Of a stretch of 64,000 nt of DNA, positions 1 to 64,000 are shown in pieces. A program made the position numbers and the translations under genes. The stretch is from contig JACOST010000006.1 in the NCBI GenBank assembly GCA_016178705.1, positions 1-64,000 on the forward strand, read 5' to 3'. The notes beneath the pieces are model-generated. The model was not told where the DNA came from. It worked only from the letters and a program-made list of their open reading frames with translations, and ran no database searches. Position 1 is the stretch's first letter. Each line of letters begins with the position of its first letter. Origin of the DNA: Deltaproteobacteria bacterium (GTDB lineage Bacteria; Desulfobacterota; Binatia; HRBIN30; JACQVA1).

Positions 1-1
1 G

Positions 2-1007
2 ACGTGGCAGGCGGGATTGATCCGCGGGACGGGAAGTGTGAACGCCAACGGCGGGTTGGTGCTGAGCACGACCTCGACGATCACCTTGTTCGATACGCGC
101 ACGTTGAACAACGCGGGCGTGGCGACGTGGACGGGGCCGGGAACCTTCTCGCTCGGGGGCAACGCGATTTTCAACAACCTGATGGGCGCGACCTTTCAGA
201 TCAAGACCGCCGCCGACATGGGGGCGGGGGCGTTCAACAACCACGGGCTGGTGACCAAGGAGCTGGGCAGCGGTGATGGGATCACGGTGCTCTCGTCGTT
301 CCTCACCGACACCGGCATGTTGACGGTGCTCAGTGGCACGCTGCAACTCGCGGGCGACGGGCTGCACCAAGGGACGACCACGGTGATGGCGGGCGCGGGG
401 TTGGCGTTCACGGGCGGCGATCACACGGTGAGCGGTTCGCTGACGAGTCCCGACACGATTGGGTTCACCGGCGGGAACATCACGTTCACGTCCGGTAGCA
501 CGTACGGCGTGGGCGGGCAGACGTTGGTGAGCAATGCCGCCGTCACGTTCGCGGCGGGCGCCAACGCGATGCTGTCGAATACGCTGAAGGTCCAGGGTGG
601 GAGTCTGACGCTGAGCACGGGCACGACGAAGACGGTGACGACGTACATGCAGACCGCGGGGACGCTGACCGGGGACGACGACTTGACGGTGACCGGCGTG
701 ATGACGTGGCAGGCGGGACTGATCCGCGGGACGGGGAGTGTGAACGCCAACGGCGGGTTGGTGTTGAGCACCACATCGACGATCACGCTGTTCGATACGC
801 GCACGTTGAACAACGCGGGGGTGGCGACATGGACGGGGCCGGGGGCCTTCTCGCTCGGTGGCAACGCGATCTTCAACAACCTGATGGGCGCAACCTTTCA
901 AATCAAGACGGCGGCCGACATGGGCTCGGGGGCCTTCAATAACGATGGCCTGGTGACCAAGGAGTTGGGTAGCGGCGACGGGATCACGGTGATCAGCAGC
1001 ACGGTGA
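2..1007 (+). repeat. Two ~300-bp direct repeats 702 bp apart inside the adhesin gene
   Basis: Bases 2-305 and about 703-1007 are nearly identical, in frame, with a period of 702 bp (234 codons). Both encode the block from LIRGTGSVNANGG to LGSGDGITV with few substitutions. The first copy is cut by the window edge, so more copies may lie upstream. This is modular duplication of a beta-helical passenger unit. Confidence 0.9.
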
Positions 1008-2929
1008 CAAACCGCGGCACCATCGACGTCAAGAGCGGCACGCTCACCGTGACCAACGACTACACGCAGACGGCGGGCGTTACGCGCTTGAGCGGCGGGG
1101 CAGTGACCGCGCTGACCCCGCTCTCCATCCAAGGTGGCAAACTCGAAGGCGCGGGGACGATCACCGGCAACGTCAACGCGAGTGGCAGTGGTGAGGTCAG
1201 TCCGGGGTTGTCGCCTGGGTTGCTCAATGTCGCTGGCACCTACACTCAAGGTGACGGAGCCGCGTTGGCGATCGAGATCAACGGTCTCACTGCGGGCAGT
1301 GGCTTCGATCAACTCGCGATCACGCAAGCCGCCACTCTCGGCGGTACGCTCGCCGTGACGCGGCCGACAAATTTCTCGCCGAGTGTTGGCAATAGTTTCA
1401 AGATCATGACGTACGCTTCCCACACCGGGAAGTTTTCACATACCAGCGGACTCGTCACCGGGGGCGGCCTGGGGTTCAATGTGAACTACAATCCCACCGA
1501 CGTGACGCTGACCTTCGCGCAGGAAAACTGTTTGGATGGCGTCGACAACGATAGCGACGGCTTGACCGACTGCGCCGATGCGAAGTGCATCGATCTCCCC
1601 GAGTGCATCCCGACGCCAACCAAGACGGCCACCAACACTCCGACGGTGACCGCGACGCCCACGGTCACCGCGACGGCAACGGTCACTGTGACGAGCACCA
1701 TCACGAGTACCCCGACTCCGACTCCCACGGCCACCAAGACAACGGAGCTGGTGTGCATCGGCGATTGCGGTCACGACGGTGCCGTGACCGTCGAGGAACT
1801 CATCGTCGGGGTGAACATCGCGCTCGGCATCGCCGACTTCGGTACGTGCCCGCAGTTCGACGCGGACAACAACCAGGCCGTGACGGTTGAGGAGTTGATC
1901 CTCGCCGTGAACAACGCGCTCAACACCTGTCCGGTTCCCAACGCCACCCCGAGTGCCACCCGACCGACCCGCACCGCGACCGCCACCGCGACGGCAACGG
2001 CGACCACCGGTGGGGGAACGCCGGGCGGCGCCGCGGTGATCGCGGGGGGATCCTCGGTGGTGATCAATGCCATGAGCGTGATCCCGAACGTGATTGCCGC
2101 GGTGGCTGACGGGATCAACTTCGGCGGTGGGGCTGCAGCCGAGTTCGAGGGGCTCGACGGCGGCGCCGCCGGCGCGTGTCCGCTCAACGGCACGGCGAAG
2201 CGCAACGGCAGCTTTCCATTTGTCTCGTTCATGTTGATGGACTGTGAGGTGCCGACGGCCGATGGCTCGGTGACGTTCTTGGGGCAGGGCAGCTTGCAGC
2301 TCACGACTTTCAACATCGACATCACCGCCACGTTCAAAAACAGCGGGGGCGTCCTGACCCGCACCGCGCACGTGGTGCTTGGGGGAACGATCTCGCCAAG
2401 CTTGGGCGGCAGCTGCTTGCTGACCCAGGCAACCTTCTTGTTGACGAGCGGGATGATTTCCACGGGACCAGCCGGCGGTCCGCTGGTGACGGTGACCTTC
2501 CAGAACACGACGATGAAGATCGACAACATTACCTTCAACGCGGGGTGTGTCCCGACGATCTACCGCCTCACCTTCACCGGTCCGGTCGTTCTGCTGGCCC
2601 CAAGCGTCGATCCGATCAACGCGAGCTTCAACGCGCTGACGATGGACGTCGACGACAGCGGCAATCCGACGCAGTTCCGCCTGGGCGGTGGGATCAGCTC
2701 GCCGTGCTTTGGCGGACCCGCCAGCATCACGACGGTGACCACGCTCACGGTGCTCGATGGCCATAGCTGTCCGAACGCGGGTGAACTCATGGTGAACTCC
2801 GGCAACGGATCGGCGGAGATCTTCTATCGGTCGGACGAATCGGTCGACGTCGATACCAACGGCGATCACACCATCGACGTGACGGCTCCGAACTGCCTCG
2901 ATCCGCGTCTGCTCATGTGCGTGGCGTGA
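2..2929 (+). CDS. Surface adhesin-like repeat protein with Thr-Pro linker and dockerin-like EF-hands (5' end outside window)
   Basis: The reading frame is open from the first bases of the window, so the start lies upstream. In order it shows: a Gly/Thr/Asn-rich passenger region with a long direct repeat (typical of beta-helical adhesins), a short NCLDGVDNDSDGLTDC acidic motif, a Thr-Pro linker, then CIGDCGHDGAVTVEELI and a second FDADNNQAVTVEELI unit. The last two form a dockerin/EF-hand-like Ca-binding pair. A second Thr-rich linker and a ~280-residue beta-rich C-terminal domain follow. The protein is probably secreted and cell-surface. No signal peptide is visible because the N-terminus is missing. 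A near-perfect palindrome lies 6 bp after the stop. The substrate or ligand cannot be read from the sequence. Confidence 0.8.
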   Translation, partial: TWQAGLIRGTGSVNANGGLVLSTTSTITLFDTRTLNNAGVATWTGPGTFSLGGNAIFNNLMGATFQIKTAADMGAGAFNNHGLVTKELGSGDGITVLSSFLTDTGMLTVLSGTLQLAGDGLHQGTTTVMAGAGLAFTGGDHTVSGSLTSPDTIGFTGGNITFTSGSTYGVGGQTLVSNAAVTFAAGANAMLSNTLKVQGGSLTLSTGTTKTVTTYMQTAGTLTGDDDLTVTGVMTWQAGLIRGTGSVNANGGLVLSTTSTITLFDTRTLNNAGVATWTGPGAFSLGGNAIFNNLMGATFQIKTAADMGSGAFNNDGLVTKELGSGDGITVISSTVTNRGTIDVKSGTLTVTNDYTQTAGVTRLSGGAVTALTPLSIQGGKLEGAGTITGNVNASGSGEVSPGLSPGLLNVAGTYTQGDGAALAIEINGLTAGSGFDQLAITQAATLGGTLAVTRPTNFSPSVGNSFKIMTYASHTGKFSHTSGLVTGGGLGFNVNYNPTDVTLTFAQENCLDGVDNDSDGLTDCADAKCIDLPECIPTPTKTATNTPTVTATPTVTATATVTVTSTITSTPTPTPTATKTTELVCIGDCGHDGAVTVEELIVGVNIALGIADFGTCPQFDADNNQAVTVEELILAVNNALNTCPVPNATPSATRPTRTATATATATATTGGGTPGGAAVIAGGSSVVINAMSVIPNVIAAVADGINFGGGAAAEFEGLDGGAAGACPLNGTAKRNGSFPFVSFMLMDCEVPTADGSVTFLGQGSLQLTTFNIDITATFKNSGGVLTRTAHVVLGGTISPSLGGSCLLTQATFLLTSGMISTGPAGGPLVTVTFQNTTMKIDNITFNAGCVPTIYRLTFTGPVVLLAPSVDPINASFNALTMDVDDSGNPTQFRLGGGISSPCFGGPASITTVTTLTVLDGHSCPNAGELMVNSGNGSAEIFYRSDESVDVDTNGDHTIDVTAPNCLDPRLLMCVA

Positions 2930-2935
2930 CGAGAT

Positions 2936-2979
2936 CCCAAATCACCTCGCGGGGCGCGCGCCCCGCGGGGTGATTTGGG
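2936..2979 (+). terminator. 44-bp near-perfect palindrome after the adhesin gene
   Basis: The arm CCCAAATCACC pairs with GGTGATTTGGG, and the GC-rich centre (GCGGGGCGC/GCGCCCCGC) continues the pairing to the axis, with only two mismatched pairs. It starts 6 bp after the adhesin stop. There is no T-run, so it is a hairpin-type transcription end or mRNA-stabilising structure rather than a canonical intrinsic terminator. Confidence 0.6.
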
Positions 2980-3340
2980 CCGCGACGTTCTGTCCTGCAC
3001 CCTCGCGTCGGATCAGTGAGGACGGGTCATTGATCCATCATCAACACCGGTGATCCATTGTACGTCGCAGTGATGTTTGTGCGCGCCGTGCGCTTCGCAG
3101 TGCGTGTCGACGCGCCGCGTGAATGGCTCCAAGAAAAGACTACTGACTTTGGACCATAAGCCGATCATCCAAAGCCACAGCTACAGGATCGTCCTTGTCG
3201 TGTGGGAGTAGCACATCCGTTGCTGTACAGCGGCGCTGATCTTGCAGTGTCGGCGATTCGTTCGATTCGGAGTGTGCCGTGCGGAAACCTTGCGACGCCG
3301 CCGAAGCGCCGTTCCGCTAACCCAACGCAGGAGGGATACC
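2980..3340. other. Intergenic region with no recognisable gene
   Basis: About 360 bp lie between the palindrome and the start of the two-haem oxidoreductase. I see no supported coding frame. The only clear signal is the Shine-Dalgarno CAGGAGGGA at its right end. A promoter for the next gene should be here, but I cannot place it. Confidence 0.5.
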
Positions 3341-5092
3341 ATGCGCCTGACATTTCGCTTTTGCAGCCTCGCAGTAGCCGTGATCGTCGGTGGGGGCGAT
3401 CGTGCTCAGGCCATCCTCAACAGCGCGACGGACCTGAGTAGCGTCGCGGTCAGTGAGAGCCAGCAAATCTCTCATGGCGATGAAGCCACACTCGAAGCCA
3501 ATGGGTTCGATCTGGCTTTCGAGGTCGGTGACGTGTTGTTCGCCACTCACTTCAATGCCCTCGACGGCGTCGGCAACAACGTCGGCAACGGCCAACGCTT
3601 CACCCGCGTGCCGCGCGCAGATCTGACCGGCGCGACCCAGTGGGCGACGCAGAATCGCGCGACCGGTGCCAACGCCGACAGCTGCAATAGTTGTCACGCC
3701 GAAGCCATGTCTGCGGATCAAGTGACGCTGTTCGATCGTTTTGGACGGCCGCGTTTCAAAAGAGCCGATGGTGCCTTCATCACCGATCTGTCGGCTGAGG
3801 ATCGCGCCGGGCGCTCGCACGCCGATGCGGTGCGTGATCCCAATGCCACGGCGAATGTCTCCCAATTTGTCGAGCGTAACACGCCACATCTGTTCGGTAT
3901 GGGCGGGGTGCAGCGTGTGGCCGAGGAAGTTACGGCCGACCTGCAGGGCGTGAAGAACTCGGTCATCGCGGACGCCTGCAACGCCGCGGTGGGCGTCACC
4001 AAGACCCGCAACCTCAATAGCGCCAATCGCGCCCGCAAAATCGATGGCTCGTTGGAAGCCCTCAACTTCGGGTCGATCAGCGCCACGCGCGTCGCTAGTG
4101 GTGGAACCGCTTGTCCGAGCGATCTGACCCGAACCTTCACGCTCGACACCTCCGCCGTGCAAGGGGTAGACGCGGACCTCGTCGTCCGGCCCTTCCAATG
4201 GAAGGGCGTGGTCGGGTTTACTCGCGACTTCACACGGGGCGCCTCGCACAACGAGTTGGGCATGCAGTCGGTCGAAGTATTCGGCGATAACGTCGACGGG
4301 GACGGCGACGGCATCGCCAACGAGATGACCATCGGTGACCAGACTGCGCTTGCCGTATACATGGGTGGCCAGCCGCGCCCGGTGACCACCGTCGAGCTCA
4401 GCAACGTCGGCATCATCGCGCCGGCCCTGCCCGCCGTGCAGAAGGACGCCATCAGGCGAGGCACGCAGGTCTTCAACAACATCGGCTGCACCAGCTGCCA
4501 CAAGCTGTCGCTGTTGCTGAGCGACCCGACCTTCAGTGAGCCGAGCTTGAGCCCGTTCCATCGTGACAACGGGACGTTCCCAGCCGGGCAAGCGGTGCCG
4601 GCGCCGGGCGCGATCCAGTTCAACCTCACGACCGACATCTCTGAGAATCAGATCTTCAGTGCCTCGTTCCACTTCAAAGTTGCCGACCTCGGCAACTTTA
4701 GGAAACAGGACAATCATTTCTTGCCGGGCTTCGGCAAAACTTTGGTGGACTGCTTTGGCGACGTGAAGCGCCACAATCTGGGATCGAACGTGGCGGAAGC
4801 GATCAACGAAGGCAGTGCGACGATTCCGGCGGGAACGTTCATGACCGAGAACCTCTGGGGCGTCGGCTCCACCGCGCCGTACCTGCACGATGGGAGGGCG
4901 ACGACGTTCTCCGAAGCCGTGCTCGAACACACCTGCGTGCTCAATCAACCGCTGCCGGGAAGACCCGGCGTGAACTGTAGCGATCGCGGTGAGGCGGCGG
5001 CCTCCGCCGATTCGTTCCGAGCGTTGCCGGCATCGCAGCGGGGCGACATCGAAGCCTTCGCGAATTCCTTGGTGTTGTTCAAGGTCGAGTAG
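3341..5092 (+). CDS. Secreted two-haem DUF1111/thiol-oxidoreductase-like cytochrome
   Basis: 583 residues starting at an ATG with SD CAGGAGGGA 6 bp upstream; the frame extends further 5' but lacks a ribosome site there. The N-terminus MRLTFRFCSLAVAVIVGG ending in AQA is a Sec signal peptide. There are two c-type haem sites, CNSCH (C115, C118, H119) and CTSCH (C383, C386, H387). The C-terminal FLPGFGKTLVDCFGDVKRH and APYLHDGR segments fit the di-haem oxidoreductase/DUF1111 family related to MauG and cytochrome c peroxidases. Location is periplasmic. The reaction is unknown; electron transfer or peroxidase-like chemistry is the family expectation. The HEAT-repeat gene follows after 12 bp and is probably co-transcribed. 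Confidence 0.85.
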   Translation: MRLTFRFCSLAVAVIVGGGDRAQAILNSATDLSSVAVSESQQISHGDEATLEANGFDLAFEVGDVLFATHFNALDGVGNNVGNGQRFTRVPRADLTGATQWATQNRATGANADSCNSCHAEAMSADQVTLFDRFGRPRFKRADGAFITDLSAEDRAGRSHADAVRDPNATANVSQFVERNTPHLFGMGGVQRVAEEVTADLQGVKNSVIADACNAAVGVTKTRNLNSANRARKIDGSLEALNFGSISATRVASGGTACPSDLTRTFTLDTSAVQGVDADLVVRPFQWKGVVGFTRDFTRGASHNELGMQSVEVFGDNVDGDGDGIANEMTIGDQTALAVYMGGQPRPVTTVELSNVGIIAPALPAVQKDAIRRGTQVFNNIGCTSCHKLSLLLSDPTFSEPSLSPFHRDNGTFPAGQAVPAPGAIQFNLTTDISENQIFSASFHFKVADLGNFRKQDNHFLPGFGKTLVDCFGDVKRHNLGSNVAEAINEGSATIPAGTFMTENLWGVGSTAPYLHDGRATTFSEAVLEHTCVLNQPLPGRPGVNCSDRGEAAASADSFRALPASQRGDIEAFANSLVLFKVE

Positions 5093-5104
5093 TCAGGTGA
5101 TCAG

Positions 5105-5596
5105 ATGATGCGCCAAGCGCCGGCCGCGCTACTTGTGTTGACGATGGTGTTTGTGCCGTATGCGCCCGACGTTGCGGTTCCTCCAACAGTGTCCAACGCA
5201 CCGCCGGCGATCGAGCCGAGCTACGACGGCAAGCCGCTCGCCTTCTGGATGCAAGCGCTGACCGACGCGGATTCGAAGAACCGCGTTGCGGCCGCGTCGG
5301 CGCTCGCCAAGATCGGCCCGCCGGCGAAGTCCGCCGTCGGGCCGCTCATCCGGGCGTTGGGAGACGAGGAGAAACTGGTGCGCACGAGCGCGATGGCGGC
5401 GCTCGGGAAGATTGGCCCCTCTGCGGTAGAGGCCATGCCCGCGCTCATCGAGCTGTTGCAGGAGAACGATTGGGCGACGCGTAGTGTCGCGTCGGCTGCG
5501 TTGGCGGCTATCCAGGGCAAGCCGTTGCCCGAAAGTGATGCGCGCGACCGAGTCCCGAGTTCCGCACGCCCGCACCTAGTTCACCGATCAGTGTGA
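5105..5596 (+). CDS. Exported HEAT-repeat protein
   Basis: 163 residues. A hydrophobic N-terminus (APAALLVLTMVFVPYAP) suggests export. Residues ~50-140 hold three HEAT/PBS-lyase-type repeats, seen as recurring AASALAKIGPPAKSAVGPL, AMAALGKIGPSAVEAMPAL and AASAALAAI helices. Such repeats bind protein partners. It follows the two-haem cytochrome by 12 bp, so a scaffold or maturation role for that protein is a reasonable inference, not shown. The SD-like AGGTGA lies just upstream. Confidence 0.75.
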   Translation: MMRQAPAALLVLTMVFVPYAPDVAVPPTVSNAPPAIEPSYDGKPLAFWMQALTDADSKNRVAAASALAKIGPPAKSAVGPLIRALGDEEKLVRTSAMAALGKIGPSAVEAMPALIELLQENDWATRSVASAALAAIQGKPLPESDARDRVPSSARPHLVHRSV

Positions 5597-5602
5597 GTCG
5601 CC

Positions 5603-6034
5603 TCATTCGGCCGCGTCGGCCGGCGACGCGCGGACGCTTGTAAAACGCTTCAGCAGAACTTTACCTGGCGCAAATCCACGCGGCTTGCTGACATCGGCAC
5701 AGGTTGCGACGTGGATCGTCACCCGTCCGCCGTGTTTCGCTTTGGAATAGCGCGCCGCCAACCCGGCGGCGAAGTGCAGTGTCTCGCGCGGCACTCGATC
5801 GAGTCCGTCAGGATTGCGCACAACTACATGTGAGCCAGATTCCGCCGCCACGTGCATCCATACATCACGCGGTGCGCCGAGCTTGAGCGTCAGGATGTCG
5901 TTGTCTTCGGCCGTGCGGCCGACGAGCACGGTCAGTCCATCGGGTGACACGAATCGGCGGGCCACCGAGCGGCCTTGCCAGACGCCCGCGTCGCTATCGG
6001 ACGGCGGGGGCGGACCTTTGCGCGGCGTGGTCAT
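5603..6034 (-). CDS. Stand-alone NFACT-R (DUF814) domain protein
   Basis: 143 residues. The segment FVSPDGLTVLVGRTAEDND...APRDVWMHVAAESGSHVVVR is the NFACT-R domain normally at the C-terminus of RqcH/Tae2/FbpA-type ribosome-quality-control and fibronectin-binding proteins. Here it is alone, with no NFACT-N/HhH part on either side. The domain is thought to bind RNA. It converges with the HEAT gene (7 bp between stops) and is divergent from the small gene at 6111. An isolated copy may act on tRNA or ribosomes, but the function is not established. Confidence 0.75.
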   Translation of the reverse strand: MTTPRKGPPPPSDSDAGVWQGRSVARRFVSPDGLTVLVGRTAEDNDILTLKLGAPRDVWMHVAAESGSHVVVRNPDGLDRVPRETLHFAAGLAARYSKAKHGGRVTIHVATCADVSKPRGFAPGKVLLKRFTSVRASPADAAE

Positions 6035-6110
6035 GACGGCGGCCTGTGTACCTTACCTGGGACTGCGAGGCCATGGAGCCCGTCGCTGATCTCTGGTATG
6101 GACTCGCGGC

Positions 6111-6380
6111 GTGGAAACCAGCGCTCCGAAACCAGCGCCCAAGAAAGGCGTCGACATCAACGTGTTGAAGTGCCTGAACCCGGACTGCGGCGGATTGCTT
6201 GCGTACGAGGTCGACAGCAACAACGTATTGCACGTCGATCTCGCGTGGACGGCGAAGGCCGACGGGGCGGTTCGCTACTTCCCGTGCCCGAAGTGCGATG
6301 GCCGCAACGTCGTCGAACCGTTTACCGACGCGAAAGGCAAAGCGGGCCATCGCGTTACGCACTTTGCACCATCGCCATAG
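6111..6380 (+). CDS. Small protein with putative zinc ribbon
   Basis: 89 residues with a GTG start. CLNPDCG near residue 22 and CPKCDG near residue 62 give two Cys pairs in zinc-ribbon spacing, embedded in short beta-strand-like sequence. I do not recognise the family. No strong ribosome site is seen. It sits divergently next to the NFACT-R gene. Cys spacing and normal codon composition support it as real. Confidence 0.55.
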   Translation: METSAPKPAPKKGVDINVLKCLNPDCGGLLAYEVDSNNVLHVDLAWTAKADGAVRYFPCPKCDGRNVVEPFTDAKGKAGHRVTHFAPSP

Positions 6381-6674
6381 GCTGCGCTCGCCGCGAGGCC
6401 TTCGCCGGCGACCGTCGTCGCAGCGGACACGCAGAAATTGCTCGCCCGTGTGTTCGACAGCACATCCCCGGGTAGACTGTGGACTGGTTCGCTCGTATTC
6501 GTCTGTAGTGTATGATCGCGCTAGTGCGCCGCCGATGAACTCAAGCCGCGGTATTTTGTGAATGGGTGACCCGACCGTGACCGGACGGTGACCGATAACC
6601 CGGTATGACTTGGAAACCGGCGCGAGGCCGAGCTTGCGATTCGCAAGGAATCGACGAACGAAGAGGATAGCCAT
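6381..6674. promoter_or_regulatory. Region upstream of the acyl-synthesis operon; weak promoter candidate
   Basis: No gene is visible in these ~295 bp. A -10-like TATGAT at 6511-6516 sits 17 bp after TTCGCT (6488-6493), a poor -35. A cluster of GTGACC words lies at ~6567-6600. The SD GAGGAT (6664-6669) serves the TTG start at 6675. As the only sizeable gap before a 13-kb operon, this is the likely place for its promoter and any FapR/FabR-like operator. I could not identify such an operator. Confidence 0.3.
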
Positions 6675-7625
6675 TTGGCGAGAGAGTTTGGAGAAGACGT
6701 TTGGGGTTTGGTGCTTGGCGGCTCGAGCGGGTTCGGTCTGGCGACTGCTCACAAGCTGGCTCGGCACGGAATGAACCTCTGTCTGGTGCATCGCGATCGC
6801 CGCGGTGCGATGGCGCGCATCGAGCCGGAGTTCGATGCGATTCGGCGCTGCGGTGTGTCGCTCATTACTTGCAATGCCGATGCCCTCGATGCCACTACCC
6901 GCGGTACGATTCTCGATCAGCTTGCTGCCGCGCTGGGTGAGCGCGGGCGCGTGCGCGTGCTGCTCCATTCGATCGCCTTCGGAAACTTGAAACTCGTTGC
7001 GCCCGAGAAGTCGCGTCCCAACCACGCGCGCCAGGCGTTGGCCGCGGCTCTCGGTATCGATGAAACGCAACTGGCGGAACGAGTTGACGCGCTTTTCGAA
7101 CAAGGGGTCGATGCGCTGCAGCACCTCGCCAGTGCACCAATCTACTCCGATACGCAGTTCCTCGACGAAGAGGACCTCGCACGCACGATTCATAGTATGG
7201 GCACAAGCGTGCTCGGATGGACGCAAGCGCTCCACGGGCGCGGGCTGTTCGCCGCCGACGCGCGCGTGTTCGGCCTCACCAGTGAAGGCAACCAAGTGGC
7301 GTGGAAAGGTTACGCGGCGGTTGCCGCGGCCAAGGTGGCACTCGAATCGGTGGTGCGTGCGATCGCGGTCGAACTGGCGCCGTACGGCATCCGCGCCAAC
7401 GTGATTCAAGCCGGGGTCACCGACACGCCCGCGCTGCGCGCCATCCCTGGCAACGCGCACTTGAAAGCCCAGGCGCGGCTGCGCAATCCCTTCGGCCGCA
7501 TCACGACGCCGCAAGATGTCGCCAACGTCATCTATCTGCTCGCGCGCGATGAAGCCGCTTGGATCAACGGTGAGATCATTCGCGTCGACGGCGGCGAACA
7601 CGTCTCGGGAGTGACCCTGCAATGA
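6675..7625 (+). CDS. FabI-like SDR enoyl-ACP reductase
   Basis: 316 residues with a TTG start preceded by SD GAGGAT. A Rossmann motif GGSSGFG (15-21) replaces the classical TGxxxGxG. The strand LLHSIAFG (97-103) matches the HSIAFA signature of FabI. The catalytic pair is Y213-x6-K220, the FabI spacing, rather than the Y-x3-K of ketoreductases. It ends in GEIIRVDGGEHVSG. It should reduce trans-2-enoyl-ACP with NAD(P)H as the last step of the elongation cycle. First gene of the operon; its stop overlaps the next start (ATGA). It could act on an unusual chain, given ~50 extra residues around 105-170. Confidence 0.75.
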   Translation: MAREFGEDVWGLVLGGSSGFGLATAHKLARHGMNLCLVHRDRRGAMARIEPEFDAIRRCGVSLITCNADALDATTRGTILDQLAAALGERGRVRVLLHSIAFGNLKLVAPEKSRPNHARQALAAALGIDETQLAERVDALFEQGVDALQHLASAPIYSDTQFLDEEDLARTIHSMGTSVLGWTQALHGRGLFAADARVFGLTSEGNQVAWKGYAAVAAAKVALESVVRAIAVELAPYGIRANVIQAGVTDTPALRAIPGNAHLKAQARLRNPFGRITTPQDVANVIYLLARDEAAWINGEIIRVDGGEHVSGVTLQ

Positions 7626-8614
7626 CGTACCTGCACGGGCTCGGCCACTTTCATCCCGAGAACCAGATCACCAATCAATTTCTCGAAGACCTCGACATCG
7701 GCACCAACGATGAGTGGATCCTCGAACGCGTCGGTATCCGCTCGCGCCGCACCACGCTGCCGCTCGACTACATCCGCGCCACGCGCAATCGCGATCCGCG
7801 CGGCGCTGTCGAAGCCGCGCTCTACACCCACGCCGACACCGGCCGTCGAGCGGCGGAGATGGCCATCGCCCGCGCCGGCATCGCCACCGCCGACATCGGC
7901 ATGGTGATGGCCGGCTCGTCAATGATGGACACCGCGTCGCCCGCCGAGGCGTGCAACGTCGCGCGCGCGCTCGGCCTTGAAGTGCCGGCGTTCGACGTGA
8001 ACTCCGCCTGCACCAGCTTCTTCGTCAATCTTTACCTGCTCTCGCTCATGCAGCCCGACAAGTTGCCCCCTTACGTGTTGGTGGTGGCTCCGGAGGCGGT
8101 CACGCGTTGCGTTGACTACAGTGATCGCGGCGCGGCGGTGCTGTGGGGCGATGCCACCGTGGCGGCGGTGATCTCGACCCGCATCCCCAGCCGCGCGCGC
8201 ATTCTCGGCAACACGCTCGCGTCCAGTCCCGCCGGCGCCGACAAAGTCGTGGTGCCGCGCCTCGGCCATTTCCGTCAGGAAGGTCGCGCGGTGCAGATGT
8301 TCGCGATCAAGAAGACGGTGCTGTTGCTCAAGCAATTGCAAGAAGAGTATCGCACCGCGGGGCGGACGCTGCACTTCGTCGGCCATCAGGCCAATCTCCG
8401 CATGCTCGAAAACGTTTGCCGCCAGTGCGTCGTCCCCGACGATCTCCACCACAGCAACGTCGAATGGTACGGCAACACCGCGGGCGCGGCGGCCCCGTCG
8501 GTGATCTCGATGGAGTGGGATCGCTGGACGCCGGGCGACGACATCGCCGTGGTCGGCGTGGGCGCCGGGCTCACGTGGTCGAGTTATCTCCTGCGCTTCG
8601 AGGCGGCGGCATGA
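7622..8614 (+). CDS. 3-oxoacyl-ACP synthase III-like (FabH-type) condensing enzyme
   Basis: 330 residues. The thiolase-fold Cys-His-Asn triad is visible: C130 in DVNSACTSFF, H255 in FVGHQANLRMLENV and N285 in YGNTAGAAAPSV. These enzymes start chains by condensing an acyl-CoA with malonyl-ACP. The primer specificity cannot be read. The start overlaps the preceding stop by 4 bp, and the next ATG lies 4 bp inside its end, so translation is coupled on both sides. Confidence 0.85.
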   Translation: MTYLHGLGHFHPENQITNQFLEDLDIGTNDEWILERVGIRSRRTTLPLDYIRATRNRDPRGAVEAALYTHADTGRRAAEMAIARAGIATADIGMVMAGSSMMDTASPAEACNVARALGLEVPAFDVNSACTSFFVNLYLLSLMQPDKLPPYVLVVAPEAVTRCVDYSDRGAAVLWGDATVAAVISTRIPSRARILGNTLASSPAGADKVVVPRLGHFRQEGRAVQMFAIKKTVLLLKQLQEEYRTAGRTLHFVGHQANLRMLENVCRQCVVPDDLHHSNVEWYGNTAGAAAPSVISMEWDRWTPGDDIAVVGVGAGLTWSSYLLRFEAAA

Positions 8615-9204
8615 CCTATGACGAGTTCGGCCGCCGCGCGAGCTTCTCGCAGGAAGAGCTGCTCGCCTTCGGTCACGGCACGCTGATCGACGATGCGCCC
8701 GACGGCTTTCGCACGCGGCTGCCGATCCCTCCCATGTTGATGCTCGATCGCATCGTCGAGCTCACGCGCAAAGGTCATCGCGGTCGCATCGTGGCCGAGC
8801 GCGACGTGCGCGTCGACGATTGGTTCTTCCAATGTCACTTCCGCGGCGATCCCGTGCAGCCGGGGTGCCTCGGCGTCGATGGCGTGTGGCAGCTCGTTGG
8901 CTTCTACTGTGCGTGGATCGGCGCGCTCGGTACTGGGCGCGCGCTCGGCTGTGGCGAGATCGAGTTTGCCGGCCAGATTCGTCCGCACGACCACACCGTG
9001 CGCTACGAAGTCGATATCGTGCGCGCGACCATGCTGCCGGCGTCGGGCGCGACGATCGCCATCGGCGATGCCACGCTCTTGGTCGACAGCGAGCCGATCT
9101 ACTCGATCAAGCGCGCCAAGGTCGGTGTCTTCCGCGACATTGACTACGCGGACTATCCGCGACGGTCGGCGCGTTCGCGCGGCGGTCGCATGGGAGCCGA
9201 TTGA
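8611..9204 (+). CDS. fabA: FabA-type 3-hydroxyacyl-ACP dehydratase/isomerase
   Basis: 197 residues from an ATG overlapping the FabH-like stop (ATGA). It carries the FabA block WFFQCHFRGDPVQPGCLG followed by VDGVWQLVGFYCAWIGA and GRALGCGEIEFAGQIRP. The catalytic pair is H76 and D90, the Asp being FabA-specific (FabZ has Glu). FabA dehydrates 3-hydroxyacyl-ACP and can isomerise trans-2 to cis-3-decenoyl, giving unsaturated chains. A FabF-like synthase later in the operon could elongate such an intermediate. Confidence 0.9.
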   Translation: MTYDEFGRRASFSQEELLAFGHGTLIDDAPDGFRTRLPIPPMLMLDRIVELTRKGHRGRIVAERDVRVDDWFFQCHFRGDPVQPGCLGVDGVWQLVGFYCAWIGALGTGRALGCGEIEFAGQIRPHDHTVRYEVDIVRATMLPASGATIAIGDATLLVDSEPIYSIKRAKVGVFRDIDYADYPRRSARSRGGRMGAD

Positions 9205-9932
9205 TGAGTGGCCGGCCCGTCGCCTTGGTCACCGGTGGTGCGACCGGCATCGGCGCCGCGTGTTGCCGCGCGCTCGCGGCCGACGGCTTTCGCGTTGCGA
9301 TCCACTATCGTTCGAGCGCCGACGCGGCCCAGCGGCTGGCCGCCGCGCTGCCCGACGCGTTGACGCTCGCGGCCGATCTCGCCGTGCCCGCCGAGATTGA
9401 CGGCTTGATCGAAGCGCTGCGCTCGACCGCCGGCCGTGTCGACGTGTTGGTCAACAACGCCGGCCTCAACCGCAACGCCGACACGGTGACGATGAAGCTC
9501 GACGACTACGATGCTGTTGCGAGCGTCGCGCGCGGGACCTGGTACCTGACCAAACTGGTGCTGCGTCGGTTCATGATTCGCGCCGGCCGCGGGCGTATCA
9601 TCACCATCACCAGCGTGGTCGGGCACACCGGCAATCGCGGGCAAGTGCCGTACACGATGGTCAAGGCCGGACTCGACGCGATGACGAAATCGCTGGCGCA
9701 TGAACTGCGCGGCCGCGGTATTCTGGTCAACGCGGTGGCGCCGGGATTCATCGACACCGAGATGACAGCGGCCATTCCGCCTGAACTGCGCGCGCCGATG
9801 CTGGCGGCGGTGCCGCTCGAACGCATGGGCACGCCGGAGGAGGTGGCCGATGTCGTCGCCTTTCTCGCCACCCGCGGCAGCTACATTCACGGTAGCACTA
9901 TTCACGTCAACGGAGGCCTCTACGGTGGGTAA
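9204..9932 (+). CDS. fabG: 3-oxoacyl-ACP reductase
   Basis: 242 residues. The NADPH site TGGATGIG starts at residue 10, NNAG is at 84-87 and the catalytic set is S137, Y150 and K154. The C-terminus GSTIHVNGGLYGG is typical of FabG. Its ATG shares one base with the FabA stop (TGATG). It reduces the ketoacyl-ACP made by the condensing enzymes in this operon. Confidence 0.9.
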   Translation: MSGRPVALVTGGATGIGAACCRALAADGFRVAIHYRSSADAAQRLAAALPDALTLAADLAVPAEIDGLIEALRSTAGRVDVLVNNAGLNRNADTVTMKLDDYDAVASVARGTWYLTKLVLRRFMIRAGRGRIITITSVVGHTGNRGQVPYTMVKAGLDAMTKSLAHELRGRGILVNAVAPGFIDTEMTAAIPPELRAPMLAAVPLERMGTPEEVADVVAFLATRGSYIHGSTIHVNGGLYGG

Positions 9933-10383
9933 CTTGCTCACGCCGGTGGAACTACTCGCTGCGGTCCCGCAGCAGCCGCCGTTCCGCTTCATCGACGAGA
10001 TCCGCGAAGTCGACGACGATCACATCGTCGCGGCGTATCGTTTTCGCCCGGAGGCCGACTTCTATCGCGGACACTTCCCTGGCAACCCAGTCACACCGGG
10101 CGTGTTGCTCATCGAGGCAATGGCGCAGGCTGGCGTGGTCGCACTCGGGATCTATTTGCTGTCGAAGACTGGTGGCCCGCGGGCCATCGATGAATTCGTC
10201 ACGTTGTTCACCGAAGCGGCGGTCGAGTTCTCGGGCGTGGTCGCCCCGGGCGAGACGGTCACGACGACCGGGCACAAGCTGTTCTTCAGAATGCGTAAGT
10301 TGCGTTCGCGAGTGGAGATGCATCGCGCCGACGGCACACTGGTCTGCGCCGGCGAACTGTCGGGTATTGGAGTACGGCGATGA
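9925..10383 (+). CDS. fabZ: FabZ-type 3-hydroxyacyl-ACP dehydratase
   Basis: 152 residues. I chose GTG 9925 because SD GGAGG lies 9 bp upstream (9911-9915); this overlaps FabG by 8 bp. The hot-dog signature YRGHFPGNPVTPGVLLIEAM with catalytic H50 and E64 matches FabZ. It runs in the same cycle as FabA; having both suggests the operon can make saturated and unsaturated chains. The start of the FabF-like gene overlaps its stop. Confidence 0.88.
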   Translation: MGNLLTPVELLAAVPQQPPFRFIDEIREVDDDHIVAAYRFRPEADFYRGHFPGNPVTPGVLLIEAMAQAGVVALGIYLLSKTGGPRAIDEFVTLFTEAAVEFSGVVAPGETVTTTGHKLFFRMRKLRSRVEMHRADGTLVCAGELSGIGVRR

Positions 10384-11657
10384 ACCAGCGGGTGGTGATC
10401 ACCGGGCTCGGCGTGGTGGCGCCGAACGCCACCAACGTGCGCGACTTCGAGTTGGCGCTGCGGCAAGGCCGCTCGGGCATTCGCCTCATTGAGAAGCTCA
10501 CAGAGCTAGGGTTCGCCTGCCGAGTTGCGGGCGTGCCGCAAGGCGTCGATGAGATCGCCGCCGGCTACTTCAGCGAGGAAGAACTCTTGGCGATGAACTC
10601 GAGCCTGCGTTTCGCCAGCATCGCGGCGGTCGATGCGTGGTGCGACGCGGGGCTGCGGCGTCCGGAAGCCAGTGACGACGCCGTCGATTGGGACACCGGC
10701 GCGATTCTCGGCACCGGCATCGGCGGCATGGACACCATTGGCGAAAAGGTTGTGCCGCTGACGGACGCTGGCAAAGTCCGCCGCCTCGGTAGCACCATGG
10801 TCGAGCAAGTGATGAGCAGCGGCATCTCCGCCAAGGTGTCGGGGCTGCTTGCACTCGGCAACCAGGTGACCACCAATTCGAGCGCCTGCTCGACCGGCAC
10901 CGAGGCGGTGGTGGACGGCTATCTGCGCATTCAACGCGGACTCGCGGCGCGCATGCTGTGCGGCGGCTCGGAGGGATCGAGCCACTACATCTGGGCCGGG
11001 TTCGATGCGATGCGCGTACTGTGCCGCACCCACAACGACGCGCCCGAGCGCGCGTCGCGGCCGCTGAGCGCCACCGCGGCGGGCTTCGTGCCCGGCTGCG
11101 GCGCCGGGGTGCTGCTACTCGAAAGCCTCGACAGCGCGCAGGCGCGCGGCGCGCCTATCTATGCCGAGGTGCTCGGCGGCGCGCTCAACTGCGGCGGCCA
11201 TCGCGGCGGCGGCAGCATGACTTCGCCCAATCCCGAAAGCGTTCGGCGCTGCATCCGCGCGGCACTCGCCGACGCCGGCGTCAGTCCCGCCGATGTCGAT
11301 GCGATCAACGGCCATCTCACTGCCACCGGTGCCGATCCAAAGGAAGTGCGCGCGTGGGCCGAGGCGCTGGAGCGAACGCCCGAGCGCTTGCCGCCGATCA
11401 CCGCGACCAAGTCGATGATCGGTCACACGCTCGGCGCCGCCGGGGCGATCGAATCGGTGGCGACGGTGCTGATGGTGCACCGCGGATTTGTGCATCCCTC
11501 GATCAACTGCGAGGATGTCCATCCCGAGATCGAGCCCTATGCGGCGGCGATCGCGCACACGGCGCGCGAGCTTCCCACGCTGCGCGTGATGCTCAAGGCC
11601 GGGTTCGGTTTCGGCGACGTCAACGCGTGCGTCGTGTTTCGTAAATGGGACTCATAG
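10380..11657 (+). CDS. FabF-like 3-oxoacyl-ACP synthase
   Basis: 425 residues. The Cys-His-His triad is C170 in TTNSSACSTGTEAV, H312 in INGHLTATGADPKE and H349 in KSMIGHTLGAAGAIES. The usual HGTxT around the second residue reads HLTAT, so it is a divergent KS. It is the only elongation-type KS in the operon and no chain-length-factor partner is present. ATGA overlap with fabZ. Confidence 0.85.
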   Translation: MNQRVVITGLGVVAPNATNVRDFELALRQGRSGIRLIEKLTELGFACRVAGVPQGVDEIAAGYFSEEELLAMNSSLRFASIAAVDAWCDAGLRRPEASDDAVDWDTGAILGTGIGGMDTIGEKVVPLTDAGKVRRLGSTMVEQVMSSGISAKVSGLLALGNQVTTNSSACSTGTEAVVDGYLRIQRGLAARMLCGGSEGSSHYIWAGFDAMRVLCRTHNDAPERASRPLSATAAGFVPGCGAGVLLLESLDSAQARGAPIYAEVLGGALNCGGHRGGGSMTSPNPESVRRCIRAALADAGVSPADVDAINGHLTATGADPKEVRAWAEALERTPERLPPITATKSMIGHTLGAAGAIESVATVLMVHRGFVHPSINCEDVHPEIEPYAAAIAHTARELPTLRVMLKAGFGFGDVNACVVFRKWDS

Positions 11658-11682
11658 AATCAAAACCAGAGGAGAAGAGACC

Positions 11683-11931
11683 ATGCAGCAATCAGAAGTG
11701 CTCGAGAAGGTGGTGGCGATTCTCACCCCGTACGTAAAGAATCAGGCGGCGCTCGCCGGCCTGAAGCCCGAGACTAACATCCTCGACGATCTCAAGGTGA
11801 ACTCGGCGCGCCTCGTCGACGTGGTGTTGGCGTTCGAGGACGAGTTCGGCATCGAAGTCGCCGATGACGAAGTCGACAAGGTCGCCACGGTTGGCGACGC
11901 GGTGAACCTGATTTGCAAGAAGCTCAACTAA
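11683..11931 (+). CDS. acpP: Acyl carrier protein
   Basis: 82 residues, acidic, four-helix pattern, start preceded by SD GAGGAG. The phosphopantetheine serine is S41 in LKVNSARLVDVV. The canonical DSL is replaced by NSA, which marks a specialised carrier rather than the housekeeping ACP. A dedicated phosphopantetheinyl transferase two genes downstream fits this. The PlsC-type gene starts inside its 3' end. Confidence 0.88.
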   Translation: MQQSEVLEKVVAILTPYVKNQAALAGLKPETNILDDLKVNSARLVDVVLAFEDEFGIEVADDEVDKVATVGDAVNLICKKLN

Positions 11932-12677
11932 GTGGTTCCGCGCTGACCCTGCAACGTGAGGTTGGGCGGCTGCTCGCACCGATTTGGGTCCCGCTGATCG
12001 CGGTCTTGCTGCGTTGGCGCGGCTATCGCATTGAGGCGGTCGAGCAGTCGCGGCGGCAGTATCAACAGATCCGACGCAAGTACGATGGTCCACTGCTGAT
12101 CTGCGCCAATCATCTTACACTCATCGACTCGGCCATTGTGGCGTGGGCGCTGGGCTCGCCGTGGTGGCTGCTGCGGAATTACTCGGCGCTCCCTTGGAAT
12201 GTGCCGGAGCGGCAGAACTTCGCGTCGTGGTGGCTGACGCAGGCCATCAGCTATGTGATGAAGTGCGTGCCGATCACCCGCGGTGGATCACGCGGTGAGG
12301 TCGCGCAAACGCTGGCGCGCCTCAGTGCCGTGCTTGGTCGCGGCGAGGTGGCGCTGGTGTTTCCCGAGGGCGGTCGCAGCCGCAGTGGTCGGGTGGACGT
12401 CGAGTCCGTCGCGTACGGGGTTGGCTACATCGTGAACTCGCTGCCTGGGTGCCGTGTGCTCTGCGTGTACCTGCGCGGCCACGGCCAGACCGGATTCTCT
12501 GAGCTGCCGGCGCGCGGCGAACACTTTTGTGTCGCCCTCGAGTTGATCACTCCGAAAACGAGCGCGCGTGGTCTGCGCGCAGATCGCGATGTGGCGCGCC
12601 AGATCATCGGCCAACTCGCCGCCATGGAGCGGCAGTACTTCGAGCAGCGAACACCGCAAGTGGCGGTCGTCCGATGA
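11913..12677 (+). CDS. PlsC-type 1-acyl-glycerol-phosphate acyltransferase family protein
   Basis: 254 residues from a TTG that overlaps the ACP gene by 19 bp; no better start is in frame. A hydrophobic N-terminal segment (IWVPLIAVLLRW) is followed by the H67-x4-D72 motif in NHLTLID and FPEGGRSRSG at 150-159. It is a membrane-bound enzyme moving acyl groups from ACP or CoA to an acceptor. In aryl-polyene clusters a similar enzyme attaches the chain to a lipid head; here it is likely to be the off-loading step. Confidence 0.8.
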   Translation: MQEAQLSGSALTLQREVGRLLAPIWVPLIAVLLRWRGYRIEAVEQSRRQYQQIRRKYDGPLLICANHLTLIDSAIVAWALGSPWWLLRNYSALPWNVPERQNFASWWLTQAISYVMKCVPITRGGSRGEVAQTLARLSAVLGRGEVALVFPEGGRSRSGRVDVESVAYGVGYIVNSLPGCRVLCVYLRGHGQTGFSELPARGEHFCVALELITPKTSARGLRADRDVARQIIGQLAAMERQYFEQRTPQVAVVR

Positions 12678-13429
12678 TTGGCAATGACATCGTCGATCTC
12701 GGCGACCCCGACACCCAGCCGGGGGCAACTCATCCGCGCTTCGACGCGCGGGTGTTTACCGCCACCGAGCTGGAGGCAATTCACACGTCGCCGGTGCCCA
12801 ACCGCGTGCGCTGGCTCCTGTGGGCGGCGAAGGAGAGTGCGTTCAAAGCGTTCCGCAAGCACGACCCGAGTTTGGTATTCTCGCCCGCACGCTTGGTGGT
12901 CGCCCGATGCCTCCACGATGAGTCCCATCCAGTGGCGACCGTTCACAACGACGAAGGGACCTCCCCGCTCGTCATTCCGGCGAAGGCCGGAATCCAGGCT
13001 CAAGACCCACGCCCTTGCCTGGATGCCGGCGTTCGCCGGCATGACGGATCCACGGCTCGGTGCTTTTGTGCACACGGAATGGTGTGTCACGGTCGCTGGC
13101 GCATTTCGTTTGGCGCCGTCGAGACCGAGGGCGCCGTACATGTGATCGCGCAGACCGATACGGATGGCGAGGTGGTGATTGCCGAGAGGGCAGAGGTCGA
13201 CGCTGAGTGCCCGAGTGTCGCCGTGCGTCGCTTGGCGATCGCGGCACTTGCGCCGCGCCTCGGAGTCGATCCAGACGAGCTGACGATTGTACGTGACGGC
13301 CGAGTGCCGCGCATGTGGCTGCGCGATCGGCTGGCGCCGGTGGATCTGTCGCTGTCGCACCACGGACGCTTCGTCGCGTTCGCTGCGTTGCTGTGCTCGC
13401 GTCATTCGTGTTGGCGAGGCGCGCGATGA
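12674..13429 (+). CDS. 4'-phosphopantetheinyl transferase with in-frame repeat insertion
   Basis: 251 residues, ATGA-coupled to the acyltransferase. MIGNDIVDLGD at the N-terminus holds the Mg-binding acidic residues, and WAAKESAFKAF (50-60) is the WxxKE...K signature. It should activate the ACP in this operon. Residues 100-124 are encoded by a 75-bp palindromic repeat inserted without shifting the frame, and the whole stretch ~88-140 is low in similarity to the family. The flanking domain halves look intact, so the protein may still fold around the extra loop. Confidence 0.8.
   Translation: MIGNDIVDLGDPDTQPGATHPRFDARVFTATELEAIHTSPVPNRVRWLLWAAKESAFKAFRKHDPSLVFSPARLVVARCLHDESHPVATVHNDEGTSPLVIPAKAGIQAQDPRPCLDAGVRRHDGSTARCFCAHGMVCHGRWRISFGAVETEGAVHVIAQTDTDGEVVIAERAEVDAECPSVAVRRLAIAALAPRLGVDPDELTIVRDGRVPRMWLRDRLAPVDLSLSHHGRFVAFAALLCSRHSCWRGAR
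12971..13045. repeat. 75-bp inverted-repeat element inside the PPTase gene
   Basis: Left arm GTCATTCCGGCGAAGGCCGG... (12971-12998) and right arm ...GCCGGCGTTCGCCGGCATGAC (13018-13045) match at about 25 of 28 positions as inverted repeats. Each arm also contains its own small palindrome. This type of palindrome is common as a dispersed element in many proteobacterial genomes. Its length is a multiple of three and the reading frame stays open (VIPAKAGIQ...). Confidence 0.9.
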
Positions 13430-16400
13430 CGGCGGACCCGATTCGCTGCCTGGGTATCGTCAACCGCGGCGAAGCGGCGATGCGCTGCGTGCGTGCGGTG
13501 AAGTCGCTGCGCGCGCTCGAAGGTGGCGCGCTGCGTGCGCTCGCGCTCTATACCGAGGTCGATCGCGAGGCCCCTTTCGTGCGGCACGCCGACATCGCGG
13601 TCGCGTTGCCGATGCGTGGCAGCGCGGTGCGGGCATACCTCGATCACGATCTGTTGATCCAGGCGCTGCAGGAAGGCGGCGCGGACGCCGTGTGGCCAGG
13701 GTGGGGATTCGTCGCCGAGGATCCGATCTTCGCCGAGCGCGTGGTGGCGGCGGGAATGCGCTTCCTCGGTCCATCGGGCGCCACGATGCGACGGCTCGGC
13801 GACAAGATCGCCGCCAAGCTGCTCGCCCAGCACGTCGGCGTGCCGGTGCCGCCGTGGAGTGGCGGTGAGGTGGCGAACGCATCGGCCGCGTTGCAGCACG
13901 CGGGCACGCTCGGGTACCCGCTAGTGATCAAGGCCTCCGCGGGTGGCGGCGGGCGCGGCATCCGCATGGTCGAGACGCCGGACGAACTCGCGGAAGCGTT
14001 TCGCGCCGCCGCGTCGGAAGCGACCGCCGCGTTCGGCGATGGCCGTGTGTTTTTGGAACGGCGCGTGGTCGGTGGCCGCCACATCGAGGTGCAGATCGGC
14101 GGCGACCAGCACGGTCGCATCATCGCCCTCGGCTGTCGCGATTGCTCGGTGCAGCGCCGCCATCAAAAGGTGATCGAGGAAGCCCCGCCGCCGGGCGTGC
14201 CGCGTGAACGGCTGCGCGAACTGGAAGAGGCGGCCGTCGCGCTGGCGAGCGCCGTCGGCTATTGCGGCGTCGGCACGGTCGAGTTTCTCGTGACGCCCTC
14301 CGAGTTCTACTTCTTGGAGATCAATCCGCGGCTGCAGGTCGAGCACGGCATCACCGAAGCGATCACCGGCATCGACCTCGTCCAATTGCAGATCCGCCTG
14401 GCGCGTGGGGAGGCGCTCCCGGATTACGATGGTCGCAGTCGCGGCGTGGCGATCGAGGCGCGCGTGTGTGCCGAAGATCCTGACGCCGGGTTTCAACCCG
14501 CTCCCGGCCGCGTGGCGCGCTTCGATCCGCCGCTCGGACCAGGGGTGCGCGTCGATAGCGGAGTCGTTGCCGGTAGTGTCGTGCCTCCGGACTTCGACTC
14601 ACTGATCGCGAAGGTGATCGCCACGGGTGACACGCGCGAGGAAGCGGTCGCGCGTCTCGCCTGCGCGCTGAGTGATTTTGAACTCGTGATCGCCGGCGGG
14701 GCCACCAACAAGGGCTACTTGCTCGAGCTGCTCGCCGCGCCCGAGTATCGCGCAGCCGCGATCGACACCGCGTGGCTCGACCGGTGGAGCGCCGGACGCA
14801 TGCAACGCGCGGCGCTGGATGACGACGACTACGGGGTCGAGGCGTTGATCGTTGCCGCGGTGGTAGTCTACCAGCAGGCGCGCTACGCCGTCCGCCTCAA
14901 TTTCTACACCGACAGTGCGAACGTGTCACCGACGCGTGTGCCGCCGTCGTTGGGCCAGCAGATCGATCTGGCGCATCGCGGTGAGCAGTACCGCGTGCAC
15001 GTCTTCGCGACTGGGTCGTGGCGCTATCGTATTCATCTCGATGGGCGGGTCGGGTCGGTCACCGTGCGGGAAGATGGACCACACGCGGCGCGATTGCGGC
15101 TCGGCGGCCGGATGCTGCGCGTATTGTACGACGTGACCGATGCGTCCTTGCGGGTCGAAATCGAAGGCCGCCCGCATCGCTTCGGTCGTCAGAGTGCCGG
15201 GCACGTGTGTGCCGGCACGCCGGCCGTGGTGATCGCGCTGCACGTGAAGCCGGGCGATCGGGTAGCGGCCGGACAGTCGCTGGGTCTGCTCGAAGCGATG
15301 AAGATGGAGGTGAGCTTCGTGGCGCCGGTGGCGGGCGTTGTGACCGAGCTGCGCGTGCTGCGCGGCCAGCAGGTCGCGGCGGGCGATGTGCTGCTGGTCA
15401 TCGATTCGGCGTCGACGGCCAGCGTCGAGACACCGAACGGGCAGCGTCTCCGCGTGCCTGAGCAGCCCGATCCATTGGCGCTGTTCTTTCCTACCGGGTC
15501 GGCTGCGCCCGATCTGGGGGCGGCTGAGCGTGCGGACCCGGTGGTGCGCCGCGTGGCCATCGATGCGGTTCGCGAAGAGATCCGTCGCGTGCTGCTCGGC
15601 TACGACGCCGATGCCGAGCGCGGCGTGTTGCTGGCGGCTTTCCTCGAGGCGCCGCTGCCGGCGGAGCTGTCGGAGACGTTTCGTCGCGAGCTCGCCGAGA
15701 TCCGCCATGAGCTGACGCTGTTCGCCGACATCGAGCAACTGTTTCTGCGCACCCCGCGGGTATCGGCGACTGGCACGCTGCGGCCGTCGAACAGCGCTCG
15801 CCTGGCCATGTACGTGCGCCGCATGCGGGCGAGCGGCGCGGGGATCGCCGAGGGTTTTCTCGCGCTGGTGGAGAAGGCGCTGCGGCACTACGGCGTGCCC
15901 GATCTCGCGCCGCGGGCGTCGCTCGAACGCGCGGTGTTGCGGCTGTTCGCGTCGCAACGCGCGCCCGAGCTGCGCCACCGTTTGGTGATGGGCGTGGTGC
16001 AGCGAGTTGTCGCGCTGGCGCGCGCAGGTCTTTATGTGGGCGATGCTCGGCCGCTGGTCAAAGCGCTCTCGCGGATTGCGCGCTTACGCGGGTTGGTGCC
16101 CGATGCGCTGGCCGATGGGGCGACCGAGGCCGGCTACGTGATCTTCGAAGGACCGGAGCTGGAGCGACAGGCGGCGCGCGCGATCGCGCGCATCGACGAC
16201 TGGCTGGCGACGGCGGACGCGACTCCGGCGCCGCCGCCGGAGTCGGTCTTGCGCCAATTGGCGAATGCGCCGCGCCCGGTGTTCGAGCGCGTTCGCCGGT
16301 GGCTTGATCATGCCGATCCGCGCCGACGTGCGGTCGCGCTCGCAGCGCATTTGCGGTGGCTGTACGCGCCGAATGTTCCGAGCGCGCACATTTGCACCGA

Positions 16401-19038
16401 GGCCGATGGCGTGCGGGTCGATCGGGTGGAGTTTCCCGACGGCCAAGTTGTGGTCGGCGGTGTCAGCGCGACGGGTGATCTGGTGAACACGGCGCAACGG
16501 CTCTGTGAGGCGGCGCGCGCGCAGCGCCGTACGGTGCACGCGATCGAACTGCTGGCGCCGGCCGATGATCGCAATCGTGCCGCGCTCGCCGACGTTGCGG
16601 CGTACTTGGCGGCCAACGAGTTGAATGCGGGCCGCTTCACGGTCACGTTGCTGCCGGCGGCGAGCGGTGGCGTGCATACGACCTTCGTGCCCGCCACTGG
16701 CGGTGTCCGCGAGCGGCACGACCTGCACGGGCTCCACCCCGAGACCGCGAGCCGCATCGATCTCGACCGCTTGGCGGCGTTTGAACTCGAACGCATCGAG
16801 AGCGCGGAGGGCGTCTATAGTTTCTATGGTCGCAGTCGCGCCGTGCCGCGCGACGAGCGCGTGTTCGTGCTCGCCGACGTGCGCGAGCGCGCGGCCGACG
16901 AGCCCGAAGCAGTGCTGCACATCGCCGCCTTCGAGCGCGCCTTTTACGCCGCCACGCGGACGTTGCGTACCACCCTCGGCGTGCGCGATCAGCGCCGGCA
17001 CTTGCAGTGGAACCGCATCGCGCTGTTCGTCGCGCCGGAGATCTTCCTCGATCGCATGATGGCCGAACGCCTGGCGCGGCGTCTGGCGCCGGCGATCCGT
17101 CACCTCGGGTTGGAGAAGGTGGTGGCACGGGTTCATCTCTTCGATCGCCAGGCCCCACGCCGCGCGGCTCGACCGGTTGAGATCGTGATCGCCGACCCGA
17201 CCGGCAGCCGCATGGAGATCACCTGGCGCGAGCCGCATCACGAGCCGCTGCGGCCGGCCACCGACTACGAGCGCAAAGTGGTTGACGCGCGGCGGCGCGG
17301 GCTGGTGTATCCGTACGAAATTATCCGGCTGCTCACCGGCGGGACGCGCGGCAACGGCGCCAGTGCGAACGACTCGGCCGAGTTTCCGTCTGGTGCGTTC
17401 GAAGAGTTCGACCTCGACGAAACGGCTGCTTCTCCGACCGTCGTTGGCGTGGCCGGTCGACCCTATGGATTGAATCCCAGCTCCGTCGTGGTGGGCGTGA
17501 TCACCACGCCGACGGATACGGTTCCCGAAGGCATGCGGCGGGTACTCATTCTCTCTGATCCAACGGTGGGCATGGGATCGCTGGCGGCGCCGGAGTGCGA
17601 TCGGATCGTGGCGGCGATTGATCTAGCGGAACGGCTGGGCGTGCCGGTCGAGTGGGTGCCGGTGTCGAGCGGCGCGCGCATCGCCATGGAGAGCGGCACC
17701 GAGAATCTCGATGCGACGGCGCGAGTGGTGCGCCGCATCGTGACATTCACCGACGCAGGCGGCGTGATTCACGTAATCGTGCACGGGGTCAACGTCGGCG
17801 CGCAGAGTTACTTCGATGCACTCAGCACGATGCTCACGCATACCCGTGGCGTGCTCATCATGACCCCCGGCGGTTCGATGGTGCTCACCGGACGCGCGGC
17901 GCTGGAGGCGTCGGGCGCCGTCGCGGCGGAAGACGAGGTGGCCATCGGCGGCTTCGAGCGCGTCATGGGTCCGAACGGCGAAGCGCAGTACTACGCCCAC
18001 AACCTCGTCGAGGCCTATCGCATTCTCTACGACCACTATCGCTATACCTACGTCGTGCCGGGTGAAGTGGCCCCGCGAGCGCGAGTGACGACCGACTCGC
18101 CGGCACGTTCGATCTGCACGGCACCCTACGACGCCGAAGAGGGGCACGACTTCGCGACGGTGGGAGAGATTTTTGACGACCAGTGCAATCCGGACCGCAA
18201 GCGGCCGTTCGCCATGCGCGCGGTGATGCGCGCGGTGATCGACGACGATGGCGGTCACCTCGAACGCTGGCGGGCGATGGTCGGAGCCGAGACGGCGATC
18301 GTGTGGGATGCGTACCTCGGCGGCCATCCGGTCTGCGTGATCGGCATCGAAAGTCAGAACGTCCCACGCGAGGGCTTTCGACCGCTCGACGGCCCGTCGA
18401 CGTGGAACGGAGGGACTTTGTTTCCGCTCTCCGCCAAGAAGGTGGCGCGCGCGTTGAACGCCGCCAGCGGCAACAGGCCGGCGGTGATCCTCGCCAATTT
18501 GTCGGGCTTCGATGGTTCGCCCGAGTCGATGCGGAAGTTGCAACTCGAGTATGGTGCCGACATCGCGCGGGCGGTGGTGAACTTCGCGGGTCCGCTGCTC
18601 TTCGCGGTGGTGTCGCGTTACCACGGCGGCGCGTACGTGGTGTTCTCGCGCGCGCTCAACGATGACTTGCGCGCCGCGGCGCTGGCGGGCTCGTACGCGT
18701 CGGTCATCGGCGGAGGACCCGCCGCCGCCGTGGTATTTCCCCGCGAGGTGCGCGCGCGTGCGGTCGCCGATCCGCGCATGGTTGCGGTCCGGCGCAGCCG
18801 CATTCAGCACGAGGACGGCGAGCACCACGCGGACATCGAGCGCACGCTGGCCGAGATCATCATCGAGAAGCAGGCGGAAGTGGCGGCGGAGTTCGATGCG
18901 ATTCACACCGTCGAGCGCGCGCGCGCCGTCGGGTCGTTGGAAGCCATCATCCCGGCCAGTGAATTGCGTCCGTACCTCATTCAAGGTCTTGTGCGCGCCA
19001 GCGAGCAGCGTACCGGCGCGGAGGACACAATACGATGA
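13426..19038 (+). CDS. Single-chain acetyl-CoA carboxylase (BC-BCCP-central-CT, eukaryotic order)
   Basis: 1870 residues, ATGA-coupled to the PPTase gene. Biotin carboxylase: ~5-450, with the ATP-grasp loop KASAGGGGRG at 169-178 and EINPRLQVEH at 298-307. BCCP: ~590-660, biotin Lys K626 in EAMKME. A ~600-residue central region precedes YPYE at 1295-1298. Carboxyltransferase: ~1300-1860, with SSGARI around 1415, VMGPNGEAQYY, and ANLSGFDGSPESM. This is the domain order of eukaryotic multidomain ACC, not the AccA/B/C/D subunits usual in bacteria. It should make malonyl-CoA for the operon. A YCC/LCC-type acyl-CoA carboxylase is an alternative. Confidence 0.88.
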   Translation: MTADPIRCLGIVNRGEAAMRCVRAVKSLRALEGGALRALALYTEVDREAPFVRHADIAVALPMRGSAVRAYLDHDLLIQALQEGGADAVWPGWGFVAEDPIFAERVVAAGMRFLGPSGATMRRLGDKIAAKLLAQHVGVPVPPWSGGEVANASAALQHAGTLGYPLVIKASAGGGGRGIRMVETPDELAEAFRAAASEATAAFGDGRVFLERRVVGGRHIEVQIGGDQHGRIIALGCRDCSVQRRHQKVIEEAPPPGVPRERLRELEEAAVALASAVGYCGVGTVEFLVTPSEFYFLEINPRLQVEHGITEAITGIDLVQLQIRLARGEALPDYDGRSRGVAIEARVCAEDPDAGFQPAPGRVARFDPPLGPGVRVDSGVVAGSVVPPDFDSLIAKVIATGDTREEAVARLACALSDFELVIAGGATNKGYLLELLAAPEYRAAAIDTAWLDRWSAGRMQRAALDDDDYGVEALIVAAVVVYQQARYAVRLNFYTDSANVSPTRVPPSLGQQIDLAHRGEQYRVHVFATGSWRYRIHLDGRVGSVTVREDGPHAARLRLGGRMLRVLYDVTDASLRVEIEGRPHRFGRQSAGHVCAGTPAVVIALHVKPGDRVAAGQSLGLLEAMKMEVSFVAPVAGVVTELRVLRGQQVAAGDVLLVIDSASTASVETPNGQRLRVPEQPDPLALFFPTGSAAPDLGAAERADPVVRRVAIDAVREEIRRVLLGYDADAERGVLLAAFLEAPLPAELSETFRRELAEIRHELTLFADIEQLFLRTPRVSATGTLRPSNSARLAMYVRRMRASGAGIAEGFLALVEKALRHYGVPDLAPRASLERAVLRLFASQRAPELRHRLVMGVVQRVVALARAGLYVGDARPLVKALSRIARLRGLVPDALADGATEAGYVIFEGPELERQAARAIARIDDWLATADATPAPPPESVLRQLANAPRPVFERVRRWLDHADPRRRAVALAAHLRWLYAPNVPSAHICTEADGVRVDRVEFPDGQVVVGGVSATGDLVNTAQRLCEAARAQRRTVHAIELLAPADDRNRAALADVAAYLAANELNAGRFTVTLLPAASGGVHTTFVPATGGVRERHDLHGLHPETASRIDLDRLAAFELERIESAEGVYSFYGRSRAVPRDERVFVLADVRERAADEPEAVLHIAAFERAFYAATRTLRTTLGVRDQRRHLQWNRIALFVAPEIFLDRMMAERLARRLAPAIRHLGLEKVVARVHLFDRQAPRRAARPVEIVIADPTGSRMEITWREPHHEPLRPATDYERKVVDARRRGLVYPYEIIRLLTGGTRGNGASANDSAEFPSGAFEEFDLDETAASPTVVGVAGRPYGLNPSSVVVGVITTPTDTVPEGMRRVLILSDPTVGMGSLAAPECDRIVAAIDLAERLGVPVEWVPVSSGARIAMESGTENLDATARVVRRIVTFTDAGGVIHVIVHGVNVGAQSYFDALSTMLTHTRGVLIMTPGGSMVLTGRAALEASGAVAAEDEVAIGGFERVMGPNGEAQYYAHNLVEAYRILYDHYRYTYVVPGEVAPRARVTTDSPARSICTAPYDAEEGHDFATVGEIFDDQCNPDRKRPFAMRAVMRAVIDDDGGHLERWRAMVGAETAIVWDAYLGGHPVCVIGIESQNVPREGFRPLDGPSTWNGGTLFPLSAKKVARALNAASGNRPAVILANLSGFDGSPESMRKLQLEYGADIARAVVNFAGPLLFAVVSRYHGGAYVVFSRALNDDLRAAALAGSYASVIGGGPAAAVVFPREVRARAVADPRMVAVRRSRIQHEDGEHHADIERTLAEIIIEKQAEVAAEFDAIHTVERARAVGSLEAIIPASELRPYLIQGLVRASEQRTGAEDTIR

Positions 19039-19517
19039 TGCACTTGTTTGTTCCCGACATCTCGGTGGCCGAGAAGGTCTTTCGCTCGGTCGTCGTCTAT
19101 CTTTTCATTCTCGCCGCGTTCCGCTTCACCGGGAAACGGCAAGTCGGGCAGCTCACGCCATTCGACTTGGTGCTGCTGCTCCTGATCTCCAACGTGGTGC
19201 AGAACGCCGTCATCGGCAACGACAACTCGCTCGGCGGCGGCCTCATTGGTGCGGTGGTCATCCTCGCCCTGAATGCGGCCGTGGTCGAATTGACGTATCG
19301 CTCCAAGCGCGCTCGACGCTGGCTGGAGGCGGTACCCACGTTGCTCATTCACGATGGCAAGATCCTCGAAGCGAACCTCAAGCGCGAGCGCATCACGCAC
19401 GATGACCTGCTCGGCGCCCTGCGGCGGAGCGGGATCACCGAGCCGTCGAAGGTTCGCTTCGCCGTCCTCGAGGAAAACGGCTCGATCAGTGTGATCCCGT
19501 TGGCCGGCGCAGCCTGA
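19035..19517 (+). CDS. DUF421/YetF-type membrane protein
   Basis: 160 residues with two or three N-terminal transmembrane segments (VVVYLFILAAFRF, FDLVLLLLISNVV, GGLIGAVVILALNAAV). The family signature GKRQVGQLTPFDLVLLLLIS and a cytoplasmic C-terminal domain (PTLLIHDGKILEANLKRERI) identify DUF421. The function is unknown. Its ATG overlaps the carboxylase stop, so it is the last gene of the acyl-synthesis operon. That suggests a membrane role, but this may be only transcriptional convenience. Confidence 0.85.
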   Translation: MMHLFVPDISVAEKVFRSVVVYLFILAAFRFTGKRQVGQLTPFDLVLLLLISNVVQNAVIGNDNSLGGGLIGAVVILALNAAVVELTYRSKRARRWLEAVPTLLIHDGKILEANLKRERITHDDLLGALRRSGITEPSKVRFAVLEENGSISVIPLAGAA

Positions 19518-19657
19518 ACCGCTGCCGCGGCACATCGCAGTCACTTTTGGACGCGACTGATGCGTCGGTGATGCGTCAGTGACGGCTAACGTGCCGACAC
19601 GCAACCTCGCGTGAAGATCCAGCGGTGGAATGGCGGTTGCTGAACTGAAGAGGTTGA

Positions 19658-21808
19658 ATGTTGTCGCGAGTGAAATTCCGTCGAATCTCCTTCGCAGTGC
19701 TCGCCGGAGTGCTGTGCGCTTGCGCATCCGCGTGGGCGCAGACCGTGCCGACGGCGACGCGCATTCTCACTTGGACCCCGACCCAAACCCCGACCATCAC
19801 CATGAGCCCGACGCTGCGTCCGACTCTAACGCCATCTCTCACCCGCACTCGGGTGCCCTCATCGACGCCGACATTCACACCGACGGCGACGCCGACCCGC
19901 ACGCCGAGCAACACGCGAACCGTGACCCCGACGCGCACTCCGACGGCAACCGCGAGCGAGACGCCGACGGTGACCGAGACGCGGACGCCTTCGGCGACTT
20001 CGACCGCGACCAATACGAGAACGCCCTCCGGAACTCGAACGTTGACGGTGACACGAACCGCGACGGCGAGTGTGACCGAAACGCGCACGCGCGTGCCGAC
20101 TGCCACGCGTACCGCGACGATCACACCGCGTCCGACGATCACCGCCACCGATACACGACCGCCGACGGCGACACCGACCAGTTCTCCGACCAAGACGGAG
20201 ACCGCCACCAAGCGGCCGACCAACACTGCTAGCTCGACGGCGACGACTTCGCCGACGCGGACGCCGACCAACACGGCGACGGCGACCAACACACGCGTGC
20301 CCACCGCGACCCGCACGCCGAAGAAGACGAAAACGCCGACGGCGACGCCGTCGCTCACCAGCACCGCGACCGCGACGCGGCCGCCCACCGCGACGAAGAC
20401 GACGACCTCAACGGTGACGCCGGTGCCGACGCGGACGCCGACCGCGAGTTCGACCATGACGAACACGCGGCGACCGACGTCCACTCCAACGGAGACACGC
20501 ACCCCAACGAATACGCTCACGCGCGTGCCGACCATCACGCGCACGCCGACACGCACGCTGGTCCCCACGCGCACCGCGACCGCCACCAAGACGCCAACGG
20601 CGACTGCGACGCCGACGGCGACGGCCACGCCGACATGCGTCAACGGGTTGAACTGGGACTTCTCCGCTGGCGCCCTGATTGATCAGCAGCAAGGCGGCAG
20701 CGTGTGGCTCACCAAGACCGTGCCGACCGACTTCGGTTGGGGCATCTTCTGGCTGCGGGCCGATCCGGCAGTGGCGAACAAAGCCCGCCTCTACTACGCC
20801 CACGTCGATTTCCAGGGACAGCTCACGGTTGGGCCGACGTGGATCATGGACATCCCGCGCGTGACGTCGCGCGATCGCTACTACAACGCGGCGTGGCACG
20901 CTGACCACTACGGCCTGATCATCGCCAGCGTCACCAAGCTCTACTACTACGACCTCTCGATCGACGGAGTGCTCTCGGGGCAGCGCATCGTCGGGCCGCC
21001 GCTGTTCTACAGTTCGGTCTACGACAATGAGGCGACCAGCGACTTCGACAGCTACCCGGGCGGGTTTCTCGGCGTCATCGAAGGCGATTGCGAAGCGCAC
21101 TCGTGCAGCTACGCCTTCCGCCTCGATCCGCACGGGGCGCCGCTCAGCACGGTCTACAATCTCGTCGACTTCGATTTCACCCACTCGTTCTATCCGGCGG
21201 CCGCATACGATGGCGTCGGCTTCTCCATCATCACGGTGAAAGACATCGACATCAGCCTCGGCGGGGTGCAGACGAAATACTTGCCCACCAACGGCTTCGG
21301 CCTGAGCGCTCCGGCGAAAGTGGTGCCCAGCAAAGAGTACCAGTGGGACGAGTTCCCCGACATCGCGTGGAACGGCAATCACTTCGCATCGATCTGGACA
21401 GAGAACTCGCGGCGGTCGAGTACCGCACCGTGGCAGGTGCATTTCGGCAGCTTCCGGCAAACCTGGACGAGCGCGAGTCCGATGGCCGACCAGCTACTCG
21501 ACGTCACCGCGCAGAAGGCGAACGTTCGTTGGAGTACCCAAATCAATGCGGTCGGCGGCGATTGGGTCGTGCACTACCCGCGCTGGCAGGGAGTTGGTGT
21601 GGAACCGCTCGCGGTGTTCCAACTGGTCGATGATCAGGGCAACGTCAACGCGACGCTGACACCGTTCACACTCTCCGCCCCGGCACTCGGTTCCAGTGTC
21701 CACTTCCTCGGTGACAACGCCGGCCGCATGGGCATCGCCCGCGGCGACAACCGCGACGGCGTGTGTGCGGTAACCTTCCAGACATTGGAACCTGCCGCCT
21801 GCCGGTAG
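19658..21808 (+). CDS. Secreted protein with ~290-residue Thr-Pro linker and C-terminal beta-rich domain
   Basis: 716 residues. A Sec signal peptide ([19 protein letters not shown]) leads into about 290 residues of TPT/TAT/TRTP repeats (≈30-325), then CVNGLNWDF begins a ~390-residue globular part rich in aromatic and beta-strand sequence, possibly a propeller. The linker is like that of the adhesin at the left end, so both belong to the same secretome style. The ligand or activity is unknown. On the opposite strand the linker gives a long Val-rich open frame, which is an artefact. Confidence 0.8.
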
Positions 21809-21938
21809 TTGCGCAGGTTCATCGCGTCTGACTCCGCGCGCATTCGTCAGAGCGGGTCCCAAGCGCTCACGTGAGTTGTCCGCTTCATCGAAGGAATGGT
21901 AGACGTTCCGCCGTGCGAAGGATGTTGCTGCACGAGCG

Positions 21939-22202
21939 ATGAGAAGACGCTCCACGCCGAAGAAACAGTTCGCCGTCTGCATCAACAACGACGGATACGA
22001 GGCTTCATTGGAGGCGGGGAAACTCTACCGCATCATCCCCGACGTGCCCGCAAGAGCCCGTGGCTACCTCCGCGTCGTCGACGAGAGTGGCGAAGGCTAC
22101 GGCTACGATGCCGATCGTTTCTTTTGCCTCGAAGTTCCTCGCAAGCTCGCTGAGGCGCTGAACCCCGTTCGTAGCGACCGAGCCGTTTCTCGCCGTGAGT
22201 GA
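21939..22202 (+). CDS. Conserved small hypothetical protein
   Basis: 87 residues beginning MRRRSTPKKQFAVCINN. The pattern FAVCINNDGYEASLEAGKLY...RVVDESGEGYGYDADRF is familiar from small conserved hypothetical proteins of diverse bacteria, which I cannot assign a function. It is a single beta-rich domain, probably cytoplasmic. It lies on the plus strand at the edge of the accessory segment and is not part of the minus-strand group that follows. Confidence 0.65.
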   Translation: MRRRSTPKKQFAVCINNDGYEASLEAGKLYRIIPDVPARARGYLRVVDESGEGYGYDADRFFCLEVPRKLAEALNPVRSDRAVSRRE

Positions 22203-22288
22203 GCACTCCTCGACAATCATCAGTGGGAACGAAGGTTCTCCAAGACGATCCGGGCTCGTGCGCGATCGGTCGCGCCCATCATGCACCG

Positions 22289-22399
22289 GCCGAACGCCCG
22301 CGGCTCAGGCGCGGCGGCGCACTGGCACCAAGCTCCGCCCGAAGCACGCCGACCAAGGGAGCAAGCCCCCCGCTGTCGCCTGGAGCCGTCGAGTTCGGC
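22289..22399 (-). other. attC-like recombination site (integron A)
   Basis: On the minus strand: GCCGAAC (R''), unpaired spacer, CGGCTCCAGGCG (L''), variable centre, CGCCTGAGCCG (L'), spacer, GTTCGGC (R'). Outer boxes pair 7/7. L'' and L' pair with exactly one extra base in L'', the hallmark of folded attC sites. The core is GTTCGGC rather than the commoner GTTRRRY. It lies directly downstream of the small gene 22430-22621, where an attC of that cassette should be. Confidence 0.7.
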
Positions 22400-22429
22400 A
22401 GCGTCCACACAGCTCTACTCTCCTCAGAA

Positions 22430-22621
22430 CTAGAACCCGAGCAGTCTTCTGATGACGCTCCACGCAACGTCAAAAAGCTTACCAACTAGCCAACCCAAGG
22501 ACGTGCTGCGCAGCCACTCCAAGAAGCCGCCCTTGGACGAGGTCGCCGTCGCCTGTTCTCTCTCGCGCGCATTGCCCAAGATCCGTCGCAGTTGTGCTTC
22601 TTCGTCCGGTGTCAGGTCCAT
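22430..22621 (-). CDS. Small protein with C-terminal amphipathic/hydrophobic helix
   Basis: 63 residues: an acidic, helical N-terminus (MDLTPDEEAQLRRILGNA), a short Ser/Gly linker, then FLEWLRSTSLGWLVGKLFDV and AWSVIRRLLGF, which looks membrane-seeking. It starts 18 bp after the GTPase stop, with GAGGAAGG just upstream, so the two are probably co-translated. I do not recognise the family. A membrane anchor or partner for the GTPase is my inference. Confidence 0.55.
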   Translation of the reverse strand: MDLTPDEEAQLRRILGNAREREQATATSSKGGFLEWLRSTSLGWLVGKLFDVAWSVIRRLLGF

Positions 22622-22639
22622 GGTCGATCGTAGCCTTCC

Positions 22640-23395
22640 TCACCCTTGCTGATCCTGGAAGAACCGATCTCGAATGGCGACAGGAAGAAAGTCCGCATAG
22701 TGAAATCCCTTGAGGCCGTCCAGGACCCAACGTCGCTTTGGCATGCAGCTGTCGATGATGCTTCCAAACATCTCTTCGAGATTGTACCTTCGAGCAGCGG
22801 AGAACGGTGTCACAGTCACTTCTCGGCCAAGAATGCTCGCGAACCGCTCGGCTCGATCTCTGCAAATTTCATCGATATTTTCCACCTGCTGAGGGGACGG
22901 CAGATTTATCTTCTCGTTCCAGTTCAGTGGATCTACCAAATCAACTTGATTGAGGCCAAATACGAGCCGACCATGAAATGCGGACAAGAGACGTAGGTAC
23001 TGCTGGTCCAAGGCGATAGCCCTGTTGCGTGCCGCGGTTACCCAGATAACGGCATCACACTGTGGCAGAGCTTCTGTGTACATACGTATGTATGGTGGAT
23101 CTCGTTCGATGTCCTCCCCAAGGCCGGGGGCGTCGAACACACGGAGCGACACAGGGAGATCCTTTCCCTGACCGGCGCGAAACTGTAAGGACAAGTCAAC
23201 TTTGGTGAACGTCTTCGTGCACGCCACAGTGTGACTCACTGGCAGCAAAGTCTTGAAGAGGGCGTTTACGGTCGAAGATTTCCCGACACCTGATACTCCC
23301 ACTATGCCTATGGTAGGCGGATTGTTGTCGACTTCCTTCAGAATCTCCCTTCTTAGCGCGACAAGCTCGTCGTTACTCAGCCCCTTCTCAGCCAT
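22640..23395 (-). CDS. P-loop GTPase of the Era/YfjP-like class
   Basis: 251 residues from an ATG with SD AAAGGGGA 8 bp upstream (a longer frame upstream lacks a site). G1 is GVSGVGKSS (~residues 33-41), G3 is DAPGLGED and G4 is NQVD; the G1-G3 gap holds VACTKTFTKVD as possible switch I. It resembles dynamin-like/YfjP or IRG-type small GTPases more than translation factors. Neighbours are a 63-residue membrane-type protein and a zinc-repeat protein, all on the minus strand. A membrane-associated stress or defence function is possible but unproven. Confidence 0.75.
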   Translation of the reverse strand: MAEKGLSNDELVALRREILKEVDNNPPTIGIVGVSGVGKSSTVNALFKTLLPVSHTVACTKTFTKVDLSLQFRAGQGKDLPVSLRVFDAPGLGEDIERDPPYIRMYTEALPQCDAVIWVTAARNRAIALDQQYLRLLSAFHGRLVFGLNQVDLVDPLNWNEKINLPSPQQVENIDEICRDRAERFASILGREVTVTPFSAARRYNLEEMFGSIIDSCMPKRRWVLDGLKGFHYADFLPVAIRDRFFQDQQG

Positions 23396-23558
23396 CGTCA
23401 ATGTCCCCTTTCTATCTGGTCGCAACTTGGCTGCCCACGCCTTGGCGACGAGCCGCGCGTTCTTCTCGCGTCGGTCTCGATCGCCCTGTCGGCGTGCTAC
23501 GCCATTCGTTACGCACCGACCCCGTGCCTGACGGCAACCCTTCCGAGAGTCATCCCCT

Positions 23559-24299
23559 TCAATGCGGGCTGTATTCCGTCGGTTTCACAAGGCCCACTCC
23601 GCCACAGACGTTGCACGTGTCGGTCTTCTTGGGATCGTAATATCCCCGCCCTCCGCACGGCTTACACTCCCGGTAGTCGCTACGATTGCCTGGCACCATG
23701 ATCTTTCCCTTCCCACCACACACCCTGCAGATGTTGTTGCCCTTCGAGCCACCGTAATGCGGGCCATAATACCCCCACTGGCCGCAGGGGTAGCAATCCT
23801 GCAAGAACGCCTTCTGGCCCTGCAAGCTCAAGGACACGACGCCAAGTCCGCGGCATACAGTGCAGGTATGTTTGTGATCCGGGCGAAAATAGCCCCACTC
23901 TTCGCACGGCCAGCATTTGATGTAGTCGCTGCTTTTCCCCTGAACCACAAGCTCGCCCCTCCCTCGGCAGACGGTGCACGTGTCCTTCGCATTGGAACCG
24001 TAGTAGCCTGCTCCGTCGCATGGCCAGCACTTGCGTTTGAAGGTCTCGGACGGGCCCTCTGGGGGCACTGGCCCGGGTGCTCCAGCGATGACACCGGAAG
24101 CCGCTCCGCTCAAGCCGCCTGAACTTGGTGAACTTGGAGCGTCGATGTCTGATGGGCTCGAAGATGGCTCTCTCTTCGCCTGATCACGGAGATCCTCAAT
24201 GGCATCGGCGGCACGCGCTACGTCTTCAGCTTGCCCACAGTCAGGGCACTCTCGGAAAGCCCCTTGAATTCGTCGACCATGCTCACAAGTGTAGGCCAT
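23559..24299 (-). CDS. Protein with tandem DnaJ-type zinc-binding repeats
   Basis: About 246 residues starting at MAYTCEHGRR, with GAGG ~12 bp upstream. After a CEHG...CPDCG zinc knuckle and a Ser/Pro-rich linker, residues ~95-240 contain four tandem units of CxPCxxxGYY...CxVCxGxG, eight CxxC pairs in all. These resemble the CxxCxGxG modules of DnaJ but have no J-domain. DnaJ needs four such motifs, so this is a doubled array. It likely binds several Zn ions and unfolded protein or nucleic acid. It sits upstream of the GTPase in the same direction. Confidence 0.75.
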   Translation of the reverse strand: MAYTCEHGRRIQGAFRECPDCGQAEDVARAADAIEDLRDQAKREPSSSPSDIDAPSSPSSGGLSGAASGVIAGAPGPVPPEGPSETFKRKCWPCDGAGYYGSNAKDTCTVCRGRGELVVQGKSSDYIKCWPCEEWGYFRPDHKHTCTVCRGLGVVSLSLQGQKAFLQDCYPCGQWGYYGPHYGGSKGNNICRVCGGKGKIMVPGNRSDYRECKPCGGRGYYDPKKTDTCNVCGGVGLVKPTEYSPH

Positions 24300-24589
24300 C
24301 TGCTGCAACGACCTCTTACCTACGCTGAGTCTGAGTCGCAAAGCTGTACATCCCCACTAACCCCAACTATACCCCTCGCTTGACGATGACGCCGCGCTTT
24401 CCCATGATCAGTCGGTTCCGCCAGCCAAACAAGAATTAGCCCGCGAGGCCGACTAGACTGATCACGCGAGCTTCGCGGGTCATCCAATTCACCTTCCGGC
24501 TGTCCGTTACTCCAGATCGCCTGCGCCGTCTAGGTCTTTTGGCCACCGGGTGGTGGCGCACGGGGCCAGATACCCGCCAGGCTCGCGGG

Positions 24590-24790
24590 TTATCCCCCGA
24601 AGGGTTCCTCCGCGAGCAGCCGATCCGTCGGGCTCTCGACGCTGTGACCGCCGCTGTTGAGTACGCGAGTGTAGATCATTAGTTGTGGCCACGTCGCCGT
24701 GCCCGAGGAGTTCCTGTAGGGTGCGGATGTCGTACCTCGCCTCGATGTGTGTGGCTCCAGCGCGTATCGCACGACCCCGGCGCGCGGCGT
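24590..24790 (-). pseudogene. Remnant of integron-type tyrosine recombinase (C-terminus), locus A
   Basis: The minus strand reads GATHIEARYDIRTLQELLGH then GDVATT, and after a +1 shift (one extra A near 24680) MIYTRVLNSGGHSVESPTDR LLAEEPFGG stop. The LLGH...TT and [21 protein letters not shown] signatures match the C-terminus of integron integrases (IntI) and close tyrosine recombinases. The N-terminal four-fifths is absent, and the catalytic HxxR box just upstream is unrecognisable. The ~290 bp between it and the zinc-repeat gene hold no gene; GTTAGTG/GTTGGGG words at ~24350-24362 might be an old attI. Confidence 0.8.
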
Positions 24791-24839
24791 CCTCGTAGCG
24801 CGTCAGGCGGGCCTGGGTGCAATCAGAGGTCGCACGCGG

Positions 24840-26294
24840 TTAGAACGGATCGGGACTCGCCGGCAGATCCGTCGCTCCCATCAGATACGCGTCAACGCCG
24901 CGGGCGCATTCGCGGCCTTCCCAGATCGCCCACACGACCAACGACTGACCGCGGCGCATGTCGCCGCTGGCGAAGACGCCGGGGACGCTGCTCATGTAGG
25001 TCTTGTCGACCTTGACGTTGCCGCGCTCGTCGAGCGTGACCCCGAGGTCGCTCAGCAGTCCCGGCTTTTCCGGACCGAGGAAGCCGAGCGCGAGCAGCAC
25101 CAGCTCGCAGTCGATGGCGAACTCGCTGCCGGGAATTTCTTTCATCGTCATGCGGCCGCTGTCGTCCTTCACCCATTCGAGGCGGACGCCGTGCAACTGT
25201 TTGACGTTGCCGTGCTCGTCGCCGCTGAAATATTTTGTGTTGATGCTGAAGTCGCGCACGACGCCTTCTTCGTGCGATGAGGAGGTGCGCAGGATCATCG
25301 GCCAGTACGGCCACGGTGCGACGCCGTTGGTGCGGGTCTCCGGCGGTTGCGGCAGCAGCTCGAACTGATGCACTGAAGTCGCGCCCTGACGGTTCGACGT
25401 GCCCAAACAGTCGGAGCCGGTGTCGCCGCCGCCGAGGATGATGACGCGCTTGCCGGTGGCCATGATCTGCTTGGCGATCGTATCGCCAGCCACGACTTTG
25501 TTCTGCTGCGGCAGAAACTCCATCGCGAAATGAATGCCCTTCAGCTCGCGCCCGGGCACGGGCAAATCGCGCGGGTGCGTCGCGCCGCCGCACAGCGCGA
25601 TCGCGTCGAACTCCTTGCGCAGCCGCTCCACCGGATAGTCGACGCCGACGTTGGTGCTGGGACGGAAGGTCACACCTTCGGCCGCCATCTGCTGCATGCG
25701 GCGGTCGATCAGATGCTTCTCCATCTTGAAATCGGGGATACCGTAGCGCAGCAATCCACCGATGCGATCGGCGCGCTCGAACAAGGTCACGAGGTGTCCG
25801 GCGCGCGCGAGTTGCTGGGCGCACGCCAACCCGGCGGGGCCTGAGCCAACCACTGCGACCGTCTTGCCGGTGCGATGCGGCGGCACCTGCGGCACGATCC
25901 AGTTCTCCTTCCAAGCGTGATCGATGATCTGCTTCTCGATCTGCTTGATGGTGACCGGATCGTTGTTGATGTTGAGGACGCACGCCTCTTCGCACGGAGC
26001 CGGGCAGACGCGACCGGTGAACTCGGGAAAATTGTTGGTCGAGTGCAGGCGATCGATCGCGGTCTTCCAGCGCCCGCGATACACGAGGTCGTTCCAGTCG
26101 GGGATGATGTTTCCCAGCGGGCAGCCCTTGTGGCAGAATGGAATGCCGCAATCCATGCAGCGCGCGCCCTGCGCTTGCAGTTTGTCTTCGGGCAGCTTGC
26201 CTTCCAACTCACGCCAGTCATGCAAACGCTCCGGCACCGGTCGGCGCGCCGGCAGTTCGCGTTCGATTTCCAAGAAACCTGTGATCTTGCCCAT
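24840..26294 (-). CDS. gltD: Glutamate synthase small subunit (GltD)
   Basis: 484 residues. N-terminal cysteine cluster [17 protein letters not shown] and CPAPCEEAC bind [4Fe-4S] centres. Two dinucleotide folds follow: [20 protein letters not shown] for FAD and [11 protein letters not shown] for NAD(P)H. It passes electrons from NADPH to GltB to make glutamate from glutamine and 2-oxoglutarate. It lies downstream of gltB, separated by a repeat-filled spacer, and forms an operon with lrp-gltB. Confidence 0.95.
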
Positions 26295-26296
26295 TA

Positions 26297-26370
26297 GTCG
26301 TGACTCGTGACTCGTGAGTCGTGACGCGTAATGCGTGACGTGTGACGCGTGAGTTGTGATTCGTGAGTGG
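26297..26370. repeat. Tandem CGTGACTCGTGA-type words filling the gltB-gltD spacer
   Basis: About 74 bp of degenerate GTGACTCGTGAGTCGTGACGCGT units occupy nearly the entire gap between gltB and gltD. The same word family recurs at 56080-56146 and 63604-63652. There is no coding potential. The unit can form small hairpins. Confidence 0.8.
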
Positions 26371-26405
26371 TCATCTTGTCCTCACTGCCTACTGCCTACT
26401 GTCAC

Positions 26406-30946
<4,541 letters not shown>

Positions 30947-30950
<4 letters not shown>

Positions 30951-31498
30951 GATGACGCCCTCTTCAGATTCGTCGGATGGCGCTCGCCGTTGCGGCGCAC
31001 CCGCTTGCTCTCGTTCTCCTTCTGCACCGGCAGCGATATCTGCGTGCGCTCGGTGTGCGTCGACAACACGACCATCGTCTCGGTGCGCGTCACACCTTCG
31101 ATCGAACGAATCTTGCGGATCAGGTCCTCAAGCGAGGCCGTGTTGTTCGTCTTCGCCTTCAGCAGCAGCGTGTGTTGGCCGGTGACGTGGTGGCATTCGA
31201 GCAGTTCCTCGAACGCCGACACCACGCCCTCGAACGCCGCGATCAGTTTGGGATGACTGATGTCGACGCCGATGAAACCGGTGACGTCCCTGCCGATCTT
31301 GCGCGCGTCGAGGATCGCGCGATAGTCGAGGATGACCCCGCTCTCTTCGAGCTTCTTGACGCGCTCAATGACCGACGGCGCCGACAGCCCCACCTGCTCG
31401 CCGACTTTGGCGAGCGGCAGCTTGCAGTCATCCTGCAGGATACTGAGGATGTGGAGGTCAGTGGCGTCGAGGTCCACTTTTTCCGAGCCGAGTTTCAT
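30947..31498 (-). CDS. Lrp/AsnC family transcriptional regulator
   Basis: 183 residues. The N-terminal helix-turn-helix [20 protein letters not shown] ... [20 protein letters not shown] is followed by a RAM/ACT-like ligand domain ([36 protein letters not shown]). A basic tail of ~25 residues follows. First gene of lrp-gltB-gltD with 4-bp overlap into gltB. Lrp controls glt in enterics, so autogenous amino-acid-responsive control of this operon is plausible. Confidence 0.9.
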
Positions 31499-31600
31499 TA
31501 GGCAACCTCGCTGTATTACCGAATGAAGTGCCAGAGTATGGTTCCGATGTCAATGGTTTCTTCGGGGGAACTGACATTCGGCCACGGACGTTGAAACGAA

Positions 31601-31643
31601 GGAATGCGGTGCGCGGAATGCGGAATGAGGAATGCGGAATGCG
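31601..31643. repeat. GGAATGCGGAATG tandem words upstream of the DUF2760 gene
   Basis: Several degenerate copies of GCGGAATGAGGAATGC occur in the 256-bp divergent gap between lrp and the DUF2760 gene. The rest of that gap shows no gene. Promoters for both directions should be here, but I cannot assign boxes. Confidence 0.7.
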
Positions 31644-31754
31644 GGACGTGCGGGGATCGACTCGGCGGTGCGCCGCTGTCTTTGGAGTTGCGATCCGCTA
31701 TAAGAACCCGGCGCTGCGTGCCACGACGCGGCTGGTTGTACAGGGAGACAAGGA

Positions 31755-32411
31755 ATGGCAGAGCAATCGCGCGGCGGCTTCGCCGCGGTGTTGATCATCA
31801 TGATCGTCGCCCTCGCGTCCGCAGCGGGAAATGTGGAGATCTTCGTGCATGGCGGCGCGGGAATTGTATCATTCGACGAGGTGACTCACGCGCTTCATCA
31901 GTGTGCGCCGTGTGTCATCTTCCTTGCCGGCGTGCCGGTTGTGGCGGGTCTCGTGTTGGCCGCTTGGTCGATGCGGCGGGCGCGCCGCGTCGTCGATCCA
32001 GCGCCATTGATCGAGGGCGCGCGCCCGGGGTCACCATCACCCGATGCCGCGCTGCGCATGCTTGCCCTGCTGCAACACGAGGGTCGCTTGATCGACTTCC
32101 TCGAGGAAGATATCGCCGCCTACGACGACGCGCAGGTCGGCGCCGCCGTGCGTTCAATTCATGAAGGTTGCCGCAAAGTGTTGCGTGAGCGCGTCCAGCT
32201 TCAACGTGTGATTGAGCAGGACGACGGGGCCATCGTCGACGTGCCCGCCGGCTTTGATCCCGCCACCATCCGCGTTACCGGTAACGTTACCGGTGCGCCG
32301 CCGTTCCGCGGCACGCTGCAACACGGCGGCTGGCGCGCAGTCAAAATCACGCTCCCGGAGTCGGCAACCGACGCCGCCATCGTCGCGCCGGCCGAGGTGG
32401 AAATCTCCTAG
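31755..32411 (+). CDS. DUF2760 membrane-anchored protein
   Basis: 218 residues with two N-terminal transmembrane helices (AAVLIIMIVALASAAG and VIFLAGVPVVAGLVLAAW). The body MLALLQHEGRLIDFLEEDI AAYDDAQVGAAVRSIHEGCR and VTGNVTGAPPFRGTLQHGGW matches DUF2760. This family is commonly found beside Hsp70 homologues, as here. Biochemical role unknown; a membrane partner for the two downstream Hsp70-like proteins is an inference from context. Confidence 0.88.
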   Translation: MAEQSRGGFAAVLIIMIVALASAAGNVEIFVHGGAGIVSFDEVTHALHQCAPCVIFLAGVPVVAGLVLAAWSMRRARRVVDPAPLIEGARPGSPSPDAALRMLALLQHEGRLIDFLEEDIAAYDDAQVGAAVRSIHEGCRKVLRERVQLQRVIEQDDGAIVDVPAGFDPATIRVTGNVTGAPPFRGTLQHGGWRAVKITLPESATDAAIVAPAEVEIS

Positions 32412-32494
32412 TTGGTTCGTGGTCCCTGGTTCGTGGTCTCTGATTGGAAACCACCAACCAGAAACCAGGGACCACAAACCAGAAACCAGAGACC
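32412..32494. repeat. Palindromic GGTTCGTGGTC / ACCAGAAACCAG repeat between DUF2760 and hsp70
   Basis: The left half repeats GGTTCGTGGTCCCTG; the right half repeats AACCAGAAACCAGGGACC, its complement in reverse, so the region can fold into one long hairpin. It starts on the base after the DUF2760 stop and ends on the base before the hsp70 ATG, leaving no separate Shine-Dalgarno. It may affect coupling between the two genes. Confidence 0.85.
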
Positions 32495-34297
32495 ATGTCG
32501 TTCGTTGTCGGCATCGACCTCGGCACCACCAACAGCGTCGTTGCGTTCGCGGATGCGAACGCGCCGGATCCGGGACTGCGGGTACTCGGGATTCCGCAAG
32601 TCGCTAACGCGGGGGCGGTGGAGCCGCGCGACGTGCTGCCCTCGTTTCTCTATCTCGCCGGGGCGGGGGAGTTGGCCGCCGGGGCGCTCGATCTCCCGTG
32701 GGCGAAGGCGCGCGACTTCGTCGTCGGCGAGTTTGCGCATCGCCGCGGCCTCGAAGTGCCCGGTCGTCTGGTGGCGTCGGCCAAGTCGTGGTTGTCGTTT
32801 GCCGGTGCCGACCGCACGGCGGCCATCTTGCCGTGGGGCGCTGCGGACGATGTCGCCAAGCTGTCGCCGCTCGAAGTCTCGACGCGCTACCTCGCGCACA
32901 TCCGCGATGGGTGGAATCACGTCGTGGCCGGGCGCGACAAGAGTGCGCGCCTCGAAGCGCAAGAGGTCTACCTCGCGGTGCCGGCATCGTTCGATCCGGT
33001 CGCGCGCGAGCTGACGGCGCGCGCGGCGCAAGACGCGGGGTTGGCGAATCTCACGCTGCTCGAAGAGCCGCAGGCCGCCGTCTACGCGTGGATCGAAGCC
33101 GGCGGCGATGCGTGGCGTCAAGCGGTGCGGATCGGCGACGTGATTCTGGTGTGCGACGTCGGTGGCGGAACCACCGACTTCAGCCTGATTGCCGTGCGCG
33201 ACGCGCAAGGCGAGTTGGCACTCGAACGCGTGGCTGTCGGCGATCACATCTTGCTCGGTGGCGACAACATGGACCTCACGCTCGCGTACGCGGTGCGCGA
33301 ACGGCTGACCGCCGCCGGCACCGCGCTTGACGCGTGGCAGTTCCGCGGCCTCATGCTGAGTTGCCGCGCCGCGAAGGAGCGCTTGCTGGCGGCGGGCAAA
33401 GAGACGTCTGTACCGGTGGCGATCCTCGGGCGCGGCCGCAAGGTGGTCGGCGGCACGTTGCGGGCCGAGATCACGCGCAGCGAGGTCGAACGGACCCTTG
33501 TCGAAGGCTTCTTCCCGAGTTGTGCCGTCAGCGATCGGCCGCAAGCGCAGCGTCGCACCGCTGTGCAGGAGTTGGGGCTGCCGTACGCGAGCGATGCGGC
33601 GGTGACCCGCCACCTGGCGCAATTTCTGTCTCGTCATCATGGAGCCACCGGCGCTGCGCTCGACTTCGCGCGACCGACGGCGGTGCTCTTCAATGGCGGC
33701 GTGATGCGGGCAGCGGGTTTGCGGACACGGCTGGCGGACGTGGTCAATGGGTGGTTGCACAGTGTCGGCGCACCGACGCTACGAGTGCTGACCGGCGGTG
33801 ATCCTGAACACGCCGTCGCACGCGGCGCAGCGTACTACGGTCTGGCGCGGCGCGGCCGTGGCGTGCGCATTCGCGGTGGCACCGCGCGGGCGTTCTATCT
33901 CGGCGTCGAGACCGCGATGCCGGCGGTGCCGGGCCTGCGGCCGCCGATCAAAGCGTTGTGCGTGGTCCCGCACGGGATCGAAGAAGGCAGCGAGGTCGAA
34001 TTGCCGAAGCAAGAATTCGGTCTGGTGGTGGGCGAGCCGGCGGAGTTTCGCTTCCTCAGTTCGTCGACGCGCCGCGACGACTGCGTCGGCACGGTCGTCG
34101 AATCGTGGACCGACGATATCGAGGAGCTACCGCCGCTCGACAGCACGCTCGAATGGGAAGGACAGGAGGGCACCACCGTGCCGGTGCGATTGCAGGCGCG
34201 CGTCAGTGAAGTCGGCGTGCTGGAGTTATGGTTTGTCAGTCGTGACGGCAGTCGGCGGTGGAAGCTCGAATTCAACGTCCGCGCCGCATCAACATAA
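32495..34297 (+). CDS. Hsp70 family protein (short paralogue)
   Basis: 600 residues from MSFVVGIDLGTTNSVVAFAD; upstream codons in the same frame come from the repeat and are not used as the start. Actin-fold ATPase motifs: GIDLGTTNS (phosphate 1), DVGGGTTDFSL (phosphate 2), LLGGDNMDL and LFNGGVMRA (adenosine). The substrate-binding part is short and divergent. It resembles HscC/DUF3731-type accessory Hsp70s rather than housekeeping DnaK. It pairs with a second, longer Hsp70 at 34982, and no DnaJ or GrpE is nearby. Confidence 0.88.
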   Translation: MSFVVGIDLGTTNSVVAFADANAPDPGLRVLGIPQVANAGAVEPRDVLPSFLYLAGAGELAAGALDLPWAKARDFVVGEFAHRRGLEVPGRLVASAKSWLSFAGADRTAAILPWGAADDVAKLSPLEVSTRYLAHIRDGWNHVVAGRDKSARLEAQEVYLAVPASFDPVARELTARAAQDAGLANLTLLEEPQAAVYAWIEAGGDAWRQAVRIGDVILVCDVGGGTTDFSLIAVRDAQGELALERVAVGDHILLGGDNMDLTLAYAVRERLTAAGTALDAWQFRGLMLSCRAAKERLLAAGKETSVPVAILGRGRKVVGGTLRAEITRSEVERTLVEGFFPSCAVSDRPQAQRRTAVQELGLPYASDAAVTRHLAQFLSRHHGATGAALDFARPTAVLFNGGVMRAAGLRTRLADVVNGWLHSVGAPTLRVLTGGDPEHAVARGAAYYGLARRGRGVRIRGGTARAFYLGVETAMPAVPGLRPPIKALCVVPHGIEEGSEVELPKQEFGLVVGEPAEFRFLSSSTRRDDCVGTVVESWTDDIEELPPLDSTLEWEGQEGTTVPVRLQARVSEVGVLELWFVSRDGSRRWKLEFNVRAAST

Positions 34298-34307
34298 GAG
34301 CACGCTG

Positions 34308-34949
34308 ATGTCGATCTTGCAGAAGCTCCTCGACAACAACCGCCAGTGGGCGGCACGGATGACCGCGCACGACCCGGATTTTTTCCTTCGGCTCTTGCAC
34401 CAGCAGTCGCCGAAGTTTCTGTGGATCGGTTGTGCCGATAGCCGCGTGCCGGCGAATGAGATCGTTGGGCTGCAGCCGGGCGAGCTGTTCGTGCATCGCA
34501 ACGTCGCCAACCTGGTCAGCCATACTGACATGAACTGCCTGTCGGTGTTGCAGTACGCGATCGAGGTGCTGAAGGTGGAGCACATCCTCGTCTGTGGCCA
34601 CTATGGCTGCGGCGGCGTACATGCGGCGCTGGATCCGGGTGAGCATGGGCTGATCGACAATTGGTTGCGCGAGATTCGGCTCATTGCGTCGCACAACGGC
34701 AAGGTTCTCGCCGTTCTCGACTCCGATACCGCGCGGCTCGACCGGCTGTGCGAGCTGAATGTTGCCGAGCAAGCCGCCAATGTCTGCTCGACCACGTTTG
34801 TGCAGCAGGCGTGGCGCCGGGGCCAATCACTCTCAGTGCACGGATTGATCTACCGTGTCAGCGACGGCGTCTTGCGCGACCTTGGCTTCGCCGTCACGGG
34901 TCCCGCGGGCATCAATTCGATCCATAGCCAGACCGGCCTCGTCGAGTAA
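34308..34949 (+). CDS. can: Beta-class carbonic anhydrase
   Basis: 213 residues from an ATG 10 bp after the hsp70 stop. Zinc ligands C42, H98 and C101 plus the D44-R46 dyad are seen in GCADSRVPANEI and CGHYGCGGV. HRNVANLV and the C-terminal GLIYRVSDGVLRDLG strand are typical. It interconverts CO2 and bicarbonate. Length matches E. coli Can. It sits between two Hsp70 genes with short gaps, suggesting one transcript. Bicarbonate could feed carboxylases such as the ACC in this window, but that link is general. Confidence 0.95.
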   Translation: MSILQKLLDNNRQWAARMTAHDPDFFLRLLHQQSPKFLWIGCADSRVPANEIVGLQPGELFVHRNVANLVSHTDMNCLSVLQYAIEVLKVEHILVCGHYGCGGVHAALDPGEHGLIDNWLREIRLIASHNGKVLAVLDSDTARLDRLCELNVAEQAANVCSTTFVQQAWRRGQSLSVHGLIYRVSDGVLRDLGFAVTGPAGINSIHSQTGLVE

Positions 34950-34981
34950 GACACAATCCCTCTCTATCCCGGATTGATTCC

Positions 34982-37765
34982 ATGGCTCGTTACATCGTCG
35001 GCATCGATCTTGGCACCACTAACTCGGCAGCGGCGTACGTCGACACTCGTGATGGCGCCCGCACGATCGAGTCGTTCGCCATTCCGCAACTCGTCGGCGA
35101 AGGATCGATGGCGGCGCAGCGCACGCTGCCGTCGTTCCTGTACTTGGCTGGCGAACACGAGCTGGCGCCGGGAGCGTTGGCGTTGCCGTGGGATGCCGCG
35201 CGAACGTACGCTGTCGGTGAGTTCGCGCGCGTGCAAGGCGCGCGGGTGCCAGGGCGCTTGGTCTCGTCGGCGAAATCGTGGCTGTGCCACGGCGGCGTCG
35301 ATCGCACGGCGCGGATTCTCCCCTACGGCGCGCCCGACGACGTGAAAAAGGTCTCGCCGGTTGACGCGTCGGCGCGCTACCTCGCCCACATCCGCGACGC
35401 GTGGGATCAGCGGTTCCCCGATGCGCCGCTGGCGCAGCAGGATGTCGTGCTGACGGTGCCGGCGTCGTTCGACGAAGTCGCGCGCGAGCTGACTGTCGCC
35501 GCCGCCGAAAAGGCGGGCCTGCCGCGCCTGATCCTGCTCGAAGAGCCGCAAGCCGCGTTCTACGCCTGGCTGAGTGTGAATGAGTCGGACTGGCAGACGC
35601 GATTGGCCGACACGCGCTTGGTGTTGGTGATCGACGTCGGTGGTGGCACGACCGACTTCAGTTTGATCGCGACGCGTGACGAAGGGCGTGGGCTCATCCT
35701 TGAACGGCTGGCGGTGGGCGATCACTTGCTGCTCGGCGGCGACAACATCGACATCGCGCTGGCGCGCCTGGTCGAGCCGCGACTCGGCGGTAAGCTCGAT
35801 AGCCAACGCTGGCATGCGCTCACCAATCTCTGCCGTACGGCGAAGGAAACGTTGCTCGCCGACGGCGCCGCGGACGAGATGCCGATCAGACTGATCGGGC
35901 GCGGCAAGTCAGTGGTCGGCGGCGTGTTGACGGCGACGCTGACGCGAGATGAAGTCGAACGCACGGTGATGGAGGGATATTTTCCGTTCGTTGACCCCGA
36001 TGCCGCGCCGCGCAAGATCGCCCGCACGGGGGTGCAGGAGTGGGGGCTGCCGTTCGCGACCGAGCCTGAAGTCCCACGCCACCTCGCCGCATTCCTGCGG
36101 CGACATCGAGCGGACGCCGTCGGCGATGCGGCGGAGAGTTTGGCGCGCCCCGACGCCATTCTGTTCAACGGCGGCGCCCTCAAGCCAGCGCAAGTACGAA
36201 CCCGTTTGCGCGAACTGATCGGTCGCTGGTGCGGTCAACAACACGTGTCGAGCGGCACGCGCGAGTGGCAACCCACGGTGCTGGAGAGCGTCGACCTCGA
36301 TCTCGCGGTGGCGCGCGGTGCCGCGTACTACGGCTTGGTGCGGCGGGGGCACGGTGTGCGCATCGGCGGCGGCGCGGCGCGCTCGTACTATCTCGGCATC
36401 GGTGGCGCGACGAACACTGCAAACACGATCCCCGCGCTGTGCTTGGTCCATCGCGGCATGGAAGCGGGCGAGCCGATGGAGATCGCCGCGCCCGACTTCG
36501 ATGTGATGACCAATCAGCCGGTGAGCTTTCCGCTCTACGCGTCGAGCACGCGCAGCGGCGAGCACGCGGGACAACTCGTCGAGGCCGAGCGCGACTCGCT
36601 CGCCGAGCTGCCGCCGATCCGGACCGTGCTACGTTTCGGCAAGAAGATTGGGGCGACGCGGATTCCGGTCCACGTGGTCACGCAGCTCACCGAGGTCGGT
36701 ACGCTCGAAGTGTGGTGTCACTCGCAACGCAGCGAGCATCGCTGGCGCTTGCAGTTCCAACTGCGCGACGCTGTGCCGCTCGCCGACGAGACCGTGGCGG
36801 AAGAACGCACCGCCGACCTGGTGATCAACGACGCGCAATTGGAAGCGGCGCTCGGCGCGCTGACCAACGTGTTTCCATCTGCCGGCGCACCTGCGGGCGA
36901 CCCGGTGAAGCTCGGCGCGGCAGTGGAGGAAGCCCTCGGCGCGAGTAAGGACGCCTGGCCGCTGCCAACGATCCGCAAGTTGTGGGACGCGGTGCTGGCC
37001 AGCGAAGGCGCGCGCGGCACCACCGCGGCGCACGAAGCGCGTTGGCTCAATCTCGCCGGTTTCCTGCTGCGGCCGGGCTTCGGTCACGAACTCGATCCGT
37101 GGCGCATCGAGCAACTGTGGAAGCTGTTCAGCGCCGGCCTGCACTTTCCCAAAGCGGTGCAGAACCGCGCCGAATGGTGGAGCATGTGGAAACGCGTGGC
37201 CGGCGGCTTGAGTCGCGCGCAGCAGCAGCAGCTTTACAATGAAGCGGCGCCGGCGCTGCTGCCGCGGCTCAAGAAGAAGTTGAAGACGCGTGTCGGTCCG
37301 CAAGAGATTCGCGAGTACTGGCAGGTGGTCGGCAGTTGCGAGCAACTCAGCGCCGAGGTGAAGGCTGAGTTGGGTGGCGAGTTGGTGAGTCAGATTGAAA
37401 GAGGCGGCACCGCGGCTTTGTGGGCGCTCGGCCGGCTCGGCGCGCGCGCGCCGTTTCACGGTCCACTCAATTGCGTGGTGAGTCCGAAAGTCGTCGCGGG
37501 ATGGATCGCACGACTCCTCGCGCCGAACCCGACGAAGCCCGAGACGTTGGTGTTCACACTCGTGCAATTGGCGCGTTGCGTCGACGACCGCGAGCGCGAC
37601 CTCGACGAGTCCGTGCGCCGCCGCGTCGCGGATGCGGTGCACGATCTACGCGGTGGACATCGCGCCGCGAGGCTGGTCACCGAGTTCGTCGCGCTCGAAG
37701 CCCAAGAACGCGCGCGCGTCCTCGACGAGTCGCTGCCGGCCGGGTTGGTGATTCGGGAGGGATAG
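34982..37765 (+). CDS. Hsp70 family protein with long C-terminal extension (DUF3731-like)
   Basis: 927 residues, about 300 longer than DnaK. The N-terminal ATPase domain (GIDLGTTNSAAAYVD, DVGGGTTDFSL, LLGGDNIDIAL, LFNGGALKP) resembles the upstream Hsp70. Residues ~620-927 form an extra helical domain rich in Trp (AHEARWLNLAGFLLRPGFG, AEWWSMWKRVAGGLSRAQQQ), as in Hsp70s with DUF3731. Likely works with the shorter paralogue and the DUF2760 protein. Clients unknown. Confidence 0.85.
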   Translation: MARYIVGIDLGTTNSAAAYVDTRDGARTIESFAIPQLVGEGSMAAQRTLPSFLYLAGEHELAPGALALPWDAARTYAVGEFARVQGARVPGRLVSSAKSWLCHGGVDRTARILPYGAPDDVKKVSPVDASARYLAHIRDAWDQRFPDAPLAQQDVVLTVPASFDEVARELTVAAAEKAGLPRLILLEEPQAAFYAWLSVNESDWQTRLADTRLVLVIDVGGGTTDFSLIATRDEGRGLILERLAVGDHLLLGGDNIDIALARLVEPRLGGKLDSQRWHALTNLCRTAKETLLADGAADEMPIRLIGRGKSVVGGVLTATLTRDEVERTVMEGYFPFVDPDAAPRKIARTGVQEWGLPFATEPEVPRHLAAFLRRHRADAVGDAAESLARPDAILFNGGALKPAQVRTRLRELIGRWCGQQHVSSGTREWQPTVLESVDLDLAVARGAAYYGLVRRGHGVRIGGGAARSYYLGIGGATNTANTIPALCLVHRGMEAGEPMEIAAPDFDVMTNQPVSFPLYASSTRSGEHAGQLVEAERDSLAELPPIRTVLRFGKKIGATRIPVHVVTQLTEVGTLEVWCHSQRSEHRWRLQFQLRDAVPLADETVAEERTADLVINDAQLEAALGALTNVFPSAGAPAGDPVKLGAAVEEALGASKDAWPLPTIRKLWDAVLASEGARGTTAAHEARWLNLAGFLLRPGFGHELDPWRIEQLWKLFSAGLHFPKAVQNRAEWWSMWKRVAGGLSRAQQQQLYNEAAPALLPRLKKKLKTRVGPQEIREYWQVVGSCEQLSAEVKAELGGELVSQIERGGTAALWALGRLGARAPFHGPLNCVVSPKVVAGWIARLLAPNPTKPETLVFTLVQLARCVDDRERDLDESVRRRVADAVHDLRGGHRAARLVTEFVALEAQERARVLDESLPAGLVIREG

Positions 37766-37817
37766 AGGCTTCGCGCTCTTTGTCTGAGGTTAGTCTTGAT
37801 CTGACGGAAAAAGGATC

Positions 37818-37918
37818 AACGCAGAGGCACAGAGACGCAGAGGATCGCGGAGCAGTGGTGTCGACTCCCCTCTGCCGAATCGATTTCTCCTTCTTCTCAG
37901 CGTCTCAGCGTCTCTGCA
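37818..37918. repeat. Inverted repeat AACGCAGAGGCACAGAGACG / CAGCGTCTCAGCGTCTCTGC
   Basis: The left arm (37818-37843) and right arm (37895-37918) are complementary, separated by ~50 bp. This ACGCAGAG/CTCTGCGT word family is a dispersed repeat seen in many environmental bacteria. It lies in the gap between the long hsp70 and the hicB pseudogene (about 180 bp), which holds nothing else recognisable. Confidence 0.8.
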
Positions 37919-37948
37919 TTGAAATTCCGAGCGGAGGCCCGATAGAGG

Positions 37949-38169
37949 TCATGCATAGAGTAGTCGGCCTCTCGGCTCCTGGACGCTGCGTCCGAGTTCG
38001 CGCGCCGTTTCGATCCACTCACCGATGATTACTTCGACGTTCGCGAGGTTTGCTTGTAGGTCGCGCCGTCGGCGGCACAGCCCGGCAACTCAGGAACTTC
38101 AGCAATGTATGCCTCGTCCTCGTCGCTCCAGTAGATGATGATTTCGTACTTCCACTTACTTTGCATCAT
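37949..38169 (-). pseudogene. Frameshifted HicB-type antitoxin
   Basis: From ATGATG with a good SD (AGGAGG), the minus strand reads KWKYEIIIYWSDEDEAYIAE, VPELPGCAADGATYKQ, the HicB partial RNase-H fold. A small indel near 38058-38065 then shifts the frame: one frame stops, while the next continues NLANVEVIIGEWIETARELG and ends QEPRGRLLYA stop. The two halves together match a complete HicB-like antitoxin. No HicA toxin is recognisable next to it. Confidence 0.85.
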
Positions 38170-38220
38170 CGCCTCCTGCCAGATGGTACTTCACAATCAC
38201 TGCATCGCGAGGGTCCGGCA

Positions 38221-38895
38221 TCAGTCTGTGAATTGGCGCCCCGTCTTCCGTAACAACACCACCGCCACGCAGATGAGCCACACGAAGTGCGACAGCGGCG
38301 CCAGGGTTGGTAGCACGCCAGACGGGGCGAACGCGCCCTCGTGCGCGAGCGACATGGCCGACAGCAGGTGGATGGCGGCGACCAGGAACGCACCGTGCGC
38401 GATCCAGCGCGGCATCACGCCTGTCTGTACGATCACGATCCCGGCGGCAATGACGTAGACCGCGTTCGGAAATGCCGTCATCAGATTCGCTGCGAACGCA
38501 GCGTCCACGAGGAGCGGAAGTGACGCCGGATCGAGCACCGGAGCACGATGGATGACCGCGAGGAATATCGTGTCCGCCACGAGGATACCGGCTGCCGTCG
38601 CAACGCATGCGGCGAAGGCGATCGCCGACCACACGTCGGCTCCACCCTCCGCGCGCCGCAGGATCGCCCAGAGCCCGGCGCCGAAGACGATCAGCAGCCC
38701 ACCGAATCCGAGCGAGGCTAGGTAGACGCTGACAAGAAACGGGGTTTGATGGTCGGCGAAGAAAGTGGCGAGCTCGCTTGCCGACGCGCCGGTTCCGGGA
38801 ATCGGATACGCGATCTCGATCGCGATCGTGGGCAGGAACAGCACCGCGATCGCCAATGCCGAATAGGCCGTGATTCGGGTTACGCGTTTGTCCAT
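38221..38895 (-). CDS. DUF4386-like integral membrane protein
   Basis: 224 residues from MDKRVTRITAYSALAIAVLF with SD GAGGGTGG upstream. Six or so hydrophobic helices are apparent (ALAIAVLFLPTIAIEIA, VYLASLGFGGLLIVFGAGL, AFAACVATAAGILVADTIF, ...). Composition and pattern fit DUF4386, a family of unknown function. It converges on the hicB relic and follows the SGNH hydrolase after 19 bp. Confidence 0.6.
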   Translation of the reverse strand: MDKRVTRITAYSALAIAVLFLPTIAIEIAYPIPGTGASASELATFFADHQTPFLVSVYLASLGFGGLLIVFGAGLWAILRRAEGGADVWSAIAFAACVATAAGILVADTIFLAVIHRAPVLDPASLPLLVDAAFAANLMTAFPNAVYVIAAGIVIVQTGVMPRWIAHGAFLVAAIHLLSAMSLAHEGAFAPSGVLPTLAPLSHFVWLICVAVVLLRKTGRQFTD

Positions 38896-38914
38896 TCCAC
38901 CCTCATATCGGACG

Positions 38915-39559
38915 TCAACCTTTTGCGAGCAGAGGTGCAACGACGCCGACGAGTGCTCGGCCAAGCGATGCATGCTGGTCCGCATCGAGGTGCACGCCAT
39001 CGACGCGGCTCGATGTCGTCACCTGCGCGGCGTTGAAGAATTCGCAACCGCGCTCGCGCGCGACCTGTTGGTAGGCTGCAGCAAGCCCCGCGCACTTTTG
39101 TTCAGCGCCTTCGAACTTAGGAGCAATGGGTCCCTTCGGATTGTGGATAGCGGGCGGTGCAACGACGAGGATTGGCGGTGCCGGCATTCCGGGCTCGATC
39201 GGCGCTCTGCGAACCGCATCGACGAGGGCGGCGATGCCTTGGGCGGAATGCCACGCGGTGTGCTCGTGCATCGACTGGAAGTCGTTGGTGCCGAGCATCA
39301 GGATGACGAGTGCCAAGGGCGAGTTGATCTCGATTCGTTGTTCCAGGCCAAGCAAGCCATTGCGGCCCGGCTTGTACGGATCGTCCCAAGCTGTGCGCCG
39401 ACCGTTGAGGCAGTCTTCGATGACTCGAACCAGATGTCCGGCGCCACGGAGGCCTTCCTCCATGACACCGGGCCAACGCGCTTCGAAGGGCAACCGCCGA
39501 CGTGTGTTCGGGATGATCCCCCACGTGACGGAATCTGCGTAGACGAGAATGTGCTGCAT
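38915..39559 (-). CDS. SGNH/GDSL-family hydrolase
   Basis: 214 residues. Block I is YADSVTWG (normally GDSxTWG; the Gly is Ala here), with S10 the likely nucleophile. Block III is LGTNDF, and block V is DGVHLDADQH, with the Asp-x-x-His pair (D187/H190). Closest in pattern to arylesterase/TesA-like lipases of this superfamily. No signal peptide, so cytoplasmic. It is followed after 19 bp by the DUF4386-like gene. Confidence 0.85.
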   Translation of the reverse strand: MQHILVYADSVTWGIIPNTRRRLPFEARWPGVMEEGLRGAGHLVRVIEDCLNGRRTAWDDPYKPGRNGLLGLEQRIEINSPLALVILMLGTNDFQSMHEHTAWHSAQGIAALVDAVRRAPIEPGMPAPPILVVAPPAIHNPKGPIAPKFEGAEQKCAGLAAAYQQVARERGCEFFNAAQVTTSSRVDGVHLDADQHASLGRALVGVVAPLLAKG

Positions 39560-39585
39560 CGAATCGCTTCGTGTGGGTCGCGCGT

Positions 39586-40209
39586 TCATTCGCGCCGCAA
39601 TGTCGCCAGCCCGGCTGCCGCGCCGATGAGAAGGCCACCGCCGACGCGTTCGATCAGCAAGCGAAACCGCGGCGCGACCCGACGGCCCGCGCGGTGAGAG
39701 AGCGCAGAATACGCCGACAGCACCACAAACTCGATTGCGAAGGAACTGAAGGCGAGGATTGCGACCTGTGGCGCAAGCGGCCCCTTCGGATCGATGAACT
39801 GGGGTAGAATCGCGGTGAAGTAGACGATGAGATTCGGGTTTGCTCCCTGGGTGACGAAGCCTTGCCAGAAGGCGCGCCCGGTAGAAGTAGATGCGGGTTG
39901 GACCCGTACGCTTGCTGGCCGCGCGAAGGATCGAACGATCATTCGCACACCGAGCCAGATCAGGTAAGCCGCACCGAACCACTTGATGACGACAAACGCC
40001 TCTGCGGAAATCGTGTGAACGGCTGCCAACCCGGTCGCCGAAAGACCGAAGTAGACCGCGTTCGCTGCGAGGACCCCGGCGCTCGCCGCAATCCCGGCGG
40101 CTTGGCCGCGCGTCATCCCGAGCGAGACGACAAGCAGACAGGATGGTCCCGGGTTGAGGCAGAGGAGCAGCTCGGTCATGCAGAAGAAGGCCCACGCTTG
40201 AAGTGTCAT
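39586..40209 (-). CDS. LysE-family amino-acid/metabolite exporter
   Basis: 207 residues from MTLQAWAFFCMTELLLCLNP with SD GAGGAA. The family marker NPGPSCLLVVSLGMTRGQAAG is at residues ~20-40. Six hydrophobic segments and FVTQGANPNLIVYFTAILPQ fit the LysE/RhtB fold. Exports amino acids or derivatives; substrate cannot be told. Upstream gene of the group running to 38221. Confidence 0.88.
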   Translation of the reverse strand: MTLQAWAFFCMTELLLCLNPGPSCLLVVSLGMTRGQAAGIAASAGVLAANAVYFGLSATGLAAVHTISAEAFVVIKWFGAAYLIWLGVRMIVRSFARPASVRVQPASTSTGRAFWQGFVTQGANPNLIVYFTAILPQFIDPKGPLAPQVAILAFSSFAIEFVVLSAYSALSHRAGRRVAPRFRLLIERVGGGLLIGAAAGLATLRRE

Positions 40210-40316
40210 CGCTTCCTCACGGCGCTCCAACGTTGGCCGCAGCGTAGCGCATCGGTACGTTCAGCACACGTGCTCCGCGCGGTTCGGGGAGTACCGAGCC
40301 GCCGCGCGCAGCCTGC

Positions 40317-41045
40317 TTACATGCGCTCGATCGCACGAACGGCGGCGTCGGCAGCTACGGTGGCGGCGAGCTTCATGCCGCGGGCGAGTCGCGCCAACTG
40401 CGGCACGCGCCACGGCTTCGTCAAAAGGAAGCGGGCGAGCGCGGGCAGGTTCGGACCGCCGTCGGGTCCGGCCAAGCCGAACACCGCCGGGTCGATCGAA
40501 CCATCATCGGCGCGATCGCTGATGCCTCGGAACACCGACCACGGGCAGCGGCGGCGCTCGCAGACCGCGGCGATCGCCGCGGTCTCCATGTCGATGGCGA
40601 TGACGCCTTGCCGTTCGTAGCGGGCCACCTCGTTCTGGTCGACGAGCAACCCGTCTGATGTTAGCAGCGTGCCTCGCGGCACGGTGTCGCCGAGAAGAGC
40701 GGGCCGATGTTCCGTGCCGGTCGACACGTCGATGACGAGTTCCGGCACGACGAGGTCGCCGATGTCGACGCTCGGTCCGATACCTCCCGCGATGCCAACC
40801 ACCACGAGATGATCGATCGGGATAAAGTCGAGAACACGTTCCGTCGTGCGCACGGCGGCGCGGATTCCAATTCCAGTTATCGTCGCGACAATCTCGACCC
40901 GACCGATCGTGCCCGAGAAGAAGGCGAAATCGCCGGACTGCGACCGGCGGAGGGAGAGGGAGCGCAGGAGAGGGCGTAGCTCGGGCCGCATCGGAGCGAG
41001 AATCGCGACGCGCTGAACTGCGGGAGGGGTGATCACCGGTCCCAT
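40317..41045 (-). CDS. MTA/SAH-type nucleosidase (phosphorylase superfamily)
   Basis: 242 residues. VVVGIAGGIGPSVDIGDLVV forms the glycine-rich nucleoside/phosphate loop; AIDMETAAIAAVCERRRCP and FRGISDRADD match the MTAN Met-Glu and Asp catalytic regions. It cleaves the N-glycosidic bond of a 5'-substituted adenosine or related purine nucleoside. A hopanoid-type nucleosidase (HpnG) is an alternative. Its first ~180 bp and upstream flank reappear, damaged, at 41790-41985. Confidence 0.8.
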   Translation of the reverse strand: MGPVITPPAVQRVAILAPMRPELRPLLRSLSLRRSQSGDFAFFSGTIGRVEIVATITGIGIRAAVRTTERVLDFIPIDHLVVVGIAGGIGPSVDIGDLVVPELVIDVSTGTEHRPALLGDTVPRGTLLTSDGLLVDQNEVARYERQGVIAIDMETAAIAAVCERRRCPWSVFRGISDRADDGSIDPAVFGLAGPDGGPNLPALARFLLTKPWRVPQLARLARGMKLAATVAADAAVRAIERM

Positions 41046-41093
41046 TGTGCCCGATCAGCGCGAGCGGGCGGGGCGCCGACTGTACTTCGTGTT

Positions 41094-41161
41094 GCTCGAC
41101 ACATCAGGCGCTCAAGGCGCGGCTTGTCCGTGGACCGCCGCCTGGAGCGGCGGGGTTCGGC
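41094..41161 (-). other. Degenerate attC-like site downstream of the DUF4926 gene
   Basis: Minus strand: GCCGAAC starts just after the DUF4926 stop, followed by CCGCTCCAGGCGG (L'') and GCGCCTTGAGCGC (L'). L'' again has one extra base. The distal core is decayed (GTCGAGC instead of GTTCGGC). It matches the other sites of this array in layout. Confidence 0.45.
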
Positions 41162-41164
41162 CAG

Positions 41165-41401
41165 TCAGGCCACGATTCTCAACGCCTCTCCTCGATTGTG
41201 CAGCAGAACCACCTGATCACTCCGCAGTGCGAGTTCAGCATACGTCTGCCCGTCATCATCACTGAACTCCACTTCGTAGACATTCGGAGCGAGGAGTTCC
41301 ACAACCGTGCCGACCTCGCCCCGCTTGAGCTTGCGGCTCGGGAGGTCTTCAAGCAATGCCACGGTGTCGAGTACTTTGAGGCTTCTCTTTCGTTGGGCCA
41401 T
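41165..41401 (-). CDS. DUF4926 domain protein
   Basis: 78 residues from MAQRKRSLKVLDTVALLEDL. The SH3-like pattern LKRGEVGTVVELLAPNVYEV EFSDDDGQTYAELALRSDQV is the DUF4926 signature. Its ATG shares one base with the stop of the DUF6883 gene (TGATG), so the two are translationally coupled. The pair is often adjacent and has toxin-antitoxin-like size. Function is unproven. Its stop runs into an attC-like site, so the pair looks like an integron cassette. Confidence 0.85.
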   Translation of the reverse strand: MAQRKRSLKVLDTVALLEDLPSRKLKRGEVGTVVELLAPNVYEVEFSDDDGQTYAELALRSDQVVLLHNRGEALRIVA

Positions 41402-41745
41402 CACCGTTTCCTCTGCTGGACATAGCACGTGGTCAGCCGTGGTTCTCTCCTACCACGGATGACGATCCAGCCGCTACGGACCGTCGCCTTTCCGACTGCT
41501 GTCACCATCGTGAAGTCCATCGTGTACCGCTGACCGTACGCGTCGAGGTCGCCGCGCTTCGCCTGGCCAGCTCGTGCGATTTCCAGCAACTTGGCCCGCA
41601 ACTTCGGAGCATCAGCGGCAGTCAAGCCGAGCACTGCGGCGAAGACCCGGGCCTTGTGCCGACCCGATGCGCTGTCTGGATTCAAACAATAGTCCGACAA
41701 CTTTCTGACATCGACGATTGCCCGCTCTCCATTCGGTAGACGCAC
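41401..41745 (-). CDS. DUF6883 domain protein
   Basis: 114 residues with a GTG start; the frame is closed just upstream. LPNGERAIVDVRKLSDYCLN, GRHKARVFAAVLGLTAADA and GWIVIRGRREPRLTTCYV match DUF6883. It is coupled to DUF4926. Likely a small enzymatic or toxin domain with DUF4926 as partner, by analogy with two-gene addiction modules. No SD is seen. Confidence 0.8.
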   Translation of the reverse strand: MRLPNGERAIVDVRKLSDYCLNPDSASGRHKARVFAAVLGLTAADAPKLRAKLLEIARAGQAKRGDLDAYGQRYTMDFTMVTAVGKATVRSGWIVIRGRREPRLTTCYVQQRKR

Positions 41746-41789
41746 GAGGGGAGATTATGCGGTCGACAGATGGGCAGCAACCTCGTCCC

Positions 41790-41985
41790 CGCGGATTCCG
41801 TGCCCGTTATTGTCGCGATGATCTCGCCCTGATCGATCGTCTCCGGGAAAAAACGAAATTGCCGGACTGCGACCGGCGGAGGGAGAGAGAGCGTAGCAGA
41901 GGGCGTAGCTCGGGTCGCATCGGCGCGAGCAGCGCGACCCGCTGAACTCCGGGAGAAGTGATCACCGACTTATTCTGCCCGGTCG
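41790..41985 (-). pseudogene. Truncated, frameshifted copy of the 5' end of the nucleosidase gene
   Basis: This segment aligns with 40859-41055 at roughly 80% identity. It translates to VITSPGVQRVALLAPMRPEL, RPLLRSLSLRRSQSG, then a one-base deletion in a T-run shifts the frame; the other frame continues GEIIATITGT before similarity ends. It covers only the first ~60 codons plus upstream flank. It lies on the other side of the DUF6883/DUF4926 pair from the intact gene. Confidence 0.85.
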
Positions 41986-42056
41986 CGCCGCTCGACGCGA
42001 TTGTGCGCGCATCAGCCGCCGCGGTCTCGAACGCGCCGCCGCCTGTCTATCGTGTT

Positions 42057-42131
42057 GCCTAACGGCCTGGCGATGACCTGCGGTGTGGGGCGGTGCTGAG
42101 CAGGGCCGCCAGGTCCATCGTCGGGTTCGCC
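42057..42131 (-). other. attC-like site downstream of the NucS-like gene
   Basis: Minus strand: GGCGAAC (R''), CCGACGATGGACCTGGCGG (L''), centre, CCGCAGGTCATCGCCAGG (L'), GTTAGGC (R'), the canonical GTTRRRY core. L'' has an extra base relative to L'. It begins 3 bp after the nuclease stop codon, as attC sites of cassettes do. Confidence 0.7.
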
Positions 42132-42134
42132 CGT

Positions 42135-42911
42135 TCATTTCGTGCGGCGTTCCATCGCTGCCTGCATTATAGGTCTGACGTTTTCCAGATCGTCGTCGCC
42201 CTTGACGGGATACTCCTTCCATTTGTCATCGGCATCGAACGTCGCAATGATGTAGTGCTTCCGCCGCGGTAACAGGTAAGCAAAAACGCGATTGTTGACC
42301 TTCATGGAGATGCCGTACTTGATCGGGTCAAGTGAAATGCTCCCCGGCTTCCAGTTCTTGATTTCCTCAAGGAGGGCCGTGACCTTGGCTCGGACGGCTG
42401 CGTCCGTAATGTATCCCAAGTGGTCCTCCAGGTGTGTAACCTCGATAATCTCCGGTGGGGCGGTGATCTCCCGTTCTTGGAAGATCGGAACGACGTCGTC
42501 ATCACCCTCGAACTTGAGGCAGTCGAATGTGAACAAGGAGATTGGAAGGTCAAGCCATTTGCATCTGTTGACTAGTGTTTGAGAAAAAGTCGGGGCAACA
42601 AGGAAGAGCCGCACTTGTTGCGTCGGGTCAATCGAGTGCGCCTTGTAGAGCCGGGCGTACGACTCCACGTGAGCTGATACGTAGTCGTAGTAGTCGAGCC
42701 CCTGGAGCAGCATGCCGTCGTCCTGCGTAACTTTGAGTTCCGCGACCACCAGCGACTTGCCGCTGTCCACCATGAGGACATCGAGGCGCCCTCCGGCAGT
42801 AGGCTTCTGGTGGTCGACGTATACCAGACCCTCTTCAATCAATCCGGCGTTGCATCGGACGAGATCCTCAAGTTCCCGCTCGGAGACATCGTTCTTGGTG
42901 TATGTCTTCAT
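42135..42911 (-). CDS. NucS/DUF91-like PD-(D/E)XK nuclease
   Basis: 258 residues. GGRLDVLMVDSGKSLVVAELKV gives the D-(x~14)-ExK metal-binding core of PD-(D/E)XK nucleases; the N-terminal helix SERELEDLVRCNAGLIEEGL is as in DUF91/NucS-like proteins. The C-terminal ~110 residues are not recognised. It sits between two attC-like sites and so is probably an integron cassette. A nucleic-acid-targeting or anti-phage role is possible. Mismatch-specific activity like NucS cannot be assumed. Confidence 0.7.
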   Translation of the reverse strand: MKTYTKNDVSERELEDLVRCNAGLIEEGLVYVDHQKPTAGGRLDVLMVDSGKSLVVAELKVTQDDGMLLQGLDYYDYVSAHVESYARLYKAHSIDPTQQVRLFLVAPTFSQTLVNRCKWLDLPISLFTFDCLKFEGDDDVVPIFQEREITAPPEIIEVTHLEDHLGYITDAAVRAKVTALLEEIKNWKPGSISLDPIKYGISMKVNNRVFAYLLPRRKHYIIATFDADDKWKEYPVKGDDDLENVRPIMQAAMERRTK

Positions 42912-42932
42912 ACGTTCATGCCATTACAGAGG

Positions 42933-43025
42933 GGCGAACGGTTTGCCGCTGAGGCGCGGCGGGTGAAAAAGTGTCTCGGTACAAGCGCGCAGCACCTCCC
43001 CGCCGTCGCCTCCAGCGGCTTCGGC
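42933..43025 (-). other. attC-like site between the Cys-rich gene and the NucS-like gene
   Basis: Minus strand: GCCGAAG (R'' variant), CCGCTGGAGGCG (L''), centre, CGCCTCAGCGG (L'), GTTCGCC (R'). L'' and L' pair with one extra base in L''. Outer boxes are imperfect, so it is weaker than the sites at 43414 and 22289. Confidence 0.55.
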
Positions 43026-43060
43026 CCCGGGCGACGTGGTCCGCACCGCCAGAGGCGGGG

Positions 43061-43333
43061 CTACCTCGACGGTCCCGCTCCCGGGCAGCTCGCCAGGCAG
43101 CTCTGCCAGGATTCTCCACATCGGTTGCCGCACGGATGGCCGAGTGCGATGAGTGGCTTGTCACATCCGGCATAGCACGTCTCAAACAGCTGTTCGCATT
43201 GCCGTGAGCATGTTTGCGCCTCCGTCGTCTGCGGCAAGACAACCCTGGGTGCGGGCCTTACGTATGGGTTCGCGTAGCACCCGTGACACGCCAACATCAC
43301 CATCATCAGCATCCATCGCATTTCAACACGCAT
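43061..43333 (-). CDS. Small secreted Cys-rich protein
   Basis: 90 residues from MRVEMRWMLMMVMLACHGCY with SD GGAGGGG. A signal peptide ends near ACHGC, which may be a poor lipobox. The mature part has nine or so Cys in CSRQCEQLFETCYAGC and CGNRCGESWQSCLASC, a repeated C-x3-C-x5-7-C-x3-C pattern like small disulfide hairpins. Function unknown. Bounded by attC-like sites, so probably a cassette gene. Confidence 0.6.
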   Translation of the reverse strand: MRVEMRWMLMMVMLACHGCYANPYVRPAPRVVLPQTTEAQTCSRQCEQLFETCYAGCDKPLIALGHPCGNRCGESWQSCLASCPGAGPSR

Positions 43334-43413
43334 CGCCCCTCCAATTCGTTGGTCACAGCGCCGACTCCTTGATGGAACGGAATGGCATCCTACCGATCGT
43401 CCCCGGCCTACCC

Positions 43414-43492
43414 GCCGAACGCCCGCGCTCAGGGGGGCAGGCAAGCAAGCGCAGCGGCGCTTGCCTGCGTCCCCTGCAGCGCGAAGTTATGC
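43414..43492 (-). other. attC-like site overlapping the stop of the 43487 gene
   Basis: Minus strand: GCATAAC (R''), TTCG spacer, CGCTGCAGGGG (L''), a GC-rich stem-loop (GCAGGCAAG/CTTGCCTGC), CCCCTGAGCG (L'), GTTCGGC (R'). L'' has one extra G. The TAA of the preceding gene lies inside R''. It closely follows the CGCTGCAG...CTGAGCG pattern of environmental cassette attC sites. Confidence 0.75.
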
Positions 43493-44098
43493 GGCAGGGG
43501 CAAGACCCCCTCGTCGCGTCAACACCACCAGATAGGGTGGAACCAGTTCCAGCAACGCCTCGACACGCCGGAGCTTAGCGCTAGCCAAAGTGCTGTGCCG
43601 TTTCCGAACTAGGAACTCTCCTCGCGTTGGAAGGACGTCTGACCGCCAAGTGCAATCTCGCTTTCGAAACCATTCCACCCGGATTGGGGGGATCACGGGA
43701 TCAAGCGCGATCACGCGGCGAACTTTGAAGGCTAGCGCAAGGCCTCGCCTCTTAAATGGGTTGGTCACCTTCATCACGTTGGGGTCCGGCATCGCCCGCC
43801 ACTCGCTTTCGTCGAGTTCGCGATAATGGGTTGCGGGCAGAGTTCCTTTGTATCTGTCCGGGTCGCGTGCGCCGGGGCTGTATGAACACAGCGCATACAC
43901 TTGACCTTTCGCCTCCTTCAGGTGCGCAAGCCAGATGTCGGCGGTCGGTGAGTATGCAAACGACCAGAAGGTGCAGCCGTAACGGTTCGTCTCATCACGC
44001 TTCCATTCGAGAATCTCGCGGGTGCTAAGACCAGTGTACGGTCCAAAGGGGTGCCAGAACCCCATCTGGAATTCGTCCCACATGTGATCATGGCGCAT
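43487..44098 (-). CDS. Hypothetical protein, first cassette after the integrase relic
   Basis: 203 residues; the ATG at 44098 lies inside a GTTATGC word that could be an old attI or cassette junction; M6 (44083) is an alternative start. It is aromatic-rich (WDEFQMGFWHPFGPYTGLS, GCTFWSFAYSPTADIWLAHL). I do not recognise the family. The stop overlaps an attC-like site. Normal codon use and defined boundaries support a real gene. Confidence 0.55.
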   Translation of the reverse strand: MRHDHMWDEFQMGFWHPFGPYTGLSTREILEWKRDETNRYGCTFWSFAYSPTADIWLAHLKEAKGQVYALCSYSPGARDPDRYKGTLPATHYRELDESEWRAMPDPNVMKVTNPFKRRGLALAFKVRRVIALDPVIPPIRVEWFRKRDCTWRSDVLPTRGEFLVRKRHSTLASAKLRRVEALLELVPPYLVVLTRRGGLAPAA

Positions 44099-44214
44099 AA
44101 CTACAATTCGACTCCCGAATGGAATCGGCTAGCCACGCGGCTTCTCGTCGGCATAGCAGCCCTCGGGTTCATCCAGTGTCCCTTGGCAATCGCTACGCGA
44201 ATCAAGTTCATAGC

Positions 44215-44439
44215 TCACCAAGGACGCTCTCGCTTGGGGTTGCTACGCGACTCGTCTTCGCGGGCTAGCGCCCCGGCGTTACGCGTGAGCAATCGATCGG
44301 CAGGGCTCTGCACCCCATGCCCGCCTCGGTTCAGCACGTGCGTGTAGATCATCGTCGTCTTCACATCGCGGTGGCCCAGGAGATCCTGCACGGTGCGGAT
44401 ATCGTAGCCGGCTTCAAGCAGGTGCGTCGCAGTCCCGAG
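44215..44439 (-). pseudogene. Remnant of integron-type tyrosine recombinase (C-terminus), locus B
   Basis: The minus strand reads [51 protein letters not shown] and ends in a stop after ~70 codons. This is the C-terminal end of an IntI-like tyrosine recombinase, including the LLGHxD...T box and the catalytic Tyr in MIYTHVLN. A stop codon and unrelated sequence lie immediately upstream, so the N-terminal catalytic Arg region is lost. It precedes the minus-strand cassette array. Confidence 0.88.
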
Positions 44440-44498
44440 TCACAGAGCAGCATTGCCATGATCCGGGAAACCCCGTCAAGCGCTGCCAGCTCACAGCG

Positions 44499-47400
44499 TC
44501 ATCGAAAGTCATGCGACTTGGGCAGAGTAGCAGGTTGTTCGTTGCTAAGTTGTTGGTTGTTAGGTTCCGATGCGGGCGTCACGCGCATGCGATAGCCGTG
44601 GCCAGCTTGCGTGATGACTTGCTGCGGAATCTCCAGCTTGGTGAAGCGCCGCGCTCTCACATGGATGACGTATTGGGGGTCGGGGGTCGGGGATCGGGGG
44701 TCGGCACCAACCTCTAACCCCTGGCTCCTAACCCCCGCACCCACTTTCTGCAGCGGGCCTTCGACCTGCAACAGCGCCGCTGTGTGGATCAGCGCGCGGT
44801 GGCGCTGGAACATGTCGGGCACGACGACGGCGTTGGCCGTGCCGGTTTCGTCTTCAAGCGTGAGAAAACAAAATCCCTTCGCCGTGCCCGGTCGCTGGCG
44901 CACGATCACGAGCCCGGCGATTTTCGCCCAACTCCCAGCGCGCGCGCGCTTGAGATCACTCGCGCGCAACACACCCGCACGCGTCAACTCGTCGCGTAGG
45001 TACGTCATGATGTGCGGTCCAGTCGTGAGACCGGTGCCGGCGTAATCGGCGAGAGTGCGGTCCATTGGCGACATGGTGGGAAGGGGGTTCGGGGTTACGG
45101 GGTTAGGGGTTAGGGGTTCGGAAGCAAGGACTGGATGAGGCGGTTCAGAAGTCTTGCCACTGAGTTCACCTGCGCCGAGAGCGGCGCGACGGCTTCTTGC
45201 CGAACCAACCCTATTTCCACGATCAGGATCAGGTAGGTCTCCAACTCGCGCAGGCTCCCCTGCGCGATGCGAAGGAAGCTGACATAATCCTTTCTCGTCC
45301 CCCTCCCGTTCCCTTCGGCGATGTTGGCCGGAACCGAAACTGCCGCCCGGCGGATCTGACTGGTCAGACCGTACAATTCTTCCTTCGGAAAACTCTTCGT
45401 CAGAAAGTAACAGTCGCGGGCCAGATCCATCGCCTGGCGCCACACGAGCAGTTCGCGAAACCCCCGTTCCTTGCGTCCTTCCATAACTCTCCTCCTTCAA
45501 TGCTAGGGGGCTAGGGGTTAGGGGGTTGGGGGTTAGGGGTCCCTCTCCGCCCCTAACCCCGTAACCCCCTAACCCCGTAACCCCTAGCCGCGCGAACAAC
45601 GGCTCGCGCGAGATGGCCGCTGTCTGCCACAACGCTTCGCGACGAGTGAGGCCGAACGCGGTGAACGCGCCGATGTGCGCGAGCGTCTGCACTTCAGCCT
45701 CGCGCAGACCGCAGCGATGGATGACGTCGGTGATCGAACTGAACGGCGCACGTGCTCTTTCTTCCGCGATGCGTTTACCGGCGTCCGCGCGCAGGTTGGA
45801 AACAAAGCGCAAGCCCAAGCGGAGACACAACGGCTTCTCTCCGCCCCTAACCCCATAACCCCCTAACCCCATAGCCCCTTGCTCCAACTGGCAACGCCAG
45901 TTGGAGCGCGTCACGTCGATCGGCAGCACACGCACGCCGTGGCGTTGGGCGTCTTTGATGATGGTGGCGGGGTGATAGAACCCCATCGGCCAGTTGTTCA
46001 GCAGGGCGCAGGTAAACGCCGCCGGGTGATGCGCGCGCAAGTACGCCGACGCGTATGCCAGCAGCGCGAAGCTGGCGGCGTGACTCTCCGGAAAGCCGTA
46101 GAGCGCGAACGACGTGATGCTGCGCACGATGTCGTCGGCCTTCTTGCCGACGATGCCCTTGGCCGTCATGCCGGCGCGCAGTCGCGCCTCGATCTGCTGC
46201 ATGCGTTGCGTCGAGCGCTTGAAGCCCATCGCGCGCCGCAACTCTTCGGCTTCACCGCCAGTGAAGCCGGCCACCGTCATCGCCATGCGCAGGAGCTGCT
46301 CTTGAAACAGCGGCACGCCCAACGTGCGCTTCAAAATCGGTTCGAGTTCGGGGTGCGCATAGGTCACCGGCTCGCGGCCGTTGCGGCGGTTCAGATACGG
46401 ATGCACCATCTGCCCGACGATCGGGCCTGGGCGAATGATCGCGACCTCGACGACGAGATCGTAAAAGCGTTCCGGCTTCATGCGCGGCAGTGTCGCCATC
46501 TGCGCGCGGCTCTCGACTTGAAACACGCCGATGGTGTCGGCGCGTTGCAGCATGCCGTACACGGCGGGATCGTCCTGCGGCAGATGCGCGAGATCGATGT
46601 CGCGGCCTTCGTGCTCGCGCACCAGCGGAATCGTCTCTTCCAGCACCGCCATCATGCCGAGCCCGAGCAGATCGACTTTGATGATGCCGAGGTCGGCGCA
46701 GTCGTCCTTGTCCCACTGCACGACGACGCGTCCGGGCATCGACGCGGGTTCGAGCGGGACCACGCTGTCGAGCCGTCCCGCCGCGATCACCATGCCGCCG
46801 GAATGTTGGCCGAGATGACGCGGTAGGTTCTGCATCTGTCCGACCAGATCGACGAGCAGCGCGACGCGCGGAGCGGTGGGGTCGACGCCGCCGGCGCGGA
46901 GTTGCTTCGCCAGCTCGTCCATGTCGTCACGGAACTCGAAACGGTTGAGCAGCTTCGACAGCTTGGCCACTTGTTCGAGGGTGAAGCCGAGCGCTTTGCC
47001 GACTTCGCGCACGGCGCTGCGGGTGCGGTAGGTGATGACGTTGGCGGTCATCGCCGCGCCCCGTTCGCCGTAGCGTTGGTAGACGTACTGGATGACGCGC
47101 TCGCGCTGATCGCCGCTCGGCAGATCGATATCGATGTCGGGCCACTCACCGCGCTCTTCGGAGAGAAAGCGCTCGAACAGCAACTCCATGCCGACGGCGT
47201 CGACGGCGGTGATGCCGAGCGCGTAACACACCGCCGAGTTGGCGGCCGAGCCGCGGCCTTGCGCGAGGATGCGCTGCTCGCGGCAGAAGCGGACGATGTC
47301 CCACACGATCAGGAAGTAACCGGCGAGGTCGAGCTTGCCGATGATCGTCAGCTCGTGTTCGAGTTGGCGGCGGACTTTCTCGGTGAGGTGTCCGTAGCGC

Positions 47401-48413
47401 TCGCCCGCGCCGGCGTAGGTGAGCTGGCGCAGGTGACCGTGCATCGTTTCACCCGGCGGCAGCGGAAAATCGGGAAAGCGATAGCCGAGATCGGCGAGCG
47501 TGAACTCGCACTGCTCGGCGATGCGCTGCGTGTTGTTGACGGTCTGCGGCAGATCGCGAAAGAGCGCGGCCATCGCCTGCGGTGACTTGAGATGACGCTC
47601 GGCATTCTTCAGCAAGCGACGGCCAGCGGCATCGAGCGTGGTCTTCTCGCGGATACAGGTAAGCACGTCGAGCAGCGGCCGTCCTGCGGGCGTGGCGTGG
47701 CGCACGTCGTTGGTGGCGACGAGCGGAAGCCGGCAGTGTTCGGCGAGCGCGATCAGGGTGCGATTGAGCCGTTCTTCGTCGGCATCGAGATGCCGCTGAA
47801 GTTCGAGGTAGAGGCGATCGGGGAAGAGACGCTTCAAGAGAAGGGGGTTAGGGGTTAAGGGGCTAGGGGTTAGGCGGCCCTCTTCTCCGACCCTAACCCC
47901 ATAACCCCGTAGCCCCTTAACCCCTTGGAGCTGGGCTGCGGTGGGGCGGAAAAGACAGATGAGGCCGTCGGTGCGGCCATCGAGATCATCCCACGTTACG
48001 ACCGCCTCGCCCTTCGGCGCGCGTAGCTTCGCCTGCGTGAGGAGCTGGCAGAAATTCTGGTAGCCGGTGCGATTGGCAACGAGCAGATACAGGCTGTTAG
48101 GAGCTAGGGTGCTAGCTGTTAGGTTGTTAGCTGTTAGGGGAGGAGGGGGAACCCTAGCCGCGTAACAGCCTAACAACGTAACAACCTGCATTGTGACTTC
48201 ACACCCAATCAACGCGCGTACCCCGGCTTGCTGTGCGGCTTTGTGAAAGCGCGGCGCGCCGTAGACGCCATCGCGATCGCCGAGCGCTATGGCCGCGTAA
48301 TCGAGTGACGCCGCGCGCTCGATCAGATCTTCCGGCAGCGACGCACCGGCGAGAAAGCTGAACGCGCTGCGGCAGCGCAACTCGACGTACGCGGAGAACC
48401 CTTCCTCAGTCAT
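44499..48413 (-). CDS. dnaE2: Error-prone DNA polymerase DnaE2/ImuC with multiple in-frame insertions
   Basis: 1304 residues versus about 1050-1080 for the family. I chose ATG 48413 (GGGGGAG upstream), overlapping imuB. PHP domain: YVELRCRSAFSFLAGASLPE; polymerase core: WPDIDIDLPSGDQRERVIQY and HLGQHSGGMVIAAGRL; C-terminal OB fold: GLVIVRQRPGTAKGFCFLTL. It is the lesion-bypass polymerase of the ImuA-ImuB-DnaE2 mutasome. The excess length comes from at least five palindromic-repeat insertions that keep the frame, one of which encloses a whole separate gene (45110-45484). Activity with these inserts is uncertain. Confidence 0.88.
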   Translation of the reverse strand: MTEEGFSAYVELRCRSAFSFLAGASLPEDLIERAASLDYAAIALGDRDGVYGAPRFHKAAQQAGVRALIGCEVTMQVVTLLGCYAARVPPPPLTANNLTASTLAPNSLYLLVANRTGYQNFCQLLTQAKLRAPKGEAVVTWDDLDGRTDGLICLFRPTAAQLQGVKGLRGYGVRVGEEGRLTPSPLTPNPLLLKRLFPDRLYLELQRHLDADEERLNRTLIALAEHCRLPLVATNDVRHATPAGRPLLDVLTCIREKTTLDAAGRRLLKNAERHLKSPQAMAALFRDLPQTVNNTQRIAEQCEFTLADLGYRFPDFPLPPGETMHGHLRQLTYAGAGERYGHLTEKVRRQLEHELTIIGKLDLAGYFLIVWDIVRFCREQRILAQGRGSAANSAVCYALGITAVDAVGMELLFERFLSEERGEWPDIDIDLPSGDQRERVIQYVYQRYGERGAAMTANVITYRTRSAVREVGKALGFTLEQVAKLSKLLNRFEFRDDMDELAKQLRAGGVDPTAPRVALLVDLVGQMQNLPRHLGQHSGGMVIAAGRLDSVVPLEPASMPGRVVVQWDKDDCADLGIIKVDLLGLGMMAVLEETIPLVREHEGRDIDLAHLPQDDPAVYGMLQRADTIGVFQVESRAQMATLPRMKPERFYDLVVEVAIIRPGPIVGQMVHPYLNRRNGREPVTYAHPELEPILKRTLGVPLFQEQLLRMAMTVAGFTGGEAEELRRAMGFKRSTQRMQQIEARLRAGMTAKGIVGKKADDIVRSITSFALYGFPESHAASFALLAYASAYLRAHHPAAFTCALLNNWPMGFYHPATIIKDAQRHGVRVLPIDVTRSNWRCQLEQGAMGLGGYGVRGGEKPLCLRLGLRFVSNLRADAGKRIAEERARAPFSSITDVIHRCGLREAEVQTLAHIGAFTAFGLTRREALWQTAAISREPLFARLGVTGLGGYGVRGGEGPLTPNPLTPSPLALKEESYGRTQGTGVSRTARVAPGDGSGPRLLLSDEEFSEGRIVRSDQSDPPGGSFGSGQHRRREREGDEKGLCQLPSHRAGEPARVGDLPDPDRGNRVGSARSRRAALGAGELSGKTSEPPHPVLASEPLTPNPVTPNPLPTMSPMDRTLADYAGTGLTTGPHIMTYLRDELTRAGVLRASDLKRARAGSWAKIAGLVIVRQRPGTAKGFCFLTLEDETGTANAVVVPDMFQRHRALIHTAALLQVEGPLQKVGAGVRSQGLEVGADPRSPTPDPQYVIHVRARRFTKLEIPQQVITQAGHGYRMRVTPASEPNNQQLSNEQPATLPKSHDFR
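44674..44737. repeat. G-rich/C-rich palindrome in dnaE2 (OB-fold region)
   Basis: GGGGGTCGGGGGTCGGGGAT... followed by CCTCTAACCCCTGGCTCCTAACCCCCG. It inserts ~22 in-frame residues (VGAGVRSQGLEVGADPRSPT) between LQVEGPLQK and YVIHVRARRF. Confidence 0.85.
45077..45120. repeat. GGGGTTAGGGGTTA array, left arm around the nested gene
   Basis: Plus-strand GGGGTTACGGGGTTAGGGGT TAGGGG. It is complementary in reverse to the C-rich arm at 45543-45590. The stop codon of the nested gene lies inside it. The repeat is telomere-like and could form G-quadruplexes. Confidence 0.85.
45110..45484 (-). CDS. Four-helix-bundle protein (23S rRNA IVS/S23 family), nested in dnaE2
   Basis: 124 residues with its own perfect SD (AGGAGG, 6-bp spacing). 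FRELLVWRQAMDLARDCYFL, TSQIRRAAVSVPANIAEGNG and DYVSFLRIAQGSLRELETYL are diagnostic of the four-helix-bundle family encoded by 23S rRNA intervening sequences and by related elements. It lies on the same strand as dnaE2 but in another frame; the dnaE2 frame stays open across all 375 bp. It is enclosed by complementary repeat arms. The gene looks intact. Confidence 0.92.
   Translation of the reverse strand: MEGRKERGFRELLVWRQAMDLARDCYFLTKSFPKEELYGLTSQIRRAAVSVPANIAEGNGRGTRKDYVSFLRIAQGSLRELETYLILIVEIGLVRQEAVAPLSAQVNSVARLLNRLIQSLLPNP
45503..45590. repeat. G-rich then C-rich (CTAACCCC) array, right arm around the nested gene
   Basis: GGGGTTAGGGGGTTGGGGGT TAGGGG is followed directly by CCCCTAACCCCGTAACCCCC TAACCCC, forming a hairpin on its own; the C-rich half also pairs with the left arm at 45077-45120 to bracket the four-helix gene. 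Confidence 0.88.
45843..45880. repeat. CCCCTAACCCCATAACCCC array in dnaE2 (single arm)
   Basis: Only the C-rich arm is present. It inserts GAMGLGGYGVRGGEK in frame between WRCQLEQ and the following LRLGLRFVSN of dnaE2. Confidence 0.8.
47841..47930. repeat. GGGGTTA/TAACCCC palindrome in dnaE2
   Basis: GGGGGTTAGGGGTTAAGGGG then CCCTAACCCCATAACCCCGT. It inserts ~30 in-frame residues (GVKGLRGYGVRVGEEGRLTP...) between FRPTAAQLQ and KRLFPDRLYLELQ. Confidence 0.87.
48094..48187. repeat. GTTAGCTGTTAGG / CCTAACAACGTAACAACC palindrome in dnaE2
   Basis: A second repeat family, T-rich words in one arm and AAC words in the other. It inserts ~32 residues (VVTLLGCYAARVPPPPLTAN...) in frame between ALIGCEVTM and LYLLVANRTGYQ of the PHP domain. 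Confidence 0.87.
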
Positions 48414-49917
48414 ACTCCCCCGCCACGAACCACTGCTGCCGATCGTGGAACACGCGATACACGCCGCCGTCGCTGAGTTGGACGTCGTAGTAGTCGCGCC
48501 GGTACGCGCCGTCGTGCCACCACTCGCCAGTAATCCGCCACGGGCCGGCACACGAGACGACTCGGCCACTCACGCCATCGCCGCGCACGAACGCGAGCCG
48601 CCCGCGATCGCAGTGCACCTCCAGCGGCCGCGGTGGACGAATGGCGCGCAGCGCAAGGGGAAGAAGGTTGTTAGCTGTTAGGTTGTTGGTTGTTAGGCCG
48701 GATTCCGAGCTGGCCCCTTCTTCCCTAACAACGTAACAGCCAAACAACGTAGCAACCTTCACCCCGTACGCTTCCGGCCGATGCGTATCGATGACCGCCG
48801 GTGTGCCGACGTGATCGGCGCCGCACAACGCGGTGAGCCGAGCCAACGTCACCGCCAAACGCTCCGGTGCGGGGCCGTTGGGACGGAAGAGATCGAGTTG
48901 GATCGTGCGCAAGCGCTCGGGCACGACGCCGACGCGGATCGTTTCGACCGGCGCAGCGGGTGGTTGTGCTTCGAGGTGTAAACGCACGAGGGTGAGCAAC
49001 GCCTTCACGTCGTTGCTCGCGGCGACGACGACGGTGCGATCGTCGCGCGCGCGATTGGTGAGACCGAGCGACAGCCGCAGATCGCCACACACCAGACCGC
49101 GTACCGCCAGGCGCGCCGTCAGTCGATCGAGTAGGCCGCGCAGGACGAACGTCAGCGGCTCGATGGTTTCGATGCCGTAGTCGAGTTCGACACTCTCTTC
49201 GAACTGCAACGGTGCGGAGCGCGGCACCAGCGGTTGCTCGTCTTCGCCGCGCGCGCGCCGGGCCAAGGCCAGTCCCTCTGGACCCAGCCGCGTACCGACC
49301 GCGCTGGCCGGCAATGCCGCCAAGTCGCCGATGCGCTGAATCCCCCAGCGTGTCAGCGTGGTGCGCAGCGCTGGGCTTGGCGCCAGCAAACTCACCGCGA
49401 GTGGCGCCAAGTAGGCCCACTCTTCGTTCGCTGGCACGACAGTGACACCGCCGCCGTTACGCGCGGCGAGGTAGGCGGCGATTTTCGAGCCGGCCACGCC
49501 AACCTGCGCAGATAGTCCGACGTGTTCCGCGCGCACCGCCAGCATGTGGGCGAGTTTGGCTTCGCTGTCGAACAACGCGGCGGAGCCAACGATGTCGAGA
49601 TACACTTCGCCGTCGCTCGCTTCCTCGACCCGCGGTGAAAACGAGTACGCGACGTCGGCGAGCGCCGCTTGGGCGGCCCGCCGGCCGTCGCGTGAAGTCG
49701 CGCGCGTAATCAGTGCGGCGAAGATCGCGTGCGCTTGCCCCGCACTGAGTCCGGTGGTGATGCCGCGGCGCGCGGCGGCGGCGGACATCGCTACAATGGT
49801 GGCGCGCGGTCCGCTCCCGTCGGTGACGATCACCGGCTCGCCGCGCAGCTCCGGCTCGCTGCGCAGCATTGCCGCTAATGGAAAGTCGGGAACGAAAAGA
49901 CAGGCGAGACGGGACAT
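48406..49917 (-). CDS. imuB: ImuB, inactive Y-family polymerase-like mutasome subunit
   Basis: 503 residues. N-terminal MSRLACLFVPDFPLAAMLRS and the palm/finger pattern RGITTGLSAGQAHAIFAAL are ImuB-like; the catalytic carboxylates of true Y polymerases are not conserved. ImuB links DnaE2 to the sliding clamp. A TTAG/CTAA palindrome near the C-terminus adds ~30 residues (LFGCYVVREEGASSESGLTT...). It starts 6 bp after imuA and its stop overlaps the dnaE2 start. Confidence 0.88.
   Translation of the reverse strand: MSRLACLFVPDFPLAAMLRSEPELRGEPVIVTDGSGPRATIVAMSAAAARRGITTGLSAGQAHAIFAALITRATSRDGRRAAQAALADVAYSFSPRVEEASDGEVYLDIVGSAALFDSEAKLAHMLAVRAEHVGLSAQVGVAGSKIAAYLAARNGGGVTVVPANEEWAYLAPLAVSLLAPSPALRTTLTRWGIQRIGDLAALPASAVGTRLGPEGLALARRARGEDEQPLVPRSAPLQFEESVELDYGIETIEPLTFVLRGLLDRLTARLAVRGLVCGDLRLSLGLTNRARDDRTVVVAASNDVKALLTLVRLHLEAQPPAAPVETIRVGVVPERLRTIQLDLFRPNGPAPERLAVTLARLTALCGADHVGTPAVIDTHRPEAYGVKVATLFGCYVVREEGASSESGLTTNNLTANNLLPLALRAIRPPRPLEVHCDRGRLAFVRGDGVSGRVVSCAGPWRITGEWWHDGAYRRDYYDVQLSDGGVYRVFHDRQQWFVAGEYD
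48665..48760. repeat. GTTAGCTGTTAGG / CCTAACAACGTAACAGCC palindrome in imuB
   Basis: Same family as the element at 48094 in dnaE2. The arms lie at 48665-48698 and 48724-48758. The insertion keeps the imuB frame. Confidence 0.85.
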
Positions 49918-49923
49918 GGCGGC

Positions 49924-50643
49924 TCAGGCCAAAGCTGAAAGCAAAAAGCTGACAGTCGGAACAGCTTTCAACTGAACGCTTTCGGCGCTGCGTGTCGCGT
50001 TGAGTTTGGTGCGGGCCACCGTGAGGTGGAGCTGCATCCCATCGAAGAGTGGCCAGGCGCCACCGCTCCAATGGCTGCGGGCGGTCAGCGTCAGACTCAG
50101 CGCAGCGAAGCTGCCGGCCAGGCGGTGATCGGCGACGATGGCAAGTGCGGCGTCGCTGCGCCGCGCGGCCTGAGCCAGGCGAGGCCACACCGGGGCGCGC
50201 AGTGGCCGGTGATGGGATGCCGCGCCGATATCGACGGCGATGAAGCCGAAGCCGCCAGCTTCGAGCAACAGTTCCGTGCACCGCAAAGCCGCCGGGAGCG
50301 ACGGCGGGCGCACCCACAACAGCCGCGTCAACTCGATACCCGACGCGTGCGCGGTCGCGGGGTGCAAGCAGTCTGGAAGATCAATGAGCGCCGTCACCTC
50401 ACCGCGTTGAGTGGCCGCTGCCAAGCACGCCAGCAGCACGGACGTCTTGCCCGAGGTGACGGGCCCGGTGAGTTCGGTGAGGCGTCCGCGCGGCAAGCCG
50501 CCGTCGAGCGCCGCGTCGAGTCGCGGCAATCCGGTCGCGAGCCGCCGCACCGGCGGGTCGGCCACACCCACTCGCACCGTACCGGGGAGCGTGAGCGCAG
50601 CGAGCAGACGGCGAGCGTCACTGGGTGAGGTGGAGGCCAGCAC
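49924..50643 (-). CDS. imuA: ImuA, RecA-like mutasome protein
   Basis: 239 residues from a GTG chosen because the frame upstream loses similarity. GLPRGRLTELTGPVTSGKTS is a RecA-like P-loop (Walker A GPVTSGKTS), followed by VTALIDLPDCLHPATAHASG and RLLWVRPPS as in ImuA. It helps ImuB-DnaE2 in SOS mutagenesis. The last ~18 codons derive from a GAAAGCTGAAAG-type repeat (49926-49985), so the C-terminus is unusual. No recognisable LexA box was found upstream; a divergent promoter region of ~240 bp separates it from the metalloprotease. Confidence 0.82.
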   Translation of the reverse strand: MLASTSPSDARRLLAALTLPGTVRVGVADPPVRRLATGLPRLDAALDGGLPRGRLTELTGPVTSGKTSVLLACLAAATQRGEVTALIDLPDCLHPATAHASGIELTRLLWVRPPSLPAALRCTELLLEAGGFGFIAVDIGAASHHRPLRAPVWPRLAQAARRSDAALAIVADHRLAGSFAALSLTLTARSHWSGGAWPLFDGMQLHLTVARTKLNATRSAESVQLKAVPTVSFLLSALA

Positions 50644-50887
50644 GCGTGAATCTTCGCTTAATTTTCGCTTTCGATCAAGTGGACGCAAGCGGCGATGAAG
50701 ATCAGGCAGGCCGCATAGCGAAATCCTCCGCGCACATTGTCGCCGTCGTTGTCTGCGTAACGCATCGACGGCGCGATCATCCCCGCTCGCATTTCGGGAA
50801 GAGCGTTCCGTCCATGGCACCTGCGTCGCGTACTGGCACATGAGTTGCGTCTTCGCCGCGCCACTCAAGGGAAGCGAGGTCCGCGTG

Positions 50888-52648
50888 ATGTTGGTGTGGT
50901 GGCGAGTGGGACAGATTCTGGTGATGACGATCGCGCTCTCGCTGGTCGCGGTGCCTTCGGTTCGCTGTGCGACTTTCGTTGTCACCAGCGATCAGCAGCT
51001 TGCGGCGGCGGCCGATGTTGTAGTGCTCGGTCGCGTCGAACAACTGCGCAGTGAAACGACGGCCACGGGTGCGATCGCCACGTTCGTCACGCTCAGCGTT
51101 ATCGAAGCACTGAAAGGCGAGGTGCCGGCATCCCTCGAGGTGCGCGTGCCGGGCGGTGCGGTCGACAACGTACGGCGGATCGTTGCCGGAGCACCGAGCT
51201 ACACAGCGGGCGAGCGCGTGATGGTGTTTCTGCAGCGCCGGGCCGACGGGACGTTCGAGTCGGTGGCGCTGGCGCTCGGAACCTATCACGTCACTGGTGG
51301 CGACGCGGGCGATGAGCAGCTCATGCGCTCCCTCGGAGACGGGGCGATGGCCTTCGAGCCGTCGGCCGGTCGATTGCGTCGTGCCAGCACGCACACCACG
51401 CGATCGCTGCGCGGGTTGCGGCAGATCATCGAGCAGGCTGCGCGTGACACGTACCAGCCGGGCAGCATTGTTCCGGCTCCGACGCCAATTGGCCACATCC
51501 CCATGCACTACATCTCATTGGGCCCTCCCGCGGCGCGCTGGAGCGAGCCGGACAGCGGAACACCGATTCCGTTTCTGATTGATCCGGCCGGTGATCCCGA
51601 TATCGGCGCAGCCGCATCCGTGGCTGCGGCGCGCGCCGCGTTGACGGCATGGAGTGGGCAGGAGTGCTCCGGTTTGCGACTCACCGATGGCGGCGACGCG
51701 GTGCCGGCGCCGTTCGGGGCGTGCGACGGTCATAGTCAGATCATTTTTGGTGATCCCTTCGGCGAAGTGCCGCCGCCGATCGGGTGCAGCGGCATCGTGT
51801 CGACCGGCGGCTTCTGCGCGGTGTCTGATCCGGTTTCGATGGTCGGCGGCACCAGCTTCGAAACCATCATCGAGGGAGACGTGGTGGTTAACGATGGCTT
51901 TGCGGCGTGCAATTTCTGGACGGCGGAGAATCTCGCCGAGATGCTCACGCACGAGTTGGGGCATGCCCTCGGCTTCGGCCATAGCTCGGAGAATCCCGCC
52001 GAGGCAGACGAACGGCTGCGCAATGCCACCATGTTCTTCGGCCGCCACTTCGATGGCCGCGGCGCCACCATCGAAGCCGACGACATCGACGGAGTGTGTG
52101 CGGTCTATCCGCACCGACAGGCGGCGCCCGATGGCGATGGCGACGGGGTGCCTGACGCGGACGACAACTGTCCGGCCGTGGCGAATCCGGATCAGCACGA
52201 TCGCGACCAAGACGGCGCCGGCGATGCCTGTGATCCGCTCACGGTGCGCCGCGTGATGGTGCGCTATGCGACCGGGTCGGGCGATCATTTGCAGGTCTCG
52301 GGCACCGTCGTGCCGCCTGATGGCTTCGATCCCGCGCGCGATACCGTGCGCGTCGCGCTGATGTTGCCGGAAGGGGCCGTCTATCAGGCCTCGATCCCGC
52401 CGGGGTCGTGGGTGCGCAGCCGTGATGGTCAGCGCTGGCGGTTGCGGAGAGAGCCGCGCAACGAGGTGCGGCGCTTCCGCTTACATCGCCGTGGCGATCG
52501 CCTCGTCTTCGAAATGACCGCGTGGCCACACAACTTGAGTCGCGCGCGCTCGCAACCAGTGAGTGTGACGGTGACGCTGCGCAACGCGGCCACTAATAGC
52601 CCGACCCCGCTGCACAGCCGCAACGATGGGATGTTGGTGTTCCCGTAG
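50888..52648 (+). CDS. Secreted matrixin-like zinc metalloprotease with thrombospondin type-3 repeats
   Basis: 586 residues from MLVWWRVGQILVMTIALSLV, a signal peptide ending near VRCATF. The zinc site is HELGHALGFGH (H355, H359, H365 with catalytic E356), the HExxHxxGxxH of metzincins. Residues ~416-445 (DGDGDGVPDADDNCPAVANP, DQDGAGDACDP) are thrombospondin type-3 Ca-binding repeats, and a ~135-residue C-terminal domain follows. It is extracellular or periplasmic. Substrate unknown. Confidence 0.85.
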   Translation: MLVWWRVGQILVMTIALSLVAVPSVRCATFVVTSDQQLAAAADVVVLGRVEQLRSETTATGAIATFVTLSVIEALKGEVPASLEVRVPGGAVDNVRRIVAGAPSYTAGERVMVFLQRRADGTFESVALALGTYHVTGGDAGDEQLMRSLGDGAMAFEPSAGRLRRASTHTTRSLRGLRQIIEQAARDTYQPGSIVPAPTPIGHIPMHYISLGPPAARWSEPDSGTPIPFLIDPAGDPDIGAAASVAAARAALTAWSGQECSGLRLTDGGDAVPAPFGACDGHSQIIFGDPFGEVPPPIGCSGIVSTGGFCAVSDPVSMVGGTSFETIIEGDVVVNDGFAACNFWTAENLAEMLTHELGHALGFGHSSENPAEADERLRNATMFFGRHFDGRGATIEADDIDGVCAVYPHRQAAPDGDGDGVPDADDNCPAVANPDQHDRDQDGAGDACDPLTVRRVMVRYATGSGDHLQVSGTVVPPDGFDPARDTVRVALMLPEGAVYQASIPPGSWVRSRDGQRWRLRREPRNEVRRFRLHRRGDRLVFEMTAWPHNLSRARSQPVSVTVTLRNAATNSPTPLHSRNDGMLVFP

Positions 52649-52650
52649 CG

Positions 52651-53058
52651 CTAGCGCGGTGCCATCAGGTCGAAAAGGACTTTCCGCTCTTGGAACCGCC
52701 AGCCGCCCGCGGTCTTCACCAGTTGGTCTTCGTACCGTCCGGCGATGCTGAGGCCGAGCGTGTCGCCGCCGCGCACCACGACGACGTAGCTTTGTGCCGT
52801 GGCGCGTTCGCCGGTGACCGCGACGATGGAATTCATCATGCAGTGCTTCATCATCGGCGAGCCGTTGGTCAGTGGGATCGATTTGAGAAATTTCTGCAGC
52901 ACCTCACGACCGACAAAACGCCCCATGCGACCAACGTCGAACGCGCCGTCAGCGGTCCACAGATCGAGCCAGCGGTCGAATTCCGCGTTGTCGAAATGGA
53001 AGCAGTACTGTGCTTGCAACTCGCGGATGGCGTCTTTTTCTTCCAAGACGGATGACAT
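52651..53058 (-). CDS. SnoaL-like (NTF2-fold) protein
   Basis: 135 residues from MSSVLEEKDAIRELQAQYCF with a perfect AGGAGGT site. The helix IRELQAQYCFHFDNAEFDRW LDLWTADGAFDV and the strands HCMMNSIVAVTGERATAQSY and RYEDQLVKTAGGWRFQERKV are typical of SnoaL_4 proteins. These include dehydratases, isomerases and hydroxylating-dioxygenase-like subunits; the reaction cannot be told. It converges with the metalloprotease, 2 bp between stops. Confidence 0.85.
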   Translation of the reverse strand: MSSVLEEKDAIRELQAQYCFHFDNAEFDRWLDLWTADGAFDVGRMGRFVGREVLQKFLKSIPLTNGSPMMKHCMMNSIVAVTGERATAQSYVVVVRGGDTLGLSIAGRYEDQLVKTAGGWRFQERKVLFDLMAPR

Positions 53059-53194
53059 CGGGAAACCTCCTAGTGCGCGGCTGCGATCGATGAGCAGGGC
53101 TTGTAGCAAGGCATAGTGAGCGCCGCAACGGAACGAAAAGCGGTGGTGTGCCTAGAAGCTCCGTGGTAAAAATGGGCTGAGTGAAGGTAGCAAC

Positions 53195-53575
53195 GTGAAC
53201 CTGGGCCCGAAGATCCTCGTCGTTGAAGACGAACCCGACATCATGCGGATCATCACGCACGCGCTGACCGCGGCGGGGTATCGCGTGGTGCACGCGTATG
53301 GCGGCGAAGATGCGATCCGTAAGGTGAAGTCACAGCGCCCCGACCTGGTGCTGACCGACTTGGCAATGCCCAAAGTCAGCGGCGTCGAGGTCATTCAAGC
53401 GATCAAGAAGGATCCCGAGACCCAACACATCCCGATCCTGGCGGTCACCGCTCATGTGTGGGACGGCATCGCGCAGTCGGCGGGACAGGTCGGCGTCAAT
53501 GGGTTCATTCCCAAGCCGTTCAACATGAAGCAGCTTCTGCTGGAAGTGCAGAAGTATCTGCCCTCCCCCAACTAA
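53195..53575 (+). CDS. Single-domain CheY-like response regulator
   Basis: 126 residues with a GTG start. Acidic pocket VVEDEPD (E11-D12), phospho-acceptor D55 in LVLTDLAMP, Thr in VTAHVW and Lys in FIPKPF are all present. No output domain. Its cognate kinase is not in the window. A GC hairpin follows the stop, so it is probably a separate transcript from priA. Confidence 0.93.
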   Translation: MNLGPKILVVEDEPDIMRIITHALTAAGYRVVHAYGGEDAIRKVKSQRPDLVLTDLAMPKVSGVEVIQAIKKDPETQHIPILAVTAHVWDGIAQSAGQVGVNGFIPKPFNMKQLLLEVQKYLPSPN

Positions 53576-53589
53576 CCCAGCGTGCAGCG

Positions 53590-53609
53590 GGTGCGCCGTG
53601 CGGCGCACC
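53590..53609 (+). terminator. GC hairpin after the CheY-like gene
   Basis: GGTGCGCC-gtgc-GGCGCACC is an 8-bp perfect stem with a 4-base loop, 14 bp after the stop. No T-run follows. It is a likely transcription end or attenuation structure before priA. Confidence 0.45.
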
Positions 53610-53637
53610 GTCGCGGTTCGTGGTAACCACCGGAGCT

Positions 53638-56079
<2,442 letters not shown>

Positions 56080-56146
56080 TCGTGGTTCGTGATCGTAGCT
56101 CGTGTTCGGCCAGATACGATCACGAGACACGAGCACGAACCACGAC
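56080..56146. repeat. Palindromic CGTGGTTCGTGATCGT / ACGATCACGAGACACG element
   Basis: Left-arm words TCGTGGTTCGTGATCG are mirrored by CGATCACGAG...CACGAACCACGA. It begins at the priA stop and lies before def. Related words occur at 26297-26370 and 63604-63652. Confidence 0.85.
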
Positions 56147-56188
56147 ACCGTTGACCAACTCTGTTGAAGCGTTTACACACCAAGCAGC

Positions 56189-56737
56189 ATGGCCGTACGG
56201 TCGATTCTCAAATTTCCCGCGCCGGTGTTGAAGGCGAAGGCGAAGCCGGTCGCCGCGATCGACGGGCAGGTCGACGAACTCATCACCGACATGGTCGAGT
56301 CGATGTACGCCGCGCCGGGCGTGGGTTTGGCGGCGCCGCAGCTCGGCGACGGCCGGCGCATCATCGTGATCGACATCAATCACGAAGAACCGGGCAAGGA
56401 TCTCATCAAGCTGATCAATCCGGTGATCGCCGAAGCCGAGGGCGAGATCGTGTGGGAAGAAGGCTGCCTCAGCGTCGTCGACTACCGGGCCGAAGTGCGG
56501 CGCGCGGCGCACGTGCTGGTGAAGGGCTGGACCCTCGACGAGAAGGAAGTCGAGATCGAAGCCGAGGAATTACTGGCCGTCGCGCTGCAGCACGAGATCG
56601 ATCACCTCGAAGGCAAGCTCTTCATCGATCGCATCAGCCGCCTCAAGCGCGATCTCTACAAGCGCAAGATCAACAAGATGATCCGCGACGGCATCCCGAT
56701 CGAGTCGAAAGAGAAGCCGTCCGACGCCGCGATCTGA
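56189..56737 (+). CDS. def: Peptide deformylase
   Basis: 182 residues. All three motifs are present: GVGLAAPQL, EEGCLSV and QHEIDHLEGK, giving the Cys-His-His metal site. It removes formyl groups from nascent protein N-termini. Downstream of priA, a common pairing in some phyla. The start lacks a clear SD. Confidence 0.96.
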   Translation: MAVRSILKFPAPVLKAKAKPVAAIDGQVDELITDMVESMYAAPGVGLAAPQLGDGRRIIVIDINHEEPGKDLIKLINPVIAEAEGEIVWEEGCLSVVDYRAEVRRAAHVLVKGWTLDEKEVEIEAEELLAVALQHEIDHLEGKLFIDRISRLKRDLYKRKINKMIRDGIPIESKEKPSDAAI

Positions 56738-56745
56738 GCGCGTCA

Positions 56746-56836
56746 GTGAAAAGTGGAAAGTGAAAAGCGGAAAGCAAGACGGAGAGCGGGGCGTAGGGAC
56801 TTTGAACTTTCAGCTTTGGACTTTGGACTTGTGACT
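56746..56836. repeat. GAAAAGTGGAAAGTG / CTTTGGACTTTGGACTT palindromic words
   Basis: A-rich words in the left half (AAAGTGGAAAGTGAAAAGCGG) and T-rich complementary words in the right half (ACTTTCAGCTTTGGACTTTG). It fills the gap between def and the selenoprotein gene and replaces the usual ribosome-binding region of the latter. Confidence 0.8.
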
Positions 56837-56840
56837 TCCG

Positions 56841-57182
56841 ATGGTTGACTGGTACTACCACCGCAAAGGCTGACTGACCTGCAGCCGAGCGCAAGAGTTT
56901 CTTGCGCACAAACAGATCGCCCCCAAGGTCGTCGTCGACGCCAAGAAGGAACGGCTCGGGCCGAAGGACGCGCTGGCGTTGGCGCGCGCCGCCTCTCAGG
57001 TCTACGTCGCGAAGGGCAAGAAGGTCGTTCACCTCGACTTGAAGCGCGACCGACCGAGCGACGATCAATTGCTCGCATTGCTACTCGGGCCGAGCGGCAA
57101 CCTGCGCGCGCCCACGATGCGAGCCGGCAAGACCCTGCTCGTCGGATTTGAGGCGGAGGCGTTTGGCGAACTGCTCGGGTAG
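56841..57182 (+). CDS. ArsC-family thioredoxin-like selenoprotein (in-frame UGA = Sec)
   Basis: 113 residues if TGA at 56871-56873 is read as selenocysteine. The frame gives MVDWYYHRKG-U-LTCSRAQEF, so Sec11 replaces the first Cys of the CxxC redox site and C14 remains. The rest (VVVDAKKERLGPKDALALAR, GPSGNLRAPTMRAGKTLLVG) is an ArsC/Spx-like fold that continues in the same frame to TAG at 57180. I recall this family as one where Sec and Cys versions both exist. It likely acts as a thiol/selenol reductase. It would look like a short orphan frame if the UGA were taken as stop. Confidence 0.85.
56874..56910 (+). promoter_or_regulatory. Bacterial SECIS-like hairpin after the UGA
   Basis: GCGCAAGA (56889-56896), loop GTT, TCTTGCGC (56900-56907): a perfect 8-bp stem beginning 16 nt after the UGA, with G first in the apical loop. 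Position and form fit bacterial SECIS elements bound by SelB. Confidence 0.7.
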
Positions 57183-57287
57183 AGTTCGACGACAGTTCTC
57201 GCCGCTGCCGCTCCGGCCCACCTCTTGCGATCGGCTCTGTCCGTTGGGCAGCGGGTACTGTCTGAACAGGACGCTGAGCGCGGGAAA

Positions 57288-58019
57288 TTAGGACATTTCC
57301 TCGAATCGGGCTCGATAGGTCTTTGCGATGGCGTCAATGAACTCTTCCCAGCGTAGTCCGCTGCCAACCGGCGGAAGGGATGCATCGACAACGCCCGTTT
57401 CGTGATCAAATACAAGCACCGCTATCGCTTCTAGCAAATGGGCTGCGTGCCCCTCTGTCAGCCGGCCACCGGCGCGGATGAACCGATCGATGGCCCGCGA
57501 AATGAGATGCGTGGTGGGCTTCCAAGCGGTGTCCTCCCCGGACGCCTCGCGCTCTTTCGTGGGCACTGTCATGATGCCGCCAAGCACAGCGAACGGGAAT
57601 TTTAGATGCACGTTCACTGCGAAGCTTCTGATGTCGCCAAAACGATTCCAGATGGCTCGCCCCACCGCCAAGTGTACCGGCTTAATCTCGAATGCCAGCG
57701 TCAAGCCGTCTGTCCGTGTATTCTCCGAGAGGTCCACCTGCACTGCACGAAGACCGCCTCCTACGCTGTGCTCGCCGGGAACCGCATCCGGCAAAGCGAT
57801 TCCCAGCTGCCGGAGATCGCGAAGGCCGACCATCGCCAGCGTCTTCGATAGCTTGATTTGCGCCGCCTTGCCCTGTCCCTTCGTGATGCCACTTGCGGCG
57901 CGGATGTATTCAGAGGCTGCTTGCGTGTAGTCGCTGAGCTGTGGGGATGGGAGAGACTCCAGGCCGTCCACTAAGGGCAGGCCCGTCATTGTTTGCTGGC
58001 GTTTCCGCTTCTTGCTCAC
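57288..58019 (-). CDS. Probable type II restriction endonuclease
   Basis: 243 residues, ATGA-coupled downstream of a DNA methyltransferase. No family is recognised, but DGLTLAFEIKPVH contains a D-(x7)-ExK arrangement as in PD-(D/E)XK nucleases. The lysine/arginine-rich N-terminus (MSKKRKRQQ) suits DNA binding. The assignment rests mainly on tight linkage with the methyltransferase. Confidence 0.55.
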   Translation of the reverse strand: MSKKRKRQQTMTGLPLVDGLESLPSPQLSDYTQAASEYIRAASGITKGQGKAAQIKLSKTLAMVGLRDLRQLGIALPDAVPGEHSVGGGLRAVQVDLSENTRTDGLTLAFEIKPVHLAVGRAIWNRFGDIRSFAVNVHLKFPFAVLGGIMTVPTKEREASGEDTAWKPTTHLISRAIDRFIRAGGRLTEGHAAHLLEAIAVLVFDHETGVVDASLPPVGSGLRWEEFIDAIAKTYRARFEEMS

Positions 58020-58978
58020 ACCACCCGTGCCGTGATGGCAGCGGCTGATCGCTTCGCCGCAGCTGCCTGCACTACGCGAGCCCGTCCATCCGCCGCGTAC
58101 TGCGGATCAATCTCATTGCTGATCGAATTGCGACCAGCAGCGATCGCGGCGACCGCCGTAGAAAACGTACCAGCAAGAGGATCAAGGACGGTATCGCCAG
58201 CGAATGAAAACATGCAGATGAGTCGCTCTGCTAGCTCAGCGGGATAGGGGGCAGGATGCCCGTTGCGAGTTGATGCACCCTTGATGTCGACCCAGAACGA
58301 CCGGAACCATGCCTGCATCTCCGTCTTGGTGATCATCGAGAGCGCCTTCTGGATCGGCGGCACCGATCGGTAGGTTCCGCCCTTCCGGAAGAACAGGATG
58401 TGTTCAATATCATTCTTGATGACCTGCCCTGGCTGGTACGGCTTCCCGTAAAAGCCGGCACCGTTTCCCTCGGCCTCGGTCACACCGTTCGCGATCTTGT
58501 ACCAGAGAATCGGCGTTAGACAATCCAGACCGAGGCGCCGCACGCGGACTTGAATGTCGGAGTGCAGAGGCATCACGTGGTGACGGCCACCCTTCTTGCG
58601 CGACACGCACACGTCACCCACGACGCAGCAGATACGCCCACCCGGCACTAGCACGCGGACGCACTCGCCCCACACCCTGTCGAGCTCATCGAGGAACTGC
58701 TCGTAGTCCTCAATGAACCCCATCTGCCCATCGGTGCGGCGGTACTCTTTGAGAGTCCAGTATGGGGGCGATGTAACAACTAGATGCACGGATGAATCGG
58801 CAATCCAAGAAAGATCCCGAGCATCTCCGATATGGACCCGGTGCGTAGTGCAGTTAAAGGGGTGTGGCCACGGCTTCCTGCGGTAGCGCTCGTTGGCGCA
58901 TAGTAGGGCGCGCAATCCTTCGGGCGTGTTGTCGGCGGTATCAATCCCGTGAATCGCCAACTGCACCACGCCTCCCAT
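58016..58978 (-). CDS. DNA N4-cytosine/N6-adenine methyltransferase (beta-class order)
   Basis: 320 residues from MGGVVQLAIHGIDTADNTPE with perfect AGGAGG. Motif IV TSPPYW precedes motif I (DTVLDPLAGTFSTAVAAIAA), the order of beta-class enzymes; TSPPYW favours N4-cytosine targets. A long DNA-recognition region lies between the motifs. With the next gene it forms a type II restriction-modification pair. The recognition site cannot be read from the sequence. Confidence 0.88.
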   Translation of the reverse strand: MGGVVQLAIHGIDTADNTPEGLRALLCANERYRRKPWPHPFNCTTHRVHIGDARDLSWIADSSVHLVVTSPPYWTLKEYRRTDGQMGFIEDYEQFLDELDRVWGECVRVLVPGGRICCVVGDVCVSRKKGGRHHVMPLHSDIQVRVRRLGLDCLTPILWYKIANGVTEAEGNGAGFYGKPYQPGQVIKNDIEHILFFRKGGTYRSVPPIQKALSMITKTEMQAWFRSFWVDIKGASTRNGHPAPYPAELAERLICMFSFAGDTVLDPLAGTFSTAVAAIAAGRNSISNEIDPQYAADGRARVVQAAAAKRSAAAITARVV

Positions 58979-59123
58979 TGCTGACCTCCTAAGAGTCTTT
59001 TGCCTTGAATGCCTTCTGAGTGTCAACGTCGCGCTGTCACCGTCCGCTCCACGCGCCCGCCGCCAATAGCTCTAAGTTGCATGGGACAGGCAACAGTAAC
59101 AATTCGCCTTATATTCGCTTTTG

Positions 59124-59399
59124 TCAATCCACCACATATGGGCCGCTCTCGGGCCAGCGCTGCACTAGATATCGAGTGGCGGCTCCATGCGATCTTCGGA
59201 AATGTGCACGCGCGTTGCTGACCGTAGAGCGATGCCTGAAGAGATGCCCACAAAGCGATGGAGCCGTCGCGGCTGTTAGGGTAAGCAGATCCTGGTCACC
59301 GATGGCGAGATAGTCGGCCGTGCCGGCGAACGCGAGCTGTAGGAACGGTACGCCGAATGAATCGTTGGTGTCGAGCACCACACGGGGCGCGCGACTCAT
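59124..59399 (-). pseudogene. PIN-domain toxin with internal deletion
   Basis: Starts MSRAPRVVLDTND, the first PIN strand and Asp, overlapping the AbrB stop by ATGA. It then jumps to LAFAGTADYLAIGDQDLLTL, the C-terminal third of a PIN domain. Roughly 70 residues that hold the other acidic residues are missing, and the tail (from about LTAATAPS) is unrelated. An inactivated VapC-like toxin. Confidence 0.75.
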
Positions 59400-59647
59400 T
59401 TCCGCGCTGGCGTCGACATCTTCCGAGCCGGCCGCCGGACCCACGCGACGGCTTTGGCGATGTCTTTCTCATTTGGATCGAGATCGGCGAGCTTCGCGCG
59501 CACGGCGTCGGCGCGCTGGATGCGCACGGGAGTGAGGATGATCCGACCCTCTCGGGCCTCGACCTCGAAATATTCGGTCGCCCCGACGGCGGCGGTGATG
59601 CGCTTGGGCAGAGTGAGTTGATTCTTCGCGGTAACCTTGACGAGCAT
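59396..59647 (-). CDS. AbrB/SpoVT-type antitoxin
   Basis: 83 residues. MLVKVTAKNQLTLPKRITAA VG and YFEVEAREGRIILTPVRI form the swapped-hairpin AbrB DNA-binding domain, followed by a C-terminal toxin-binding tail. It is followed directly by the truncated PIN toxin. Still intact, it could repress its own promoter. Confidence 0.85.
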   Translation of the reverse strand: MLVKVTAKNQLTLPKRITAAVGATEYFEVEAREGRIILTPVRIQRADAVRAKLADLDPNEKDIAKAVAWVRRPARKMSTPARK

Positions 59648-59659
59648 GGCTACCTTCCT

Positions 59660-60748
59660 CTACGCGTCGGTGCCTACCGCATCGGCCACGCGCGCTTTGC
59701 CGTCGCGCTGAAGTAAGCGCTCCAAGCCACGACAGAGATCGATGGGCAGCGACGGTCCTTGGTAGATGAATCCGGTGTAGACCTGCAGCAGCGACGCCCC
59801 AGCGCGCAGTTTCTCGTACGCGTCCTCCGCGCTGAAGATGCCGCCGACGCCGATGATCGCCAGCCGCCCGCCGCTGAGCTGATGTACGCGACGGACAGTA
59901 TGTGTCGCGAGATCGCGCAGCGGTGCGCCGCTCAGCCCGCCAGCCTCGGCGGTCGGCTGCGCCAGCAGATCGCGCCGGACGGTCGTGTTGGTGGCGACGA
60001 TGCCGTCTCCGCGCAACGCTTCGATCGTGGCGACGGCCGCAGCCAGATCGTCGTCCGCCATATCGGGCGACAGTTTCACCAGCAATGGCCGCCGCTGCGG
60101 CAGGCGGGCGTTGTCGTCCTGCAGCGCGGTGAGCAGCTCGCTGAGGTGTTGTTGCCCCTGCAGATCGCGCAGCCCGGGCGTATTTGGCGAGCTGACGTTG
60201 ATGACGATGTAGTCGGCGTGCGGCGCCAGCACGCGAAAGCACTCACGATAGTCGGCCACGGCCCGCTCGATCGGCGTGATGCGCGACTTGCCGATGTTAA
60301 TCCCCAATGGGATGTGCCGCTGCGCGCGATCGAGGCGACTCAAGCGCGCAGCCGCATCCGCCGCGCCCGCGTTGTTGAAACCCAGACGATTGATCAGCGC
60401 ACGTTCGCTGGCCAGTCGAAAGATCCGCGGCTGCGGATTGCCCGGCTGCGCCTGCGCCGTGATCGTACCGAGTTCCGCATACCCAAACCCTAGACCGGCC
60501 CACGCGCGCGGCAGGCGCGCGTCTTTGTCGAAACCGGCGGCCAGCCCGATCGGGTTCGGAAACGTCAGACCCCAGAGGTCTTGCCGCAGGGCTGCCGACG
60601 AGTAGGCGTGCCGGCGCGCCAGCACCGGTTGTGCGACGGCGAGCAAGCGGAACGCGAGATGGTGCGCGGTTTCAGCGTCGAGGTGAAACAGCAGTGGGCG
60701 GACGAGACGGTAGAGCGAGGCGATGCGCGAAGTGAATTCGGAGGTCAT
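59660..60748 (-). CDS. pyrD: Dihydroorotate dehydrogenase (quinone), class 2
   Basis: 362 residues. N-terminal membrane-associated helices (SLYRLVRPLLFHLDAETAHH) are characteristic of class 2. FMN barrel motifs NPIGLAAGFDKDA, the catalytic-Ser loop VSSPNTPGLRDLQ and GVGGIFSAEDAYEKLRAGAS are intact. It oxidises dihydroorotate to orotate and reduces quinone in pyrimidine synthesis. No other pyr gene is adjacent. Confidence 0.95.
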   Translation of the reverse strand: MTSEFTSRIASLYRLVRPLLFHLDAETAHHLAFRLLAVAQPVLARRHAYSSAALRQDLWGLTFPNPIGLAAGFDKDARLPRAWAGLGFGYAELGTITAQAQPGNPQPRIFRLASERALINRLGFNNAGAADAAARLSRLDRAQRHIPLGINIGKSRITPIERAVADYRECFRVLAPHADYIVINVSSPNTPGLRDLQGQQHLSELLTALQDDNARLPQRRPLLVKLSPDMADDDLAAAVATIEALRGDGIVATNTTVRRDLLAQPTAEAGGLSGAPLRDLATHTVRRVHQLSGGRLAIIGVGGIFSAEDAYEKLRAGASLLQVYTGFIYQGPSLPIDLCRGLERLLQRDGKARVADAVGTDA

Positions 60749-60802
60749 CCTGCGAAGTGCGCGCCGAAGTGAGCGCGATGATCGCTACTCATGAGCGTGG
60801 AG

Positions 60803-62257
60803 TCACGGCTCCGTGACCACTGGCTCACTCGGTGATGTCTTCTCGGCTGCGACCGCGGCGCGCGCAGCGACCACCGTCCGGGCCGCCTCTTCGCCGGCGA
60901 TTTTGCCCCAGGCCAGCGCGCAGAGCAGACCCATGCCGGGCAGATAGCCCTCGCCGCCGGGGGCAGACAGGCCCACCGCGGCGCCACCACCGGCGTAGAG
61001 ATTCGCGATCGGGTTTCCGTTGCGCCCAACGACGCGGGCGCTGGTGTCGATCTTGAGACCGCCCTGGGTCGCCAGCAGCGCGCCGGTCACGCGGGCGCCG
61101 TAGAACGGCGGGCTCATCGATTCGCCACTCACGCTGCGGCCGAAGCCATCGGGGCCGCGACCGACCATCGTGTTGTACTGTTCGATGGTGGCGGCGACAG
61201 TAGTTGCATCGAGTTGAAATTGCTTGGCGAGATCGTTCAGGTCGGCGGCACGTCGCAGCGTGCGCGGTACAATCTGGTGCTCGAAGCGCGGATCGTTCTG
61301 CTCGGCGAGCTTGAGCATGCGAGCGTCGAAGACGACGTAGGCGAGATGCCCGGGCTGCGCGCGCACGCGCAGCGCCACGCGGGCGAGATCGTCGGCCTCA
61401 TTGGCAAAACGTTCACCGCGCTGGTTCAGGATCACCGCGCCCAGGCTGATCAATGCGCTGGGCAGCACGTAGTTCGATCCCACGGCGACGATCGGATGGG
61501 CGTGGACGGCGTCAAGATGCTCGGTGGCGGCACCTAATTCCGTGCCCCACTTCAGCGCATCGCCGAGTTCGGTGGCGGCGCCGGCGTAGGCCGCGCCCGC
61601 AATCGCCGGACAGTGCTTCGCGATGAGCTCGGCGTTGGCGCCGAAGCCATCGCACGCTAGGATCAGCGTCTGGCAGCGGACATTGGTGGCGCTCTTCTTC
61701 GGCAACTTGATCTGCGCCCCTTGCACCGCGCCGCTGCTATCGCTCCACAGTTGCAGCACGGGAGTGCCGAGGCGCACAGTGATGCTTGCCTGTTTACCGG
61801 CGCGCGCCAGGAGGTGATCGATCAACGATTGTCCCGTGCGGCTCTCCACCGCGTGCATGCGATGTTGGCGATGACCGGCGCGCAGGATGTAGCGCTCCAA
61901 CTGCAATCCGACGCCGACGCGGCCCGCGAGCCACTCAACCAGCGGCCCCGAGGTTTCGCACATACGGTGCGTGAGCGCGGCGTCGCTGCGGCCGCCGTTG
62001 TGGGTCAGCACATCACGAGCGAAGTCTTCGGCGGTGTCGATCACACCAGCGTCGCGTTGGATGCTCGTGCCGGCGGCCGGGATGGCCCCATCGCTGAGCG
62101 CGGTGTTGCCGCCCGCAACCTTGGCGCGTTCCCACACGACGATCTTGAGACCGGGTTGGGCGGCGGCGAGCGCGGCGGTCAGGCCGCAGCCGCCGGCGCC
62201 GACAATGCCGATGTCCACATGATCGTGCCACCGCGTATCTGTCGAAACCGTTGGCAT
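60803..62257 (-). CDS. FAD-dependent oxidoreductase of the fumarate reductase/3-ketosteroid dehydrogenase class
   Basis: 484 residues. VDIGIVGAGGCGLTAALAAA is the FAD Rossmann motif with E at WERAKVAGGNTALS. The C-terminal GGLKIDTSARVVGRNGNPIA NLYAGG and GYLPGMGLLCALAWGK are standard for FAD_binding_2 proteins. Substrate is unclear: flavocytochrome-c-like succinate/fumarate or a steroid dehydrogenation. No haem or Fe-S partner is nearby. Confidence 0.85.
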   Translation of the reverse strand: MPTVSTDTRWHDHVDIGIVGAGGCGLTAALAAAQPGLKIVVWERAKVAGGNTALSDGAIPAAGTSIQRDAGVIDTAEDFARDVLTHNGGRSDAALTHRMCETSGPLVEWLAGRVGVGLQLERYILRAGHRQHRMHAVESRTGQSLIDHLLARAGKQASITVRLGTPVLQLWSDSSGAVQGAQIKLPKKSATNVRCQTLILACDGFGANAELIAKHCPAIAGAAYAGAATELGDALKWGTELGAATEHLDAVHAHPIVAVGSNYVLPSALISLGAVILNQRGERFANEADDLARVALRVRAQPGHLAYVVFDARMLKLAEQNDPRFEHQIVPRTLRRAADLNDLAKQFQLDATTVAATIEQYNTMVGRGPDGFGRSVSGESMSPPFYGARVTGALLATQGGLKIDTSARVVGRNGNPIANLYAGGGAAVGLSAPGGEGYLPGMGLLCALAWGKIAGEEAARTVVAARAAVAAEKTSPSEPVVTEP

Positions 62258-62414
62258 AGGCGGCGCACGATAGCAGATCGGAACCGGCGCGCGCTACTGC
62301 GGTCCAATGTCCTCTCTAATGTCCGGTGGTTTGTCTTGGTCACCCGTGTTCGAGCGACACCAACTCGTGTCGCGTTTCACAATCAGGTTTACAGATTGGC
62401 TGATGCAAAACTGA

Positions 62415-62478
62415 GAGGGCGAGGCTCATGCCGAGCCGCACGGTGCAAGTCGAACGGCTCGCCAGGAGGCTCGCCCTC
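62415..62478. repeat. GAGGGCGAG...CTCGCCCTC inverted repeat
   Basis: Nine-base perfect arms (62415-62423, 62470-62478) with inner GGCTC/GAGCC words. It lies in the ~260-bp gap between leuD and the flavoprotein. Otherwise that gap has no gene. Confidence 0.75.
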
Positions 62479-62518
62479 CCTCCTCGGATCTCCGCAAAGG
62501 CTTTTCTGAGACACTACA

Positions 62519-63055
62519 CTAGCGTTCGCGCTGGTGGCGGGTGTAAGCACTCAACCCGCCGGCGCGCAACACTTCGACCGACTCTTCGGTCAGGTTGCGG
62601 ATGATGTAGCGGTCGCCGGAGCTGAGGTTGGCAATCTTGCGGCTTTCGATGTCGACGCGCAGGCGGTCGCCGGGCTTGATCGCGCCGGTCTCTTCGATCG
62701 CCAGCGCCGGCAATCCGATGTTGGTCGCAGCTTGCAAAAAAGTGCGGCCGAACGAGCGGGCGATGACCGCGGCGATGCCGGCTGTGTAGACGGCTTGCGC
62801 CGTGATCGTGCGAGCGGTGCCGGTTGCAAACTCAAGTCCGGCGACAATGAAATCCCCCGCCTCGATCGCGCGCGCGAACGTGGGATCGACGCCGGCCATC
62901 ACGAAGGCACCGGCCTCGCTCGGCGACCGATCGTGGTGAGCGGGTGGAAGGATCACGTCGGCCGCGATGTGATCGCCGAAGACCCACGCGTGTCCGCGCA
63001 GCGCCGGCAGTTCGTCCAGGTGATCGTTGACGAGGTCGTCGGATGCATCAGTCAC
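62519..63055 (-). CDS. leuD: 3-isopropylmalate dehydratase small subunit-like protein
   Basis: 178 residues. GHAWVFGDHIAADVILPP, DPTFARAIEAGDFIVAGLEF and AVIARSFGRTFLQAATNIGL PALAIE match the aconitase-swivel domain LeuD (IPMI small subunit). Its partner LeuC, carrying the Fe-S site, is not in the window. A homoaconitase or 2-methylcitrate role is possible. Confidence 0.82.
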   Translation of the reverse strand: MTDASDDLVNDHLDELPALRGHAWVFGDHIAADVILPPAHHDRSPSEAGAFVMAGVDPTFARAIEAGDFIVAGLEFATGTARTITAQAVYTAGIAAVIARSFGRTFLQAATNIGLPALAIEETGAIKPGDRLRVDIESRKIANLSSGDRYIIRNLTEESVEVLRAGGLSAYTRHQRER

Positions 63056-63322
63056 GCGGCGTGTATATCGCGCTATCGAGCGCGGCGCACGAGTCGTTGC
63101 GACTCCACCGACGTAGCAATAAATTCGTGGACGGCCGACGGCGGACGCGCTACCCTTTCGCTTGTGCTGGTCCGAGCATCACAGGCTCTAGGCTCTGCGC
63201 GGTTCATAGGGAGCCGCGGTGGGCGGACCAGGCCGGGGGCCGGCAATCGGCGGTTGATTCCCGGCGGCGAGGCTTGGGCTCGCTCGCGTGATGGGCACGC
63301 CGAGAAAGGAGGTGATCCAGCA

Positions 63323-63364
63323 ATGTATTCCCCTACGGTGAGCTGTGAGGTGGTGGCCCCTTAG
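63323..63364 (+). CDS. Tiny open frame with an extreme Shine-Dalgarno
   Basis: ATG at 63323 follows AAAGGAGGTGATCC, complementary to the entire anti-SD tail of 16S rRNA. It encodes 13 residues, MYSPTVSCEVVAP, then TAG. It could be a real small peptide in the RNA above, or an accident of the 16S-like sequence. Peptide function unknown. Confidence 0.35.
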   Translation: MYSPTVSCEVVAP

Positions 63365-63533
63365 GCCAACCCACAAGGTGAGGGGCAACGCCTGCGGAGG
63401 CGACGAACGCACGACCGCTAGCTTCACGGCGGGTGGTCAACGTGCGTTGCAGTCGGCCGCGGCTCGTGTTCAGTGCGACCCACGGGTCACACACACTGAG
63501 TGGATCACGCCTGGGAACCCAGGCACCACGACA

Positions 63534-63600
63534 CCCCGGTAGCTCCCGCGTAAACTCACCCGCGGGGCGGCACACGCCGCAGCAGCTACCGGGGTTTTTT
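63534..63600 (+). terminator. Strong intrinsic terminator
   Basis: CCCCGGTAGCT (63534-63544) pairs with AGCTACCGGGG (63584-63594), enclosing GC-rich inner hairpins, and is followed directly by six T. This is the clearest Rho-independent terminator in the window and acts on the plus strand. Confidence 0.85.
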
Positions 63601-63603
63601 GTA

Positions 63604-63652
63604 GTGAATCGTGAAGCGTGAGTCGTGTTTGTGACTCGTGCTCGTGCGAGCA
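63604..63652. repeat. GTGAATCGTGAAGCGTGAGTCG words after the terminator
   Basis: Degenerate CGTGA words as at 26297 and 56080. It lies between the RNA terminator and the holin-like gene. Confidence 0.65.
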
Positions 63653-63675
63653 GGTAATGCCGGGCGCGTACGTCC

Positions 63676-64000
63676 TTACCGCTCGATGCGCTCGACGTAG
63701 ATGTACTGAATCCTGCCGCTGTCGCTGACGAAGGCGCTGAGGGCGAGGCTGAAGACGCTCAGCAGCAACGCACCGAACACGGCCGACCAGAAGCCGTGGA
63801 CCTCGAACCCCTTGACGACCTCGGAAGTCAACCACAGCATGAAGCCGTTGATCACGAAGGTGAACAGCCCGAGCGTCAGCAAGTTGATCGGCAATGTAAA
63901 GATCAGGACCAGCGGGCGCAGAAAGGCGTTGAAGATGCCGAGGACGACGGCGGCGACGAACACCGCCCCCATGCGGTGAAACTGGATGCCGCTGACGACC
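63676..64000 (-). CDS. Phage_holin_4-type membrane protein (5' end outside window)
   Basis: The frame is open to the window edge (VSGIQFHRMGAVFVAAVVLG), so the start lies beyond 64000. Three hydrophobic helices follow: VFVAAVVLGIFNAFLRPLVL, LLTLGLFTFVINGFMLWL and FWSAVFGALLLSVFSLALS. The pattern NAFLRPLVLIFTLPINLLTL matches the four-TM phage-holin family PF04020 (mycobacterial-type), common as a housekeeping membrane protein. Confidence 0.85.
   Translation of the reverse strand, partial: VVSGIQFHRMGAVFVAAVVLGIFNAFLRPLVLIFTLPINLLTLGLFTFVINGFMLWLTSEVVKGFEVHGFWSAVFGALLLSVFSLALSAFVSDSGRIQYIYVERIER

Follow-up and report, generated by a model that had tools for sequence, protein, structure and literature searches.

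S23 genes framed by mirror-image repeats suggest an overlooked class of bacterial mobile element

Introduction

How does a complete gene for a four-helix-bundle protein come to lie inside the gene for an error-prone DNA polymerase that stays open throughout, and what are the complementary repeats on either side of it? This question is raised by dnaE2 in the 64,000-nucleotide stretch of DNA analyzed here (the window), where the nested gene belongs to the S23 family. Members of this family are encoded by intervening sequences (IVSs) of rRNA genes, which have been known since 1990, and as PMC4990558 presents it, the S23 protein is still without an established function. In Coxiella, the 23S IVS forms a 28-bp stem that is cut by RNase III and has tandem heptamers ahead of the S23 ORF (PMC4990558), and insertions in the 16S and 23S rRNA of CPR bacteria are reported to carry an ORF for the same intervening-sequence protein, IVP (PMC11270868). 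An initial annotation of the window accordingly likened the nested gene to an IVS and proposed that it might be a mobile element associated with palindromes. Here, we trace the anatomy of the locus, its recurrence in other genomes and its effect on the genes in which it sits, and we weigh the explanations that have been offered for each.

Results

The S23 gene and its repeat arrays within dnaE2

The features of the locus are as follows, in window coordinates.

44499 to 48569, minus strand: host ORF dnaE2 (error-prone polymerase), open through the element, counted from the first GTG of the ORF, with the true start probably further in
45110 to 45484, minus strand: S23 / 23S rRNA-IVP four-helix-bundle gene, 124 aa plus stop (PF05635, TIGR02436)
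45491 to 45496, minus strand: Shine-Dalgarno AGGAGG of the S23 gene, 6 nt 5' of the ATG, read from the sequence
45082 to 45117, plus strand: array A, downstream arm, GGGGTTA-type units on the plus strand
45502 to 45540, plus strand: array B, oriented like A, directly upstream of the S23 gene, pairing with array C
45550 to 45591, minus strand: array C, outer upstream arm, CCCCTAA-type on the plus strand, complementary to A and B
45844 to 45879, minus strand: gene-less dnaE2 array of the same heptamer, with the same CTCTCCG core ahead of it as array C
47843 to 47925, no strand: gene-less GGGGTTA/CCCCTAA palindrome within dnaE2
44670 to 44736, no strand: GGGGGTC array and a short TAACCCC pair near the dnaE2 3' end

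As the initial annotation had it, a complete S23 gene with its own consensus ribosome site lies on the same strand as dnaE2, one frame away, while the dnaE2 frame runs through it without a stop. In profile searches, its protein scored 130 bits against PF05635 (cut-off, 33.8) and 127 bits against TIGR02436, and its nearest solved sequence is 2gsc, XCC0516. The unit spans about 510 nt including the gene; S23/IVP was the only family that the profile searches recognized in that gene, and they returned no transposase, reverse transcriptase (RT) or recombinase for the unit. The profile of Avd gave 24.5 bits against a cut-off of 80, i.e., below Avd level. Within dnaE2, the insert falls between a match to HHH_6 and a match to the OB-fold, the latter just under its cut-off. 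Directly upstream of dnaE2 stand imuA-like and imuB-like genes (48406-50985), and the ImuB-like protein has an in-frame array of its own (LTTNNLTANNL).

The flanks of the gene had been expected to pair over some 30 bp. They do pair, over 24 nt at 92% or 42 nt at 76%, but the minimum-energy RNA fold (z -4.4) prefers a local hairpin between arrays B and C to arm-to-arm pairing. Array B (45502-45540) was absent from the initial annotation; B and C pair across a loop of 10-11 nt as a tight local palindrome. Array C is G-rich on the strand of the S23 gene, and a similar CTCTCCG/CTTCTCCG core precedes three C-type arrays.

Repeat arms accompany S23 genes in many bacteria

The same genome has seven places over the S23 family cut-off in a profile search, L006 and L008 being counted as one split gene. 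Inverted arrays of units of about 7 bp flank all seven, with a different heptamer at each. The lag-7 threshold was reached by 14/14 of their flanks versus 0/40 flanks of 20 PIN genes, with the end of the split copy L006 placed to cover both pieces, and the inverted test was passed by 7/7 S23 loci versus 0/20 PIN loci. The PIN genes came from relatives, and 10 of 30 PIN loci were left out because contig ends cut them. Four-helix genes lacking repeat flanks elsewhere in the genome had been named as evidence against the proposal; every copy over the threshold is flanked, and the sub-threshold matches L009 and L010 have no repeat arms. The expectation that other copies would be flanked by GGGGTTA thus held for the presence of repeats and failed for their sequence, and we reject GGGGTTA as a signature of the element: it is a local heptamer only. 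The split gene L006/L008 is broken into two frames yet retains its arms.

In all, arms (an inverted score of at least 14, or arrays on both sides) accompanied 110 of the 142 S23 copies tested, namely 78/104 in a first set and 32/38 in a second; the remaining 32/142 had none by these tests. The second set consists of loci from relatives that were not picked by similarity to the window gene, drawn from 40 over-cut-off places that had not yet been given a locus, with weaker remaining places left out. Loci with a flank shorter than 150 nt were omitted (5/109 and 2/40, respectively), as were sub-threshold PF05635 matches (L009 and L010 in the window's genome, L032-L036 in relatives); L031, which is over the cut-off, entered the comparison with the PIN control and was left out of the 78/104 set. 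In the inverted test that was set against the PIN control (0/20), 16/22 loci of relatives and 54/76 of named species had inverted arms. Out of 583 named-species loci, the 80 that matched the window family best were used, so the share of armed or nested copies among them may not hold family-wide. In these 80, lag-7 passes were concentrated in the adjacent flanks (75/157) relative to two positions farther out (3/149 and 3/145), and inverted scores of at least 14 occurred within a locus in 54/75 cases, between loci in 7/900 and in distant flanks in 0/69. On these sequence comparisons, arm heptamers are mostly private to each locus, matched within and rarely between loci.

The unit length is mostly 7 bp (107 flanks), with 8 bp in 21 flanks and 9 bp in 5. 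On the gene strand, 95/109 loci have a G-rich upstream arm (71/77 in the first set, 24/32 in the second) and 5/77 and 7/32 a C-rich one, the polarity being weaker in the second set. Seven of eight S23 loci on cyanobacterial plasmids are armed, some near-identical to one another, and one has no arms. In two Acidobacteria, the S23 gene apparently lies between pheS and pheT on a reading of the flanks (L099, L132), with arms that differ (8 and 9 bp), and in a contig of a Methanophagales archaeon (L126), the S23 gene is followed by a CTAAACC-like stretch that is below the test threshold. We regard the anatomy of the S23 element, and its generality, as nearly certain.

Host genes stay open through the element

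Fifteen copies lie within long host ORFs that read through the unit: 12 in DNA methylases, 2 in dnaE2 and 1 in a NOV_C helicase, the nested state being assigned by homology rather than by open runs alone. The methyltransferases are of the Eco57I, PglX, MmeI-like, N6_N4 and DUF1156 types, and the hosts of L015 and L143 were assigned as such by homology to L110. The weakest host call is L071 (a Pfam match under its cut-off, with homology support on both sides); another weak one is L123, where, some 500 nt upstream of the unit, the reading frame of the methylase changes through either a real frameshift or an assembly error. At L073, the upstream host part is in another frame. Among 109 loci searched, no relative of the first 15 candidate hosts was broken inside the unit. 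Most S23 loci were not seen nested in a host gene. On the S23 tree, the nested state requires 11 changes, at least 7 of them forced by well-supported branches; it therefore arose or was lost repeatedly. On one contig (G001:C170), a NOV_C helicase and a DUF1156 methylase are neighbors, each with an S23 unit in frame (L302, L304), and this gene pair is perhaps a defense locus.

Because nested copies were mostly recognized by openness, synonymous shuffling of the S23 genes provides the fairer evidence. Among 139 genes, 29 have an open +2 frame where about 6 would be expected, under a shuffling that disregards neighboring-codon effects; in three subsets, the counts are 9/37, 8/28 and 12/74 versus 2.5, 2.1 and 1.2 expected. 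For 102 S23 genes, 20 had the +2 frame open versus 3.5 +- 1.7, and none the +1 frame versus 0.4. Such an excess favors translation through the element over its excision from RNA. Since the element is in frame inside genes, reading of the host protein can continue across it, and it is very likely that host genes are indeed translated in this way. The S23 gene is under apparent selection to keep its host open in a second frame, repeatedly in DNA methylases.

Empty sites and copies with unrelated flanks

The site of the insert in dnaE2 was compared among relatives, leaving aside loci L052 and L053, which had been displayed out of frame. Genome G007, which belongs to the same order but to another family, has an S23 gene at the same site; this gene and that of the window are each other's best match (67%; clade support, 100/89). 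The array in G007 is of TTGTTAG and is plainly kept on the downstream side alone (inverted score, 7). Both genes are open in the dnaE2 frame, and differences between them are most numerous at third codon positions in the S23 frame (64 vs 36 and 30), with a dN of 0.31 and a dS of 1.50, near saturation. The site is without an array in six of the relatives compared (G003, G004, G006, G010, G011 and G046) and has gene-less in-frame arrays of other heptamers in G005, G009 and G014, and, by eye, in G013; G005 and G009 also carry gene-less palindromes at a neighboring dnaE2 loop. In one methylase, the unit stands in place of a short stretch after GEPDI; two homologues carry it and six, 65-70% identical, do not.

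Some genomes hold two copies in unrelated surroundings. L325 and L326 are 92% identical over 543 nt and L302 and L304 72% over 439 nt, both pairs with unrelated flanks and with similarity that ends at or beyond the arms. Other pairs are less uniform: L297 and L298 match at 79% over 418 nt with an upstream arm that does not align, L305 and L309 have only the gene in common, and L334 and L336 have some 470 nt in common beyond the gene. The empty sites in relatives, together with some of these same-genome copies with unrelated flanks, lend support to the view that the unit moves as a whole, and we consider it quite likely that the element is a mobile unit. No clear target duplication was found, and none was visible by eye at the GGGGACC palindromes described below; on either side of the L325 unit lies a direct repeat, about 55 bp long and adjoining a run of N, which is either a target duplication or an assembly artefact. 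Searches of genus mates for the empty sites of L018 and L015 returned no orthologous flank, just dispersed arrays and short matches, and searches for empty sites of the plasmid loci found none.

Gene-less palindromes with the ends of gene-bearing ones

Arm repeats also recur away from S23 genes. When 12-mers of the arms were sought in 464 kb of the window's own genome with the S23 locus masked, recurrence was strong for L004 and L007, less so for L002 (partly from other arrays within dnaE2), at most nine counts for L001, L003 and L005, and none for L006. The control, 75 arms of other genomes, had a median of 0 and a mean of 2.4 with a few reaching 17-21, so that L001, L003, L005 and L006 fall below the top control arms (up to 21 counts). 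The heptamer of the window locus recurs mainly inside dnaE2, and the other S23 heptamers genome-wide.

Exact arm 14-mers were counted in their own genomes: 81 in Pseudoxanthomonas (77 of them outside the source S23 locus), 47 in Anabaena (30 outside) and 8 in Thiobacillus (5 outside). The four further genomes searched in each case had none, except for 3 of the Anabaena repeat in Pseudoxanthomonas, and reversed 14-mers gave 0, 0 and 1. The 81 GGGGACC 14-mers of Pseudoxanthomonas, whose genome has three S23 genes, fall in 28 places by our count. Fifteen of these were fetched, chosen to include visible pairs: nine have exact heptamers in both orientations, all with the G-arm first, and six in one orientation only. 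Six of the eight gene-less two-armed palindromes share both ends with the S23-bearing L342, namely CGGGACC(GGGGACC)n and (GGTCCCC)nGGTCCCG, and in L341 and L345 one end differs.

The 16 genomes that have S23 contributed 1047 kb with 30 lag-7 arrays, and the 15 that have no S23 over the cut-off contributed 590 kb with none. If the window's own genome is left out, nine arrays remain in 583 kb, spread over 4 of 15 genomes, and six of those nine share a single 20-kb stretch of a G018 contig bearing two S23 genes. G004, which has no S23 match, carries single arrays (L200, L202) of the GCGAGTG-type heptamer found in its genus, the heptamer that arms the S23 gene of G006, and a strict dependence of arrays on an S23 gene in the same genome is thereby rejected. 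The host methylase of L018 has a gene-less palindrome of the S23-arm heptamer about 600 nt upstream.

Discussion

Taken on its sequence features, the locus probably represents an S23-bearing palindromic element, in which a four-helix-bundle gene occupies the loop of inverted arrays of 7-9-bp repeats. The suspicion that it was mobile and tied to palindromes is supported by the gene-less in-frame arrays at the dnaE2 site, the copies with unrelated flanks and the shared ends in Pseudoxanthomonas. As for how such an element might spread, the S23 protein is a relative of Avd, probably pentameric, and could bind its arms as RNA or single-stranded DNA, helping them copy into new places, with gene-bearing copies acting on behalf of gene-less ones. 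Quasipalindrome correction proceeds by template switching within a hairpin, and the same process would keep the arms of a locus matched while slippage shifts the number of units. In the window, dnaE2 would simply carry the element as an extra stretch between its HHH domain and OB-like region. Whether S23 itself drives the spread we judge to be evenly balanced.

Several known systems resemble the element in part. With the 23S rRNA IVS it shares an S23/IVP protein whose ORF lies between complementary arms that form a stem; however, the IVS sits in an rRNA gene, whereas the window element sits in dnaE2, S23 units elsewhere also lie between genes, and, unlike the IVS, the S23 element stays in frame and has gene-less copies dispersed in the genome. 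The IVS comparison of the initial annotation is thus right in architecture, while excision is disfavored, being both unsupported and not needed. REP/REPIN sequences and their RAYT genes comprise one or a few gene-bearing copies and many gene-less palindromes of the same sequence per genome. Dispersed gene-less palindromes that match the flanks of the gene are likewise found for S23 in Pseudoxanthomonas, but the RAYT gene encodes an HUH/Y1 transposase where the unit has S23, and S23 arms, unlike REPINs, are tandem 7-9-mers with several families possible per genome. Avd of diversity-generating retroelements is a distant relative of S23, and the window unit has neither an Avd-level match nor an RT.

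Rickettsia palindromic elements (RPEs) are palindromic insertions of about 150 bp that are kept in frame in unrelated protein genes (PMC10969869). The S23 element is likewise an in-frame palindromic insertion in protein genes, although an RPE is read in the host frame and has no further gene, whereas the S23 unit adds a gene in another frame. The S23 element is therefore organized like RAYT/REPIN and tolerated like an RPE and belongs in full to neither. Its arms also resemble heptamer repeats of Xanthomonas (GGGAATC, 70-75 inverted pairs per genome) and Nostoc (GGGGA(C/T)T), all being G-rich heptamer arrays; these repeats were described in a study of G-quadruplexes whose account apparently gives them no origin and whose main text never mentions S23 or a helix bundle (PMC4692102). 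The link that we draw to them comes from Pseudoxanthomonas and other genomes rather than from Xanthomonas itself. Among open-access papers, we found none on S23 genes with repeat arms outside rRNA and none that joins IVS S23, heptamer repeats and REPIN-like or RPE-like elements.

Other readings of these observations differ in what they make of the S23 protein and of the arms. A true IVS-like RNA element, whose arms pair in the dnaE2 transcript so that RNase III excises the unit and S23 is a passenger, would account for the protein family, the ORF-in-stem anatomy and the stable fold (z -4.4), and it has a precedent in the stem and heptamers of the Coxiella 23S IVS (PMC4990558). We nevertheless hold it to be improbable: the +2 frame is kept open, which is useless to a cut mRNA and speaks against excision as the main mechanism, and the local B/C hairpin in the window competes with pairing between the arms. 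Moreover, the cut pieces of 23S rRNA stay together in the ribosome, a scaffold that an mRNA lacks. If heptamer arrays act as landing sites, host recombination between them could instead move the element, and S23 would be a passenger whose own task lies elsewhere, for instance in binding nucleic acids or regulating the host gene. This would fit the gene-less arrays of relatives at the same dnaE2 site, the palindrome upstream of L018 in its host methylase, the order A-gene-B-C in the window, which resembles a gene plus an array added to a complete palindrome, and the arrays that G004 retains without S23. Against it stands the confinement of lag-7 arrays, in the sequence compared, to genomes with S23 over the cut-off, a contrast that suggests a link in trans and that shrinks once the window's own genome is removed; we consider host recombination with S23 as a passenger unlikely, though well within consideration.

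Two further readings dispense with a mobile unit or give the arrays a different purpose. If the arms were ordinary slippage repeats, with S23 genes merely tolerating or attracting heptamer microsatellites, the free variation in unit number and sequence, the single arrays in G004 and the six of 15 GGGGACC places with exact heptamers in a single orientation would follow naturally. The inverted pairing private to each locus, the prevailing polarity, the ends shared by gene-less and gene-bearing palindromes and the same-genome copies with unrelated flanks would not, and this explanation appears quite improbable. DNA methylases are a class known for phase variation, and 7 is not a multiple of 3; hence, arrays in methylase and polymerase genes might act as phase-variation switches, as the many methylase hosts and the frame change upstream of the unit at L123 could suggest. 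However, the arrays are imperfect, so that slippage should be slow, the search of host relatives found no frame-broken copy inside the unit (albeit with nested copies mostly recognized by openness), and nesting was not seen for most S23 loci. We deem such switches very improbable.

Returning to the S23-bearing palindromic element, our results suggest that S23 genes framed by mirror-image repeats in many bacteria are an overlooked class of mobile element. In its fullest form, which we offer tentatively and at somewhat less than an even chance, S23 proteins would be the agents of a widespread and undescribed bacterial class, each multiplying its own heptamer-armed palindrome, gene-less copies included, with the gene-bearing form residing in frame in genes that are hard to lose, above all DNA methylases, and selected to keep a second frame open. 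The arms, their polarity, the shared ends and the in-frame nesting link the S23 protein of IVSs to heptamer repeats, and both thereby become testable. If S23 proteins are such agents, this would explain the heptamer repeats of many bacteria and, with them, the function of S23.
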